From: Acerihabitans arboris
GTDB taxonomy: Bacteria > Pseudomonadota > Gammaproteobacteria > Enterobacterales > Enterobacteriaceae
Assembly (NCBI RefSeq): GCF_010131535.1
Contig: NZ_WUBS01000013.1
Coordinates: 124,001-188,000, forward strand
Length of the DNA: 64,000 nucleotides
Reading direction: 5' to 3'
Below the pieces are notes generated by a model. It had not been told where the DNA came from. It saw only the letters and a list, made by a program, of their open reading frames with translations, and ran no database searches. How positions within the stretch are numbered: the stretch's first letter is position 1; each line of letters begins with the position of its first letter. The translations under genes were made by a program, and so were the position numbers. Shown here one piece after another: positions 1 to 64,000 of the stretch.

Positions 1-1
1 C

Positions 2-1543
2 CGTAACGATAACAAACACGCCAAGGCCGGTAACCTGAACCATGCGATGACCGTGACCAAAGGCGAGTATATCTGCGTATTCGACTGTGACCACGTCGCC
101 ACCCGCGCTTTCCTGCAGGCGACCGTGGGCAGCTTTTTGATCGACGATCGCCTGGCGCTGATCCAAACGCCCCACTACTTCTATTCGCCCGACCCGTTCG
201 AGCGCAACCTGTCGGCGGCGCGCGATATCCCCAACGAAGGCGCGTTGTTCTACGGACCGGTACAACAGGGCAACGATAACTGGAACGCCACCTTTTTCTG
301 CGGCTCCTGCGCGGTGATCCGCCGCAGTGCGCTGGAACAGATTGGCGGCTTTGCGGTGGAAACCGTTACCGAGGACGCCCATACCGCCCTCAAGCTGCAG
401 CGGCTGGGCTGGAATTCCGCGTTCCTGTCCGTTCCGTTGGCGGCCGGCCTCGCCACCGAACGCCTGGGACTGCACGTTATCCAGCGCACCCGTTGGGCGC
501 GCGGCATGACCCAGATTTTCCGTATGGATAATCCATTGTTCGGCCGGGGCCTGAAATGGCAGCAGCGTTTGTGCTATCTCAACGCCATGCTGCATTTCCA
601 ATACGGTTTGCCGCGCGTGGTATTCCTGACCGCGCCGCTGGCCTATCTGCTGTTTAACCAGAATATTATCGCCTCGTCCGCCAGCACCATTTTCGCTTAT
701 GTGCTGCCGCATCTGTTCCTGGCGGTCTACATTAACTCCCGGATGAATGGACGTTTCCGTTATACCTTCTGGGGTGAAATCTACGAAACGGTGATGGCGT
801 TCCATTTGATCATCCCCACCGTGCTGACCTTGATTTCCCCGAAGCACGGCAAATTTAACGTGACCGACAAGGGCGGGCTGCTGGACGTCGGCTTCTTTGA
901 TTTCCATATCGTCAAGCCGCACCTGATCGTGGCGGTATTGCTGGGCATCGGCATTGCCGCCGGCGTGGTGCGCGCGGTCATGCATGACTATTTCAACGTC
1001 GACCCGCGGGTTATTTTGCTTAATGTCGTCTGGGCGTCGCTGAGCGTCATCATCTTGCTGGCGGCGATTGCCGTGGCCAAAGAGACGCGCCAGATCCGCA
1101 AGACCATTCGTATCGATGTCAGCATTCCGGCCATTATCCACTATGCCAGCGGAATTTCAGCACGCACCGAAACCCTGGACCTCTCCATGGGCGGGATGAA
1201 GCTGGTCACACCCGACGAGCGCTACCAAAACGATCGCATCGAGGAAGTCGAACTGCGGCTGCAGTCCGGCGCGGTCTGCATTCCAGTCAGCCTGATCGGC
1301 GCCGACGCCAACGTGATTCGCCTGATGTTTGAAGAGATGCCGCTGGAAAAACGACGTGAGCTGGTGCGGGTGGTGCTGGCCCGCGCGGATGCCTGGATCG
1401 TGCCGCCGTATCCGAAGGACAGGCCATTGCACTCATTTGCCAGCATTGTCCGTTGCGTGTTCGAACTGTTTTACAACACCTGGAAAGAGCGCGGCCAAAA
1501 AAGAAAAAATGCCAAGTCCGCTGGACCTGGCGAAGCGACTTAA
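2..1543 (+). CDS. bcsA: Cellulose synthase catalytic subunit BcsA, C-terminal part
   Basis: Inner-membrane glycosyltransferase (family 2) that polymerises UDP-glucose into beta-1,4-glucan and exports it. The gene is cut by the window edge; the frame is open from base 2, so about 513 residues remain and the N-terminal membrane helices and first substrate motif are missing. Visible motifs are the second metal-binding motif FDCDH, the acceptor-site TED (in ETVTEDAH) and QRTRW, followed by several hydrophobic segments. The C-terminal PilZ domain keeps both cyclic-di-GMP signatures, RKTIR (RxxxR) and DLSMGG (DxSxxG), so the enzyme should be activated by c-di-GMP. It is first in the run bcsA-B-C-D-Z, with bcsB starting 20 bases after its stop. 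Confidence 0.97.
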   Translation, partial: RNDNKHAKAGNLNHAMTVTKGEYICVFDCDHVATRAFLQATVGSFLIDDRLALIQTPHYFYSPDPFERNLSAARDIPNEGALFYGPVQQGNDNWNATFFCGSCAVIRRSALEQIGGFAVETVTEDAHTALKLQRLGWNSAFLSVPLAAGLATERLGLHVIQRTRWARGMTQIFRMDNPLFGRGLKWQQRLCYLNAMLHFQYGLPRVVFLTAPLAYLLFNQNIIASSASTIFAYVLPHLFLAVYINSRMNGRFRYTFWGEIYETVMAFHLIIPTVLTLISPKHGKFNVTDKGGLLDVGFFDFHIVKPHLIVAVLLGIGIAAGVVRAVMHDYFNVDPRVILLNVVWASLSVIILLAAIAVAKETRQIRKTIRIDVSIPAIIHYASGISARTETLDLSMGGMKLVTPDERYQNDRIEEVELRLQSGAVCIPVSLIGADANVIRLMFEEMPLEKRRELVRVVLARADAWIVPPYPKDRPLHSFASIVRCVFELFYNTWKERGQKRKNAKSAGPGEAT

Positions 1544-1563
1544 GCTTACGCGGAAATCATCGA

Positions 1564-4122
1564 ATGCCATTTCGTATCAGGAAGATAGCCCACTTTTTTA
1601 TGCTCATCGCAGCCCTGGGCGGCTTCGGGGCCACGGCATGCATTAGATCGGCCTTTGCCGCCGATCCGCCGGCGCCCGCCGCGCCGGTTTATCATCTGCC
1701 GCCGCTGCCGGCGCCGCAGGGCAATGATGGCGCGGGCGTTCAGTCCGGTGACGCCTCGGCCGGCCAATCCGCAGCAGCGAAATCGACCAACGATCCCGCC
1801 TCCGGCGCCAACGCGGCGGCGGATGGCGGCGCGCAGTCAACCTTGCCGGATGCCGGCGCGCCCCCCGCCCACGGCCTGCCGATGGATTTCCCTCCGCCGG
1901 TGATAAGCGTGGCGCCGCAGGATGCCTCCGCCGGCGCGGCGGGCCAAAATATCGATAACCAGCTTGCGCAGGTCACCCCCATTAGCGACGATACCATCAG
2001 CGTCGCCAATATGGGCCAGCCGAACGGCCTGACCCTGAGCGGCGGCCAGCTGCAATCCGGGATTGTGTTTACCCTGCCGCGCGACCAGGTGGCCACCACC
2101 GCCCGGTTGTTTCTGGCGCTGAAGGTATCCCCGGCCCTCGCCGCCCGCGATACCAGCCTGCGCCTGATGCTCAACGGCCAGGAACTGGGCAATGTGGCTC
2201 TCAGCCAGGCCAACGCCACGGATAATGTCTATGAGCTGGATATCCCGGCGGCGATGATTGTCAGCAACAATAACCTGAGCTTTAGCGTCAATGACGATAA
2301 TACCCTGACCTGCGAGCGGGACCTGTCGGACAAATATTGGGTGACCATCCTGCCCGCCAGCCATCTGCAGCTGAGCAGCCAGATACTGGACATCGGCCGC
2401 GACCTGAGCCATTTTCCCCGTCCTTTTTACGATCCGTTGTCGATGAAAGGCTCGTCGGTGGCGTTTATCTTCAGCCAGACGGTCAAATCCGACTCGGTGG
2501 CGGCCGCCAGTATGCTGGCGTCCTATTTCGGCCTGTTGTCCAGTTACCGTAATATGGATTTCCCGGTGCATCTGAACCAGCTGCCGCCGCAAAACGGCAT
2601 TCTGTTCGGCGAGCCCGGCGAAAAAATCGCCGACATCACCCTGCCCCAGGTTACCGGTCCCACGTTGCAGATGATCGATAACCCGCTCAATCCGGTATAT
2701 AAATTATTATTGGTAGTCGGGCGCAACGGCAACGAAATGCGCCAGGCCGCCTATCGCCTGATTTCGTCGCCGCTGCCGCCCAGGCAGGACGTGATCCGGG
2801 TGCAGAACCAGGCCATTCCGTTACGCCAACCCTATGATGCCCCGCGCTGGATTGATACCACCAAGCCGGTCTACCTGAAAGATCTGGCGCAAAGCCCGGC
2901 GGCGCTTACCGCCAACGGCCTGTATCATGACGGCATCCGCATCGGCTTTCGCGCCGCCCCGGATCTGTTTATGTGGGATGGCGATTCCATACCGGTAAAA
3001 ATTGATTACCGTTTCCCTATCGAGACCTGGATTGACGAGGATTTGTCTCAGCTAAGCATTACGCTTAACGGGACGTTCCTCCACAGTTTGCCGGTGAACA
3101 AACACGGCCTGGTGGAAACCGCCTGGCGCATGCTGGGCGGCGATACCCGCCAGGAAACCTTCAACCTGCAGCTGGCGCCCTATTTGATTTATGGCGATAA
3201 CCAAATGGAGTTTTATTTTGCCCTCAAGCCCAAGGCGGACGCGCCCTGCAGCCTGCTGACCAGCAATAATATCAAAAGCCGCATCGACCCCGACTCGACT
3301 ATCGACCTGAGCCGGACGCACCATTTTACGATGTTGCCAAACCTGTCCTATTATGTCGGCGCGTCATTCCCCTTCAGCCGGCTGGCGGATTTCTCCCAAA
3401 CGCTAATGCTACTGCCCGCCAAACCGGAAGCGGGTGAAATCGCCACGCTGCTGGCCATGGCCGCCCGGGCCGGCAACGCCACCGGCATCCCGCTTAATCG
3501 CGTGGATGTGCGCCTGGGCCTGCAAGACCACGGGGCCGGCGCGATCCCCCTGGCGGACAAGGATATCCTCGCCTTCGCCTCGCTCAGGCAGACCGATCTG
3601 GTGCGCGATCTGCTGGCCGGTTCGCCCTATGAAATGCGCAACGGCCTGCTATCGGTAAAAGCAGAGACCCTGACCGATACCTTGAAACGCTATGTTACCG
3701 GACGTTTCTTCCGTCAGGGGGTGGAGGCGGACCGTTACCTGGCGTCCACCGACGCGTGGCGGGGTTTCCTGAGTTTCACCTCACCCTGGGCCGGCAACCG
3801 GGTGGTGGTAATGGCCACGGCCACCGACAGCGGCCAGTTGGCGCATTTAAACGGTGACCTGCAGTTGCCGGTCATTAATGCGGGAATTCGCGGCGACATC
3901 GCGGTGATCAACGCCGAAAATGGGGTAAAAAGCTTTTCCGTCGGCAACCAGTTCCCCAGCGGCGAAATGCCCTGGTACATGATGATCATTTGGTATGCCA
4001 ACCAGCATATTATTTTCCTTTCTTTAGGTGGCCTGGCGTTCGCGGTGCTGATAGGAAGTTGCATTTATGTTCTGCTGGCACGGCATGCGGCTAAACGCCT
4101 GGCCAATAGTGCGAACAAATAA
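1564..4122 (+). CDS. bcsB: Cellulose synthase periplasmic subunit BcsB
   Basis: Periplasmic, membrane-anchored partner of BcsA that guides the glucan across the periplasm. I chose the ATG at 1564, 20 bases after the bcsA stop: it starts a normal signal peptide (basic MPFRIRKIAHFF, hydrophobic core, cleavage near RSAFA-ADPP), whereas the longer frame opening at 1453 only overlaps bcsA in another frame. The protein is 852 residues. A proline/alanine-rich, low-complexity stretch of about 100 residues follows the signal peptide, then the BcsB carbohydrate-binding and flavodoxin-like body, and one C-terminal membrane helix near residues 815-838 that anchors it next to BcsA. Confidence 0.96.
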   Translation: MPFRIRKIAHFFMLIAALGGFGATACIRSAFAADPPAPAAPVYHLPPLPAPQGNDGAGVQSGDASAGQSAAAKSTNDPASGANAAADGGAQSTLPDAGAPPAHGLPMDFPPPVISVAPQDASAGAAGQNIDNQLAQVTPISDDTISVANMGQPNGLTLSGGQLQSGIVFTLPRDQVATTARLFLALKVSPALAARDTSLRLMLNGQELGNVALSQANATDNVYELDIPAAMIVSNNNLSFSVNDDNTLTCERDLSDKYWVTILPASHLQLSSQILDIGRDLSHFPRPFYDPLSMKGSSVAFIFSQTVKSDSVAAASMLASYFGLLSSYRNMDFPVHLNQLPPQNGILFGEPGEKIADITLPQVTGPTLQMIDNPLNPVYKLLLVVGRNGNEMRQAAYRLISSPLPPRQDVIRVQNQAIPLRQPYDAPRWIDTTKPVYLKDLAQSPAALTANGLYHDGIRIGFRAAPDLFMWDGDSIPVKIDYRFPIETWIDEDLSQLSITLNGTFLHSLPVNKHGLVETAWRMLGGDTRQETFNLQLAPYLIYGDNQMEFYFALKPKADAPCSLLTSNNIKSRIDPDSTIDLSRTHHFTMLPNLSYYVGASFPFSRLADFSQTLMLLPAKPEAGEIATLLAMAARAGNATGIPLNRVDVRLGLQDHGAGAIPLADKDILAFASLRQTDLVRDLLAGSPYEMRNGLLSVKAETLTDTLKRYVTGRFFRQGVEADRYLASTDAWRGFLSFTSPWAGNRVVVMATATDSGQLAHLNGDLQLPVINAGIRGDIAVINAENGVKSFSVGNQFPSGEMPWYMMIIWYANQHIIFLSLGGLAFAVLIGSCIYVLLARHAAKRLANSANK

Positions 4123-4171
4123 CCGTATTTACAAGCAGTGTTGCCTGTCTGGGCCATATGGGTAAGAGAAG

Positions 4172-7100
4172 ATGAAACGGCAAATCAAAAAAGACTTAAA
4201 AACGCTGTATGTCGCCGGCCTGGCGGGCCTGTCGCTTTTTTCCGCCCTGGCGCAGGCGGCGGATAACAGCCCGGCCATCAACGCACTGCTGCAGCAGGCG
4301 GCCTATTGGCATGAAAAAGCCCATAACGACCTGGCTCAGGAGTCTTTGCAGAAAATCCTGGCGGTGGATGAGAATAACGCCGATGCGCTTTATCTGCTCT
4401 CACTCTACGCGCTGCGCGACGGACAGAAGGCCGAGGCCCAGAAATGGCGCCAGCGGCTGGTCAAGGCCTCGCCCAACGACGCGCGGTTGCAAAACCTCGA
4501 CAGCGCCAGCGTATTGCAAACCATATCGCCCACCCAGTTAGCCAATGCCCGGCAATTGGCGGCGCAGGGCAACACCGCCCGCGCCCTTGACAGCTACCGT
4601 ACCCTGTTCCAGGGCAACCAGCCCCTGGACAGCCTGGCGGTGGAATATTACGAAACCCTGGCCGGGATACCCGCGTCACGTCCGGACGCCATCGCCGGCC
4701 TGCGCAGCCGCGTCGGCCAGCAGCCGTCCGATGCGGCCGCCAAACTGGCATTGGGGCGGATCCTTACCTACGACGAAAATACCCGGCGCGAAGGGATCGG
4801 CCTGCTGTCGCCGATGGCCGCCAATAGCAAAGCGGCGGACAACGCCCTGCGCCAGGCGCTGATCTGGATGGCGCCGCAGCCCGGCGACAAAACCGCCTAT
4901 GACGATTATATGCAGCGCCATCCCAGCGACGGCGCGGTGTTACGGCATTTCCAGCAAAGCGTGGGCGGCGCTGAAAAAGGAGAGGGTTATAGCGCTCTTA
5001 ACAGCGGCGATCTTGCGGCGGCGCGCAGCCGGTTCGAGGCGGTGCTGACCACCAACCCCAACGACGGCGACGCCCTGGCGGGATTGGGGTATATCGCCAT
5101 GCGCGGCGGCGATTTCAGCGCGGCGGAAAACTATCTTAACCAGGCGGTGAAACAAGGCGGCCCGAACAGCGCGCAATGGGCCTCGCTTGCCAAGGACGCC
5201 CATTTTTACGGTGAGCTGAACAAAGCCAAGGGCGCGGTCTCGTCCGGCGATCTGAATACGGCGTTAACCCTCAGCGCGCCGCTGGCGCAGGCGGAAGGGA
5301 GCAAGGGCATATCGGCGGAGCTGTTCCGCGCCGACGTATTGCGCCGCCGGGGCGACCTGGCCGGCGCGGAGCAGACCTATCGCTCCGCGCTGTCGAACGA
5401 TCCGCAAAATACCGATACCAAGCTGGGGTTGTACTACACCCTGCGCCAGGCCGATAAAACCGCCGAAGCGCAGCAGGTGTTGGCGACGATTCCGGCGGAC
5501 AAGCGCCCGCAGGTGGCGGCGGGCGCCGTAAGCGTGGACCCCTTGCGCCGCCAGGCGGCGCAGGCGGGCGATCCGCAGCGGGCCTTGAGTTTGTTGCAGC
5601 AGGCGCTGGAAAAACAGCCGTCCAATATCTGGGTGCGCCTGGATATGGCGCGCATCCTGCAAAAACAGGGCGACAGCGCCCAGGCGCAGGCCCTGCTGGC
5701 CGCCGCCGGTCAACGTGGCGCGCCGGCGGATAATCTGTACGCCGCCGCCTTGTTCGCCAGCGAAACCCAGCGTTGGGCGGTGGCGTCACAGCTGCTGGCC
5801 TATATCCCCGAAAGCCGCCGTAACCGCGCCATGCGCGATCTGGCCGTGCGGGTAAATTTTAACCAGCAGATGTCCGGCGCCGAGCGCTATATGCAGCAGG
5901 GCAACCGCACCGCGGCGTTAAATACCCTGCGCGCCCTGGCGCAAACGCCGCCCAGCGCGCCGGCCGATGCCGGCAAGCTGGCGCAGGACCTGATGGCCCT
6001 GGGCGACAGCGCCGCCGCGGTGGCGCTGGTACGTAATAATATGCGCGCCGGCGTTAACGGCACGGCCGGCGATTATGCCGCCCAGGTGGGCGTGCTGAAC
6101 CAGGCGGGCCTGACCGCCGAAGCGGAAGCCTGGATGAATAACCCGAGCATCCTGGCCAACAGCACGCCGGCCGAGCTGAGCCGCATTCGCCAGGGGTCGG
6201 TGATCAACCAGGCGGATGAACTGCGCGCGCGCGGCCAGTACGCTGCGGCCTACGATAAGCTGATCGTGGCGATGCAAAGCGACCCGCAGAACGTCGACCT
6301 GATGCTGGCCATGGCGCGCCTCTACCAGTCCGGCAAAATGAACGAGCAGGCGGCGCGGGTCTATGATTATGTGCTGGTGCGCGATCCGCAAAACGAAGGC
6401 GCCCGTGAAGGCGCGGCCAACGCCGCGCTGGCGCAGGGCGATATCGGGCGCGCCAAGCGGCTGGTGGCCGGCATGCAGGGCCCGCGCTCGGTGGACCGCA
6501 TGGTGCTTGAAGCGCGGATTGCCGAGGCGGCCGGGGATCATGAGCAGGCCATTGCCCTGCTGCGCTCGGCCAAAGGCCGGATAATCGGCCTCAATACCGC
6601 CGGGCCCGGCGGCGCGCCGGTGATCGGCGGGCTGGAAACCGCCGATAATCCCTTTGTCAACAAAAGCGCGGCCGCGACGGCGCCGCGCACCGCGTCCGCT
6701 TACGGCACCGTTTTGCCCTGGCAGCGTTCCGATACCGTGTCGCCGCTGCCGCTGACCGGCATGACGCTGGCGTCGGCCAACGCCGAGACGCCGGAAGATC
6801 GTACGCTGAAACAAATCAACCAGTTGCTCGATCAGGAGCAGCAAAAAACCGCCACCTGGGTCGAGGGCGATGTGGGCATCCGCTCGCGCGACGGTGAAAG
6901 CGGCCTGAGCGGACTGACGGAAATCAAGGCGCCGCTGGTGCTGTCCGGCGTGCCGTTCGACAGCTCGCGGCTGAAGCTGACGGTAACGCCGGTATCGCTG
7001 GACTCCGGCTCCACCAGCGGCACGGTCAGCAACCGCTTCGGCACCGGCGCGCTGCAACAGGCCAGGCTGGTGGAAGCCGCCACCGCGGCCGCCACCGCCA

Positions 7101-8098
7101 CCGCCGGCGCCACGACGTCGACCACCACCACGTCCACCACCACCGGCTCGGACGGCACGTCAAGCACCACCACCACCACGACGTCCTCCACGTCGGACGC
7201 CGCCTCCTCCGTCAACTCCGGCGATTACGTCGCCGATTCTTCCGGTGCGCAAAAAGCCTCCGGCGTGGAAGTCAACCTGGCGCTCAGCGGCGACAGCTAT
7301 AAAGCCGATGTGGGCACCACGCCGCTGGGCGAGGATCTGAGTTCGCTGGTGGGCGGCCTGCAGTGGTCGCCCAGCCTGAGTAACTTCAGTAAGCTTATCT
7401 TCACCGCCGAGCGGCGCGCGGTAACCGACAGCCTGCTTGCCTACGTGGGCACCCGGGATAAAATTACCGGTAAAAAATGGGGCCAGGTCACCAAGAACGG
7501 CGGCGGGGTGCAATATTCCTACGACGACGGCGACGCGGGTTTATACGCCGGCATCGGCGGTTATAGCTACCTGGGCGAGAATATTCCCGGCAATACCGGC
7601 ATCACCTCCTCGGCGGGCTTCTATGTGCGCCCGTTGCGCGAGGATCATAGCGAGGTGAAGACCGGTATTAATATCACCTTCATGGACTATGATAAAAACC
7701 TGAGCTATTACAGCTACGGCCAGGGCGGTTATTTCAGCCCGCAAAACTATATCAGCGTCTCGCTGCCGGTGGATTACACCCAAAAGTACGACGATTGGGA
7801 CCTGACGCTCGGCGGCTCGGTGGGCTATCAATCCTATTCCCAGGATAAAAGCGCCTATTACCCGAATAATCCGGCCCTGCAAACCGCGCTGGAATCCCTG
7901 GTCGCCGCCGGTTACGCCGATTCCGCCTATTACGACGCCCGTAATGAAAACGGCGTCAGCTATAACGTGCATGCCAACGGCAGTTATAAGATCAATCCCA
8001 ACATGGCGGTGGGCGGCCAGGTGGGTTACGACACCTTTGGCGACTACTCCGAGAGCACCGCGCTGGTGTACTTCAAATATTTATTGGGTGGTAAATAA
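4172..8098 (+). CDS. bcsC: Cellulose synthase outer-membrane export protein BcsC
   Basis: Outer-membrane porin with a long periplasmic TPR superhelix that lets the cellulose chain leave the cell. 1308 residues. A signal peptide ends near ALAQA-AD; the first ~850 residues are repeated TPR-like helical pairs rich in Ala, Gln and Leu. Unusually, between the TPR body and the barrel there is a threonine/serine-rich low-complexity linker (about residues 978-1010, bases 7105-7203). The last ~280 residues are the BcsC barrel domain (Pfam BCSC_C), with alternating aromatic strands and a C-terminal VYFKYLLGGK. The ATG at 4172 lies 49 bases after bcsB behind a GGGTAAGAGAAG stretch. Confidence 0.96.
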   Translation: MKRQIKKDLKTLYVAGLAGLSLFSALAQAADNSPAINALLQQAAYWHEKAHNDLAQESLQKILAVDENNADALYLLSLYALRDGQKAEAQKWRQRLVKASPNDARLQNLDSASVLQTISPTQLANARQLAAQGNTARALDSYRTLFQGNQPLDSLAVEYYETLAGIPASRPDAIAGLRSRVGQQPSDAAAKLALGRILTYDENTRREGIGLLSPMAANSKAADNALRQALIWMAPQPGDKTAYDDYMQRHPSDGAVLRHFQQSVGGAEKGEGYSALNSGDLAAARSRFEAVLTTNPNDGDALAGLGYIAMRGGDFSAAENYLNQAVKQGGPNSAQWASLAKDAHFYGELNKAKGAVSSGDLNTALTLSAPLAQAEGSKGISAELFRADVLRRRGDLAGAEQTYRSALSNDPQNTDTKLGLYYTLRQADKTAEAQQVLATIPADKRPQVAAGAVSVDPLRRQAAQAGDPQRALSLLQQALEKQPSNIWVRLDMARILQKQGDSAQAQALLAAAGQRGAPADNLYAAALFASETQRWAVASQLLAYIPESRRNRAMRDLAVRVNFNQQMSGAERYMQQGNRTAALNTLRALAQTPPSAPADAGKLAQDLMALGDSAAAVALVRNNMRAGVNGTAGDYAAQVGVLNQAGLTAEAEAWMNNPSILANSTPAELSRIRQGSVINQADELRARGQYAAAYDKLIVAMQSDPQNVDLMLAMARLYQSGKMNEQAARVYDYVLVRDPQNEGAREGAANAALAQGDIGRAKRLVAGMQGPRSVDRMVLEARIAEAAGDHEQAIALLRSAKGRIIGLNTAGPGGAPVIGGLETADNPFVNKSAAATAPRTASAYGTVLPWQRSDTVSPLPLTGMTLASANAETPEDRTLKQINQLLDQEQQKTATWVEGDVGIRSRDGESGLSGLTEIKAPLVLSGVPFDSSRLKLTVTPVSLDSGSTSGTVSNRFGTGALQQARLVEAATAAATATAGATTSTTTTSTTTGSDGTSSTTTTTTSSTSDAASSVNSGDYVADSSGAQKASGVEVNLALSGDSYKADVGTTPLGEDLSSLVGGLQWSPSLSNFSKLIFTAERRAVTDSLLAYVGTRDKITGKKWGQVTKNGGGVQYSYDDGDAGLYAGIGGYSYLGENIPGNTGITSSAGFYVRPLREDHSEVKTGINITFMDYDKNLSYYSYGQGGYFSPQNYISVSLPVDYTQKYDDWDLTLGGSVGYQSYSQDKSAYYPNNPALQTALESLVAAGYADSAYYDARNENGVSYNVHANGSYKINPNMAVGGQVGYDTFGDYSESTALVYFKYLLGGK

Positions 8099-8100
8099 GT

Positions 8101-8580
8101 ATGCAGGATATGCCTGACACAACTCCCGAGCTGGACTATTTCCGCCGGCGGCAATGCCAGGCCGGCTGGCAGGATCTGCTGGATATCATGATATCCGGCA
8201 TTACCGCCAACGCCGGCGACGAAGACCGCCGGCAGTTCCTGAATTTGATGGGCAGCCAGTTGGCCGGACGCTTCCCGTTGCCCCATGCCGAAACGGTCGG
8301 GGATCTGGAGGACAGCCTGAACCGGCTGTGGTCCGATTTCCATTGGGGCTTCGTGCAGCTGCAGCCGGGCGAGACCTGCCTTACGCTGGCGCATCATGCG
8401 TTTCCCGCCGCCGCGCCCGGGGCGCGGGAGGAGGAATGGACCGCCGGACTGGCGGCGGTCCTTGAAGGCGCCTATGCTGAATGGTTATCAGCCCAGGGCG
8501 GACAGCCTCATGTCGCGCTGCGTTGGCAACCAGACAGCGCGGAAGGCATAATGACCTTTAGTTATCAAAACAGCATTTAA
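8101..8580 (+). CDS. bcsD: Cellulose synthase subunit BcsD
   Basis: Small periplasmic subunit (159 residues) of the BcsD family, known from Komagataeibacter and several enterobacteria, where it helps arrange glucan chains into ordered fibrils. It starts two bases after the bcsC stop, so translation is probably coupled. No signal peptide is seen, as usual for the family. Its presence makes this a bcsD-type operon, unlike the bcsQABZC/bcsEFG arrangement of E. coli; bcsE, bcsF and bcsG are not in the window. The family call rests on length, position and overall resemblance. Confidence 0.88.
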   Translation: MQDMPDTTPELDYFRRRQCQAGWQDLLDIMISGITANAGDEDRRQFLNLMGSQLAGRFPLPHAETVGDLEDSLNRLWSDFHWGFVQLQPGETCLTLAHHAFPAAAPGAREEEWTAGLAAVLEGAYAEWLSAQGGQPHVALRWQPDSAEGIMTFSYQNSI

Positions 8581-8592
8581 GGGATTAGCGTC

Positions 8593-9594
8593 ATGAATTT
8601 TGCCCGCCATCTATCATTGCTGCTCGGTTTGATTTTTACACTGCTGACGGGCGCCGCGCAAGCCGACAGCGCCGGCTGGCAACATTATAAAAGCCGCTAT
8701 ATGCTGCCGGAAGGCCGCATTATCGACACCGGCAACCACAATGTCAGCCATACCGAAGGCCAGGGCTACGCCATGCTGCTGGCGGTTAACTATAATGACC
8801 GCGCCACCTTCGATACCCTGCTGAAATGGACCAACCAGCATCTGTACCGCAAAGATATCGGGCTGTACTCCTGGCGCTACGATCCCGCAGCCACCCCGCC
8901 GGTGGCCGATCTCAACAATGCCTCCGACGGCGACACCCTGATTGCCTGGGCGCTGCTGCAGGCCGGCCAGAAGTGGCAGCAACCGCAATATACCGCGGCG
9001 TCCAATGCGCTCCAGGCGGCGATCGTTAAGCACAACGTGATTAAGTTCGCCGGCTACAGCCTGCTGCTGCCGGGAGCGTCGGGATTTAACCAGAACAGTT
9101 CGGTGACGCTCAACCCGTCCTATTTTGTTTTCCCCGCCTGGCAGGCGTTTTACCAGGCCGGCCACCTTAAGGTGTGGAACGATTTAACCACCGATTCCCT
9201 GAAACTTCTGGGACGGATGCGCTTTGGCGACCCGCAGTTGCCCACCGATTGGGTGACCCTGCGGGCGGACGGCGCCTTATCTCCCGCCGATCGCTGGCCG
9301 TCGCGCTTCAGCTTTGACGCCGTGCGCATCCCGCTGTATATCAACTGGGCGCAGCGCAACAGCCTGTCGCTTGGGCCCTACGTCGCCTACTGGCGCCAGT
9401 TCGACCGGCTGGCCACGCCCGCCTGGGTGGATGTGCTGAGCGGCGCCAAGGCCGATTTCATGCTGTCGCCGGGCATGCTGGCCATCCGCGACGCCATCAT
9501 GGCCAACGGCGCGCAGGTTAACGACAATATTCAGCCACAGGAAGACTACTACTCCGCCAGCCTGCGGATGCTGACATACTGGTCGCTGAAATGA
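8593..9594 (+). CDS. bcsZ: Periplasmic endo-1,4-beta-glucanase BcsZ (GH8)
   Basis: Glycoside hydrolase family 8 endoglucanase that trims cellulose during synthesis in the periplasm. 333 residues with a signal peptide ending near GAAQA-DS. The catalytic acid lies in SHTEGQGYAM (general acid Glu) and the conserved aspartate in NNASDGDTLIAWAL; the aromatic-rich remainder (SRFSFDAVRIPLY) is typical of the GH8 barrel. It starts 12 bases after bcsD and is the last gene of the operon, followed at 9722 by a strong terminator. Confidence 0.96.
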   Translation: MNFARHLSLLLGLIFTLLTGAAQADSAGWQHYKSRYMLPEGRIIDTGNHNVSHTEGQGYAMLLAVNYNDRATFDTLLKWTNQHLYRKDIGLYSWRYDPAATPPVADLNNASDGDTLIAWALLQAGQKWQQPQYTAASNALQAAIVKHNVIKFAGYSLLLPGASGFNQNSSVTLNPSYFVFPAWQAFYQAGHLKVWNDLTTDSLKLLGRMRFGDPQLPTDWVTLRADGALSPADRWPSRFSFDAVRIPLYINWAQRNSLSLGPYVAYWRQFDRLATPAWVDVLSGAKADFMLSPGMLAIRDAIMANGAQVNDNIQPQEDYYSASLRMLTYWSLK

Positions 9595-9721
9595 AGCGGG
9601 AAGAAATTACCATGAGTCCGATCGGTGGCGCTGACAATAGCGTCACCAGTAAAATCAGCTGGTAACACCAGGTCCAGCTCTTTGCGTTTTTTGCCATCCA
9701 CGGATGTGATAGATATCGAAG

Positions 9722-9767
9722 TGACGCCGCAAATCATCAATGATGATTTGCGGCGTCATTTTTTTTA
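9722..9767 (+). terminator. Rho-independent terminator of the bcs operon
   Basis: An almost perfect 37-base palindrome (18-base arms at 9722-9739 and 9741-9758) followed by nine T residues on the plus strand. The T tract is only on the plus side, so it mainly terminates bcs transcription before the opposing dpp operon. The stretch 9595-9721 between bcsZ and this site holds nothing I recognise. Confidence 0.92.
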
Positions 9768-9856
9768 TCTGTGAATTTTTTTCGGTCCAGGCTGCCGTCG
9801 GCATGACGGGCAAGAAGCATCCCATCATGCCCGCCAGCACGTTTATGTCATCACAT

Positions 9857-10867
9857 TCAGCGAATGCCCTGCGCCTCATCCTGATCGACGGCGAAGCACG
9901 CCACCAGTTGGTCGCCGTAGCGCTTAAGCTGCGGCTGCAGTTCGGTACAGGTACCGAAACGGCGGCGGCAGCGGGCGCTGAAGGCGCATCCCGGCGGCGG
10001 ATTCAGCGGGCTGGGCAGCTCGCCGGTCAGCTTGATGCGCTCGCGGCGCAAATCCGGGTTCAGCCTGGGGGTGGCCGACAGCAGCGCCTGGGTGTAGGGG
10101 TGGCGCGGATTGCTGAAAATCGCCTCCTTGCTGCCCTTCTCCACGCAGCGGCCCAAATACATCACCATCACCTCGTCGGCAATATGCTCCACCACCGACA
10201 GATCGTGGGAAATAAACACATACGACAGCCCCATATCCTGCTGCAGATCCATCATCAGGTTCAGCACCTGGGCGCGGACCGACACGTCAAGGGCCGATAC
10301 CGGCTCATCGGCGATCACCACGTCGGGGTCGAGCATCAGCCCGCGGGCAATGGCGATACGCTGGCGCTGGCCGCCGGAAAACATATGCGGATAACGATCG
10401 TAGTACTCGGTGCGCAGCCCCACCTTCGCCATCATCGCCAACGCTTTGTCGCGGCGTTCAGCGCGGTTAAGCGAGGTATTGATTTGCAGCGGCTCCTCGA
10501 GGATTTGTCCCACCTTCTTGCGCGGGTTCAACGAGCCGTAGGGGTTCTGGAACACAATCTGGATCTTCTGGCGGCGCAGATGCGCGGCGGTGACATCGGG
10601 TTTTAACAGATCTTGCCCCAGGTAATGCAGCTGCCCGCCGGTAGGCGTTTCGATCATGGTCAACAGGCGGCCGAGGGTGGATTTGCCGCAGCCGGACTCG
10701 CCGACCACCGCCAGCGTCTTGCCGCGCTCCAGGGTAAAGGACACCCCGTCCAGGGCCTTGACCATGATTTCCTTGCCGAACAAGCCTTTTTTAACCGGGT
10801 AGTATTTCTTTAAATCGACCGCATGCAGTAACGCGGTTGCCTGCGGATCGTAAATAGTCTCGCTCAT
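9857..10867 (-). CDS. dppF: Dipeptide ABC transporter ATP-binding protein DppF
   Basis: One of the two cytoplasmic ATPases that power dipeptide (and heme/5-aminolevulinate) uptake through DppBC. 336 residues: Walker [11 protein letters not shown]-loop [11 protein letters not shown], signature [15 protein letters not shown], Walker B VIADEP, H-loop ISHDLSVV, and the oligopeptide-transporter C-terminal extension with clustered cysteines ([17 protein letters not shown]) that in relatives binds an Fe-S cluster. Its ATG overlaps the dppD stop by four bases (ATGA), so the two ATPases are translationally coupled. Confidence 0.96.
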
Positions 10868-11844
10868 CGGGTGGGTCTCCCCGCATCATCCAGCGGATAG
10901 TGACATTTTGACTGACGATCCGGCAGGTCCCGCAGCTCCGGCTCCACCTGGCGGCAGTAATCGGTGGCGTAGGGACAGCGCGGGTTCAGCAGGCAGCCCG
11001 TGGGACGGTCATATTTACCGGGCACCATGCCGGGCAACGAAGCCAGCCGGGCCTTGTCGGCGGCGAATTCCGGCAGCGAGCGCAGCAGCGCCTGGGTGTA
11101 GGGATGGCGCGGCGCGCGGAAGATTTCGGTCGCCTTGCCGGTCTCCACCACCTGGCCGGCGTACATCACGATAATATGATGCGCCGCTTCGGCCACCAGC
11201 GCCAGGTCATGGGTAATCAACACCAGCGCCATGTTTTCCCGCTGCTGTAAATCCAGCAGCAGCTCGATAATCTGCGCCTGGATGGTCACATCCAGCGCGG
11301 TGGTGGGCTCATCGGCGATCAGCAGCTTGGGACGGCAGGCAATCGCCATGGCGATCATCACGCGCTGGCTCATGCCGCCGGACAACTGGTGCGGATAGAC
11401 GTCCAGCCTGGATGCCGGCGCGGGAATACCCACCAGAGTCAGCAAGTCGATGGCGCGCTGGCGGCGGGTGCGGCGGTTGCCGCCCTGGTGCACCTTGATG
11501 GCTTCCATGATCTGGAAACCGACGGTGTAGCAGGGATTGAGGCTGGTCATCGGGTCCTGGAAAATCATGGCAATGTCGGCGCCAATCAGCTGGCGGCGCT
11601 CGTTGCCGGAGATTTTCTGCAAATCACGGCCGTTGAACACCAGGTTTTCCGCCATGACGCGGCCGGGAAAATCAATCAGGCCCATGATGGCCAGCGAACT
11701 GACCGACTTGCCGGAGCCGGACTCACCGACAATGCCCACTACCTGGCCTTGTTCCACCTGGTAGCTGATGCGGTCGACGGCACGAAACGGTGTCCCTTCA
11801 TCACCGAAATGTACCGATAGTTTATCTATGGTTAATAACGCCAT
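10864..11844 (-). CDS. dppD: Dipeptide ABC transporter ATP-binding protein DppD
   Basis: Second ATPase of the dipeptide importer, 326 residues. Walker [11 protein letters not shown]-loop QDPMTSLNP, signature [15 protein letters not shown], Walker [12 protein letters not shown], and the C-terminal oligo_HPY cysteine region ([15 protein letters not shown]). It lies 10 bases downstream of dppC and overlaps dppF by four bases. Order dppA-B-C-D-F is the same as in E. coli. Confidence 0.96.
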
Positions 11845-11854
11845 TGCTTCCTCG

Positions 11855-12757
11855 TTACTGCTTGAGTTTGGGGTCGAGCGCGTCGCGCAGCCCGTCCCCC
11901 ATCAAATTAAAGGCTAAAACGGTGAGCAGGATAATGACCCCCGGGAAGGTCACCACCCACCAGGCACTCTGCGCAAACTGCAGTACATCGGAGAGCATGG
12001 TGCCCCACTCCGGTGTCGGCGGCTGCGCGCCCATGCCCAGGAAGCCCAACGCGGCCATGTCAAGGATGGCATTGGAGAAGCCTAACGAAGCCTGCACGAT
12101 CAGGGGCGCCAGGCAGTTGGGAAGAATATTGATGAACATCTGGCGCATGGGGCCCGCGCCGGCCACGCCCGAGGCGGTCACGTAATCGCGGTTCACCTCG
12201 CCCAATACCGCCGCGCGCGTCAGGCGCACGTAATGCGGCAGGGCGACGAACGTCAGCGCCAGCGAGGCGTTGACGATGGAGGGGCCGAAGATGGCCACCA
12301 GCACCAGAGCCAGCAGCAGGCTGGGCAACGCCAGCATGATATCCACCACCCGCATGATGGCCACGTCCACCAGTCCGCCGATGTAGCCGGACAGCAGGCC
12401 GAAGATCACGCCGAAAATCAGCGACAGCGCCACCACCAGGCAGCCGACCAGCAGGGAAAGACGCGCGCCGTACATCAGGCGGGTCATGATATCGCGCCCG
12501 ACGTCATCGGTGCCCAGGATGAACTGCCAGCTGCCGCCCTCCATCCATACCGGCGGGCGCAGCAACGCCTCGCGGAACTGCTCCGCCGGGCCATGGGGCG
12601 CGATTACCCCGGCGCCGATGGCGATGACAAACATCAGGACGATATAGGCCAGGCCGATCACCGCGCCTTTATTGCGTTTAAAATAGTGCCAGAACTCCTG
12701 GAGCGGGGTCATGGGCTTCGGTGCGCCGGTTATCACCGGCTCAGAGATTTCAGTCAT
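11855..12757 (-). CDS. dppC: Dipeptide ABC transporter permease DppC
   Basis: Inner-membrane permease, 300 residues, six predicted membrane segments plus the N-terminal cytoplasmic extension typical of DppC/OppC ([20 protein letters not shown]). The EAA loop that contacts the ATPases is seen in [21 protein letters not shown]. It follows dppB by 11 bases and precedes dppD by 10. Confidence 0.96.
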
Positions 12758-12768
12758 TTTCCATTCCC

Positions 12769-13788
12769 CTATTTCTTGTGGCGAATACGCGGGTTAACCA
12801 CGCCGTACAGCACGTCCACCAGCAGGTTCACCACAATAATCAGGATCGCCACCAATAACACCCCGCCCTGTACCACCGGATAATCACGGCGTTGCAAGGC
12901 CTCGATCAGCCAGCGGCCCAATCCCGGCCAGGAGAAAATCGTTTCCGTCAGGATAGCGCCCGCCAGCAGGGTGCCGACCTGCAGGCCGATGACCGTCACC
13001 ACCGGCAACAGGGCGTTGCGCAGGGCATGGACAATGATGACGCGCATGCGACTCAGGCCCTTGGCGCGGGCGGTGCGGATATAATCCTCGCTCAGCACTT
13101 CCAGCATCGCCGAACGGGTCATGCGCACAATCACCGCCAGCGGGATAGTGCCGAGCACGATGGCCGGCAGGATCATATGCATCACGGCATCCTTGAAATC
13201 CCCCGGTTGTCCCCAGATCAGGGTATCGATCAGCATAAAACCGGTGAGCGGCATGCTGTCGTCCAGGAATACCGTGTCGCCCACCCGCCCGGACACCGGC
13301 GTGAGATTAAAGTGCACCGACACCAGCATGATAAGCATCATGCCCCACCAGAAAATCGGCATCGAATAGCCGGCCAGCGAGACGCTGACCGCGGTATGAT
13401 CAAACAGCGAACCGCGCTTGACCGCCGCCAGCACCCCGGCGGGGATACCAACCAGCACGGCAAAAATCATCGCGCAAACCCCCAGTTCCAGGGTTGCCTG
13501 GAAACGCGGCACGAATTCCTGCCAGACGGGGATGCGGCTTTTAAGCGAAATGCCCAGGTCACCGTGCATGATGCCGACGACATAATTCACATATTGCTGA
13601 AATAAAGGTTTATCCAGTCCCAGCTGCGCCATCATCTGGGCGTGGCGCTCGGGGGACATTCCACGCTCGCCCGCCATGATCAGCACCGGATCGCCGGGGA
13701 TCATATGGACAAACGCAAACGTCAGTAAAGTAATACCAATAAACGTCGGGATTACGAGTCCCAAACGTCGGAGTATGAACTGCAACAT
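12769..13788 (-). CDS. dppB: Dipeptide ABC transporter permease DppB
   Basis: Inner-membrane permease pairing with DppC, 339 residues. The start MLQFILRRLGLVIPTFIGI and the EAA loop SEDYIRTARAKGLSRMRVII are characteristic of DppB. It is separated from dppA by 193 bases holding hairpins, a layout that normally lets the binding protein be made in excess over the membrane parts. Confidence 0.96.
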   Translation of the reverse strand: MLQFILRRLGLVIPTFIGITLLTFAFVHMIPGDPVLIMAGERGMSPERHAQMMAQLGLDKPLFQQYVNYVVGIMHGDLGISLKSRIPVWQEFVPRFQATLELGVCAMIFAVLVGIPAGVLAAVKRGSLFDHTAVSVSLAGYSMPIFWWGMMLIMLVSVHFNLTPVSGRVGDTVFLDDSMPLTGFMLIDTLIWGQPGDFKDAVMHMILPAIVLGTIPLAVIVRMTRSAMLEVLSEDYIRTARAKGLSRMRVIIVHALRNALLPVVTVIGLQVGTLLAGAILTETIFSWPGLGRWLIEALQRRDYPVVQGGVLLVAILIIVVNLLVDVLYGVVNPRIRHKK

Positions 13789-13820
13789 ATTCCGAACTCT
13801 CTGTTTCTGTAGATAGTTTA

Positions 13821-13950
13821 CCCGGGCGCATTACGCGCCCGGGTTATCAAAGCTCACATCTTCAGGAATCCCCCGTGGCCTCGCTGGCGCGATACCTTCC
13901 CCGGTGCGGCACCGGAGAATATTCCCGCTTCCCGCTGAGGTGGGGGAAGC
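13821..13950 (-). promoter_or_regulatory. Hairpins between dppA and dppB (partial terminator/mRNA stabiliser)
   Basis: Three inverted repeats in the 193-base gap: GC-rich arms CCCGGGCGC/GCGCCCGGG (13821-13843), CCGGTGC/GCACCGG near 13902-13916, and GCTTCCC/GGGAAGC (13927-13950). None is followed by a clean T tract on the minus strand, so I read them as transcript-end or stability structures that lower dppB-F expression relative to dppA, as known for other binding-protein operons. The function is inferred. Confidence 0.6.
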
Positions 13951-13981
13951 TCCCTACAGGGTATGGGGGGTTAAATGACCT

Positions 13982-15589
13982 TTAGTCTAAAGATACGTTC
14001 TCGAAATGATGTTTACCCAATGGATCGACGATATAACCCTTAACTTCCTTACGCACCGGCTCGTATACCGTAGAATGGGCAACGATGAGCGCGGGCGCCT
14101 GATCGTGCATTACCACCTGGGCCTGTTTGTACAGGTCGACGCGTTTTGCATGATCGGAGGTACTGCGCGCCGGTTGGATCAGGTCTTCAAACGGCTTGTA
14201 GCACCATCTTGAATAGTTGGAGCCGTCTTTCGCCGCATCGCAGCTAAAGAGGGTGGCGAAGAAGTTATCCGGATCCCCATTGTCCCCGGTCCAGCCCATC
14301 ATGACCGACTGATGCTCGCCGGCTTTGGCGCGCTTAAGGTATTCGCCCCATTCGTAGCTGACGATCTTGGCCTTGACGCCGATTTTAGCCCAGTCGGACT
14401 GAATCATCTCGGCCATGCGCCTGGCGTTCGGGTTGTAGGGACGCTGTACCGGCATAGCCCACAAATCAATGGAGAAACCATCGGGCAGACCGGCTTCTTT
14501 CAGCAGCTCTTTCGCCTTGGCCGGATCGTAAGCATAATCCTGCACCGCGTCGTTATAGCTCCACATGGTCGGCGGGATCAGGTTTTTCGCCGGCTGGCCG
14601 GCCCCCTGGTATACCGCGTCGATGATGGCCGATTTGTTTACCGCGGTGATCAGCGCCTGGCGAACCTTCAGGTTATCCAGCGGTTTTTTCTCGACGTTAA
14701 ACGCCAGGTAACCCACGTTCAGACCCGGCTGCTCCATCAGGTTGATGGTTTTGTCTTCTTTCATGCGCGCGATGTCGGCCGGATTAGGATACGGCATGAT
14801 CTGGCATTCGTTTTTCTGCAGCTTGGCATAACGTACGGAAGCGTCCGGGGTGATGGAGAACACCAGGCGATCGATTTTCGGCTTGGTGCCCCAGTAGTTT
14901 TCAAACGCTTTGTACAGGATGCGGGAATCTTTCTGGTACTGCAGCAGCTGGAACGGACCGGTGCCGATCGGGTTAAGATCGATTTTTTCCGGCGTGCCCG
15001 CTTTTTGCATCAGATCGGCATACTGGGCGGACATGATGGAGGCGAAGTCCATGGCCAGGTCGGCCAGGAACGGCGATTCCTCGCGGGTCAGGTTAAAGCG
15101 CACGGTGTAGTCGTCGACTTTTTCCACGCTGGCAATCAAATCACCCATGCCCATGCCGTCAAAGTATTCGTAGTTGCCGCCGGATACTTTATGGTAAGGG
15201 CTGTTGGCATCTTTCTGCCGCATAAAGGAAAAGATCACATCGTCGGCGTTAAAATCGCGGGTCGGTTTGAAATCCTTGCTTTCCTGCCACTTCACGCCTT
15301 TGCGCAGATGGAAAGTATAGGTTTTGCCATCGGCGCTGATTTCCCATTTTTCCGCCAGGCTCGGAATCACTTCCGTGGTGCCCAGTTTAAAATCGACCAG
15401 ACGGTTGTAGATCGGCACGGAACTGGCGTCAAAACTGGTGCCAGAAGTGAATAACTGCGGGTTGAACCCTTCAGGCGAGCCCTCTGAGCAATAGACCAGA
15501 GTTTTCGCCTGAACGCTGGCCGCCACGGCTAGTGCCGCCAGGCTAATGCCGACCTTCAGTATCCCTGATTTGGTCAAGGAAATTGTCAT
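13982..15589 (-). CDS. dppA: Periplasmic dipeptide-binding protein DppA
   Basis: Solute-binding protein of the SBP_bac_5 family delivering dipeptides to DppBCDF and involved in peptide chemotaxis. 535 residues, signal peptide MTISLTKSGILKVGISLAAL... cleaved near VQA-KTLVYCSEG, the typical N-terminus of mature DppA. First gene of the minus-strand dpp operon. In E. coli the next gene upstream is proK; here a large insertion begins upstream. Confidence 0.97.
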   Translation of the reverse strand: MTISLTKSGILKVGISLAALAVAASVQAKTLVYCSEGSPEGFNPQLFTSGTSFDASSVPIYNRLVDFKLGTTEVIPSLAEKWEISADGKTYTFHLRKGVKWQESKDFKPTRDFNADDVIFSFMRQKDANSPYHKVSGGNYEYFDGMGMGDLIASVEKVDDYTVRFNLTREESPFLADLAMDFASIMSAQYADLMQKAGTPEKIDLNPIGTGPFQLLQYQKDSRILYKAFENYWGTKPKIDRLVFSITPDASVRYAKLQKNECQIMPYPNPADIARMKEDKTINLMEQPGLNVGYLAFNVEKKPLDNLKVRQALITAVNKSAIIDAVYQGAGQPAKNLIPPTMWSYNDAVQDYAYDPAKAKELLKEAGLPDGFSIDLWAMPVQRPYNPNARRMAEMIQSDWAKIGVKAKIVSYEWGEYLKRAKAGEHQSVMMGWTGDNGDPDNFFATLFSCDAAKDGSNYSRWCYKPFEDLIQPARSTSDHAKRVDLYKQAQVVMHDQAPALIVAHSTVYEPVRKEVKGYIVDPLGKHHFENVSLD

Positions 15590-15600
15590 CGTTATGCTCC

Positions 15601-15631
15601 GTTGTGTGGTGTGATGTTGTGTGTTGTACGG
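15601..15631 (-). promoter_or_regulatory. CA-rich dppA leader, probable GcvB sRNA target
   Basis: On the minus strand the bases just before the dppA ribosome-binding site are a run of CA/ACA repeats (CAACACACAACATCAC then CCACACAACGGAG). In E. coli and Salmonella the dppA leader carries such a CA-rich stretch that pairs with the GU-rich region of the small RNA GcvB, repressing translation. The resemblance is seen; the regulation is inferred by homology. Confidence 0.6.
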
Positions 15632-16504
15632 CCAGACGCTGTTTTTTTTAATGCTGCGGTCTGTGCAGTGTGCCTTGCGGCATCAGAACTAAAGAAGGGA
15701 AAGTATGCCGGGATGCCCATTGAAAAGCACCGACCGACGCGTTGAATGCGTAGATCCATTCAAACAATCCATTGCCCCTCCTGACTTCCGAGGCTCCCAA
15801 TTTGGCAACAGTTTACCAATACGTCAATATAACCTGTAGGGATTTACACATTTTGTGAGGCGCAACAAGCGAAAACAATCAACAGGTGTTTAGCCTAAAA
15901 AGGAGCACAATAGGCAGCATTATCGTCAAAAAAGTGAAATATTTCACTATATGACAGTCATGTGACAGCCATTCATTCTATTTAAAAACTAAAAAAAATT
16001 ATTTTCGTATGGCGAATATATGAACTGTTATTTCATAATTTTCGGATGAAAGCAGGCAAAAATGCTGCCATTGGTTTGAGTTAATGACCATGTCGACAAC
16101 CCACGCCCCCAGTCTGCCATACTATCTGCGCACTATCTATCTACTATAAACAAACGTTATGACCGCTCATAAGAAAATCAGAGGATCACCCACTTCCAAG
16201 TGATGCCGGCACGCTATATTACACTGATTAATTAGGACATTTCTTGCCAGGCCGGCCCATAACCCTATGTTGACCGCCCCCGCTCGTTTAATACCGCCCA
16301 AGCGGGGTCGGCGGTAATAAGAATTTTGTTTCGGTTAGATCAAATAAAGGTGCAATCACTTCACTGGTTAAAGGAGAAATAAATAAATAAACACTCTTCT
16401 CCTATAAAAGAAATAATTCATTAACCTCAAAACATGATGCGCGGGCACCGATCCTTTATCAGTTTACGCCGGCAAACCGGTAATGCGCCGGCATGATAAC
16501 GCGG
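15632..16504 (-). other. Non-coding region between dppA and the anf locus
   Basis: About 870 bases without a convincing gene. It should hold the dppA promoter. Seen here: a perfect 16-base palindrome AGTGAAATATTTCACT at 15933-15948, an AT-rich tract around 15950-16050, a long imperfect GC-rich inverted repeat at about 16272-16315, and a short hairpin (GCCGGC arms, 16468-16492) just after the last anf-locus gene. The last two have no T tracts and are weak terminator candidates. No integrase or insertion-sequence remnant was recognised. Confidence 0.5.
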
Positions 16505-17671
16505 CTAGAATTTCTTTACCTCGATGTGCAGTTTCTTCAACGCGTAATAAAGCTGCCTGGGGGTGACATGGAGCAAACGGGCGGCTTTGGCCTTGACTCC
16601 GCCGCTTTTTTCCAGGGCGGCCACCAGGCGATAGCGCAAATCCTCATCATCGGCATGGGACGCGATGGTGGTCGCGGGCATGGCGCGCATCGTCTCCGCC
16701 GGCCATAAGGGCGCCGCCTGGGCGAAGGCCGCGTCGCCGCCCGGTTCCTGCGGGGCGGTCTCCTGCTGCCGGCTGATTTGCTGGTTCAGCCGCTGCCGGA
16801 AGCAGCGCCCGGACAGGCAGGGTAATTGATGGATCACATCCTCCCGGGCCTGTATGGCGGCATGCTCAAGGCAATTCTCGATATCACGCACATTCCCCGG
16901 CCAATGGCACAAATAGAGCGGCGCCTGCGCGTCCTCGGTAAGCGACAGCGTCATATGGTTAGCGTGGTTATAGCGTTCAAAAAAATAGTTCACCAAGCCG
17001 GGGATATCCTCTTTACGCTCACGCAGGGACGGCAGGGCAATGGTGGCGATATGGATGCGGTAATACAGCTCGGCAAGAAAAGTCCCCTGCGCCATCATCT
17101 GCTCCAGGTTTTTTTCCGTGGCGCAGATGATGCGGACATCGCTGGGCAGGGTATGTTTGCCGCCGAGCGGCTTGTACCGCTGCTCCTGTAAAATGCGCAG
17201 CAGCCGCTTTTGCAACGGCAGGGAAAAATGGCCGATTTCGCTGATAAACAGCGTACCGCCCGAGGCCAGCGAAATATCTCCGGGATAACCGGCGGCGCAG
17301 CCGGAAAACCCCGCTTCACACCCAAACAACTCCCGCAGGATGTCCTCGTTATCGAGATAATCGCAACAGACTTTGATAAACGGGCCGGCGCGATGTTGCG
17401 ACTGGATATGGATCGCCCGGGCGATGACATCCTTGCCGGTTCCAGGCTCGCCGCGCAGCAGCACCGCGGACCGGGTGGGCGCGATTTTTGCCACCGCCGA
17501 CAGGGTGCGCTTCATGGCAAAGGAATGGGCGATGATCTGATCGACCTCATGCCCGCCGCGCGCTTTGCGGGAGCCACCCCGGCCCGCCGGCCGGCAAACA
17601 TCATTGGCGCAGCGCGGGATGGCAATCCTACCCATCACGCCCCCTGCGGCGAGCTTGTCCGCACAATCCAT
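16505..17671 (-). CDS. Degenerate sigma-54 activator paralogue next to AnfA
   Basis: 388 residues resembling the AAA+ and DNA-binding parts of NifA/AnfA without a GAF sensor domain. Walker A is kept (GEPGTGKD, ~74-81), but the GAFTGA loop that contacts sigma-54 is reduced to GFSGC (~121-125) and the Walker B Asp is Ser (LFISE, ~141-145), so it probably can neither hydrolyse ATP normally nor remodel sigma-54 holoenzyme. The C-terminal helix-turn-helix looks intact (AARLLHVTPRQLYYALKKLHIEV). I chose the ATG at 17671, one base after the anfA stop and six bases after a GGAG; a GTG at 17683 would overlap anfA by 11 bases. Likely co-made with AnfA. It could be a DNA-binding modulator or competitor of AnfA, or a decaying duplicate; the intact frame argues for retained use. 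Confidence 0.85.
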   Translation of the reverse strand: MDCADKLAAGGVMGRIAIPRCANDVCRPAGRGGSRKARGGHEVDQIIAHSFAMKRTLSAVAKIAPTRSAVLLRGEPGTGKDVIARAIHIQSQHRAGPFIKVCCDYLDNEDILRELFGCEAGFSGCAAGYPGDISLASGGTLFISEIGHFSLPLQKRLLRILQEQRYKPLGGKHTLPSDVRIICATEKNLEQMMAQGTFLAELYYRIHIATIALPSLRERKEDIPGLVNYFFERYNHANHMTLSLTEDAQAPLYLCHWPGNVRDIENCLEHAAIQAREDVIHQLPCLSGRCFRQRLNQQISRQQETAPQEPGGDAAFAQAAPLWPAETMRAMPATTIASHADDEDLRYRLVAALEKSGGVKAKAARLLHVTPRQLYYALKKLHIEVKKF

Positions 17672-17672
17672 A

Positions 17673-19286
17673 TTAATCTCCACACCGGTAATCTTTATAG
17701 TTCAGCTGATATTTGGCCATGCGCAGGCCGAGCATGCGCCGGGTCAGGCCAAGCTGCGCGGCCGCCCTGGACATATTGCCCTGGAAGCGCGCCAGCGCCT
17801 CGACGATAAGCTCGTACTCCATCATGGATAAACGGGCTTCCAGGCCCGACTGCTCGCCCAGCTCGCCCAGCACGGCCGGCTGCAGGGCGGCGGGCAGGTG
17901 ATAGCTGTGGATCACCCCCTCTTCCGCCAGCAACACCGCCCGCTCCATCATGTTCTCCAGTTCCCGCACGTTGCCCGGCCAATCGTAGTTCAGCATTAGA
18001 TTAAGCGCGGGGGTGGAAATGGCGGGCACGTCAGCCTGCTGCTCTTTGGCAAACCAGGCGTTGAAATGTTCGGCCAGGATCAGGATATCGTTGCCCCGTT
18101 CGCGCAGCGGTGGAATGGTGATCGGGAAGACGTTCAGGCGGTAGAACAAGTCCTCGCGAAACGTGCCCTTGGCCACCATGGCGGTTAAATCACAGTGCGT
18201 CGCCGCCAGGATGCGCACGTTAACCTTGATCGATTCGTTGCTGCCCAGGCGCTCAAAGCAGCGCTCCTGGATAACCCGCAGCAGTTTGGCCTGCGCCGAG
18301 AGCGACAGTTCACCCACCTCGTCCAGGAAAATCGTGCCGCCGTCGGCTTCCTCGAACCGGCCTGCCCGCCGCGCCGCCGCGCCGGTAAACGCGCCTTTTT
18401 CATGGCCGAACAATTCGCTTTCGATCACGCTTTCCGGTAACGAGGCACAGTTGAATTTGACAAACGGGCCGCCGCCGCAGCTGCTGTTGTAATGAATGGC
18501 GCTGGCGACCCGTTCCTTGCCGACCCCGCTTTCACCGAGGATCAATACGGTGGTGCGGGCATGGCTGACCTTGTCGATCATCCGGTAAACCGACTGCATC
18601 GCCTTGGAATTGCCGATAATATTCGCCGGCTTGAATTTTTCCTTTAACTCTTTATCCAGCCGGGCGCTCTGGGCCTGCAATACCTGCTTATGGGCGCGCT
18701 CCAGCAAATGCAGTTCCACCGCCTGGGCGATAGTGGTGGCGATAATCGCCAGCACCTCCAGATCCAGGTAAAGCAGTTGCCGGTTATTGTATAAACGCTC
18801 CACCCCAATAGTCCCCATCACTTTCATCCCGCGCATAATGGGCACGCATATAAACGACAGACGGCAATCGACCGTTTTATCCCAGCTGCCGGTGCGATTG
18901 AGGAACAACGGCTCATCGGCAATCACCGGGACGATAATGGGCTGGCGGGTTTCCACCACTTTGCCGGTGATGCCTTCCCCCGGGTAATAAACGCCTTTTT
19001 CGATTTCATCCTTGGTCAAGCCGAAGCTTTCATGGATAAAAATCTGATCGCAACTGGCGTCGTAGAGCGAGATCATCGCCCGGGTGACCTGCAAATGTTT
19101 TTGCATCAGTTCCAGCACCAGCTTGAGCGTCTTGGATAAAGACCCTTCCCCGCTGACCACCTTGCTCACCTCGGACAACAGGGGCAGCAGCTCGGAGCGG
19201 CATTCACCCAGCTGGCAGGTAAAGGATAACGACTCGGCAAGCGTTGGGCGGGTGGTCGCCGGTTCATTTAAATTGATTGGGTGCAT
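17673..19286 (-). CDS. anfA: AnfA, sigma-54-dependent activator of the Fe-only nitrogenase genes
   Basis: Enhancer-binding protein that activates anfHDGK with sigma-54 RNA polymerase. 537 residues from the ATG at 19286, which follows an excellent GGAGGAAAGG site. N-terminal cysteine pair C24-x4-C29 (FTCQLGEC) as in AnfA/VnfA of Azotobacter, thought to bind an Fe-S centre; GAF domain roughly 30-185; AAA+ domain with Walker A GESGVGKE, intact EKGAFTGA, Walker B IFLDE and WPGNVRELENMMERA; C-terminal Fis-type helix-turn-helix (AAAQLGLTRRMLGLRMAKY). A perfect ModE box lies 62 bases upstream, so transcription should be shut off by molybdate. It sits 191 bases downstream of anfO, in the same direction. 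Confidence 0.94.
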   Translation of the reverse strand: MHPINLNEPATTRPTLAESLSFTCQLGECRSELLPLLSEVSKVVSGEGSLSKTLKLVLELMQKHLQVTRAMISLYDASCDQIFIHESFGLTKDEIEKGVYYPGEGITGKVVETRQPIIVPVIADEPLFLNRTGSWDKTVDCRLSFICVPIMRGMKVMGTIGVERLYNNRQLLYLDLEVLAIIATTIAQAVELHLLERAHKQVLQAQSARLDKELKEKFKPANIIGNSKAMQSVYRMIDKVSHARTTVLILGESGVGKERVASAIHYNSSCGGGPFVKFNCASLPESVIESELFGHEKGAFTGAAARRAGRFEEADGGTIFLDEVGELSLSAQAKLLRVIQERCFERLGSNESIKVNVRILAATHCDLTAMVAKGTFREDLFYRLNVFPITIPPLRERGNDILILAEHFNAWFAKEQQADVPAISTPALNLMLNYDWPGNVRELENMMERAVLLAEEGVIHSYHLPAALQPAVLGELGEQSGLEARLSMMEYELIVEALARFQGNMSRAAAQLGLTRRMLGLRMAKYQLNYKDYRCGD

Positions 19287-19347
19287 TAACCTTTCCTCCG
19301 CGTGGTTGCCTGCCTGGAAGAGAGTGTTGCAAGTTGGCGGCCACAAC

Positions 19348-19373
19348 TCGTTATATAATAAATTATATAACGA
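19348..19373 (-). promoter_or_regulatory. ModE-binding site in front of anfA
   Basis: Perfect inverted repeat TCGTTATATA - 6 bases - TATATAACGA, matching the ModE operator consensus (ATCGNTATATA-N6-TATATAACGAT). It lies 62 bases upstream of the anfA start and contains a TATAAT on the anfA strand, so bound Mo-ModE would block the promoter. Repression of anfA by ModE-type proteins is known from Rhodobacter capsulatus (MopA/MopB). A hairpin at about 19393-19420, between anfO and this box, has no T tract. Confidence 0.9.
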
Positions 19374-19477
19374 TATGATTTGCCATTATATTCCCGCAGG
19401 CCGACCGGCGGTCGCGGGAGCTTTGTATTAAAAACGACAATGGATAATCAACATTGTGCGATTTGGTACCCGGGATT

Positions 19478-20098
19478 TCAGGTCCGGTCCGGCAGGGGAA
19501 ACACCACGGCGTGGCAGCGGCCGTCGGCGTTTTGCGCAATCGTAAGCGCCAGCTTCAGCGCCGGCAGCTCACGTTGGAACCATTTCGGCAAATGGTCGCA
19601 GACGATCTCGATTTTTCGAAACGGCGTCTGGCGAAAAAAAGGCAGCAGGACCTGCTTAGAGGTCAAGGCGCCATCGCTTTTCAAAGCGTCGATCAGGTTG
19701 AGGTTATATTCCCCGTCGCCCTGCCCCGGCTTGATAAATCCCCGGGGAACCGCCGCCTGTTGGCGCTGGGCGTTCTCCTCCACGAACCGCTGGATGCGCG
19801 TCAGGAAACCGGCGGGTTCCCCGTTCAGCCGCCACATATGAATGCCCATGCCGTCAAAATACGACAGCAGGGCGCCGTGAATGGCGGTGGCGACAAAATG
19901 GCGGCAGCCGTCCAGGGCGGTCAACATCGTAAGCGTGCTGGTCCTGATTTCACTTAATCCCATCTGCTCATGCAAGGCAAACGGAATATCCCTTTCCTGC
20001 CGCCATCCATCGGCATCGGATTCATACACCCTGACGATGCCCGCCTGGTAAAGCGAGGCGGCGCGGCCGCCGGCATCGATAAATACCGCTATCTTCAT
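19478..20098 (-). CDS. anfO: AnfO, Fe-only nitrogenase accessory protein
   Basis: 206 residues, AnfO family, found only with anf-type nitrogenases and needed for Fe-only diazotrophic growth in Azotobacter; its biochemical role is unsettled. Recognised by the start MKIAVFIDAGGRAASLYQAG and the C-terminal FRKIEIVCDHLPKWFQRELP region. The start has a strong GGAGGGCAAG site and follows the previous gene by 13 bases, making it the last gene of the anfH operon. In Azotobacter anfO directly follows anfK; here two genes stand between. Confidence 0.85.
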   Translation of the reverse strand: MKIAVFIDAGGRAASLYQAGIVRVYESDADGWRQERDIPFALHEQMGLSEIRTSTLTMLTALDGCRHFVATAIHGALLSYFDGMGIHMWRLNGEPAGFLTRIQRFVEENAQRQQAAVPRGFIKPGQGDGEYNLNLIDALKSDGALTSKQVLLPFFRQTPFRKIEIVCDHLPKWFQRELPALKLALTIAQNADGRCHAVVFPLPDRT

Positions 20099-20111
20099 CT
20101 TGCCCTCCAGT

Positions 20112-20618
20112 TCAAAAGCCGTGTTGTTTGCCCTTCATCGAGATGATATCGATGCGCAGCACCAGGGTGGCGCGCACATTGGCGGCGGGAAAGGTCCAGG
20201 CCTTATCGCTAAAGCGGGCGACAATCAGGTTAAGCGCGGCGATTTTTTCCGCCTCGTCCTGGATAAACACCGCGTTACCCAGGCCGATCACCGTGCGGTG
20301 CCTGGCCTCGAAATTACAGATCACCTCGTCTTCCACCACGCCCTGTTCGGTTGAAACGGCAAAACACAGGGTACTATTCCTTTTCAGCATCTCTATTTTG
20401 GTGCCGGCCCTGGCGGAATGGAAATAGAGCGACGTGCCGTCCCAGGCGTAAAATACCGGCACCATAAAAGGAATATCGTTCTCCGCCAGGGCGATATACA
20501 TTACCTTGGCCGACGCCAGGATGGCCGCTATTGCGGAGGGTTGCGTTATTTCCCGCTCATCGCGACGCATGGCGCCGTGCGGATGCCCCACCGGCGCGCG
20601 CGTGTCTGTCGACTGCAT
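20112..20618 (-). CDS. PNPOx/NimA-like split-barrel protein in the anf operon (Anf3 candidate)
   Basis: 168 residues from the ATG at 20618, chosen because AAGGAAGG lies five bases before it; a longer frame to 20690 has no such site. It resembles the pyridoxamine-phosphate-oxidase-like split-barrel family (REITQPSAIAAILASAKVMY, then FYAWDGTSLYFHSARAGTK, the NimA-type flavin/heme region). Anf operons of Azotobacter and Rhodobacter encode Anf3, a split-barrel protein carrying heme b and FAD with oxidase activity, thought to protect the Fe-only enzyme from O2. The operon position supports that role, but I identify it by fold and context only; cofactor ligands cannot be assigned by eye. It could instead be a general flavin-binding PNPOx-like protein. 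Confidence 0.65.
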   Translation of the reverse strand: MQSTDTRAPVGHPHGAMRRDEREITQPSAIAAILASAKVMYIALAENDIPFMVPVFYAWDGTSLYFHSARAGTKIEMLKRNSTLCFAVSTEQGVVEDEVICNFEARHRTVIGLGNAVFIQDEAEKIAALNLIVARFSDKAWTFPAANVRATLVLRIDIISMKGKQHGF

Positions 20619-20629
20619 ATATCCTTCCT

Positions 20630-21049
20630 TTATTGGGCCTGGGAACCCTGGGCTCCCAGAGCGGTTAATATCTCCGACAGCTCCCGGCAAATGGCGATAA
20701 TGCCAACCGAATCCGCCTGGGTCGGGGTGCCGTGATGGTAGTTTTCCAGCGAGCAGATACCGAAGATCTCATCCAGCGCGCGGATCCTGCGGCTTAATTC
20801 CGGCGCGAAGGGAATAACCTCCTCCGCCGTATCCATCAGGCTGGCATAGTTGTGGTTAAACGGCATGCTGCCGTACCAGGCGCAGAGCGCAATGAGATAA
20901 CACTCCACGGCAATCGACGCTACGTTGAATACCAGCCCCGGCGACTGCGCCTGTTCGGCGAACAGCACCGCCCGCCGGTGATAGCCTTCGGCATCATGGG
21001 ACAGCCGGATAAACTTTTGCCGATCGGATTCAAATAACAGTTTTGACAT
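20630..21049 (-). CDS. Small helical HEPN-like protein of the anf operon (AnfR candidate)
   Basis: 139 residues, all-helical, cytoplasmic. The pattern EGYHRRAVLFAEQA...FNVASIAVECYLIALCAWYG..PFNHNYASLM resembles HEPN domains (helix with conserved Glu, then a histidine before the third helix), but the RxxxxH ribonuclease motif is not seen, so it is more likely a binding or scaffold module than a toxin. It lies between anfK (34 bases upstream) and the split-barrel gene. Anf operons elsewhere carry small accessory genes (anfO, anfR, anf1-3); this may be AnfR, but I cannot confirm that from memory. Function unknown. Confidence 0.6.
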   Translation of the reverse strand: MSKLLFESDRQKFIRLSHDAEGYHRRAVLFAEQAQSPGLVFNVASIAVECYLIALCAWYGSMPFNHNYASLMDTAEEVIPFAPELSRRIRALDEIFGICSLENYHHGTPTQADSVGIIAICRELSEILTALGAQGSQAQ

Positions 21050-21083
21050 CGGGTTGTATCCTTATATAAAGCCGTCGCCCCGG

Positions 21084-22472
21084 TTACCACACGTTAAGGA
21101 TCCACTCTTTGTTTTTCTTATATTCCATATCGGTAAACAACGCGTTGGCGAACTGTTCCGCCAGCCAGATGGCCCCGGCGTAGCCGACTACCGGATGACG
21201 CCATAATCCGGCGCGATCGTAGGTGGGGAACCCGACCCTGACCATGGGGATCTGGTTATCGATGGCGGTAAAACGCCCTTTGGAATGCCCAAGGATCAGA
21301 TCAAGCTTTAACCCTTCATGGGTAATACGATTTTCCAACTCCCACAGGTCGGCGTTGGTAATGATTTCCATGTCGTAGTCCACCTGTTCCTGCAGCGCGA
21401 TAATGCGGGGATCGGTAGCGTAAAACGCATTATCGTCGCCGAGCAGCAACAGTACCGGCTTCATTTCCAGATCCAGGCAGAACTCCGCCAGTCCGATGAC
21501 CAGATCGGGGTTGCCATAAATCGCCACGCGCTTATCGGCCAGGAACATATGCACCAGGTCGGTCAGGGCGTCGATGGCGATGCCGCGTTCGCGCACCAGC
21601 GACTCCGGGATCGGCTTGCCGGTGAGCCGCCGCAGGTTTTGCAGCAACGTATCGGTATTGCGGATGCCGATGGGCGTAGGCCCGATAATGGTGGGGATGG
21701 CAAATTTTTCCTCCAGGTAATCCGCCGCCTTACGCCCTTCATAACGGTTAAGCGCGATGGTGCCCAGGGCATTGGCCGTTCCCACCAGATCCTCAATAGT
21801 GGTATTGCCGTGGGAAACCGTATTGCCGCTGGGCATTACCGGGGAATCGAAGTCTTCAATTTCAAACAGCACGGTGGCGTCGATTTGCATCGCCGCCAGC
21901 AGATGCTTCAGCGCCGTTACGTCGCCGGGGTTGACCCAGCCGGTGATCAGGTTAAGCTTGCCGTTGGGCTCGCTTTTTTTGGCGAAATATTTAACAAAAT
22001 CCCGCACCGCCACATCGTAGCCGCTGACCATACTGCCGACAAAACTGGGGGTATGGATCGGGATCAGGTGAACCTCGCGGCCCGGAAACTTCTCTTTTAG
22101 CAGCTCGTCGTTAAGCTTGCGCACCACGCCGTCCACGTCGTCGCCGATCACCTCGGTGGAACAGGTGGTGATGATCGGCACCACCTTGACATGGGGATAA
22201 CGCATCAGCAGCACGTCCACCGCCTGCTCCACGCGATCGAGCGCGCCGAATACCGCGCCGTCCTCATGCACCGAAGAAGAGGCGATTTCAAAACTCTCCT
22301 TCAAATGCTGGGAAATCAGCAGGCGCACAAACATCACGCACCCCTGGCCGCCATGGACGATGCCGATACAATCCTTGATACCGATGCTGACATACTGCGC
22401 CCCCGCCGGCTGGCAGGTGAATATCGGGTTGATAACGCCGGTACGGTCTTTCTTTCTTAATTCACACGACAT
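21084..22472 (-). CDS. anfK: Fe-only nitrogenase FeFe protein beta subunit AnfK
   Basis: Beta subunit of the alpha2-beta2-delta2 dinitrogenase that reduces N2 with an iron-only cofactor. 462 residues, the usual AnfK length. The three P-cluster cysteines are present at C20 (IFTCQPAGAQ), C45 (GGQGCVMF) and C104 (ITTCSTEVIGDD). The short N-terminus without the long NifK extension is typical of the alternative enzymes. It follows anfG by 11 bases with an AGAGGG site. Confidence 0.96.
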   Translation of the reverse strand: MSCELRKKDRTGVINPIFTCQPAGAQYVSIGIKDCIGIVHGGQGCVMFVRLLISQHLKESFEIASSSVHEDGAVFGALDRVEQAVDVLLMRYPHVKVVPIITTCSTEVIGDDVDGVVRKLNDELLKEKFPGREVHLIPIHTPSFVGSMVSGYDVAVRDFVKYFAKKSEPNGKLNLITGWVNPGDVTALKHLLAAMQIDATVLFEIEDFDSPVMPSGNTVSHGNTTIEDLVGTANALGTIALNRYEGRKAADYLEEKFAIPTIIGPTPIGIRNTDTLLQNLRRLTGKPIPESLVRERGIAIDALTDLVHMFLADKRVAIYGNPDLVIGLAEFCLDLEMKPVLLLLGDDNAFYATDPRIIALQEQVDYDMEIITNADLWELENRITHEGLKLDLILGHSKGRFTAIDNQIPMVRVGFPTYDRAGLWRHPVVGYAGAIWLAEQFANALFTDMEYKKNKEWILNVW

Positions 22473-22483
22473 GATATTGCCCT

Positions 22484-22834
22484 CTAATAGCGCTGATCGG
22501 TTAATTCCGCGTTTAGCGAACCGGTGATCGTCAGGTAATTCAGCCGCTCATGCAGCGCGGTAATCAACTGTTTGATATCCCCTTTGTCCATCAGTCCCAG
22601 CCAGGGAAAATGCAGTTTATACGCGTCCACCAGCACCACGGCGTCGGCCCAATAGCAGCGATTGGCCGGGGTGCCAAGATCCACCGGATCGTCGCACAAC
22701 AACTGCGCGACGATCCGCAAAATGCCCGCGTTCTGCTTTTCCCGATCCCAGACGCGGGAGTGGAACTGCCAGAGGCAATTTTTCATGATGTAATCGATGA
22801 GCGGCTCGATACGGTCTTCAATCTCGTTTGCCAT
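22484..22834 (-). CDS. anfG: Fe-only nitrogenase delta subunit AnfG
   Basis: 116-residue delta subunit, present only in vanadium and iron-only nitrogenases; it binds the alpha subunit and is needed for a functional cofactor-loaded enzyme. Hallmarks are the start IEDRIEPLIDYIMKNCLWQF and RLNYLTITGSLNAELTD near the end. Slightly shorter than the Azotobacter protein (about 132 residues). It starts nine bases after anfD behind AAGGAG. Confidence 0.95.
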   Translation of the reverse strand: MANEIEDRIEPLIDYIMKNCLWQFHSRVWDREKQNAGILRIVAQLLCDDPVDLGTPANRCYWADAVVLVDAYKLHFPWLGLMDKGDIKQLITALHERLNYLTITGSLNAELTDQRY

Positions 22835-22843
22835 GATGTCTCC

Positions 22844-24412
<1,569 letters not shown>

Positions 24413-24445
24413 TCACTCCCCGATTTGGTTGATGGTCGTCTTACC

Positions 24446-24464
24446 GGCCGGCATACGCCCGGCC
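24446..24464 (-). promoter_or_regulatory. Stem-loop between anfH and anfD
   Basis: Inverted repeat GGCCGG - 7 bases - CCGGCC in the 80-base gap, with no T tract. Such structures after nifH-type genes usually protect the reductase mRNA from 3' decay and give extra AnfH relative to AnfDGK. The structure is seen, the role inferred. Confidence 0.55.
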
Positions 24465-24489
24465 CTTTATTCAATCGCCCGTTAACAGA

Positions 24490-25482
<993 letters not shown>

Positions 25483-25506
25483 TTAACCGGCGGCGCAATC
25501 TTGTTT

Positions 25507-25524
25507 TATCAATGTCGCTTGATA
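25507..25524 (-). promoter_or_regulatory. Inverted repeat upstream of anfH, candidate AnfA enhancer site
   Basis: Perfect TATCAA - 6 bases - TTGATA, about 110 bases upstream of the -24 element, the distance at which enhancer-binding proteins normally bind. No NifA-type TGT-N10-ACA site was found nearby. The rest of 25318-25765 (448 bases between the divergent anfH and modD) shows no gene and no ModE box. The assignment to AnfA is inference. Confidence 0.4.
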
Positions 25525-25765
25525 ATATGGGACTCTATAAATGCGAATTTAGTACATTCACGAACATTAACAAAAATAAAAGTTCATGCGCGTGTTTTAT
25601 CCGGAGCGGTGACCCGACCGGCCCGGCGCTTGATCCGTATCAATCCCGTTGTACCGCCGGTTGTGTTATTGGTGATACGTCCAGATCATAGGCAGCCGCC
25701 GGTGCCCGAGCGCCGGCGGCTGGTTAAATGGCGCATTATTCCCCTTATGCCAACGAGGCAACACC

Positions 25766-26614
25766 ATGCTTTTTCTTTCCGATCAAGAGCTGGATTCACT
25801 ACTGCTGGAAGATATCCGCTACGGCGACCTAACCACCCGCGCCCTGGGTATCGGCGCGCGCCGGGGCGTCATGACCTTTAGCCGGCGCACCACCGGGAAA
25901 GTCAGCGGCCTGGACGCCGCCGCGCGGGTCCTGCAACGGCTGGGGCTCAGCGTGGCCGTCGCCGGGGCCGACGGGCAGGTGGCGCCGGCCGGCGACCCGC
26001 TGTTAACCGCCGCGGGACCGGCCGACAGACTGCACCAGGGCTGGAAGGTGGCGCAAAACCTGCTGGAATGGTGCAGCGGCGTCGCCCAGGCCACCCACGA
26101 CCTGGTCGCCCTGGCGCAGTCGATCAATCCCCGGATGCAGATCGCCTGCACCCGCAAAACCATTCCCGGCACCAAAACGCTGGCGCTGGGCGCGGTAATT
26201 GACGGCGGCGGCACCTTGCATCGCTGCGGCACCGCGGATACGGTGCTGTTGTTCGCCAATCACCGCCATTTCTGCGCCGATCCGGCGGATTGGCGCCAGC
26301 ATGTGGCGACCCTGCGCCTTAGCGCGCCGGACCGGTTAATCGTGGTGGAGGCGGATAATGAAACCGAAGCCATGGCGGCGATAGACGCCGGCCCGGATCT
26401 GGTGCAGCTGGATAAATTCAGCCCCGGCGCGGTAAGCCGGGCGCTGGCCTATGCCAAAACCCAGGCTCCCGCGTGCCGGCTGGCGGTGGCGGGCGGGATC
26501 AATACCGGCAATATCGGGGAGTACGCCCGCACCGGCATTGAGCTGGCGGTCACCTCGATGCCTTACTACAGTCCCCCCGCCGATATCAGCGTCCGGCTGC
26601 ATCCCGTCCCTTGA
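25766..26614 (+). CDS. modD: ModD, quinolinate-phosphoribosyltransferase-like molybdenum-locus protein
   Basis: 282 residues, ModD family, related to nicotinate-nucleotide pyrophosphorylase (NadC). Seen: start MLFLSDQELDSLLLEDIRYGDLT, the LLEWCSGVAQATHDLV helix, ACTRKTIPGTKTLALGAVIDGGG (phosphoribosyl site) and VQLDKFSPGAV near the C-terminus. ModD genes occur in molybdate transport and alternative-nitrogenase loci; the precise reaction is not settled. It is divergent from anfH and convergent with the molbindin gene. It could be confused with NadC, but the RRTTGKVSGLDAAARVL start and the gene context favour ModD. Confidence 0.85.
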   Translation: MLFLSDQELDSLLLEDIRYGDLTTRALGIGARRGVMTFSRRTTGKVSGLDAAARVLQRLGLSVAVAGADGQVAPAGDPLLTAAGPADRLHQGWKVAQNLLEWCSGVAQATHDLVALAQSINPRMQIACTRKTIPGTKTLALGAVIDGGGTLHRCGTADTVLLFANHRHFCADPADWRQHVATLRLSAPDRLIVVEADNETEAMAAIDAGPDLVQLDKFSPGAVSRALAYAKTQAPACRLAVAGGINTGNIGEYARTGIELAVTSMPYYSPPADISVRLHPVP

Positions 26615-26711
26615 TACGACCCGCGTCAGCCGGCATCAGCTCGATGCCGCCACCAGACACCGCGGGCGCGGGCACCGGATCGTCTTCGGCGGTTTCGGTC
26701 CTTATTGGCGG

Positions 26712-27140
26712 TTATTCGTGGGTCGCCAGCACGATGCTGGACGCCTTGACCAGGGCGATCGCCTCGTCGCCTTCCTTGAGCCGCAGGCCGGCGACGCTCT
26801 CGTTGGTAATCACCGATACCAATGACATGCCGTCATCAATGGCCAGCGTCACTTCGCTGTTGATGGCGCCTTTGACGATATTGGTGATGTTGCCGGTAAA
26901 CTGATTGCGCGCCGAAAAACGCAGGCCGGTATCGGCGGCCGTCAGGATCACCCAGGGCGCCTTGATAAACGCGCTGGCCTCGCCGCCCACGCGCAGCTCG
27001 AGATATTGCACGCTGCTGTGGGTAATAGTGGCGACCAGCGCCTTGCCGCCAGGCAGGGTGAGTTCTACTTCATCATTAACCGCGCCTTTGACAATAGCGG
27101 TAACGGTGCCGGTGAGATGGTTTCTTGCGGATGTCAGCAT
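26712..27140 (-). CDS. Molbindin with two Mop domains (ModG/Mop type)
   Basis: Cytoplasmic molybdate-binding storage/homeostasis protein made of two tandem ~68-residue Mop (TOBE) domains: SARNHLTGTVTAIVKGAVNDEV and SARNQFTGNITNIVKGAINSEV. 142 residues from the ATG at 27140, the length of Azotobacter ModG; GGAG lies six bases before it, and the longer frame to 27194 adds residues with no homology. It lies between modD and modA, divergent from modA, with the ModE-like box in the shared promoter region. Confidence 0.9.
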   Translation of the reverse strand: MLTSARNHLTGTVTAIVKGAVNDEVELTLPGGKALVATITHSSVQYLELRVGGEASAFIKAPWVILTAADTGLRFSARNQFTGNITNIVKGAINSEVTLAIDDGMSLVSVITNESVAGLRLKEGDEAIALVKASSIVLATHE

Positions 27141-27331
27141 ATTCTTCTCCAGGAGGTTAAAGGAAGCATGGGCAAATATTATTACCCGTGCCAATTATCC
27201 AGCAACTTTTGTGCCATCTATCCCTAACGCTGTTGATGTGCATTATAAAAATTATCATCGCACAACGACCGAATAGTCCATTAATATTTTGGTAAATTTA
27301 AACCCTTGATCTTTGGAAATACCGGCCGCTA

Positions 27332-27359
27332 TTGTTATGTAATTTTTTATATAACGGTA
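27332..27359. promoter_or_regulatory. ModE-like box before modA (shared with the molbindin gene)
   Basis: TTGTTATGTA - 7 bases - TATATAACGG: the right half matches the ModE consensus exactly, the left half has two or three changes. It ends 10 bases before the modA start, a position suited to repression of modAB by Mo-ModE, and lies about 190 bases from the divergent molbindin gene. Confidence 0.7.
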
Positions 27360-27369
27360 GCCAATATCA

Positions 27370-28311
27370 ATGAACAGAAACTTTTTGTATAGGGTGGTTT
27401 TGTTAAGCGCACTGGGGACATTTTCCAGCCCCGGCGCGCGGGCGGCGGATGATATCCGCGTCACCTACGCCGGATCTATGGGGGTGGTGATGGATAAATA
27501 TCTCGGCCCCGCCTTTGCCAAGGAACGGCACCTTACCTACCAGGGACAGGGGCAAGGGGCTTATGGCATGGCGCGCCTGCTGGCCTCGAAAAAAATCGTC
27601 GCCGACGTGTTTGTCTCCATCACCCCCGGACCGATGGATATCCTGCAACAGGCCGGTCTGGTGGATCAGGCCGTGCCGGTGGCCAGTACACGCATGGTGA
27701 TCGTCTATAATCCCAAAAGCAAATTCGCCCCCGCCTTTGAAACCGCTAAACACGCCCCTCCGGGTGACGGCGCCACCGCCTGGTGGAAAGTATTGCAATC
27801 GCCGGGACTGGTGTTCGGACGCACCGACCCGGTTAACGATCCGCAGGGGCAGAATATTATCTTTACCATGCTGCTGGCGGAAAGATATTATCAGCAGCCG
27901 GGGCTGGCCCATAAGGTGCTGGGGGATGTGCAGAACCCGAAACAGGTTTTCGCCGAAGGCGGTTTGCTGACGCGCATGGAGTCGGGACAGGTGGACGCGG
28001 CGTCCGGCTATGAAAGCGCCACTATTTCTGCCAAATTGCCCTACATCACCCTGCCGGATGAAATTAACCTGAGCAACCCCGCCATGTCGAAAGACTGGTA
28101 CGATAAGGTCAGCTTCCCGGTAAAAGACGCCGCCGGACAAGAAAAAACCCTGCATACCCAGCCGCTGGTATTTTATGCCGCGGTATTGAACAATGCCCCG
28201 GATGCCGCCCAGGCACGTAAATTTATCGCCTATATGCAAAGCCAGGCCGGGCAGGATCTGTTGAGGCAAAACGGCTATGGGCAACCCAAAGGCGGGTCGC
28301 TTTATCATTAA
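27370..28311 (+). CDS. Periplasmic molybdate/tungstate-type binding protein (ModA/WtpA-like)
   Basis: 313-residue solute-binding protein with a signal peptide (MNRNFLYRVVLLSALG..., cleavage near GARA-ADD). The mature start IRVTYAGSMGVVMDKYLGPAFAK and GQGAYGMARLLASKKIVADVFVS fit the molybdate/tungstate (ModA/WtpA/TupA) group of binding proteins. It lies between molbindin and a ModB-like permease and behind a ModE-like box, which supports oxyanion uptake. Whether molybdate or tungstate is preferred cannot be read from the sequence. Confidence 0.8.
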   Translation: MNRNFLYRVVLLSALGTFSSPGARAADDIRVTYAGSMGVVMDKYLGPAFAKERHLTYQGQGQGAYGMARLLASKKIVADVFVSITPGPMDILQQAGLVDQAVPVASTRMVIVYNPKSKFAPAFETAKHAPPGDGATAWWKVLQSPGLVFGRTDPVNDPQGQNIIFTMLLAERYYQQPGLAHKVLGDVQNPKQVFAEGGLLTRMESGQVDAASGYESATISAKLPYITLPDEINLSNPAMSKDWYDKVSFPVKDAAGQEKTLHTQPLVFYAAVLNNAPDAAQARKFIAYMQSQAGQDLLRQNGYGQPKGGSLYH

Positions 28312-28333
28312 CCGCTGCAGGATACCCCGCCAG

Positions 28334-29077
28334 ATGACGGCCCGCTGGCTGGCGCTGCCCGCGCTGCTGTTATTGGCCCTGCCGTTTATCACCCTGGTGG
28401 GCGTAACGCCCTGGCGTGATTTCCACCTGGCCTATGGCGACTGGGGATCGGTTTGGGTCTCACTGGGACTGAGCGGCATCTCCATGCCGCTGATTATCCT
28501 GTTGGGCGCCCCCCTGGCGCTATGGCTGGCGCGCACGGCGTCGCCCATGCGCCATTGGGTCGAAATCATGGTGCTGGTACCCCTGCTGACCCCGCCGCTG
28601 GCGTTGGGCATACTGCTGGTATCCGTCTATGGTCCTTACGGCACGCTTGGCGGGTTGTTAACCCGGCTCGGCCTGTCATTGACCAATAACGCCGGCGCGT
28701 TCGTCATGGCTCAGGTCTACGGCGCGCTGCCCTATTTTGTCATGTCGGCGCGTTCGGCCTTTGCCGCCGTCCCGCCGGAGGTGGAGGACGCGGGTAAAAT
28801 ACTGGGCGCGTCCTCCTGGCAGATCCTGACCCGGCTGACGCTGCCGCTGGCCCGCCAAGGCCTGGCCACCGGCCTGGCGATTGCCTGGGTCAGGGTGGTT
28901 GGCGAATTCGGTATCGTCCTGGTCTTTTCCTATTTTCCTCAGGGGATCCCGGTCAAGCTGTATATCAACCTGCAAAATGACGGGGTGGACTCGGTCTATT
29001 CACTGCTATGGCTACTGCTGGCGGTGACGCTGCCTTTCCCCGTAGGGTGCCTGACACGCTCGCGCCGTAGACCCTAA
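28334..29077 (+). CDS. ModB-like ABC transporter permease
   Basis: Inner-membrane permease of the molybdate/tungstate/sulfate type, about five to six membrane segments and a good EAA loop (PPEVEDAGKILGASSWQILTR) followed by VRVVGEFGIVLVF, typical of ModB. I use the ATG at 28334 (247 residues, GCAGGA upstream); an in-frame start at 28277 would overlap modA. The ATPase gene (modC) that should follow is missing: the next gene is an oppositely oriented toxin gene ending 4 bases away. The ATPase must come from elsewhere, or the transporter is not functional. Confidence 0.82.
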   Translation: MTARWLALPALLLLALPFITLVGVTPWRDFHLAYGDWGSVWVSLGLSGISMPLIILLGAPLALWLARTASPMRHWVEIMVLVPLLTPPLALGILLVSVYGPYGTLGGLLTRLGLSLTNNAGAFVMAQVYGALPYFVMSARSAFAAVPPEVEDAGKILGASSWQILTRLTLPLARQGLATGLAIAWVRVVGEFGIVLVFSYFPQGIPVKLYINLQNDGVDSVYSLLWLLLAVTLPFPVGCLTRSRRRP

Positions 29078-29081
29078 CGCC

Positions 29082-32000
29082 CTAGGGTGCGCGTACTGGG
29101 AAATGTACTTTATTGCCATAAAAATCGAAAGATTGCGCTTCAGGATGCTTTTTCAGCAGGCTGAGCGCGTTTTTTGGCGGGAGTTCCCTCAGGGAAATAA
29201 CGCCGTCCCCACGTTTTTTGACGATAAAAAAAGCGTTTCTTTGAATCAAGACTTCGCATTCCTCAAGGTGCCGGGTATAAAGCATGATGGGGTACCCCGA
29301 CTTTTCCAGGTAAATATCAAACAATACCGGCGAAAAACGCGCCACTGAGCTGAAGGCGAATCTCTGCGCCACCGTCTTTTCCACCGAGGTGGAGATAAAG
29401 CTGGTGCTGATAAGCACGTCATTGACATGAATCGCCCGCAATGCCTTTTTTCTCATAATGCCTCCCCGATATACCATCCCGGGATAAGCGGGTATTTTCA
29501 TTAACGCCTGTTCAAGCAGGCCAGCCTGACTGGCAACCACCTCCCTGACCCAAGGAGAAATAAACACTGGCGGACTGCCTTGCCGAAGAAAATCATTAAC
29601 CGCATCGTAATTAGTGCCGCCATAGGCTATCAGCGCGGATATTTCACCGGACGAGAGTATCCCCTCATTGATTTTTTCGGTGCAAAACACATATAACTTT
29701 GCCCCGGCAGCGGAAAGATCAAGCGATTCCTGGACATAACCCGTTTTGGAAAGCTGATATAACTTCCCTTTCTCTGCGCTATAAAAAACATTTATCAATT
29801 TTTTAGGATTCTTGCTGAAAATAGCGCGAAACCCGGTTTTACGTTGAGCGTAGATGCCATAGCCTTTTTTATTGCTGTTTGCCTTGACCAAATAATATTT
29901 ATCTTCAAAATTGATATAGGTTTTCGCATTAAGGGAATCTCTATATACAAATGCCTGGTCGGTATCCCTTAACAGCTCGCTTTTGATGTCCCGTGCATCA
30001 ATCCCCGCTCCCGACCGCCTTAATAGCCCGGCTAAATCCTGGGAAAATTTTACGCATCCGGGATCCGCCGGCATGGGGTTGCGTTTTTTCCTGCAATGCG
30101 CGTCCTCGTAAACCACAGGCTCGCTCGCGACTGACGCTTTTTTTTCCTTGGATAATACATACAACTGGTAATCATCATCATAAAATAAGGCCATGTCCAT
30201 GTCAGCGCACAAGCGATAGCGGCCTATTCCCGCATCCTGTATCACCTGATGAAACTTGCCCTTGATTTTAAGATAACGTTTGCCTGCCGATGAAAGCACT
30301 ATCCCCTGGCCATTTATCCGCGCCCCGGGAACCGAAGACAATCCCGCAATACCGGCTTCTTTTATAAAATTAATTATTTCGGGATGGATTTTTATCCTTT
30401 CCCGATAGGGTACGAATTTCCTTCTGACCGGCATCTTAACGCCAAAACCCTGTTTGACGCCGTCCACCGCGGATAACCGACGACGAAGGCTCAGCCTTTT
30501 ACGTATCCGGCTGGTAATGCTTTTACCGCCGCCGACTGCGGGACCAGGACGAAAGCCACCGGACGGGGGGGACGCCAGTTTTTCCAACACGTCCGTCAAG
30601 GCCATCAGCAGGATATTCACGCCGTCATTGATTGCGCCGGACATACCCTGGTCGCGCTCGGCGGCGTTGTCGCCGGAAGACATTTTCTCCAAATTGATAC
30701 CGAGCGAAATAAACGGGGTCACCGGGTTGGGCAACAGGGCATCCGCGGCGTTAAGATAGCGCCCCAGCATATCCCTGCGGACCTCGGCATCCGATTTTAT
30801 CAATATATCGGCATCGGCATAGGAGCGTTCTTCCTGCCGTTTTAGCAACACCTGGCTTAATTCACCGGTAACCGGGACCCTTTTTTGCCAAATCCTGGCG
30901 ACATATTGTCCGGCGGATTTTTTATCGGCGAAGGTATCGAGCCAACTGTCCACGCCCGCATAAATTATGCCGTCCTGCCGGTCATAGAGGGAAAAATGCA
31001 CAGCTATGCCATGACGGGACAATTTTTCCCGGCAGCTTTCGATGACCCATGTGCGTAATTGTCCAATGGATTTAAACCATTTGATCATTTTATTTCTGGG
31101 CATATAAATTATGTAGCCCAAGACGTCAGGCCATGCAAAAACCAGCAGATCCGTGGCCTGGTAACCGTTGATATCAAATAGATAAACGCTGCTATTGGCC
31201 GGGTTTTTATCGCCAAACCCAAACCGGCTTAACAACAATCCCTGCAGTTCATGCGGGAGATGACGCCTTGCGCCGGCGAGGGCAAAAATCAAGGAGTAGA
31301 TATTCGTCACTTCCTGGCTCTGCTGATTTTTCCAGTAATGCGCTAAAGCAGTCCGGTACGTGCTGTAAAAATCCATGTCCCAGATAATGTTAACCAGGGC
31401 GGACGGCTTTAACAACACCTGGTTTTCACCGCCGAACCCCTGAGCTCCGTTGGCATCCACCCTATAGACCCCCGCCATCAGGTCTACGATGTCCAGATTA
31501 TCCTGGGCATCGGCGGGAAAGTTTTGCAGCACGCATCCGGTCAGGGTTGATGACGCCACCAGGCTGGCGGACTCGTGGCGCCAGCCGGTAATGGCGCTGG
31601 GATCGTTGATGGCGGAGCTGAAATGATGGAAATAGGTCCGGTCCGTGTCGATATCCAGGCCGGCATGGGCTTTCAGCGCTTTTTTAAGCCCATCCCTGGC
31701 CTGGTCGCGCAGTACCGGATAGCCTTTATGCCGGTCATAATAGTATTTCACCCGATGATAATCATTTGTTTTTTTAGTCTTTTTCATCCTGGCGATGTTA
31801 ATTTCACTCTCCTTTCGGGGGTTTTTAGCCGTGAGCGGGATGGTGTGAGATTTGTTATATAACGACTGTGGCGCAAGTTTATCGATACCTTGAGCACGGT
31901 CGCCGTAGAAATAATGATTTCTGGCGCCCATTAAATGGGCGCCATTGAGTGGTGGAACGTGTCGGGTTATATTTTCACTGGTAATTACCAGGCGGCCTAT

Positions 32001-32282
32001 TGCTTGATGCGCCATATAGCGTCGGTCTCCTCTGGCGTAGTCGCGCGGTTGCGCAACGCCCGCGATCGGCGTCATCGTATCTACGACATTGGAGATAATA
32101 AGTATTGTCTGCAATATCAATTGCGCCGTGTGTGCTTTGGCCGGGCCAGCCGGCCCCCGCGCCAAACGGCTTGCCCATTGTCGCTGCTGCTCCTGGCTGA
32201 TGCTCCGCGCATTCCGCTGATTATGATACTCGCCAAGATTGTGTCGGTAATACTTAACGGCCGTCAGGTTGGCTGTCTTCAT
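29082..32282 (-). CDS. Large toxin: dermonecrotic-toxin-like body with C-terminal ADP-ribosyltransferase
   Basis: 1066 residues without a classical signal peptide. The middle (VYLFDINGYQATDLLVFAWP, then YIIYMPRN and GIAVHFSLYDRQDG) resembles the dermonecrotic-toxin N-terminal domain (DUF6543) of insect- and plant-associated bacteria. The C-terminus has a complete arginine-type ADP-ribosyltransferase triad: R939 in MVYRGG, STS 964-966 in FISTSVE, and ExE E1008/E1010 in LEECEVL. It probably modifies a host protein, entering by an unknown route (secretion signal not recognisable). It ends 4 bases from modB and is divergent from the pilus operon. No immunity gene is seen, arguing against an antibacterial role. 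The first ~165 residues look atypical, so a later start (for example MKKTKKTNDYHRV) is possible. Confidence 0.85.
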   Translation of the reverse strand: MKTANLTAVKYYRHNLGEYHNQRNARSISQEQQRQWASRLARGPAGPAKAHTAQLILQTILIISNVVDTMTPIAGVAQPRDYARGDRRYMAHQAIGRLVITSENITRHVPPLNGAHLMGARNHYFYGDRAQGIDKLAPQSLYNKSHTIPLTAKNPRKESEINIARMKKTKKTNDYHRVKYYYDRHKGYPVLRDQARDGLKKALKAHAGLDIDTDRTYFHHFSSAINDPSAITGWRHESASLVASSTLTGCVLQNFPADAQDNLDIVDLMAGVYRVDANGAQGFGGENQVLLKPSALVNIIWDMDFYSTYRTALAHYWKNQQSQEVTNIYSLIFALAGARRHLPHELQGLLLSRFGFGDKNPANSSVYLFDINGYQATDLLVFAWPDVLGYIIYMPRNKMIKWFKSIGQLRTWVIESCREKLSRHGIAVHFSLYDRQDGIIYAGVDSWLDTFADKKSAGQYVARIWQKRVPVTGELSQVLLKRQEERSYADADILIKSDAEVRRDMLGRYLNAADALLPNPVTPFISLGINLEKMSSGDNAAERDQGMSGAINDGVNILLMALTDVLEKLASPPSGGFRPGPAVGGGKSITSRIRKRLSLRRRLSAVDGVKQGFGVKMPVRRKFVPYRERIKIHPEIINFIKEAGIAGLSSVPGARINGQGIVLSSAGKRYLKIKGKFHQVIQDAGIGRYRLCADMDMALFYDDDYQLYVLSKEKKASVASEPVVYEDAHCRKKRNPMPADPGCVKFSQDLAGLLRRSGAGIDARDIKSELLRDTDQAFVYRDSLNAKTYINFEDKYYLVKANSNKKGYGIYAQRKTGFRAIFSKNPKKLINVFYSAEKGKLYQLSKTGYVQESLDLSAAGAKLYVFCTEKINEGILSSGEISALIAYGGTNYDAVNDFLRQGSPPVFISPWVREVVASQAGLLEQALMKIPAYPGMVYRGGIMRKKALRAIHVNDVLISTSFISTSVEKTVAQRFAFSSVARFSPVLFDIYLEKSGYPIMLYTRHLEECEVLIQRNAFFIVKKRGDGVISLRELPPKNALSLLKKHPEAQSFDFYGNKVHFPVRAP

Positions 32283-32526
32283 CCCTGTCCACTCTTACTT
32301 TTATAGGTTATGCCTTCCGCAATCTATAACCGGCCTGACTGTAAGGGTTCATTATTCGTCACGGTTTTTTTACCAGCATAAAATACCTGATATCCCCGGC
32401 CATGGCCTATTAACATTCACTCACCTTATCTTTAATTATTATTCGATATATTTTTCAAAAAAATAATGTTCTTATTTTTATTAATTACCCTTTGAGCAAT
32501 GTCTATTGGTTCCCATGAGGAATAGT

Positions 32527-33093
32527 ATGCATATGAAGTTTTTTCTCCTGGCATGGTGGCTGGGCTGCGCCCTGACGGGATTTGCCCGGGCGGCGGCGAC
32601 TACCGGCACCATTAACGCCACGCTGACGCTAACCAACGGTTGCCTGATCAACGGCGATCCGGCCACCGCCAACGCCAGCTTCGGCACGCTGGATTTCGGC
32701 ACCCATCCCGCCACTTTCGATACCCTTAGCGCTACCCTGACCGGCGCCACCGGCGACGGCATCCGCGTCCGCTGTACCGACGGCGCCACCTATAGCGTGC
32801 AGATTATCGGCAGCAATACCGCGCCGACGAATGTCTATGGCGCGGAAACCGCCAGCCCGCGTTACCTGGTGCTCGGCAGCGACGCCTCCCAGGGTATCGC
32901 CTATACGCTATACAATGACGCCGCCTTCACTACCCCCATCGCCAATAACACCAGGCTAAGGGCCTCAGGTATCCCGGATCCGGTCAACGGTAATATTTAC
33001 CCGGTATACGGGCGCGTCAGCCAGGGCGGCAATAATACCGCCGTGCCGGCTGGCACCTATACCGACGTTATCAACGTCCAGGTCATTTACTGA
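32527..33093 (+). CDS. Csu-type pilus major subunit (spore coat protein U domain)
   Basis: 188-residue secreted pilin of the spore coat U family (CsuA/B-like): signal peptide MHMKFFLLAWWLGCALTG...ARA, then TGTINATLTLTNGCLINGD with the paired cysteines, and PVYGRVSQGGN..VPAGTYTDVINVQVIY, the conserved C-terminal strand. The start at 32527 is six bases after GAGG; earlier in-frame ATGs lack a site. First gene of an archaic chaperone-usher operon whose subunits polymerise on the cell surface, promoting attachment and biofilm. Confidence 0.9.
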   Translation: MHMKFFLLAWWLGCALTGFARAAATTGTINATLTLTNGCLINGDPATANASFGTLDFGTHPATFDTLSATLTGATGDGIRVRCTDGATYSVQIIGSNTAPTNVYGAETASPRYLVLGSDASQGIAYTLYNDAAFTTPIANNTRLRASGIPDPVNGNIYPVYGRVSQGGNNTAVPAGTYTDVINVQVIY

Positions 33094-33110
33094 CAGCGGG
33101 TGATGCAGGG

Positions 33111-33641
33111 ATGTTATTACGCAACGCGTTTTACCGACGGCGCGGCCTCGGCGAGGCGCTGGGACCGATGCTGGCGTTGTACTCAGGCATGCTGCAGGCG
33201 TTGCCCACCCAAACGTTCCAGGTGTCGGCATCGGTGGTGGCGGGTTGCCGGATCCAGGGCGGCGGCGTGCTCGGTACCCTGGATTTCGGCAGCTTGTCCG
33301 GTATCGACGCCCGCCCGGTCAACGCCGCCGTGGTGCAAAGCGCCACGTTTTCCATGGCCTGTACGCCGGGTATGACATTGATGATGAATATCAGCGGCGG
33401 TAATCATTTCACCGCCACGCGTAACCTTCAGCGGCTGAACGGCAACGACCTGATTGCCTACCGTCTTTTCACCAGCGCCAGTTTTACGCCGGTCAGTGAA
33501 ATCCCGGTTAATCAGGCGGTCCCAATCAGCTATACCGATGGCGAGGCGATACAATTCCCGATTTATGGACAATTGCAGCTGAATGGATTTAACCCGGCAG
33601 GAACCTATGCCGATACCTTGACGGTAACCCTGTCCTGGTAA
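33111..33641 (+). CDS. Csu-type pilus minor subunit (spore coat protein U domain)
   Basis: 176 residues, same family as the previous gene (FQVSASVVAGCRIQGGG..LGTLDFGSL, PIYGQLQLNGFNPAGTYADTLTVTLSW). Probably the CsuA- or CsuB-like linker subunit. The N-terminus before TQTFQVSASV is an unusually weak signal peptide (MLLRNAFYRRRGLGEALGP then a short hydrophobic run), so the start could be misplaced. Acinetobacter has three subunit genes here; this locus has two before the chaperone. Confidence 0.82.
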   Translation: MLLRNAFYRRRGLGEALGPMLALYSGMLQALPTQTFQVSASVVAGCRIQGGGVLGTLDFGSLSGIDARPVNAAVVQSATFSMACTPGMTLMMNISGGNHFTATRNLQRLNGNDLIAYRLFTSASFTPVSEIPVNQAVPISYTDGEAIQFPIYGQLQLNGFNPAGTYADTLTVTLSW

Positions 33642-33660
33642 CCATTTAGAAGGATCTAAT

Positions 33661-34389
33661 ATGAAAATAGCAAACCGCGGGCGTTTCGCGCTCGCGCTTC
33701 TGTTGCTGAGCCTATGGCTACCGGCGGCATGGGCGGGACACGCCGTGCTTATCTGGCCAGTGGATCCCGTGATGGCCGGCGCGCAAAAAGCCGCCGAACT
33801 GTGGGTGGAAAACAAAGGCGCCACCGCCACCTTGCTACAGGTGCGGATCTTTGCCTGGCAACAGTCCGGTGAGGGCGAGCGGTTCCATACGCAGCAGGAT
33901 ATTATCGCCAGCCCGCCCATGCTCAGGCTGGATGCCGGCCAAAAACAGCTGATACGCCTCATCAGGCAAACGCCGGCCGCGGCCGGCCGGGAACAGGCCT
34001 ACCGGATATTGCTTGACGAAATCCCCACTCCCGGCGACCGGGTCGACGATCCCGCCAATTCGCTAACCTTCCAGATGCGTTACTCCATTCCGCTGTTTGT
34101 CTATGCCGGGCAGGCCTCGCCGGACAGCGGCGCGCCGCTGCTAAGCTGGCGACTTGTCCAGGTAAAAGGCCAGACCTGCCTGGAGATTGCCAACCGCGGT
34201 CCGGTGCACGCCCGGCTGAGCAGAGCGCGGCTGGGGACATATCAGCTTACCGACGGGCTGTTCGGCTACGTGTTGGCCAACTCCAGCTACCGCTGGCCGC
34301 TAAAAGCCCCTGTAGATGCCGGTTCGCTGCTGGAAGCGCGGGTGGACAACCGCAAAACGGTATGGCGCAGCAGAGCCGCCGCCCGCTAG
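33661..34389 (+). CDS. Csu-type pilus periplasmic chaperone (CsuC-like)
   Basis: 242 residues with a signal peptide (cleaved near AAWA-GHAVL). Two-domain PapD-like chaperone: LIWPVDPVMAGAQKAAELWVENKG, the RLDAGQKQLIRLIRQ strand, YRILLDEIPTP and LTFQMRYSIPLFVYAG are family signatures. It folds pilus subunits by donor-strand complementation and hands them to the usher. Good AGAAGGA site; three bases before the usher gene. Confidence 0.92.
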   Translation: MKIANRGRFALALLLLSLWLPAAWAGHAVLIWPVDPVMAGAQKAAELWVENKGATATLLQVRIFAWQQSGEGERFHTQQDIIASPPMLRLDAGQKQLIRLIRQTPAAAGREQAYRILLDEIPTPGDRVDDPANSLTFQMRYSIPLFVYAGQASPDSGAPLLSWRLVQVKGQTCLEIANRGPVHARLSRARLGTYQLTDGLFGYVLANSSYRWPLKAPVDAGSLLEARVDNRKTVWRSRAAAR

Positions 34390-34392
34390 AGG

Positions 34393-36804
34393 ATGGCCAG
34401 CTTGATGATAAACTGTCCTTCGCCGGCCTTTATCCGGCGCTATGCCTTGAGCGTGTTGAGCTATTGCGCTTATTTGTTTCCTCTGGACGGCAAGGCGGAA
34501 ACCTTCACCACGCTGCCGCCGCCGCCGGGCGTTGCGCCGGGGGAGGCGCACCCCCACTATCTGCTGGAGCTGGTGGTCAACGAAGCCGCCGGCGGCAGGA
34601 TTGTGCCGGTGGAGTTTCGCGACGGGCATTACATCGTGCCCACCGCCGATCTGCTGCAGGCCGGCCTGCCGGCCGACCGCTTAAGCGCTACGTTTACGGA
34701 TGTGTCCGCCATTCCCGACGTCAAGGCGACCTATGATCGCCCCCGGCAACGGCTGCTGCTATCGGTGCCGGCCCGCTGGCTGCCGGAACAGTCGCTGAGC
34801 CTGGAGCAGGGTGGCCGGCGCCATCCCGGACGCGTCAGCCCCGGCGCGTTGTTCAACTATGATGTTTACGGCAGCCGTGTCGACCGGGGCGGCGTGCGCC
34901 TGGCCGTCTGGAATGAACTGCGCGCGTTTGGCGACGCCGGGCACCTCTCGGTTGACGGCGTGGCACAGCGCCAGATCTCGGGAATGGACAGCGGCCGCAG
35001 CGGTTATCTTCGTTATGATACGTACTGGGCCAACCAGAGCGAGGAGCATGCCCTACGCTGGGTGGTCGGCGACGCGGTTACCGACGCGCTGGCCTGGAGC
35101 AGCAGCGTACGCATCGGCGGCGCCCAGATTGCCCGCGATTTTTCGGTACGGCCGGATATCGTTACCTATCCCCTGCCCGCGTTTGCCGGCCAGGCGGCGG
35201 TGCCGACCACCATCGATATGTTTATCAACGGCTACCGGACCAGCAGTAATACCCTGCAGCCCGGCCCTTATTCGCTCAGCAACATGCCCTTTATCAACGG
35301 CGCGGGCGATGTGGTGATCGTCACCTCGGACGCGGTGGGCCGTCAGGTTGTCACCCAACTGCCGTTCTATGTTTCCAGCAGCCTGTTAAAACCCGGGCTG
35401 GCCGACTATTCCCTGGCCGCCGGCGCGTTGCGACGCGGCTACGGCGTGAAAAATGCCGACTATGGTCCACCGGTGGCCAGCGGCTCCTATCGCCGTGGCA
35501 TAACGGACTGGCTGACGTTGGAAAGCCATGCCGAAGGCGCGCAAAACCTGGCCCTGGCCGGCGCGGGCAGCTTGGTAAAGCTGGGGCGCGCGGGCGTGAT
35601 GGACGGCTCCTGGACCCGCAGCCGGCTAAGCGGGGGCGAAGGAGAGCAATATGGCTGGGGCTATCAATACAATAACCGGGTGGCCAGCGTCGGCATGCGG
35701 CACACATGGCGTAGCCGGCGCTTTGGCAATCTGGCGCTACTTGATAACGACGCCTTTCATTCACCCCACGCCGCCTGGACGTTAAGCCGCGGCAGCGCCC
35801 AATACAACGCCAGCATCACGCTTAATCGCTATGGCAGCCTGGGCGCGGCGCTGATTGATATTCGCAGCCAGGGGGGCGAACGCACCCGCTTATGGAACCT
35901 GTCCTGGAGCAAGAATCTGTGGGGCGACGCCAGTTTGTTCGTGACCGGCAGCTACGATCGGCAACAGCAGGATTACTCCGGCGCCATCTCCCTGGTTTTT
36001 CCCTTTAGCAGCCTGGCCAGCGCCAGCCTCAGCGTGGAGCGAGACAGGCCCGGCGGTACCGCGCAGCGCCTGACGGTTTCCCGCGCCATGCCCAACGACG
36101 GCGGTATTAGCTGGGATGCGTCCTATGCCCGGCAGCAAAAGGAAAAAGATTACCGCCAGGCCACGCTCGAATGGCGCAACCGGTATGTTGAGACCTCCGG
36201 CGGCTTTTACGGCGTCGGCGGCAACGCTATTCAATGGGGAGATGTCAGCGGCGCATTGGTGACGATGGACGGCCGGCTGCTGGCGGCAAATCAATTAGAT
36301 AATGCGTTTGTCCTGGTAAAAACCGGTCATCCCGATGTGCTGGTCCGTTATGAAAACCAGCCGGCCGGCGCGACCGACCGATCGGGCTACCTGCTGATCC
36401 CAAACGTAACCGCCTATTATCCGGCTAAATACGATATCGATATCTTAAACATCCCGGCCGATTTAACGGCCGCCACTATCGAGCAACGTTTTGCGGTGCC
36501 ACGCCAGAGCGGCTACCTGCTCTGTTTCCCTATCGAGCCGCTGCGCGCGGCCAGCGTCATTCTACAAGATGGGCGGGGTCAACCGCTGCCGGTCGGCACC
36601 CGCCTGTTGCGCGACGATCAGCCGGAGGAATACGTAGGCTGGGAGGGGCTTGCCTGGCTGGAGAACCTGGCGACCGACAACCGGCTGCGCGCCATTACCC
36701 CCGACGGGCGCGGCTGCGAAACCCGCCTGCGGCTGCCGGACGGCAAGCCACGGGCCTTACAGACCTACGGGCCCCTGGCATGCCCGCTGCCCGCCGAGCC
36801 TTGA
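34393..36804 (+). CDS. Csu-type outer-membrane usher (CsuD-like)
   Basis: 803-residue fimbrial usher that forms the outer-membrane pore through which the pilus is built. An N-terminal domain with LLELVVNEAAGGRIVPVEF, a long beta barrel (FNYDVYGSRV..., PALPAFAGQAAVPTTIDMFINGY plug region) and C-terminal domains rich in the usual usher motifs (GVGGNAIQWGD). It is 10 bases before the tip-adhesin gene. Confidence 0.93.
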   Translation: MASLMINCPSPAFIRRYALSVLSYCAYLFPLDGKAETFTTLPPPPGVAPGEAHPHYLLELVVNEAAGGRIVPVEFRDGHYIVPTADLLQAGLPADRLSATFTDVSAIPDVKATYDRPRQRLLLSVPARWLPEQSLSLEQGGRRHPGRVSPGALFNYDVYGSRVDRGGVRLAVWNELRAFGDAGHLSVDGVAQRQISGMDSGRSGYLRYDTYWANQSEEHALRWVVGDAVTDALAWSSSVRIGGAQIARDFSVRPDIVTYPLPAFAGQAAVPTTIDMFINGYRTSSNTLQPGPYSLSNMPFINGAGDVVIVTSDAVGRQVVTQLPFYVSSSLLKPGLADYSLAAGALRRGYGVKNADYGPPVASGSYRRGITDWLTLESHAEGAQNLALAGAGSLVKLGRAGVMDGSWTRSRLSGGEGEQYGWGYQYNNRVASVGMRHTWRSRRFGNLALLDNDAFHSPHAAWTLSRGSAQYNASITLNRYGSLGAALIDIRSQGGERTRLWNLSWSKNLWGDASLFVTGSYDRQQQDYSGAISLVFPFSSLASASLSVERDRPGGTAQRLTVSRAMPNDGGISWDASYARQQKEKDYRQATLEWRNRYVETSGGFYGVGGNAIQWGDVSGALVTMDGRLLAANQLDNAFVLVKTGHPDVLVRYENQPAGATDRSGYLLIPNVTAYYPAKYDIDILNIPADLTAATIEQRFAVPRQSGYLLCFPIEPLRAASVILQDGRGQPLPVGTRLLRDDQPEEYVGWEGLAWLENLATDNRLRAITPDGRGCETRLRLPDGKPRALQTYGPLACPLPAEP

Positions 36805-36814
36805 GGAGCGTCAG

Positions 36815-37798
36815 ATGAAAGAGTTATCGCCGGGAGCCATGTTCCTGATCTTATGCCTCCTGTGCCAGGTCGCCCATGCCGCCTGCACCCTGCCCGGCGC
36901 CAGTGTTGCTTTGGGCACGGCGAGTTCATTCAGCATCAACAGCGCCGTCAGCGCGTCCAGCGGCAATATTCAGGTTAACTGCGGCGCCGGCGGCACGCTG
37001 GCGCTGATGAGCACCGACTATATTCACCTGCAGCTCTATTCCGCCAGCAACGTCAGCGCCGGTCGGGCGGCACTGAAATATGCCGGCGGCGCCGACGTTA
37101 TCCCACTCCAAATCTGCACCACCGTCAACTGTTCAACGGAACTGGCGCTAAACGGCGCCCCGGCGATGTTTAACTCCGGCCAGTTGATTAACCTGGTCGG
37201 CCTGATGGGGGGATCGAATTTCACTATTCCGCTGTATATGCGCACCATGACGGGCCAGAACGTGGCGGCGGGAACCTATACCCTGACCCTCAATATCCTG
37301 GTGAACTACGCTATCTGCACCGGTATCGGCGCGCTGGGGCAATGCATGCCGGGCAGCAGCCAGACCGGTTCCGCCATGGTGCCGCTGGTCGTTACCCTGG
37401 TGATCACCAATGACTGCGTGACCATTACCGCTGCCAACATCAGCTTTGGCGACGCGCCGCTGGTGAGCGGTTTTAACCCGGTGTCGCAGGCCGTGACCGT
37501 TGTCTGCACCAAAGACAGTACCTATACCGTGGGAATGGGCAATGGCAATAACGCGGTCGGCAACGTCAGGAACATGGCCGGCGGCGGCCATTTGCTCGGT
37601 TACGATATCTACAAAAGCACCGGCTGCGCGCGCTGGGGCGACAGCGGCAACGATCGCTGGGCCAGCGCGCAGTCAAGCGGCGTCAGCAGCGACGGCACCC
37701 AACGCACCTATCAATATGTCGCCAGGATCCTGCTAAACCAGCCTACGCCGCCGCCGGGCAACTATAGCGATAATGTGGTTATCGATTTGTCATTCTAG
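36815..37798 (+). CDS. Csu-type pilus tip adhesin (CsuE-like, two spore coat U domains)
   Basis: 327 residues, from ATG 36815 preceded by GAGGAG. A signal peptide (LILCLLCQVAHA-ACTLPG) is followed by two spore coat U domains, the second starting near VTLVITNDCVTITAANISFGD and ending PPPGNYSDNVVIDLSF. In Acinetobacter CsuE is the tip protein whose hydrophobic loops bind abiotic surfaces; the two-domain build and last-gene position match. Last gene of the operon. Confidence 0.88.
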   Translation: MKELSPGAMFLILCLLCQVAHAACTLPGASVALGTASSFSINSAVSASSGNIQVNCGAGGTLALMSTDYIHLQLYSASNVSAGRAALKYAGGADVIPLQICTTVNCSTELALNGAPAMFNSGQLINLVGLMGGSNFTIPLYMRTMTGQNVAAGTYTLTLNILVNYAICTGIGALGQCMPGSSQTGSAMVPLVVTLVITNDCVTITAANISFGDAPLVSGFNPVSQAVTVVCTKDSTYTVGMGNGNNAVGNVRNMAGGGHLLGYDIYKSTGCARWGDSGNDRWASAQSSGVSSDGTQRTYQYVARILLNQPTPPPGNYSDNVVIDLSF

Positions 37799-37828
37799 AC
37801 CGCGCGACCGGATACGCCCTGCCGACGC

Positions 37829-38248
37829 TTAAACCAGCGCCTTGGTCAGGTAATACCGCTGATGGACGCGGGGATAATTATCCAGCGTCATCCGGCAAAC
37901 GTAGCCCAGCTTTTCATAAAACGGACGGGCCTGGAAACTGGTGGTATCCACCTGCGCGAATATGCATCCACGGGCGATAGCCTCGGATTCCGCGGCGCGC
38001 ATCAATCGGGTGCCGATGCCCTGGCCGCGCAGCGCGGCGCTGACCCACAGCAAATCGATGCGCAGCCAATTGCCCGCCGTAGAGCCGCTCAACCCGCTGA
38101 GCTTATTGCCGGCCTTGTCGGTAAAAAAGATAGCCAACGCCTTGATCTCGCTGACATCAATATGTTGCGCGGAATAATGAATAATGCCGTTTCTTAACTC
38201 ATCGATATCTTTATGCGTCGGCTCGCTGGTAACGATCATGTCCATCAT
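37829..38248 (-). CDS. GNAT-family N-acetyltransferase
   Basis: 139 residues, cytoplasmic. Acetyl-CoA-binding motif A is clear (WVSAALRGQGIGTRLM), followed by RGCIFAQVDTTSFQARPFYEKLGY (motif B). The substrate cannot be told from the sequence. Good GGAGGG site. It is convergent with the pilus operon and belongs to the accessory region. Confidence 0.85.
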   Translation of the reverse strand: MMDMIVTSEPTHKDIDELRNGIIHYSAQHIDVSEIKALAIFFTDKAGNKLSGLSGSTAGNWLRIDLLWVSAALRGQGIGTRLMRAAESEAIARGCIFAQVDTTSFQARPFYEKLGYVCRMTLDNYPRVHQRYYLTKALV

Positions 38249-38487
38249 GGCCCTCCCCGGTTGATAGCCTAATCATGCCGTAAAGCGGTGCCGGGTACCA
38301 ATGTTTCGAGCCAGGGACGATTTAAGCTTTCGGGATTATCAGAGAAAAGTATGCGCGTAATCTGCGGAAGGGGGATAAAAAAGAATGGTTAGTTTTGCCA
38401 CACGGTTTTTTCAAACGGCAGGATATCATTTTTTCGCTTCACCAATCGATGCTTTAAAATATTTCTTTTACCTATCGCTGAATATCG

Positions 38488-38769
38488 TTAAGCATTATTA
38501 TCCAGTGCCTCAAGCGCAGATGATTTAATCAACTCGTCCGCCTCATTTTCCTTAAGGCTCCTTGAACTCGCGTATGCATAAAATTTACCGTCAATGAGCG
38601 TTCGTTCCACGTAATAGGTTTCAATCGCGTTAATTTCCCGCAACTGTTCACCGCTGCTAATACATTCGATACTTACCGAATTATTGAATTTATGTATAAG
38701 CTCCCTAGGATAGGATTTCTCGAGTATTTTCCCATCTAACGAGCCACCGATCATCAAAAATTTAGCCAC
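38488..38769 (-). CDS. Small protein of unknown function, paralogue of the gene at 38963
   Basis: 93 residues if it starts at the GTG at 38769, which has AAGGA seven bases upstream; a longer frame to 38862 lacks a site. I chose this start also because it aligns end to end with the neighbouring 94-residue protein: shared DGKxYAxA and ADELIKSS / TDELIRTS near the C-terminus and a hydrophobic FLMI/FFLI start. No family recognised, no membrane segment or signal peptide. It lies in an AT-rich stretch next to tRNA-Pro, suggesting recent acquisition. Confidence 0.55.
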   Translation of the reverse strand: MAKFLMIGGSLDGKILEKSYPRELIHKFNNSVSIECISSGEQLREINAIETYYVERTLIDGKFYAYASSRSLKENEADELIKSSALEALDNNA

Positions 38770-38962
38770 AATGACATCCTTAAACAGGTTGAAAAGTCTG
38801 ATGCCGATTTTATTTTTGGGAGAGAAAGTTCTTGCTGACATATCCAAGAAAAAATCTGACAAAAGCGAAAATTATTTTTCGATGGCGGGGGGAAAACATG
38901 ATAATTTTACAGGCGTAACGGTTATGGCATTTGTCTCGATACCTGGACTGGGAGCATAAATG

Positions 38963-39247
38963 TCATATCAGGGGCAATGGCTTTGGATCCGATGTCCTGA
39001 TTAACTCATCCGTTTCCAACGGCGGGATGATGTCTCCTGAAAATGCCACGGCATATCTTTTCCCATCCGCACTCACATGAACGGCGCTGTTATAACTTCT
39101 TACATCGGTTGCAATTTTTCGTTTGGTCCTCTGGGCAATCATCTGCAGGGTTATTTTCGGCATCACCAAGATACGTCCAAGTTTGAATTCGTCATGATAA
39201 ATAGACGTTTTCCTATCCTGTTCAATCAAAAAGAAATCAACTTTCAT
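38963..39247 (-). CDS. Small protein of unknown function, paralogue of the gene at 38488
   Basis: 94 residues, cytoplasmic by appearance. Shares length and C-terminal pattern (DGKRYAVAFSG..., ETDELIRTSDPKPL) with the gene 190 bases downstream. Its start has only a weak GAG site. Upstream, 39248-39634 holds no gene I can support and is AT-rich. Possible roles such as effector, immunity or regulator are guesses; I assign none. Confidence 0.5.
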   Translation of the reverse strand: MKVDFFLIEQDRKTSIYHDEFKLGRILVMPKITLQMIAQRTKRKIATDVRSYNSAVHVSADGKRYAVAFSGDIIPPLETDELIRTSDPKPLPLI

Positions 39248-39634
39248 TTTTTATCTCACATAGAATTTTATGGCGCTTAACCGGTAACGGCGGCATCTGG
39301 CAATGTTTATAATTGAACGAACAATCTCCATAAAAATGATAATCCCGCCCCAGCACAAAAATAATCATCATTGCAACCCTCGTAACATGCGCCGTCAGGC
39401 CGTTACACACAAGTTATTTTTTGCTTCACCTTAATTCAGCGCAACGGCCATCGAATGAATTTGTCGGTACTAATATGACTAATCATAAGAATTATTAATT
39501 TTAAATAAATTTAATAATTTCTAAAAAGCAAATGACTGGTCGAACTCCGGGGATGCACGCGAAGTCATGGCGGTCGTCCCAGTTGCCGAAGCAGGCCAGG
39601 CCGGATGCCGATAGCCGGACAGCGAAATTTGAGC

Positions 39635-39662
39635 AAAAAAAAGCACGTCGCGATGACGTGCT
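39635..39662 (-). terminator. Terminator after proK
   Basis: Stem AGCACGTC / GACGTGCT (39642-39662) with eight Ts following on the minus strand and CTTTTT on the plus strand, so it can act both ways. It lies 50 bases after the tRNA 3' end. Confidence 0.88.
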
Positions 39663-39711
39663 CTTTTTCCGGCCCTGTCTAAACCTTCGTGGACAAGACC
39701 CCGGGGAAAGT

Positions 39712-39788
39712 TGGTCGGTGAGAGAGGATTTGAACCTCCGACCCATACGTCCCGAACGTATTGCGCTACCAGGCTGCGCCACTCACCG
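39712..39788 (-). tRNA. proK: tRNA-Pro (anticodon CGG)
   Basis: 77 bases including an encoded 3' CCA. On the minus strand it begins CGGTGAGTGGCGCAG, has the anticodon loop TTCGGGA (anticodon CGG) closed by ATACG/CGTAT, and the T arm GGAGGTTCAAATCCTC. In E. coli proK lies between dppA and eptB; here eptB is still its upstream neighbour but dppA is 24 kb away, making this tRNA the likely edge of an acquired region. Confidence 0.97.
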
Positions 39789-39959
39789 AGTGCGGGCGCA
39801 TCTTACTGCGGCCGTCTTTTTGCGTCAATCCCTTTTTCAACAATTCCGGCCGACTTTTGACAAAAAAACTTCAGGCCGGCATTGCCGCCGGCTTGCTGAA
39901 ACCGCTGGCGCGGCGGCGGCTTATCATGGCGCCCGTCCGCCCGGCGCGGCGCAACCCCA

Positions 39960-41648
39960 TCAGAGCGCCGTACCCTTGGCGGGTTTAGCGCACCAGTTAT
40001 TTTCCGTTTTAATCCCCCCGTTTGGCGACGTGTACCCCAGGCAGCCGAGGATGGAATCAAACAGCTCTTCATGACGATGGGTGACGCCGATGCGCTGTTG
40101 CGCCTGCAACCGATCGAACGCGTCGCGGTGGGTCGGATCGGCCAGGAACGCATCCGACGCCCAGACCATCATCGGCACGCGGAACTGCTCCGGCGGCGCC
40201 ATATCGCGCGGCGTGCCGTGCAAATGGTAGTTCTCGTCTATGGACTCGCCATGATCGGCGGCATAGAACACCAGCGCTTTTTTATTACGCACCTGGTCGA
40301 TAACGTTGGCGATAAAACTATCGGTGTAGAGCACGCTGTTATCAAAGGCGTTAACCAGCTGCGCCTTGGTACAAGAGTGGTCCACGCCCATGCATTCCGG
40401 CTGGTATCGGGCAAAACTGCGCGGATAACGCTGCGAATAAAGATAGTGCGAGCCTTTGGTATGCATCACCACCAGATGTTTGCCTTTCGGATAGCGCTTA
40501 AGCGACTCGCTCATCTCATCCACCAGCATCATGTCGTCCACCGACTTGCCGCCGTTACGCTTTTCCGCCGCGATCATTTCGCGAAAGGAAAAGTTGTTGG
40601 CGTAGGTATTTTTATAGAACCAGACCTCGCTTTGCATGGCGAACAGCTCGGAGGTAAAGCCGAGCGAACGCATTACCGCAAAGATATTCTGCTCTTTTAA
40701 CGTTCGCTGCTGGTTATCCGCCGCCCCGCCCTCGCGCACGAACATACAGCGCAGGGAGAGTTTGGTGGAGGTGTCGCAAGATTGCCCGCGAAAGGCCACC
40801 ATGTTCTTTTCACGGGACAGCCTGGGCGTGGTATCGCGCTTGTAGCCCAACAGTCCCATATGATCCCAGCGGGTGGTTTCTCCGATAATAAATATCACAT
40901 AGGTATCATCGATACCGGCCGGCGGCACGTAGGTAAAATGTTTGGCCGGGTCGAACAATGAGACGGTATCATGACTTTCGTCGAAATGGGTATAGGCAAA
41001 CAGGCCTAGGGCGGCCATCCAGTTAACCGGCAGGTAGGAGTGCGCGATAACGCCGCCGTAGCTGGGCATGTCGATATTGGTGATTTTTTCGCGCACGTGC
41101 TGTGCCTTGTCCTGATAGCGTACCGGCAGCCAGATCAGGACAAGGATAGCCGCCAGGGTCAACAGGGGCTTAAGCCGCTGGCCGGGGGTTTTCATCTGTT
41201 GGATCAGGGTACCGCTCACCGCGTTATGCCAGATTAAAAATAACGGCAAGGCGCTGACCACCATCATCCATAGCACGAAATAAAACCCCACCACCTCTTT
41301 TGATAAGTCGATATCCGTGGTCATTACCGAGGCAATAATGCCGTAACCAATAACAACATTAAAATATGTCATGTAATAACTGGCGGCAACGGAGATTAAC
41401 AACAATAATGTTGCTACGGTGCGGTAAAAATGACGTCCGCCCAGCGAGATCAGGCGCAGCAATAAAAACGTGGATAGCACCGTGACCATTATCTCGGTAA
41501 GGGCGACTACCATGTTGGCGACAGTGGTGGCCGGATGGAGGAGGTCAAAACGCCGGATAAAAACCGACAGGTTAAGAAAAAAACCCACATAAACAGCGAT
41601 TATTATCGATAGTTTTTGCTGAGATAGCTGTTTTACAAATTTAATCAA
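39960..41648 (-). CDS. eptB: Kdo2-lipid A phosphoethanolamine 7''-transferase EptB
   Basis: Inner-membrane enzyme that adds phosphoethanolamine to the outer Kdo of lipopolysaccharide, changing surface charge. 562 residues. Five membrane segments in the first ~170 residues, then the periplasmic sulfatase-fold domain with the catalytic [16 protein letters not shown] (metal site and Thr nucleophile) and [21 protein letters not shown]. Close to E. coli EptB along the whole length (QQKLS start, [23 protein letters not shown]). The start is a TTG at 41648, matching the E. coli N-terminus. 290 bases upstream to ohr show nothing else. Confidence 0.95.
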
Positions 41649-41938
41649 GGTAATAGTCCCGGCGAATCAAATCAGTGTATTGGCGTCGCTGTACTGCCTG
41701 TTTGGTTGCCGGTGTCGCGAGCGGCATAAGTTACCATGGTTAACAACGAATGGATTAGCATGCCTTCAATGTACAAGATCCCTTTGACAAATTTCATATC
41801 AAAAAGTTTTCATTTAGCCAGCGTTTATCCCCTACCGCCGCAGCAGGCAAAAAAATAGCCGCCGCAGGCAAAGGCTCACGGCGGCATTCAGCCTGTCCCA
41901 CCGGCGGCGGCATTTAACGGCCGCACCGGCTCGACGGA

Positions 41939-42367
41939 CTAATTGATTACATTGAGTTTAACATCAATGTTATTGCGGGTCGCGTTGGAATAAGGACATA
42001 CCACATGCGCCTTCTGGACCAATGCTTCGGCCACGCTAGGATCCATCCCCGCTAAATGAATATCCAGCTGGGCTTCAATGGCAAAGCCGGTGGGCACCGC
42101 ACCGATGCCGACGGTGCCTTCGATAAAGGCGTCGGCGGGCAATTTCACCTTTTCCTGCGAGGCGACGTGCTTTAGCGCCCCCAGGAAGCAGGCGGAGTAG
42201 CCGGCGGCAAACAGCTGTTCCGGATTGGTGAATTCCCCGCCCGGGCCGCCCATTTCTTTCGGCACGCCCAGTTTGACATCCAGCACGCCGTCGGATGAGG
42301 TGGCCCGGCCATCACGTCCGCCGGTCGCCTTGGCCTTTGCGCGGTACACAACTTTTTCAATAGACAT
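41939..42367 (-). CDS. ohr: Organic hydroperoxide resistance protein Ohr
   Basis: 142-residue thiol peroxidase that reduces organic hydroperoxides using lipoylated proteins. Both catalytic cysteines are present (YSACFLGAL and VCPYSNATR), as is the supporting Glu/Arg region near the start ([11 protein letters not shown]). Next to its repressor gene ohrR on the same strand; a palindrome shared with the ohrR promoter lies 70 bases upstream. Confidence 0.95.
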
Positions 42368-42436
42368 GGTTTTTTCCTCTTACGTTGTTAGATGATTTCT
42401 TCGTCGGACGGACCGCCGGACGGAGATTCGTTACTC

Positions 42437-42449
42437 GCGATTAAATCGC
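42437..42449. promoter_or_regulatory. Putative OhrR operator before ohr
   Basis: Perfect palindrome GCGATTAAATCGC, 70 bases upstream of ohr. An almost identical palindrome stands before ohrR (43008-43022), suggesting both are OhrR sites. The central TTAAA fits OhrR operators of other bacteria. Confidence 0.6.
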
Positions 42450-42526
42450 TTGCAACCTAAAAACAGGAACTGCTTTCAGTATAGCCGATCGCTATGGCTT
42501 AGTCGTCGTTTAGCCCTCGCTGGGCG

Positions 42527-42988
42527 TTACCACTGCGCCAGTTGGGCGCGCAACGTTTGCAGTTGGCGTTTTAACTCGTTAAGTTTTTCTTCACTACACG
42601 CCGTGGCGCACAGCACGTCGTCCGGCACCGTGCGCGCTATCTCGCGTAATGCCCGGCCCTTGTCGGTAAGACGGATGATCACCTGGCGTTCATCGGCGGC
42701 GGAGCGAAAGCGCCCCAACAGGCCGGCGGTTTCAAGGCGCTTGAGCAAGGGCGTTAGCGTGGCGGAATCGAGATATAGCCGTTCGCCGATATCCGATACC
42801 ATCACCTCGTCACGCTCCCACAGCACCAGCATCACCAGATATTGGGGATACGTGAGATCCAGCTTAACCAGTAATTTGCGATAGACTTTGTTCAAGGCCA
42901 GGTTTGCCGAGTACAAGGCAAAGCAGAATTGTTGATCAAGGGCTAAGGGCGTGGCCGCCGCGTTTTGGTCGTCATGTTTCGTTTTCAT
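42527..42988 (-). CDS. ohrR: MarR-family peroxide-sensing repressor OhrR
   Basis: 153 residues, winged-helix MarR family. The reactive cysteine that senses organic peroxides is C22 in [13 protein letters not shown], and the recognition helix region is [18 protein letters not shown], both diagnostic of OhrR. Extra cysteines near the C-terminus (LCATACSEE) suggest a two-Cys mechanism. It lies upstream of ohr on the same strand and probably represses ohr and itself. Confidence 0.93.
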
Positions 42989-43007
42989 GGCGCCATTATA
43001 AATAGCG

Positions 43008-43022
43008 TGCGATAAAATCGCA
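43008..43022. promoter_or_regulatory. Putative OhrR operator before ohrR and mdtG
   Basis: TGCGATAAAATCGCA, 20 bases upstream of the ohrR start, nearly the same palindrome as at 42437-42449. It lies in the ohrR-mdtG divergent region, so it may also touch mdtG. Confidence 0.55.
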
Positions 43023-43180
43023 AGTTATTTTTCATGCGTTCATTACGCCGGCCGGTTGGCGTCGAAAAAGCATAGTGTGCATTTTTGCTACACTTTTTCG
43101 GTAAGTTGTTATCGTGAATTTTCACTTAAATGATACCATTAGCAAACTTGCTATCAATTCCTACCTACTGCGTGAGATCC

Positions 43181-44377
43181 ATGGAAGCCTGGAAGCTCAA
43201 TATTTTTTCCGTCTGGTTAGGCTGTTTTTTCACCGGCCTGGCCATGAGCCAAATCCTGCCCTTTTTGCCTTTGTACATCGAGCAACTGGGCGTGCACTCC
43301 CACGAGGCGCTGAGTATCTGGTCAGGATTGGTGTTCAGCGCAACCTTCCTGGTATCGGCGGTGGTGGCGCCGCTGTGGGGCAGCCTGGCGGATCGCCGGG
43401 GGCGCAAGTTGATGCTGCTGCGCGCTTCACTTGGCATGGCGGTCGTCATTGCGTTGCAGGGATTCGCCAGCAATGTCTATCAGCTGTTCCTGCTGCGGGC
43501 GCTGATGGGCCTGACCTCGGGCTACATTCCCAATGCCATGGCGCTGGTGGCGTCGCAGGTGCCGCGCGACAAAAGCGGCTGGGCGCTCGGCACCCTGTCC
43601 ACCGGCCAGGTGGCCGGGGTGATTGTCGGCCCCCTGCTGGGAGGCTTTATGGCCGATCACCTGGGACTGAGGGTGGTCTTCCTGGTCACATCGGCGCTGA
43701 TGTTTACCAGTTTCCTGGTAACGCTGTTTTTGATTAAAGAGCGGGGGATCAACGTTAAAAAAGCCGATCAGCTCAAGGGCCGGGCGATCTTCCACTCATT
43801 GCCTTATCCGGGCCTGATCTTCAGCCTGTTTATCACCACCATGATGATCCAGCTGACCAACAGCTCGATCAGCCCCATCCTGACCCTGTTTATCAAGGAT
43901 ATTTCCCGCGATACCGGTAACCTGGCCTTTATCAGCGGCGTGATTGCCGCCGTGCCGGGCGTATCGGCGCTGATTGCCGCGCCGCGCCTTGGCCAGTTGG
44001 GCGACCGTATCGGCACCTCGCGTATCCTGATGGCCGCGATGGTCGCAAGCATCGTGCTGTTTTGTTTTATGGCCTGGGTAAAAACGCCCTTTCAACTGGG
44101 GGTACTGCGCTTTTTGCTCGGGTTCACCGATGGCGCGCTGATGCCGGCGGTACAGACGCTGCTGGTTAAATACTCCAGCGATAAGGTTACCGGGCGCATC
44201 TTCGGCTATAACCAATCCTTTATGTATATGGGCAATGTCGTCGGGCCGCTTATCGGCTCCAGCGTCTCGGCGGTGCTGGGCTTCCGCTGGGTATTTTTGT
44301 TCACGGCCTTGATGGTGCTGATAAATACGGTGCAGCTCTGGTCGGGCTTTCGCAAGATCCCCGCCAGGAACAGCTAA
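43181..44377 (+). CDS. mdtG: MFS drug efflux transporter MdtG
   Basis: 398 residues, twelve membrane segments, DHA1-type proton antiporter. Very similar to E. coli MdtG (PFLPLYIEQLGV, SGWALGTLSTGQVAG, GILRFLLGFTDGALMPAVQTLLV). Motif A GSLADRRGRK is present. I chose the ATG at 43181 because it gives the MdtG N-terminus (MEAWKLNIFSVWLGC); an in-frame ATG at 43130 has no ribosome-binding site. Divergent from ohrR. Confidence 0.9.
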   Translation: MEAWKLNIFSVWLGCFFTGLAMSQILPFLPLYIEQLGVHSHEALSIWSGLVFSATFLVSAVVAPLWGSLADRRGRKLMLLRASLGMAVVIALQGFASNVYQLFLLRALMGLTSGYIPNAMALVASQVPRDKSGWALGTLSTGQVAGVIVGPLLGGFMADHLGLRVVFLVTSALMFTSFLVTLFLIKERGINVKKADQLKGRAIFHSLPYPGLIFSLFITTMMIQLTNSSISPILTLFIKDISRDTGNLAFISGVIAAVPGVSALIAAPRLGQLGDRIGTSRILMAAMVASIVLFCFMAWVKTPFQLGVLRFLLGFTDGALMPAVQTLLVKYSSDKVTGRIFGYNQSFMYMGNVVGPLIGSSVSAVLGFRWVFLFTALMVLINTVQLWSGFRKIPARNS

Positions 44378-44466
44378 ATCCAGGGGTAACGCCCCCCCAT
44401 TTGCACCACCATGATACCGGCGCAGATCGCCACAAAGAATAAAAATACCAGTAGAATTCGAGTCAT
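44374..44466 (-). CDS. 30-residue membrane microprotein
   Basis: ATG with a textbook GAGGAG seven bases upstream and one hydrophobic helix (MTRILLVFLFFVAICAGIMV) followed by QMGGRYPWI. Its stop overlaps the mdtG stop by four bases in tail-to-tail orientation. Small membrane peptides of this kind are common in enterobacteria, often binding larger membrane proteins, but I do not recognise this one. Confidence 0.55.
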   Translation of the reverse strand: MTRILLVFLFFVAICAGIMVVQMGGRYPWI

Positions 44467-44647
44467 TGCTGCGCTCCTCTTTATTAACCTGACTATTTTT
44501 TGACCAGTTCCTTTACTATAGACGCACTGGCCGAACCTGAAAAAACATCTGTGTAAAAAATACCCTTTGCCCACGCGCGCGCATGCCGACAGACCGGCGG
44601 GTGGGCCGGCCTTATCCGCATATCCGCGGCAAACGGCGATCTAAGGC

Positions 44648-45247
44648 TTATTTAAAGATGCGAAAACGCTCTTCGTCGGCAATAAAAGATTTCTCTCCCG
44701 CCGCCTGCTCAATAGAGCCGAACGGCATTTGCGCCCGCAGTTTCCAGCTGGGCGGCAATTCCCAGGTGCTTTTGACTTCGTCGTCGATCAGCGGGTTGTA
44801 ATGCTGCAGTGAAGCGCCGATGCGTTCCTGCGCCAGGGCAGACCACACGGAGAACTGGGCAATGCCGGTGGAGTGTTCAGACCAGATGGGGAAGTTATCG
44901 GCGTAGGCGGCGAATTGTTTTTGCAAAACATCAATCACGTTGGTGTCTTCAAAAAACAGCACCGTGCCTTTACCGGCGGCAAAGGAGGCCAGTTTGGTTT
45001 CAGTGGTGGCGAAAGATGCCGCGGGCACGATCTTTCTCAGCGTTTCTTTGATGATATCCCATAGTTTTTCATGCTGGTTACCAAAGAGCACAACAACGCG
45101 GGAGCTTTGGGAATTAAAGGATGAAGGGCTATGTTTGACCGCTTCCTTTACCAGCGTGGCGATCTGATCTTCCGATAGCGTGACATTCCTGCCGATGGCG
45201 TAAATCGACCGACGGGCCTTGATGACGTCCAGAAAAGCATTGCTCAT
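44648..45247 (-). CDS. Nitroreductase-family FMN oxidoreductase
   Basis: 199 residues, cytoplasmic. N-terminal FMN-binding RRSIYAIGRNV and SPSSFNSQSSRVVVLFG, middle SVWSALAQERIGASLQHYNP and C-terminal FIADEERFRIFK place it with the fungal/bacterial HBN1-like nitroreductases that reduce nitro compounds or quinones with NAD(P)H. Natural substrate unknown. It lies in a group of small redox or stress genes. Confidence 0.88.
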   Translation of the reverse strand: MSNAFLDVIKARRSIYAIGRNVTLSEDQIATLVKEAVKHSPSSFNSQSSRVVVLFGNQHEKLWDIIKETLRKIVPAASFATTETKLASFAAGKGTVLFFEDTNVIDVLQKQFAAYADNFPIWSEHSTGIAQFSVWSALAQERIGASLQHYNPLIDDEVKSTWELPPSWKLRAQMPFGSIEQAAGEKSFIADEERFRIFK

Positions 45248-45442
45248 GTAGCTACTCCAGTTAATGGGAAATTAATGAACGGCAAAAACGTGCGGTTCAT
45301 CACACCGGCTAGCTTATGCCTTGTGGGTGCTATCTGTAAATCATTCGCATCATTCTCTCGATTAACTATGCTGATAATACTTATTGCGGATCTTCATGTC
45401 ATTAAAGCCCATGACCAACCAGACGAGCAGGAGCGATACTTC

Positions 45443-45991
45443 ATGACCCAAGATCTTATAGACCATGACCTGGCGAATATAGAAACCCTGGAGTTAAATG
45501 AAGCGGTGGGCGGCGTCCCCAACAGTCCGCTGCCGCTGGTCATCTATCGCGACGTAATACCGGCGCAAACGCCCGATCCCGCGGCCTGGCTTGAGCGGCA
45601 CCTAGCCGCCAACGACTGGCCGGCCCAGTGGCGCTATATTATCTATAACTTTACCCACTTCCATTCCAACTGCCATGAACTGCTGGCCGTCTACGCCGGT
45701 GCAGCCCGGGTACAATTCGGCGGCGAAACCGGGCCGGTGGCGACATTGGCCATGGGCGATGTGGTGCTGATCCCGGCCGGAGTCGGCCATAAGGCGCTGC
45801 AATCGAGCGAGGATTTCATGGTGGTCGGCGCTTACCCAAACGGCATGAGCGCCGATTTATGCCGCGACGATCCCGCGCGGCTGGCAACGGCGCGACATCA
45901 CATCGGGCGGGTGCAGAAGCCCGCCACCGATCCGATTACCGGCGACCGGGGCGGCATTACCACCCTGTGGCATAATCCTCGGCAAGCATAA
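45443..45991 (+). CDS. Cupin-domain protein (YjlB-like)
   Basis: 182 residues from the ATG at 45443, preceded by AGGAG; a frame back to 45275 is non-homologous. Cupin barrel with HFHSNCHELLAVYAGAARVQFGG (metal-binding His/Glu) and GDVVLIPAGVGHKAL (second His). YjlB-family proteins are uncharacterised, probably metal-dependent sugar or small-molecule enzymes. Followed after 35 bases by a VOC-family gene in the same direction. Confidence 0.82.
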   Translation: MTQDLIDHDLANIETLELNEAVGGVPNSPLPLVIYRDVIPAQTPDPAAWLERHLAANDWPAQWRYIIYNFTHFHSNCHELLAVYAGAARVQFGGETGPVATLAMGDVVLIPAGVGHKALQSSEDFMVVGAYPNGMSADLCRDDPARLATARHHIGRVQKPATDPITGDRGGITTLWHNPRQA

Positions 45992-46026
45992 ACCAGCGAA
46001 CATTAACGGTCCCACAGGAGGAGACT

Positions 46027-46428
46027 ATGTCCCGTGTCCAGGCAGTGGATCATTTGGTGATCAGCGTCAGCGATTTTGCCGCGTCAAAGGCGTTCTACAG
46101 CGGTCTGTTTACCTTCCTTGGTTTTGATCTCATGGACGAAATGGCCGAAGCCATGGGCTGGAGCAACGGCAATACGCGCTTTTGGATTTACCAGGCGGAC
46201 AGCCGGGGCAAAAAACATCCTTATCGTAAAGGCGATGTCGGCTTCCATCATTACGCCTGGTCGCTGAACAGCCGCCGGGACGTGGATGAGCTACAGGCGT
46301 GGCTGGAACAAGAGGGCGCCCGCATCGTCGATCCCGCCGGGGAATATTATACCGACTATTATGCGGTATTTTTCCTCGATCCCGACGGACTGAAGCTGGA
46401 AGGCATGCATTACGGGAAAGAGCAATAA
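46027..46428 (+). CDS. VOC-family (glyoxalase/bleomycin-resistance fold) protein
   Basis: 133 residues with the two beta-alpha-beta-beta-beta modules of the vicinal oxygen chelate fold: VDHLVISVSDFAASKAFYSG with metal His near the start and FFLDPDGLKLEGMHYG with metal Glu at the end. Substrate unknown. It probably shares a transcript with the cupin gene upstream. Confidence 0.85.
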   Translation: MSRVQAVDHLVISVSDFAASKAFYSGLFTFLGFDLMDEMAEAMGWSNGNTRFWIYQADSRGKKHPYRKGDVGFHHYAWSLNSRRDVDELQAWLEQEGARIVDPAGEYYTDYYAVFFLDPDGLKLEGMHYGKEQ

Positions 46429-46775
46429 CGTGCGGCGTCCAGCGGCAACCCGCTTGCGGGCGGCACCGGCGCGGCCTGCTTCGCCGGTTCCGGCGGTGGA
46501 TTGACGACGGCGGGAAAAACCCGCAACACCCTCACGCTCGGTTTGATCGGTTCCAGGCAGGCGGCGTGTCCGGTATAGGCCCTTAAGGTTATATAGGCGA
46601 TGGGACAGGGGGTATCTTTTTGCGGCTCCGCTGTCACCACGGTTTTATCGGCGGCGTTATTTACCGCAACCACCCCCGCAGGGAAAAACGTTGCCGGCCG
46701 ATCGTGGTCAAGGTCTTCTTTGGCCACGCGGCAACAGGGGAGCAGCGAATCAATAAATGAACAAGGCGCCGGCAT
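46410..46775 (-). CDS. Hypothetical protein, convergent with the VOC gene
   Basis: 121 residues with a GAGGAG site ten bases before the ATG and an overlap of 19 bases with the end of the VOC gene. No family recognised; middle part VVTAEPQKDTPCPIAYITLRAY, proline-rich C-terminus. It may be a real orphan gene, since the space would otherwise be empty, but codon pattern alone does not settle it. Confidence 0.4.
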   Translation of the reverse strand: MPAPCSFIDSLLPCCRVAKEDLDHDRPATFFPAGVVAVNNAADKTVVTAEPQKDTPCPIAYITLRAYTGHAACLEPIKPSVRVLRVFPAVVNPPPEPAKQAAPVPPASGLPLDAARYCSFP

Positions 46776-47029
46776 AATGAATTCTCCTCGGTAAGAGCGT
46801 AGACGGATTAAGGTAATCTGATTAATTGTGCCGTTGGAGCCAGGAGCGCAGATGGGCGAGCACGGTCAATCCCGTAATTTTAACCGCTTGGTGTATATAT
46901 TTTGTTAACGTAATGTAAATTTGATCACTTTTGCTAAGATAATGCCTCCCGGCCGACGATGACATCCGCCTGCCAGATATCGGTTCCTGGGCCATACTTA
47001 GCTGACACCCCCCTATGGAGGACATCCTG

Positions 47030-47386
47030 ATGAAAGAAATCGGCGCAAACGGTCAGGTGGATTATGTTGAGTTCAATGTAAGTGATATCCAGCGTGCCAA
47101 ACAATTCTACGGCTCGGTGTTCGGCTGGGCGTTTACCGACTACGGCCCGACCTATACCGAATTCTATGATGGCCGGATAACCGGCGGCTTTACCTCTACC
47201 GAAGCGGTCACTGCCGCAGGCGGCCCGCTGGTTATCTTTTATGCCAGCGATCTGCCCGGCACCCTGAAAAAGCTCGAAGCCGCCGGCGCGGAAATCGTCA
47301 AGCCGATATTCGCTTTTCCCGGCGGACAACGCTTTCATTTCAAGGATCCGGACGGATATGTATTAGGCGTATGGACGGAAGATTAG
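47030..47386 (+). CDS. VOC-family protein
   Basis: 118 residues from the ATG at 47030, nine bases after TGGAGGAC. VDYVEFNVSDIQRAKQFYGSVF and FHFKDPDGYVLGVW are the two halves of the vicinal oxygen chelate fold; the glyoxalase-like metal ligands are only partly kept, as in many members used for binding rather than catalysis. 46776-47029 upstream shows nothing else. Confidence 0.85.
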   Translation: MKEIGANGQVDYVEFNVSDIQRAKQFYGSVFGWAFTDYGPTYTEFYDGRITGGFTSTEAVTAAGGPLVIFYASDLPGTLKKLEAAGAEIVKPIFAFPGGQRFHFKDPDGYVLGVWTED

Positions 47387-47577
47387 CCAACGCTTGCCAC
47401 CCCCCGCGGGACAGATTAGGGAGCGTTTGCTCCCACTCCCGGGGCTGTCGATGCCTGGGCAAAATCGCTGGGGAATTGTAAATTTGCGATCCTCCTGTCA
47501 AAAATGAAACGGCGTTCTATTTTATAACTTACATCATGCTACCCTGTGGTATTCGTCACAACACCATAGGGGGAACT

Positions 47578-48147
47578 ATGTCCAAGACAGTCGCCGTGTT
47601 ATTGGCGAAGGGTTTTGAGGAAGCGGAAGCCATTATCGTAATCGATGTGCTGCGCCGTTTGGAAATCGAGGTTGAAACGCTGTCCTGCCATGACCGTCTT
47701 GAGCTGGCCAGCTATCACCAAATCCGGATGTTTGCCGACGCCCTGCTGGAAAATCGCCAGGATAAGCGTTATGACGCGGTGGTGATCCCCGGCGGGCTCG
47801 AGGGTACGGTTAACCTGGCCGCCAATCCGATGGTAACGGAATTTATCCGTCGCCACGACGAGGCGGGTAAATGGATCTGTCCGTTATGCTCGGCCGCGGC
47901 ACGGGTGCTGGGCGGCAATAATTTGCTTCACGGGCGCCGTTACGTCTGCTCGGGCGATTTGCACCAGACGGTGAGCGACGGCCAGTTTGTCGATGAGAAA
48001 GTGGTTGAGGACGGTAACCTGCTCAGCGGCAAGGGGCTGGGTGTCGCCTTTGACTTTGCTTTTTCACTGGCCTATCGCCTGACCGGCGAGAAACAAAAAA
48101 CCGACTTCCAGGTTGAACATATTTATTACGATTACTGGCGCGCCTGA
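47578..48147 (+). CDS. DJ-1/PfpI-family protein
   Basis: 189 residues starting at MSKTVAVLLAKGFEEAEAI behind GGGGG. The nucleophile elbow is ICPLCSAAARVLG, and VVIPGGLEGTVNL and SGDLHQTVSDGQFVDEKV follow the DJ-1/YajL pattern. Family roles include glyoxalase, deglycase or chaperone-like activity; which applies here is unknown. Confidence 0.88.
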   Translation: MSKTVAVLLAKGFEEAEAIIVIDVLRRLEIEVETLSCHDRLELASYHQIRMFADALLENRQDKRYDAVVIPGGLEGTVNLAANPMVTEFIRRHDEAGKWICPLCSAAARVLGGNNLLHGRRYVCSGDLHQTVSDGQFVDEKVVEDGNLLSGKGLGVAFDFAFSLAYRLTGEKQKTDFQVEHIYYDYWRA

Positions 48148-48323
48148 ACGCCGGGTTCTGCTGCCGGGCCGGGATATAGCGCCGCCGCTACTCCCCTAAT
48201 GTTCCGCTCTGCGCCGGAGGGCCGGGGTTGTCCCGAATTAACCCTATCATGGCCGGATTTAACCTGTTTCTATGCCCTGCCCTTGGGCACTATAGTGCCA
48301 CGGCATTATTAAGGAGTCCGGAA

Positions 48324-48872
48324 ATGACACAAAGCGCATTATTGATCATCGATGTCCAGCAGTCCTTCCCGCAGCGGTCCTTTTGGTCGGAAGACGACGT
48401 TCCCGCCTTTCAACAGGCGATACTGTCCCTGATTGAGGGATGCAGGCAGCGGGGCGCGGCTCTGGTGGACGTTTTCCATAACAACGGCGACGGCCCCTTT
48501 AGCCCGGAGTCCGGCCTGGTAAAACCGCTGCCCTTTTTGACCCATGCCGCCGATGCCTCGTTCAATAAACATGTCCACAACGCGCTGACCGAATCCGGCC
48601 TGCATGAGTGGCTGGGAGAACGTGACATCAGGCACCTGATTATCGCCGGCATCCGTACCGAGCAGTGCTGTGAAACCACCGCCCGGGTGGCCTCGGATTT
48701 GGGTTACCGCGTGACTTTCGTCACCGAAGCGACGCTGACGTTCCCCATGACCCACGGCGGCCGCACGCTCAGCAGCGCGGATCTCAAACACCGCACCGAA
48801 ACGGTACTGATCGATCGTTTCGCCGAAATCCGCACCGTGGCCGGATGCCTGGCGGAGCTGGAGCAAGCGTGA
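48324..48872 (+). CDS. Cysteine hydrolase of the isochorismatase family
   Basis: 182 residues from ATG 48324 (TAAGGAG upstream). Catalytic triad of the family: D in ALLIIDVQQSFP, K in DASFNKHVHNAL, and C in GIRTEQCCETTARVASDLGY. The substrate, typically an amide such as nicotinamide or a related compound, is not identified. Its stop codon overlaps the start of the next gene (TGATG), so the two are coupled. Confidence 0.88.
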   Translation: MTQSALLIIDVQQSFPQRSFWSEDDVPAFQQAILSLIEGCRQRGAALVDVFHNNGDGPFSPESGLVKPLPFLTHAADASFNKHVHNALTESGLHEWLGERDIRHLIIAGIRTEQCCETTARVASDLGYRVTFVTEATLTFPMTHGGRTLSSADLKHRTETVLIDRFAEIRTVAGCLAELEQA

Positions 48873-49786
48873 TGCGCGATGTCTATTTCCTGGTATTGCC
48901 CCACGTCATGTCGCTGGACCTGACCGGACCGGCGGAGGTGCTGACGCTGTCCGGCGCCTTCAGGCTGCACTACATCGGACCGCAGCCGGAGGTGCCCACC
49001 TCCACCGGCATGACCATCAGCCGTATCGCGCCGCTGCCGGCTACCCTGCCGTCCGACAGTATCCTGATCATCGCCGGCGTCACGGATTCCCGCCACCAGT
49101 TGGACAGTGCACCGGCGCTTGAGGCGCGGCGGTGGCTGCAGGATCACCGGTCATCCTTCCAGGACATGTCATGGACGCTGGTGTGCATTTGCTCCGGGGC
49201 GCTGCTCGCCGGGCGGGCCGGGCTGCTGGATGGCTATCGTTGCACCACCCACCATGATGTGATGGAGCGCCTGCGCCAGCAGGCCCCCGGCGCGCTAATC
49301 AAGGACAACCGGATTTTTGTCGAGGATCGCGGCGTGTTCACCAGCGCGGGCATAACCGCCGGCATTGATTTGGCCCTGTATATGGTCAGCCTTTACGTCG
49401 GGCCGCAGCAGGCCATGTCGGTGGCCAGGGAAATGGTGGTGTATTTCCGGCGCGGCGGCGACGATCCCCAGCTGTCGCCCTGGTTACGCTATCGAAACCA
49501 TCTGCACCCGGCGATACACCGTGCCCAGGATATCCTGGCCCATGAGCCGGAGGCCGAATGGCCGCTGGAGCAGTTGGCCCGGCAGGTGTTTATGAGCAGC
49601 CGCCATTTGACCCGTCTGTTCCGGGAACATGTAGGCATCAGCGTGAGGGAATATCACGAACAGCTGCGGCTGACGGTCGCGCGGCAACGTATACAGCAGG
49701 GGTTGGGGATCGAGAAATCGGCGCTGGCCGCCGGATTTTCCTCAAGCCGTCAGCTGCGCCGGGCGCAAGAGCGCTGGCAGGTATAA
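48872..49786 (+). CDS. GlxA-family transcriptional regulator (DJ-1 domain plus AraC HTH)
   Basis: 304 residues. N-terminal DJ-1/PfpI-like sensor domain with VCICSGALLAGRAGLLDGYRCTTHHD, then an AraC-type DNA-binding domain (LEQLARQVFMSSRHLTRLFREHVGISVREY). GlxA-type regulators usually control an adjacent metabolic gene; here the start overlaps the stop of the cysteine hydrolase, which it probably regulates or accompanies. Confidence 0.88.
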   Translation: MRDVYFLVLPHVMSLDLTGPAEVLTLSGAFRLHYIGPQPEVPTSTGMTISRIAPLPATLPSDSILIIAGVTDSRHQLDSAPALEARRWLQDHRSSFQDMSWTLVCICSGALLAGRAGLLDGYRCTTHHDVMERLRQQAPGALIKDNRIFVEDRGVFTSAGITAGIDLALYMVSLYVGPQQAMSVAREMVVYFRRGGDDPQLSPWLRYRNHLHPAIHRAQDILAHEPEAEWPLEQLARQVFMSSRHLTRLFREHVGISVREYHEQLRLTVARQRIQQGLGIEKSALAAGFSSSRQLRRAQERWQV

Positions 49787-49795
49787 GGCGCGGAC

Positions 49796-50797
49796 TCAGC
49801 TCACCCAACGGCGCGCATCGATCCGGCGCACCCCCGCCGCCAGCAGCAGGCTCAGCAACAGCGTGAGCATAAACACATAAATGATATCCAGCGGCGGCAA
49901 GGTTTTGAAATCAAGCCCGTGGGTGCGGATAAAATGAATGATAAACGCATGGAACCCATAAATGGCCAGCGAATAACGAGAAATCAGGCGCAGCAGCGGG
50001 AATGACCGGTGACCGAAAGCCTGTTTGAAAAATACAAACAGGCTGATGGCGCCGATAAACACCAGGGGTCCGCAATACAGATAATATGTGTCGGCAAAGT
50101 CGCCATTGATGATCATCTGCCTTTTAGTGCCCACCGCCACCAACACCACGGCGAGGATAAATATTGCCGCGGCGATAGCGGGAATTTTTTTGCCCGGCAG
50201 ATTCAATATCCCGACAGCCCGGCCTAAAACCGCATATAAGAAGTAGTAAAAAGTATCTCCGCTAATAAACAGGTTTACCGGCAACAGGGTGATACGGCCA
50301 TGATTGAACGCCACGGTATTGGGATTGGCCAACACCGCCAATAGCAAGATAATGATGGCCAGGTAGCCGGCGGACACCGGTTTTATTTCTATCAGCGGCG
50401 AAAGCAGGTAAATGACAATCACCGCGTAAAAAAACCAAAGATGATAAAAAATCGGCTTTTGCAGGACACCTTCCAACGCCTGCGTTGCGTTAATCGGGGT
50501 AAACAGCGCCATATACAGCAGGCCGATGAGGCTGTAGAACAGCAGGCATAATCCCACGCGCAGGAAATGTTTCGCGCCGGCGCGCCGGGGGCCAAAAAAA
50601 AGAAATCCCGAAATCATAAAAAATAACGGAACGGCGACGCGGGAAGCGGAATTGAGCACATTGGCGAACCACCAGTTACGCTCGCCGATGTCCATGCCAT
50701 GGGTAACATAAAACGAAGTGGTATGAATCATTATCACCATCATGCAGGCCAGCGCACGCAGATTATCAATCCAGTCAATTCTTTTATCATCGTCCAC
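49796..50797 (-). CDS. wecH: O-acetyltransferase WecH
   Basis: Inner-membrane acyltransferase (acyltransferase 3 family) that O-acetylates enterobacterial common antigen. 333 residues, about ten membrane segments; IDWIDNLRALACMMVIMIHTT, SRVAVPLFFMISGFLFFG and GDTFYYFLYAVLGRAVG closely match E. coli WecH (YiaH). The start is a GTG at 50797 with AGGGAT upstream, giving an N-terminus like that of E. coli. Convergent with the GlxA-type gene. Confidence 0.93.
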   Translation of the reverse strand: MDDDKRIDWIDNLRALACMMVIMIHTTSFYVTHGMDIGERNWWFANVLNSASRVAVPLFFMISGFLFFGPRRAGAKHFLRVGLCLLFYSLIGLLYMALFTPINATQALEGVLQKPIFYHLWFFYAVIVIYLLSPLIEIKPVSAGYLAIIILLLAVLANPNTVAFNHGRITLLPVNLFISGDTFYYFLYAVLGRAVGILNLPGKKIPAIAAAIFILAVVLVAVGTKRQMIINGDFADTYYLYCGPLVFIGAISLFVFFKQAFGHRSFPLLRLISRYSLAIYGFHAFIIHFIRTHGLDFKTLPPLDIIYVFMLTLLLSLLLAAGVRRIDARRWVS

Positions 50798-51026
50798 TTA
50801 CTTCATCCCTATCTACGTTTTGCATTCATCGGCTTAATCTTCAATAGCTTAAAAATAGGCTATATTTCAAAAGATGAGGAAGCAAAGTAAAAATGAATTT
50901 CCGGCACAGTCGGTTATTTTAGCCGGGGGTTGCGCGGGGCTTAAATTGAATGCAAAATAGCCGGCCAATGGTCAAGTCATTGTCGGGATTTTTTGTTTTA
51001 ACGCTTATATTTCAGTTGGTTATTTT

Positions 51027-52271
51027 ATGCAGAGTACGTTATCGCCCTCCGCCCGTTTAGGCCGGCGGGCGCTGTTGTTTCCGTTATGCCTGGTGTTATT
51101 TGAATTTGCCGTCTATATCGGCAACGACATGATCCAGCCGGGCATGATGGCGGTGGTCGAATCCTTTAACGCGGGACGCGAATGGGTTCCCACCTCCATG
51201 ACCGCGTATCTGGCGGGCGGAGTGGTGCTGCAATGGCTGCTGGGGCCGTTGTCGGATCGCCGCGGCCGTCGTCCGGTGATGCTGGCCGGGGTCCTATTTT
51301 TCATTGCCGCCTGCCTGGGCATCCTGCTGGTGAACACCATTGAACAATTTATGGCGCTGCGCTTTTTACAAGGCTTTGGCCTGTGCTTTATCGGCGCGGT
51401 AGGCTATGCCACCATCCAGGAGTCGTTCGATGAGGCTACCTGCATCAAGATTACCGCGCTGATGGCCAACGTCGCGCTGATTGCGCCGCTGCTCGGCCCC
51501 CTGGCCGGCGCCACTATCGTTCAGTTCGCCTCCTGGCAGATTATGTTCGTGTTGTTTGCCGGCCTGGCGGCCATCGCGTTGGCGGGGCTGTGGCGGGCCA
51601 TGCCCGAAACCGCCTCGCGTTTGGGGGAGCCGCTTTCCCCGGCCGGCCTGTGGCGCGATTATAAGGTGGTGCTGACCAACCGCCAGTTCCTGTACGGCGC
51701 CATGGCCATTGGACTGGCCTGCCTGCCGTTGCTGTCATGGCTGGCCCAGTCGCCGGTGATCCTGATGGGCGATGGCGGGCTGTCGTCAATGGAATATGGC
51801 CTGCTGCAGATGCCGGTGTTCGGCGCGCTGATCCTGGGCAATATTACCCTGGCGCGCTTAAGCGGCCGGCGCACCGTGGATCGGCTGATCAAACTCGGCG
51901 CCGCGCCGATTATCGGCGGGCTGGCCCTGTCCACCGTGGCGACATTATTCTCTCCCCATGCCTATCTGTGGATGACCGCCGGCATGAGCCTGTACGCCTA
52001 CGGCATCGGGGTGGCCAACGCCGGGCTGTACCGCCTGACGCTGTTCTCATGCGCCATGAGCAAGGGCACCGTGTCCGCCGCCCTGGGCATGCTGAATATC
52101 CTGGTCTATACCTTCGGCATCGAACTGGCAAAAACGCTGTACGCCCAGGGCGGCAGCGGGGTATTCAACCTGTTCAACCTGATAAGCGTATTGGGCTGGT
52201 ATACGCTGGTACGGCTGTTTATCCGCCGCCGCGCGTCGGCGCTGACGTCGATCCCGACGCCGGCGCTGTAA
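51027..52271 (+). CDS. mdfA: Multidrug efflux MFS transporter MdfA
   Basis: 414 residues, twelve membrane segments. Close to E. coli MdfA throughout: [36 protein letters not shown] (with the membrane acidic residue important for drug recognition), [14 protein letters not shown] (motif A) and [19 protein letters not shown] (motif C). It exchanges lipophilic cations and neutral drugs, and Na+/K+, for protons. The 229-base gap to wecH holds the divergent promoters. A clear terminator follows. Confidence 0.93.
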
Positions 52272-52284
52272 GCGTAATATGACA

Positions 52285-52312
52285 ATGGCCGGCAAATGCC
52301 GGCCATTTTTTT
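52285..52312 (+). terminator. Rho-independent terminator after mdfA
   Basis: ATGGCCGGC / GCCGGCCAT stem with an AAAT loop followed by seven Ts on the plus strand. It lies 14 bases after the mdfA stop, between convergent mdfA and aldB. Confidence 0.93.
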
Positions 52313-52322
52313 CACCCGGGGG

Positions 52323-53861
52323 TTAAAACAGCCCCATCGGCCGATCGGAGTAACTGACCAGCAGGCATTTGGTCTGCTGGTAGTGCTCCAGCATCATCTT
52401 GTGCGTTTCACGCCCGATACCGGACTGTTTATAACCGCCGAAGGCGGCATGGGCGGGATAGGCGTGATAACAGTTGGTCCAGACCCTGCCCGCCTGGATG
52501 CCGCGGCCCATTTTATAGGCCACGTTGCCGTCGCGGCTCCAGACGCCGGCGCCCAGTCCGTAATCCGTATCGTTGGCCAGCGCCAGCGCTTCATCCATAT
52601 CCTTGAAGGTCGTGACCGCCAGCACCGGGCCGAAGATTTCCTCCTGGAACACCCGCATACTGTTTTTGCCGAACAGGATGGTAGGTTCCAGGTAATATCC
52701 CTCGGCCAGCTCGCCTTCCAGCTGTTTGCGCCGCCCGCCGGTCAGGATTTCGGCGCCCTCTTTTTTGCCGATATCAATATAGTTGAGAATGGTGTCCATC
52801 TGCCCTGAGGACACCTGCGCGCCCAACTGGGTCCGGGCGTCAAGGGGATTGCCGCTGCGGATTGCCTCGACGCGTTTCACCGCCCGTTCCATAAAACGCT
52901 CATAGATGGATTCCTGCACCAGCGCCCTGCTCGGGCAGGTACAGACTTCGCCCTGGTTGAAGGCGAACAGGGCGAACCCTTCCAGCGCCTTATCAAAAAA
53001 AGCGTCCTCTTGGGCCATGACGTCCGCAAAAAAGATATTCGGCGATTTGCCGCCCAGCTCAAGGGTGACCGGTATCACGTTTTGCGCCGCGTAGCTCATG
53101 ATGCGCTGGCCCACTTCAGTGGAGCCGGTAAACGCCACTTTAGCCACGCGTTTGGAGGTGGCCAGGTATTCGCCGATTTCAGCGCCGGCGCCGTTGACCA
53201 CGTTGATGACACCCGCCGGCAGCAGATCCTGGATCAGTTCCATCATGACCAGGATGGAGAGCGGGGTCAGCTTGGCCGGCTTGAGGACGACACAATTGCC
53301 GGCGGCCAGGGCCGGGGCCATTTTCCAGCAGGCCATCAGCAGCGGGAAATTCCACGGAATGATTTGCGCCACCACGCCCAGGGGTTCGTGGAAATGGTAG
53401 GCGACCGTATCGCCGTCGATTTCGCTGATGCCGCCTTCCTGCGCGCGCACGCAGGAGGCGAAATAACGGAAATGGTCAATGGCCAGGGGCACGTCGGCGG
53501 CGCTGGTCTCACGGATCGGCTTACCGTTGTCCCAGGTTTCCACCGCCGCCAGCAGCTCGACGTTCTGTTCCAGGCGATCGGCAATGCGCAGCATGATGTT
53601 GGCGCGGGTTTGTACCGACATCGCGCCCCATTCCGCTTTAGCCTTATGGGCGGCATCCAGCGCCAGGTCGACGTCACCGGAGCTGGAGCTGGCGATTTCG
53701 CACAGCGGCAGGCCGGTCACTGGCGTCAGGTTGACAAAATAATCACCCTTTACCGGTGCGACCCATGCGCCGCCGATAAAGTTGTCATAACGTGGTTTTA
53801 GTTCGAGCGGGTAACCATATTCACCGGGTATCAACCGGCTTGAGGGGGGATTGTAAGCCAT
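52323..53861 (-). CDS. aldB: Aldehyde dehydrogenase AldB
   Basis: NAD(P)-dependent aldehyde dehydrogenase, 512 residues, the length of E. coli AldB. Cofactor-site [17 protein letters not shown], catalytic Glu in [12 protein letters not shown] and nucleophile Cys in [14 protein letters not shown] are present. It oxidises acetaldehyde and related aldehydes. TAGGAG lies before the ATG. The 140-base gap to yibF shows no recognisable operator. Confidence 0.94.
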
Positions 53862-54001
53862 GGTTTCTCCTAGACACTGTTACTAACCAAGAGTGGGCTG
53901 GGCCGATAAACGCTATCCTTTAACGTTAGCCGCAGCGGGCGCCACGCAACAGGTGAGGAGGGAATGAATGTTTAACTATTCGAGAAGCTTCACAGTTTGT
54001 G

Positions 54002-54640
54002 TCATAACATTTCAGCACCATACAATGTCGCTGCTACCGGCGGCGCAGTCCGCGCAAAACTGGTGCGCGCGAACAGACGCTCCACCAGCGTTACCAGCAC
54101 CGGCCGATCCACGCACCAATTGGGCATCACGCGGCGGTAATTGATAAAACCCAGCGTGCAGGCCACGGCAATATCCGCGAGCGTCAGGACCGGGCCGTTC
54201 AGCCGCAGGCCTTCCCGTGCATGGCGCTCCAGCGCATCCAGGCCGCGGCGGATTTTGTCGCGCTGGTTTAGCAGCACGTTTTCGTTTTGTTCCCCGGCGC
54301 CGCGCACGCATTCGCGAACAATGGCCATTGTCGCATCGGTCACACCGTCCGCCAGCGCTTCAATTTGCCGCACCCGCAGCGCATCCAGGCGATCCGCCGG
54401 CAGCAGCGGCGGTTCCGGATAGGTCAATTCCAGGTATTCCGCGATGATCGGCGAATCAAAAATACTTTCGCCCCGGGAGTTAACCAGTACCGGCACCTTG
54501 CCCAGCGGATTCACCGCCGTGACGTTGGCATCATTGCTCCAGGGGGAGGCGTTGACGAGCTCAAAGGCAATATTTTTTTCCAGCAGGATAACTGAAATTT
54601 TCCGCACATAAGGGCTGGTATAGCTGCCTATCAGTTTCAT
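54002..54640 (-). CDS. yibF: Glutathione S-transferase-like protein YibF
   Basis: 212 residues: thioredoxin-like N-terminal domain (MKLIGSYTSPYVRKISVILLEK, VPVLV, ESIFDSPIIAEYL) and helical C-terminal domain (LTLADIAVACTLGFINYR). Matches E. coli YibF, a GST-like protein of unknown substrate that in E. coli also lies near aldB. Strong GGAGG site. Confidence 0.9.
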   Translation of the reverse strand: MKLIGSYTSPYVRKISVILLEKNIAFELVNASPWSNDANVTAVNPLGKVPVLVNSRGESIFDSPIIAEYLELTYPEPPLLPADRLDALRVRQIEALADGVTDATMAIVRECVRGAGEQNENVLLNQRDKIRRGLDALERHAREGLRLNGPVLTLADIAVACTLGFINYRRVMPNWCVDRPVLVTLVERLFARTSFARTAPPVAATLYGAEML

Positions 54641-54711
54641 CGGTTCGCCTCCGGTTGCCGTGGTCGCAATGATCAGTATGGCCCATGACGCAGAAGTTGG
54701 ATAAGCCGTAC

Positions 54712-55302
54712 TTAATGGAACGCCAGGGTACCCAGGATACTGCTGACCAGGGCGTCATGGGCGCCGGCCGCGGTGTCCGGCGTCAGCACCTGGATGGTGA
54801 CGACACGATCCTGGTATGGCGTAATCAGCAGTGTGCCCAGCATGGCCTTGCCCTGCATTTCCTGTTGTGAGTCGATGCGCAGGAGTTTATGTTTATTCAC
54901 CATCACCGGCGTCTGGCCGGTTTTCTTAACGTTTTTAAACTGGGTTTTCAGGCCCGACAGCGCGCCCTGCGCCATTTTGTTGAATGCCGCGTCGCTGGTG
55001 TCGTTGGCGTCGCCGCTTACCGTGCGCACCTCGCTGATGCCTACCGCCTGCGGATGCGCGCGGTTGGCAAACAGCTGGACCACCACACCGGTGTTTTGCG
55101 CGTTGGCGTCTTCCCGCGTCTGGTTAACAAAATCCGCCGGCAATTGCAACGTCATCTTGCCGCCTACCGCCGCCACGGGCGTGCCGTTTTTTAATTCAGC
55201 CACCGGCGCGGTTGAGGCGGGGGCGGATGCCGCGGTGGCGCCCTGTGCCGATGCGCCCACCAGGACGATTGCGGCTAAAATCCTGATAATACCCATTGCC
55301 AT
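54712..55302 (-). CDS. DcrB-related periplasmic protein
   Basis: 196 residues with a signal peptide (MAMGIIRILAAIVLVGAS..., cleavage near TAA-SAPAS). The body (GKMTLQLPADFVNQTR..., KHKLLRIDSQQEMQGKAMLGTLLI) resembles DcrB/DUF1795, but without the lipoprotein cysteine of E. coli DcrB. Role unknown; DcrB in E. coli is an envelope protein involved in phage C1 and C6 sensitivity. The upstream 302 bases to fdhD (55303-55604) hold no further gene. Confidence 0.75.
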   Translation of the reverse strand: MAMGIIRILAAIVLVGASAQGATAASAPASTAPVAELKNGTPVAAVGGKMTLQLPADFVNQTREDANAQNTGVVVQLFANRAHPQAVGISEVRTVSGDANDTSDAAFNKMAQGALSGLKTQFKNVKKTGQTPVMVNKHKLLRIDSQQEMQGKAMLGTLLITPYQDRVVTIQVLTPDTAAGAHDALVSSILGTLAFH

Positions 55303-55604
55303 GTCAAGTATCCTTTTCTCAATTGACGAAGAGGCTGCTTAAGCGGCAGCCAATCGAAAAAACCTCTGTGAAGTCTTGTGCTGGGAACCGTTTTTAAAAC
55401 CTGTGTTGGCAACCCTTCTTACATAGCATTCTTGAATAACACATTGGCTGAACAGTTTGATGATAGGTTTAAACATCTCGTTAAGCAGAAGCATAGTCTC
55501 TTTTTAAGCGCAGCGGCGCACCCCTCCGCCATTTTGTTACCCCGCCGCCGGTGGAGTAGACTATGGACTCCCGGCGCAAAAGCCCCAGCAGCGAGTAAAC
55601 CATC

Positions 55605-56441
55605 GTGACCGACAAGCTTTCCATTCAGGATACCGACCCCACCGCCCTTGCCGGGATAAGCCGGCTCGGCGTTCGTCAGCGCGGACGGCTCGCCCTTGAG
55701 CAACCGGACTGGCTGGCCGAGGAAGTGCCGGTGGCGCTGGTATACAACGGCATCTCGCATGTGGTCATGATGGCCTCGCCAAAAGAGCTGGAGCAGTTCG
55801 CCCTGGGCTTCTCGCTGTCCGAGGGCATCATCAGCTCGCCGGGCGAGATTTACGGCATGGACGTGGTAGCGGCCTGCAACGGCATGGAAGTTCATATCGA
55901 ACTGTCCAGCCGGCGGTTTATGGGGCTGAAAGAACACCGGCGGGCGATGGCCGGGCGTACCGGCTGCGGCGTCTGCGGCGTCGAACAGCTCGAGGAGATC
56001 GGCAAACCCATCGCCCCGCTGCCCTTTACCCAGACCTGGCCGCTGGACCGCCTGGACCGCGCGCTGGCGCAGCTCAAAAGCGTGCAGCCCATCGGCAGGC
56101 TGACCGGTTGCACCCACGCGGCGGCCTGGATCACGCCCGCGGGCGAACTGACCCTGGGCTGCGAGGATGTCGGCCGCCACGTGGCGCTGGATAAACTGCT
56201 CGGCTACCGGGCGCGCCAGGGCACCGTGCCCGGGGCGGTGCTGGTCTCCAGCCGGGCCAGTTATGAAATGGTACAAAAATCCGCCATGTGCGGCGTGGAA
56301 ATCCTGTTTGCGGTCTCTGCCGCCACCGCCCTGGCGGTGGCCGTGGCCGAACGATGCGGGCTAACCCTGGTGGGATTCAGCAAGCCGGGGCGGGCCACTG
56401 TTTATACCCATCCCGGCCGGCTCGTTGACAGCAAAAGCTAA
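55605..56441 (+). CDS. fdhD: Sulfur carrier protein FdhD
   Basis: 278 residues. FdhD transfers sulfur from IscS to the molybdenum cofactor of formate dehydrogenases. The two reactive cysteines are in the [13 protein letters not shown] loop, and the C-terminal [16 protein letters not shown] region is conserved. The start is a GTG at 55605. It lies directly upstream of sodA, as in related enterobacteria. Confidence 0.95.
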
Positions 56442-56463
56442 ACATGTTCTTTAAAAGAGGCTG

Positions 56464-56498
56464 ATAAACGTTTTAATAAACGTTTAATTAACTATAAT
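56464..56498 (+). promoter_or_regulatory. sodA promoter region with tandem repeats
   Basis: Two direct copies of ATAAACGTTT twelve bases apart (56464-56473 and 56476-56485) just upstream of a TATAAT (56493-56498). The repeats overlap the expected -35, so they are probably a regulator site; known sodA regulators in relatives include Fur, SoxS and ArcA, and I cannot say which. Confidence 0.45.
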
Positions 56499-56570
56499 GA
56501 TCGGATTGCTTACGCGGCACTAACATTCGTTCAGGGTGCCGCTCACCTAAAATAAATGGAGAAGATTAAG

Positions 56571-57191
<621 letters not shown>

Positions 57192-57214
57192 CCGGCGTCC
57201 GTTAAATGCAAAAA

Positions 57215-57238
57215 ACCATCCCGGGGGATGGTTTTTTT
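57215..57238 (+). terminator. Rho-independent terminator after sodA
   Basis: AACCATCC / GGATGGTT stem with a GC loop, T tract on the plus strand and A tract before it, so it is probably bidirectional between convergent sodA and mtlR. Confidence 0.92.
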
Positions 57239-57256
57239 GTTATATGGCGCTCGGGA

Positions 57257-57805
57257 TTATTTAAGTAATAACTTATCGGAGAAGGCTTTCTTGGCGCTGA
57301 TGCGCACCAGATACTCGGTAGTCGACAGGACCATGGTGGAGCGGACAATCTGCTGGTAACGCTGCTGCTGCATCCTGACCAGCGCGTCATCTCCCGGCGC
57401 GCGCGAGAACGCCGGTAATGGAGGAAACGCCGTGACGCAGTGCAGCTCGCTGAACGGACCGAGGATCTCATCGTCGGTAAAACGGTATTCGTTGGGATCG
57501 TCCTGCAAGGCTTCATGCAGCGCCATCAGCAGTTCGGCGTCTTCATACTCCTGGCGGCTGATCACCCCAAGCGCATAAACCAGCTTCAGGCGCACCGTCA
57601 ATTCGCCTAACGGGCCGGCGCCGATCAATAGAGGCTCCACGGCGTATTTTACCGCGTAATCATCCTTGCGAAATATTTGCAGCACCAGGATATTGACCGC
57701 CTCGGCCAATAATCCCACCGCCGCGCCCATCAAATCCCTGACCGTAGTGCCGGCGTTCAGTTGTTCGAGGACCTGGTTTTCGTACAGTTGAGTATTTTCC
57801 GTCAT
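57257..57805 (-). CDS. mtlR: Mannitol operon repressor MtlR
   Basis: 182 residues. MtlR represses mtlADR in enterobacteria without a classical DNA-binding domain. Matches E. coli MtlR (LVLQIFRKDDYAVKYAVEPLL, RLKLVYALGVISRQEYEDAELLMAL, TDDEILGPFSELHCV). Shorter at the N-terminus than the E. coli protein. I use the ATG at 57805; a GTG three bases upstream is possible. 58 bases after mtlD. Confidence 0.93.
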   Translation of the reverse strand: MTENTQLYENQVLEQLNAGTTVRDLMGAAVGLLAEAVNILVLQIFRKDDYAVKYAVEPLLIGAGPLGELTVRLKLVYALGVISRQEYEDAELLMALHEALQDDPNEYRFTDDEILGPFSELHCVTAFPPLPAFSRAPGDDALVRMQQQRYQQIVRSTMVLSTTEYLVRISAKKAFSDKLLLK

Positions 57806-57863
57806 CACCGAACACCATGTAACATCCGGCGACGGGAAGCGCCCTGCCGCCGGGTATTTATCA

Positions 57864-59012
57864 TTATTGCATGGCGTTATAAATATCCACCACCTGCGCT
57901 ACCACCTCGCTGTCTTCCTCAAGACCGGAGACCTGCGCCAGCGCAGCCCCGGGTCCGGATTTTTCCAGCAATGCCGCCCACTCCTGCGCCTGGGGATCCT
58001 GCTCGCTATGGTAATGCATGGCGGCGGCAATGCCCTTGAGCAGGTTGTCGTGACGCAGGCCGTACTCCATGGTGCCGCGCAGCGGCTTGATCAAGCGGTC
58101 GCCGGCGCTGAGCTTACGCAGCGGCTGGCGGCCGACGCGTTCCACGTCGTCATGCAGATAGGGGTTCTCAAAACGCTGCAGGATCTTGTTGATATAGGCG
58201 GCATGTTTCGGCGCCTCGAAACCGTAACGGTTAATCAACACCGCGCCGCTCTCTTCCATGGCGCCTTTGACCACCTGGCGAATGGCCGGGTCTAGAATCG
58301 CGTCGCGGATGGTCTTATGCCCGGCATGCTGGCCCAGGTAGGCGGTGATGGCATGGCCGGTATTGAGCGTAAACAGCTTACGCTCGACAAACGCCATCAG
58401 GTTATCGGTCAGCTCCATGCCGGCTATGGCCGGCGGCTCGCCGACGAACTGGGTCTTGTCCACAATCCATTCGCTGAAGGTTTCCACCGTCACCGCCAGG
58501 GGATCCAGAGTGCCGGTTGCCGCCGGAGGCACGATGCGATCCACCGCCGAGTCGACAAAACCGACGTGCTGCGCGACCCAGGCGTGATACTGCTCCGGCA
58601 GCGCGTTTAACACATGCTGTTTCAGCTGGCTGGTGCCGCGCACCATATTTTCACAGGCGATAATATTCAGCGGCCGGGTGTTGCCCACGTCATGGCGCGC
58701 GATCAAACCCTTGGCGACCGTGCCGGCGATACGCTCCAGGATCTGCGGGCCCACGGCTGTGGTGACCAAATCAACGCCGGCTATCAATGCCACCACCTCG
58801 CCACCGGTGCTGTTAACGGCGCTGACGCCGCTCACCTGCTCCACATGGGACTGCTCGCCCACCACATGGACTTCGTATTCGTGCCTGGCGTTCAAGGCGT
58901 CCAGCACACTTTGGTTGACGTCGGCAAACACCACTTCAACCTGGGCATCGGCCAATAACTTGCCGATAAATCCCCGTCCGATATTACCTGCTCCGAAATG
59001 TAATGCTTTCAT
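57864..59012 (-). CDS. mtlD: Mannitol-1-phosphate 5-dehydrogenase MtlD
   Basis: 382 residues. Oxidises mannitol-1-phosphate to fructose-6-phosphate with NAD+. Rossmann start [23 protein letters not shown] and the conserved [20 protein letters not shown] region. It follows mtlA by 85 bases in the usual mtlADR order. Confidence 0.97.
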
Positions 59013-59097
59013 AGATTTAACCTTGGATTCTCTTAGTTAAAAAGGGGCCAATGCAGGCCCCCTCTCAAATACAACCGTATCCATCGCCTGCGTCGAC

Positions 59098-61020
59098 TTA
59101 GGCTGCCTTGCTGCCTTTGAGCAGCTCCAGCACTTCATCCACGTCGGTGGTATTGATCAAGCGTTGGATGACCGCATCGTCGTCCAGCGCATTGGTCAGG
59201 CTGGTGATCACCTGGATATGCTCGTTATTGCGCGCGGCAATACCAATCACCAGACGGGCAATATCGTCTTCTTCATCGCCAAAACGCACGCCCGCCGGAT
59301 ACTGGCAGAACACCACGCCGGTGCGCAATACCTTGTCCTTGGCCTCGATGGTGCCATGGGGTACCGCAATGGATTCACCCAGATAGGTGGACGTCAGCTT
59401 TTCACGATCCAGCATCGCTTCCACATATTCCGGCAGCACGTAGCCTCCTTTCACCAATTGTTCACCGGCAAAACGGATAGCCTGTTCCTTATGGTCGGCC
59501 TGCTGCCCGAGGAAGATGTTGGCCGCCGTCAGACGGAACAGGTTCTGCTCGCTGTCTTCAAAGCTGTCGTCCAGGGTGGTGATGACTTTATTCTGGTTGG
59601 TTTCGGTCTTCTGCACCGCAACCAGCCGCGCCACCAGGTCGGTATACAGCCCACTGTCCAGGAAATTGGTCAGCGAGATATGCTGCGCCTGTGGGGCGTG
59701 GCGCATGGCCCGCTCGGTCAGGTCGCGGTGGGTAATCACCAGATCCACGTCTTCCGGCAGGCTGTTAATGGCCGTATTGGTGACGCTGATATTGGACAGC
59801 CCCGCCTCTTTGACTTTTTTACGCAGTACCCCGGCGCCCATGGCGCTGGAACCCATACCGGCGTCACAAGCCACGATAATCTTGCGAACCGAGGCCAGGT
59901 CGCCGGTGGCGCCGGCGGTAACCGGCGCGGCCATGCCTTTGGACTGGGCTTTCATGTCTTTCACGCGGCGGGTGGCTTCTTCCAGGTCGTCGCCTTCCTT
60001 GACTTTCATGCTTTTCAGCAAAATCGACGCGATAACAAAGGACACGGCGAAGGCCGCGATCACGGCGGTAACATTGGCGAAATAGGAACCTTTAGGCGTC
60101 ATGGCCAATACCGCCAGGATGGAGCCCGGGGAAGCCGGGGACACCAGGCCGCCGTGCAGCACGCTCAGCGTAAACACGCCGGTCATGCCGCCGAGGATAA
60201 CCGCGATCAGCAGACGCGGGTTCATCAGCACGTAAGGGAAATAGATTTCGTGGATACCGCCCAGGAAATGGATGATGGCCGCGCCGCCGGCGGATTGCTT
60301 GGCATTGCCGCGACCGAAGATCATATAGGCAATCAGCACGCCCATGCCCGGACCCGGGTTGGCTTCAATCAGGAAGAAGATCGATTTGCCGGTGGCGGTA
60401 GCCTGCTGGATGCCCAACGGCGAGAAGATACCGTGGTTGATGGCGTTATTCAGGAACAGGATTTTTGCCGGTTCGACAAATATCGAGGCCAGGGGGAGCA
60501 AATCATGGCGCACCATCAGGTTAACGCCCGCCGCCAGGATATGGGACAGGATTTCAACCAGCGGCCCGATGGCCAGGAAGGCAATGATCGCCAGGATCAT
60601 GCCGATGATGCCGGCGGAGAAGTTGTTGACCAACATCTCGAAGCCGCTCTTGATCTTGCCGTCCACCAAGCGGTCGAAACGTTTGATGGCCCAGCCGCCC
60701 AACGGACCGGCCAGCATTGCGCCGAGGAACATCGGCATGTCCGCCCCGGCAATCACGCCCATGGTGGTAATGGCGCCGACCACGCCGCCGCGTTCGCCGC
60801 CGGCCAGCCGTCCGCCGGTATAACCAATCAGCAACGGCAGCAGGTAGGTGATCATGGGGCCGACCAACTTAGCCAGGGTCGCGTTTGGCGTCCACCCGGT
60901 GGGGATAAACAGCGCGGTGATGATCCCCCAGGCAATAAAGGCGCCGATATTCGGCATCACCATATTGCTCAGGAAGCGGCCAAAATTTTGTACTCTGACC
61001 TTGATATCCGAAGAAGCCAT
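59098..61020 (-). CDS. mtlA: Mannitol-specific PTS enzyme IICBA MtlA
   Basis: 640-residue phosphotransferase transporter importing mannitol as mannitol-1-phosphate. Domains: membrane EIIC (about 1-340), EIIB with the phosphocysteine in VACDAGMGSSAMG, and EIIA with the phosphohistidine in YLGESIAVPHGTI. I start at the ATG giving MASSDIKVRVQNFGRFLS (61020), as in E. coli; two extra codons upstream lack support. Several CRP sites lie upstream. Confidence 0.97.
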   Translation of the reverse strand: MASSDIKVRVQNFGRFLSNMVMPNIGAFIAWGIITALFIPTGWTPNATLAKLVGPMITYLLPLLIGYTGGRLAGGERGGVVGAITTMGVIAGADMPMFLGAMLAGPLGGWAIKRFDRLVDGKIKSGFEMLVNNFSAGIIGMILAIIAFLAIGPLVEILSHILAAGVNLMVRHDLLPLASIFVEPAKILFLNNAINHGIFSPLGIQQATATGKSIFFLIEANPGPGMGVLIAYMIFGRGNAKQSAGGAAIIHFLGGIHEIYFPYVLMNPRLLIAVILGGMTGVFTLSVLHGGLVSPASPGSILAVLAMTPKGSYFANVTAVIAAFAVSFVIASILLKSMKVKEGDDLEEATRRVKDMKAQSKGMAAPVTAGATGDLASVRKIIVACDAGMGSSAMGAGVLRKKVKEAGLSNISVTNTAINSLPEDVDLVITHRDLTERAMRHAPQAQHISLTNFLDSGLYTDLVARLVAVQKTETNQNKVITTLDDSFEDSEQNLFRLTAANIFLGQQADHKEQAIRFAGEQLVKGGYVLPEYVEAMLDREKLTSTYLGESIAVPHGTIEAKDKVLRTGVVFCQYPAGVRFGDEEDDIARLVIGIAARNNEHIQVITSLTNALDDDAVIQRLINTTDVDEVLELLKGSKAA

Positions 61021-61160
61021 AAAAAACACCCCTATTGATACGCGCCGGACAATAAGGGCGCGTGAAAATTGTTGCGACAGTGTTAAATTTTCTGTCGGCA
61101 GTTCTATAAGCAGCGGGACTCTACCACGCTACGTGACGAATGCGTACTGAGTGGAGAAAT

Positions 61161-61337
61161 TGTGATAAACATCACCATTGCACCCCCTATTTAGCCCCTA
61201 TATAGGTGATATTAATCACAAATTTCTTATGAAAAAAAACCACAATTATAACTTTAGGAGACTAACGGCGACTAAATTGTGATGTAGATCACCATAAGCT
61301 GTCGGGTATTTGTTTGATAAATGTGATTTGTATCACA
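61161..61337 (-). promoter_or_regulatory. Cluster of CRP sites upstream of mtlA
   Basis: Four sites matching TGTGA-N6-TCACA: TGTGATAAACATCACC (61161-61176), GGTGATATTAATCACA (61205-61220), TGTGATGTAGATCACC (61278-61293) and the perfect TGTGATTTGTATCACA (61322-61337). E. coli mtlA also has several CRP sites. The rest of 61021-61543 shows no gene. Confidence 0.85.
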
Positions 61338-61543
61338 AATTATTTATCATCACGCCCGGCTAGTGGGGATACGCGCGGCTTACCGGTTGATTTACCCGGT
61401 AAACTGCGGGATTGGTCGGCAAAAGCTGTAAGAAACTTACCACGACGTTGTAGGCCATTGCGCACTTCTCCCGCCGCCATTATCAGGAGAGTATGTTGCA
61501 AAAAGGTGACCCGGGGGCCACCTTGGCTAAAAACGCCCCGCGG

Positions 61544-62263
61544 TTAACGCAGGGCGGCGCCGGCGACGGTCTGCGCCTGTATCAACTGCTGGTGCTGGTT
61601 TTGCAGCCCGGCCATCAGCTCATTGTATTGCGTAGCCTGCAGACGGGTGGGAAACGCCACCGAGGTAGGGCCGTAGGTCACCTGGGTACCCTGCATATTG
61701 AGGAAATTACCCACCTGGATCAACGTTTCCGACAGCGTGGCGGCGCTGGTCACCACCGGCGTAACCTGCTGTGCCGGCTGAATCACCAGCTTGGTATAGG
61801 CCTGCTCATACACCGCCTTCAAATCGTCGGGCTGCTTCAGGGCGGCGCGGGCGTCATCCGCCTGTTTTTTCAGGCGTTCGATTTGCGGCTCCAGCAGGTT
61901 TAGGGCGCCCGCGGACTGCTGCAAATCCACCCGATGGGTAAGGTAATCCTGCGGCACCCGGATCTGGTTGACCTGATCAAGCACCGGCAGCAGGCTGGCA
62001 TTCACCGCCTGGGTATATTGCTGGGTAAACATCAGCAGGATCTGGTAGTCGGCTACATAGGTGCCGAACTGCTTTTTCTGATCCTCGGAAAGCGTCGGCA
62101 GCCGCTCGCCGCCCGGCAGGATAGTGGTTTGCAAAAATGTGATAAACGCCTTGCGCTGCTCCGGCTCCTTGTCGCCGCAGGCGGTAATCTGCAGCGCCAG
62201 CATAAATAGTACTGGAATCATCAGCGCATAGCGAAACTGTGCAAGTCTGTCCCTTAACATCAT
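61544..62263 (-). CDS. yiaF: DUF3053 lipoprotein YiaF
   Basis: 239-residue envelope lipoprotein of unknown function. Signal peptide with lipobox QITAC, then GDKEPEQRKAFITFLQ and ERLPTLSEDQKKQFG, which match E. coli YiaF along its length. The start is the ATG at 62263, eight bases after GGAG; six further bases upstream open only with TTG. Confidence 0.9.
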   Translation of the reverse strand: MMLRDRLAQFRYALMIPVLFMLALQITACGDKEPEQRKAFITFLQTTILPGGERLPTLSEDQKKQFGTYVADYQILLMFTQQYTQAVNASLLPVLDQVNQIRVPQDYLTHRVDLQQSAGALNLLEPQIERLKKQADDARAALKQPDDLKAVYEQAYTKLVIQPAQQVTPVVTSAATLSETLIQVGNFLNMQGTQVTYGPTSVAFPTRLQATQYNELMAGLQNQHQQLIQAQTVAGAALR

Positions 62264-62553
62264 GACCAATACTCCTTTGACGTTCTAAACAGATTAAGTC
62301 GGGTTGATATACGCCCTTCGTCGTTATGGGGTTAAGAGTAGTCCAAATTCTGAAAACATGAACGCCTAACGTCCTGATGTATAACGCTGGGTTAATAGGG
62401 ATATGAGATGAACATGCGCGCAGGACTATTCTTCAACTCATTCCCCGTTTCCCAGATGATGAATTGCGTGGCCGGTATTGTAAACCGGCCAGCCTTGCCG
62501 GGGCCGGCTATCTACCCCAACAAGGCAGGCGGACCGGCCTTGCGCGCAACGGA

Positions 62554-64000
62554 CTATTGCAACAGCGAAACATCCGCCACCCGCAAAAACAGCTTTTGCA
62601 GCTGATCGAGCAGCGTCAGGCGGTTAACCCGCACCTCGGCGTTGTCATCCATCACCATCACCTTATCGAAAAACGCGTCCACCGGCTCACGCAGGGTGGC
62701 CAGCTCCGCCAGCGCCTCTTGATAGCGGCCTGCGGCAAACAGCGGCTCGAGCTTATCGCGCAGCACCGTAAGATGGGTCGCCAGTTGGATTTCCACCGCG
62801 TCTTTCAGTACCGCGGCCCGCACGTCCTTGTTCAGGGTATCGGTGGCTTTTGCCAGGATATTGGATACGCGCTTGTTGGCGGCCGCCAGGGATGCCGCCG
62901 CGTCCAGGGTACGGAAATAGGTCACCGCCCGGACGCGGGCGTCAAAATCCGCCGGGCGGGTGGGCCTGCGCGCCAGCACCGCCTGGATGGTGTCGACGGC
63001 GTGGCCCTCTTCCTGATACCAGGCGCGGAAGCGGCCAAGCATAAAGTCGACCACGTCATCCGCCACCCGGGCATTGGTGAGCTTTTCACCGTACAAGCGC
63101 GCGGCTTCGCTCGCCAGGGCGGCCAAATCCAGCGGCAGGTTTTTCTCGACGATAATGCGCAGCACGCCGAGCGCGGCGCGCCTAAGCGCAAACGGGTCTT
63201 TATCGCCCTTAGGGTGCTGGCCGATGCCGAAAATACCGGCCAGGGTGTCCATCTTCTCGGCGATGGCCACGGCGCAAGAGACCGGCGTGGACGGCAGGGC
63301 GTCGCCGGAAAAACGCGGCTGGTACTGTTCTTTCAGCGCCAGCGCCACGTCTTCCGGCTCGCCATCGTGGCGGGCGTAGTGCATGCCCATCACGCCCTGG
63401 GTGTCGGTAAACTCAAACACCATATTGGTCACCAGGTCGCATTTGGACAGCAGCCCGGCGCGGGCGGAATGTTCCACGCTGGCGCCAATCTGGCCGGCGA
63501 TAATGCCCGCCAGCGACTCGATGCGATCGCTTTTATCGCGCACGGTGCCCAACCGCTGCTGGAACAATACGGTATCCAGGCGCGGCAGCCGGTCTTCCAG
63601 GCGGGTTTTCAGGTCGGTGTTATAAAAGAATTCGGCGTCCGCCAGACGGGGGCGCACCACCTTCTCGTTACCGGAAATCACCTGCCGGGGATCTTTGGAT
63701 TCGATATTAGAGACAAAAATAAAGTGCGGCAGCAGCTTGCCTTGCGCGTCATATACCGGGAAGTATTTCTGATCGCCCTTCATGGTGTAGACCAGCGCCT
63801 CGGCCGGCACGGCAAGGAATTTTTCCTCAAACCGGGCGGTCAGCACCACCGGCCATTCCACCAGCGAGGCCACTTCCTCCAGCAGGCTGTCGGTCAAATC
63901 GGCGATACCGCCGATATCCCGGGCCGCCGCTTCGGCGTCGCGCTTGATCTGCGCCTTGCGCAGTTCATAATCGGCCATCACCTTGCCGCGTTCCAGCAGC
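62554..64000 (-). CDS. glyS: Glycyl-tRNA synthetase beta subunit GlyS, C-terminal part
   Basis: Beta subunit of the alpha2-beta2 glycyl-tRNA synthetase. The 5' part lies beyond the window; 481 residues are visible, from LLERGK to RVADVSLLQ at the end. The HD-like domain region ([19 protein letters not shown]) and the C-terminal anticodon-binding-like domain ([19 protein letters not shown]) are clear. In E. coli glyQS is close to wecH and yiaF. 62264-62553 downstream holds only weak GC-rich repeats and no gene. Confidence 0.97.

Follow-up and report, generated by a model that had tools for sequence, protein, structure and literature searches.

A conserved, probably non-catalytic NifA-like protein encoded directly behind anfA in enterobacterial Fe-only nitrogenase loci

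Most work on how control is handed over from the Mo- to the Fe-only nitrogenase concerns Azotobacter and purple bacteria. In Azotobacter vinelandii, AnfA autoactivates the sigma54 promoter of anfA and the paralogous activator VnfA1 is reported to repress anfA (PMC9542535). VnfA1 and VnfA3 are also reported to bind each other and to share sites (PMC9542535), an arrangement in which a second bEBP tunes the alternative nitrogenases. In NifA of alpha- and beta-proteobacteria two cysteine pairs, one at the end of the AAA+ domain and one at the start of the linker, act in redox sensing according to PMC10590331, which also mentions a proposed metal cluster. Loss of the sigma54-contact loop from a bEBP has been described for GAFTGA-less NtrC of Rhodobacter and Caulobacter and for VspR of Vibrio, which act at sigma70 promoters (PMC10274813).

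The window analyzed here, a stretch of 64,000 nucleotides from Acerihabitans arboris, carries a cluster in which anfH, anfD, anfK, an ORF of 139 residues, a gene for a Pyridox_ox_2 protein, anfO (19478..20098, by NCBIfam), anfA (17673..19286) and the gene for the protein here called P (16505..17671) follow one another in one direction; all coordinates refer to the minus strand unless stated otherwise. The P gene was delimited by translation, by NCBIfam and Pfam models and by its homologues. It starts with ATG at 17671, separated by one base from the anfA stop codon ending at 17673, and encodes 388 residues in an open frame, as the initial annotation had described. Pfam detected the Sigma54_activat, AAA_lid_14 and HTH_8 domains in P but no GAF domain, whereas the adjoining AnfA has GAF, AAA+ and helix-turn-helix (HTH) domains with GAFTGA and Walker motifs intact (NCBIfam, Pfam and alignment). 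Alignment of P revealed a Walker A motif GEPGTGKD with its lysine kept (residues 74-81; 17429..17452), an L1 loop GCEAGFSGCA replacing the GHEKGAFTGA of AnfA (residues 117-126; 17294..17323), and a Walker B motif LFISEIG (residues 141-147; 17231..17251) in which Asp is replaced by Ser and Glu is kept, FISE compared with FLDE in AnfA. Thus, the absence of the GAF domain, the loss of GAFTGA, the Walker B substitution and the retention of Walker A and the HTH all stand as that annotation had them. Further along, FLAELYYR replaces FRxDLYYR (residues 198-205; 17057..17080), with arginine finger R162 and D164 gone and R168 retained. The NifA-type HTH occupies residues 352-388 (16508..16618), as located by Pfam and by HTH identity. 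An AlphaFold model of P was of middling quality with a mean pLDDT of 65.8; in blocks of ten residues, most of the AAA+ core scored in the 70s to 80s and the HTH about 60-74, with values below 50 for residues 1-41, 120-126 (the L1 loop), 253-256 (the first cysteine) and 287-342 (the linker). Foldseek searches with the model returned the AAA+ domains of activators, namely FleQ (6jdi, E 1.4e-25), NtrC1, PspF and the NifA in 9qq6.

P was present in five of six genomes of the host genus (E 1e-60), the exception having a completeness of 83%, and a sample of 198 family genomes contained it in four. The anfD gene exceeded the cut-off in 14 of 392 family genomes sampled, seven with P (E 1e-70) and seven without. 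Two narrow peptide patterns applied to 84,980 species genomes returned 11 loci, of which eight were P, two (L038 and L039) were full-length NifA-like proteins and not P, and one (L040) was assigned to neither. The eight genomes are titled Enterobacterales MAG bin_27, Sodalis sp. dw_96, 'Martelella alba' BGMRC 2031, Brenneria roseae, Rahnella sp. AA, 'Serratia marcescens' 1001295B, Brenneria sp. 4F2 and Enterobacter sp. 10-1. Once overlaps between samples were removed, ten distinct genomes carried P, that of the window and nine others. P lies directly after anfA in all ten at a gap of -11 to +3 nt, and every copy is open. The same Ser, the loss of GAFTGA and the Walker A lysine are found in all, and copies 47-71% identical to that of the window share the substitutions and the cysteines described below. 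Seven anf loci are without P. A short remnant follows anfA in one of them (L047), and in the remaining six the only match to P is anfA itself.

The extent to which the catalytic apparatus is lost was evaluated by aligning P from all ten genomes with 62 activators comprising 15 AnfA, 42 NifA and five others. The residues matching N64, D107, R162 and D164 of PspF are gone in all ten P, with N64 replaced by C, S, G or A, D107 by S, R162 by L and D164 by E. The position of E43 is D in every copy, neither GAFTGA nor the Walker B DE is kept in any, and the L1 loop varies among copies. P retains K42, E108, R168 and the sensor II arginine, so that of the intact ATPase site of an active sigma54 activator (N64, D107, E108, R162, D164 and R168) only E108 and R168 are kept in the ten copies. 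All 62 comparison activators retain N64, D107, R162 and D164 together with the tabulated G, F, T and G of GAFTGA. A filter naming the letters GAFTGA had selected 38 of the 62 rows, and the comparison was therefore repeated without that demand; each of the 58 rows obtained has G-x-F/Y-TGA, the Walker B DE and the NC of N64, and 56 fit a strict RxDxxxR, the two misses (L003 and L091) showing R, D and R in the alignment. L071 (GAYTGA) and L077 (GSFTGA) had been excluded by the first filter through a variant, not a lost, loop. The tabulated GAFTGA and Walker B positions are kept in 42 of 42 NifA, and three NifA were seen with GSFTGA or GAYTGA. The AnfA rows exclude L050 and L053, and the NifA rows exclude L097 and L100-L105 as well as L040, L070, L071 and L077, which gave no row under the filter; the filter-free repeat yielded no row for L004, L008, L040, L053, L070, L073, L081 and L088. 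In PspF, the D107A, R162A and D164A replacements are reported to leave no more than about 0.6% of the wild-type ATPase rate, and N64Q about 4%, R162 being named the arginine finger (PMC3419264). Since all four residues are lost from P and the corresponding PspF mutants are defective, P is very probably unable to hydrolyze ATP or remodel sigma54 polymerase, although it may still bind nucleotide.

The family profile places P closest to NifA. The best NCBIfam model was nifA (TIGR01817), covering the AAA+ and HTH domains with 342.5 bits, below the curated cut-off of 528.85, and four other P scored 278-328 bits. Within its own genome P matched the NifA locus best (40% identity, plus 54% over the HTH), while the neighboring AnfA, a further AAA+ protein from the same gene cluster, was 39% identical over the central domain only and ranked fourth among the other activators of the genome. 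A plasmid collection contained 2273 records matching P, all below 60% identity, and 36 of the 40 matches listed were annotated nifA, from Rhizobium, Sinorhizobium, Mesorhizobium, Cupriavidus, Paraburkholderia and kin. In a tree of 60 rows, from which seven near-duplicate rows and the outgroups had been dropped, P grouped with the cysteine-type NifAs with support of 98/96, and the placement persisted when HTH and cysteines were removed (97/94). The AU test did not reject P and AnfA as one clade (p 0.066, or 0.175 without HTH and cysteines); descent from the resident enteric NifA was rejected (p 1.8e-5). The HTH of P is closest to that of 15 cysteine-type NifAs at 63% identity, compared with 58% for 27 other NifAs, among which one cysteine-type row (phNifA_L083) is counted, and 30% for AnfA. 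P has neither the HTH nor the GAF domain of AnfA, which also retains all motifs lost from P. The initial annotation had called P a tandem AnfA paralogue, an origin not borne out by the profile, the best match to the NifA locus, the trees, the differing HTHs or the cysteines; since the AU test leaves kinship with AnfA possible, a plain duplication of anfA is weakened and not disproved. P is probably no AnfA duplicate and instead allied to the cysteine-type NifAs of alpha- and beta-proteobacteria, a NifA-side origin that is well supported by these comparisons but not exclusive.

The likeness to cysteine-type NifA extends beyond the best matches of the AAA+ and HTH domains. P contains four cysteines at the end of the AAA+ domain and in the linker, recognized by motif comparison as a first pair C-X11-C (residues 255 and 267; 16871..16909) and a second pair C-X4-C (residues 285 and 290; 16802..16819), and some cysteine-type NifAs resemble P in a C-terminus such as IEVKKF or IEVRRF. 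The motif C-X11-C-X17-C-X4-C is present in all ten P and C-X11-C-X19-C-X4-C in 16 of 42 NifAs, the third cysteine of P being two residues nearer. No cysteine motif was found in 15 AnfA or in 12 NifAs of anf-bearing enterics; in this survey, three of the five outgroup rows were lost to the Walker A pattern. Unlike cysteine-type NifA, P has neither GAF nor GAFTGA and has lost the Walker B Asp, the arginine finger, D164 and N64. By analogy with these NifAs, the cysteines of P could possibly sense iron or redox state. In the host genome nifL adjoins an enteric-type nifA, beside which P could act as a sensor of another type.

Where P might bind was approached through the promoters of anfA and anfH. 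TGT-N10-ACA is given as the NifA consensus and TAC-N6-GTA as the AnfA consensus in alpha-proteobacteria, and GTAC-N6-GTAC is proposed for VnfA (PMC7294313). Pattern matching in the anfA-P promoter of the window revealed a NifA-type upstream site TGTCGTTTTTAATACA (19424..19439) 96 bp upstream of a sigma54 -24/-12-like element TGGCCGCCAACTTGC (19329..19343). Between them lies an inverted repeat CGTTATATAATTTATTATATAACG with perfect 10-bp arms (19349..19372), which presumably resembles a ModE (molybdenum) box. The survey was extended to 16 related loci, nine with P and seven without, and the counts are not independent since the loci are related. TGT-N10-ACA occurs in the anfA promoter of 16 of 16 loci, where dinucleotide shuffles predict 1.59, and 15 of these promoters have a sigma54-type element. 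In 13 of the 15, 96-98 bp separate the proximal TGT-N10-ACA from the sigma54 element downstream of it; in L030 and L052 the sole site is at 125 and 127 bp. A composite TGTWC-N6-GWACA, a pattern picked after viewing the sequences, is found in 12 of 16 loci (0.04 expected). It is missing from the window and from L030-L032, the four loci with the inverted repeat CGTTATATA...TATATAACG between site and promoter (4/4, the L031 copy imperfect; 0/12 elsewhere). The anfH promoter of the window has a sigma54-like element (25381..25396) and a dyad GTTCGTGAATGTAC (25552..25565), the presumed AnfA site, both by pattern match. A sigma54 element is present in all 16 anfH promoters and a GWWC-N6-GWWC dyad, likewise chosen after inspection of the promoters where TGT-N10-ACA and TAC-N6-GTA were taken from the literature, in 15. 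The strict TAC-N6-GTA occurs in just 4 of 16, the window's not among them, which leaves the dyad a putative AnfA site. No anfH promoter of the 16 contained TGT-N10-ACA (1.21 expected); action of P at anfH through NifA-type sites is unsupported. In the stretch of the host's own nif contig, two of five strict sigma54 matches have TGT-N10-ACA within 260 bp upstream. The initial annotation had envisaged a catalytically dead, DNA-binding partner of AnfA, which fits the broken ATPase and sigma54 apparatus, the kept DNA-binding domain, the constraint on the sequence and the encoding together with anfA. Its picture of an AnfA copy competing at AnfA sites does not fit a NifA-like HTH whose type of site is in every anfA promoter surveyed and in no anfH promoter.

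We propose that P, as a pseudo-ATPase, descends from cysteine-type redox-sensing NifA or is its sister; in P the fold, nucleotide-binding lysine, four cysteines and NifA-type HTH are kept and the GAF domain and the sigma54-remodelling apparatus are gone. The existence, next to anfA, of a conserved and, on alignment, non-catalytic protein related to cysteine-type NifA is solid as an observation; the mechanism is put forward as a proposal. The P gene lies close enough behind anfA for coupled translation, by which P would be made with AnfA. Our tentative preference, with chances just short of even, is that P would compete at NifA-type TGT-N10-ACA sites without activating, and would in this way act as a brake. 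P is predicted to occupy first the TGT-N10-ACA of the anfA-P promoter, where it would restrain AnfA- or NifA-driven anfA expression in a role like that of VnfA1, and second the nif promoters, where it would lower Mo-nitrogenase transcription while the Fe-only system is active. Through its cysteines, P would adjust promoter occupancy to iron or the redox/oxygen state, in either direction. All seven loci without P have TGT-N10-ACA in the anfA promoter, which argues that the sites serve another factor, NifA or AnfA, first. The comparison with Azotobacter extends to VnfA1 curbing anfA autoactivation, whereas no dead ATPase is described for VnfA1 or VnfA3 in the available part of PMC9542535, and P is NifA-like and GAF-less. 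In its widest form the proposal is more speculative, possible rather than probable: P would be a natural dominant-negative NifA that several enterobacterial genera maintain next to anfA. As a pseudo-ATPase sensing redox state or iron, it would occupy NifA-type enhancer sites, damp anfA, switch off Mo-nitrogenase genes during production of the Fe-only enzyme and give enterics of the NifL type a second, cysteine-based oxygen or iron input. If true, a dead NifA relative beside anfA would be devoted to braking or to cross-talk between nitrogenases, and P would exemplify, in nature, an enhancer-binding protein of which only the sensing and DNA-binding parts remain. Such a protein would matter as well for the engineering of nitrogenases, in which the small gene set makes anf a favored system. 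A literature search of titles and the beginnings of abstracts, a weak negative given that subscription papers were largely uncovered, returned no description of the P gene.

The main rival explanation, which we consider rather unlikely, is that P enters mixed oligomers with AnfA or NifA, whether poisoning them or serving conditionally as a co-activator subunit, as suggested for VnfA1 and VnfA3, and that DNA binding is secondary. The position of the P start relative to the anfA stop in all ten genomes is in accord with this explanation, as are the AAA+ fold of the model and the retained sensor II arginine, and interactions among nitrogenase bEBPs have been reported (PMC9542535). With the Walker A lysine, Glu108 and R168 kept, there is room for nucleotide-dependent oligomers instead of plain site competition. 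However, R162 and D164, the trans residues that face the site of the neighboring subunit, are gone from P, and its AAA+ domain groups with NifA and not with AnfA in trees, for which the AU test is not exclusive.

The nearby sites of the HTH type found in P sit in sigma54-type promoters. This location speaks against regulation by P of ordinary sigma70 promoters in the manner of GAFTGA-less NtrC or VspR, an explanation that shares with P the loss of the GAFTGA in L1 (PMC10274813) and that we regard as quite improbable. Those proteins differ from P in being response-regulator types with a phosphorylation-site Asp (PMC10274813). Caulobacter NtrC moreover keeps and needs the Walker B Asp (PMC10274813), which P lacks, as it does N64, D164 and the arginine finger; since ATP is reported to be dispensable for VspR (PMC10274813), the loss of this Asp from P is not decisive against sigma70 promoters.

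Selection was evaluated from dN/dS in pairs of P genes. Omega was 0.154 (95% interval 0.094-0.226), 0.172 and 0.143 in three bootstrapped pairs with upper bounds below 0.25, values that indicate purifying selection, not neutral decay. AnfA in the same pairs gave 0.029, 0.083 and 0.048, the omega of P being two to five times higher. Two wider pairs with dS above 1 gave 0.20 and 0.24 for P, and the pair L035/L037 was saturated and uninformative. For the HTH of P, omega was about 0.04 in both pairs whose dS was usable; the N-terminus and the linker are loosely constrained. Seven of 14 anfD genomes sampled are without P, so P is dispensable in many lineages; taken together, these comparisons suggest that P is constrained but dispensable, and lost at least in some lineages. 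It is very unlikely that P is a relic in the course of being lost, under residual constraint only: the higher omega, the variable L1 loop, the absence from half of the anfD genomes sampled and the remnant in genome G019 would suit a relic, but ten of ten open frames, a strongly constrained HTH and the same substitutions and cysteines at 47-71% identity would not. That P serves as a decoy, drawing NifL or a PII protein away from NifA while the Fe-only system runs, is hardly credible, for although nifL lies beside nifA in the same genome and a structure of the NifL-NifA complex exists (9qq6), P has no GAF domain and falls outside the enteric type of NifA.

Several minor observations were made on the anf loci and the genomes that carry them. 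The 139-residue ORF (20630-21049, minus) matched no NCBIfam or Pfam model, the Pyridox_ox_2 gene occupies 20112-20690 (minus), and ORFs like these two recur at the same spot between anfK and anfO in other enterobacterial anf loci. Published listings give anfA, D, F, G, H, K and O for Kosakonia radicincitans (PMC6125372) and mention anfU and anfT in Azotobacter (PMC9310841). The locus from the genome titled Martelella alba BGMRC 2031 (L032) is enterobacterial-looking, and that strain has been described as Bruguierivorax albus (PMC7864827). In L053 (genome G376) anfD was read with one internal TGA and the anfA promoter has no strict sigma54 match; this anf cluster may be decaying. Genome G171 (L048) has anfD over the cut-off and no nifA match at E 1e-170, and perhaps runs its Fe-only system without the usual NifA. 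Genome G001, of the host genus, has two NifA genes over the cut-off (L065 and L071), the second with GAYTGA. Divergent from anfH in the window, 25766-29077 (plus) encodes modD, a WtpA-like/SBP_bac_11 binding protein and a permease, a probable molybdate or tungstate uptake system beside the Mo-free nitrogenase.
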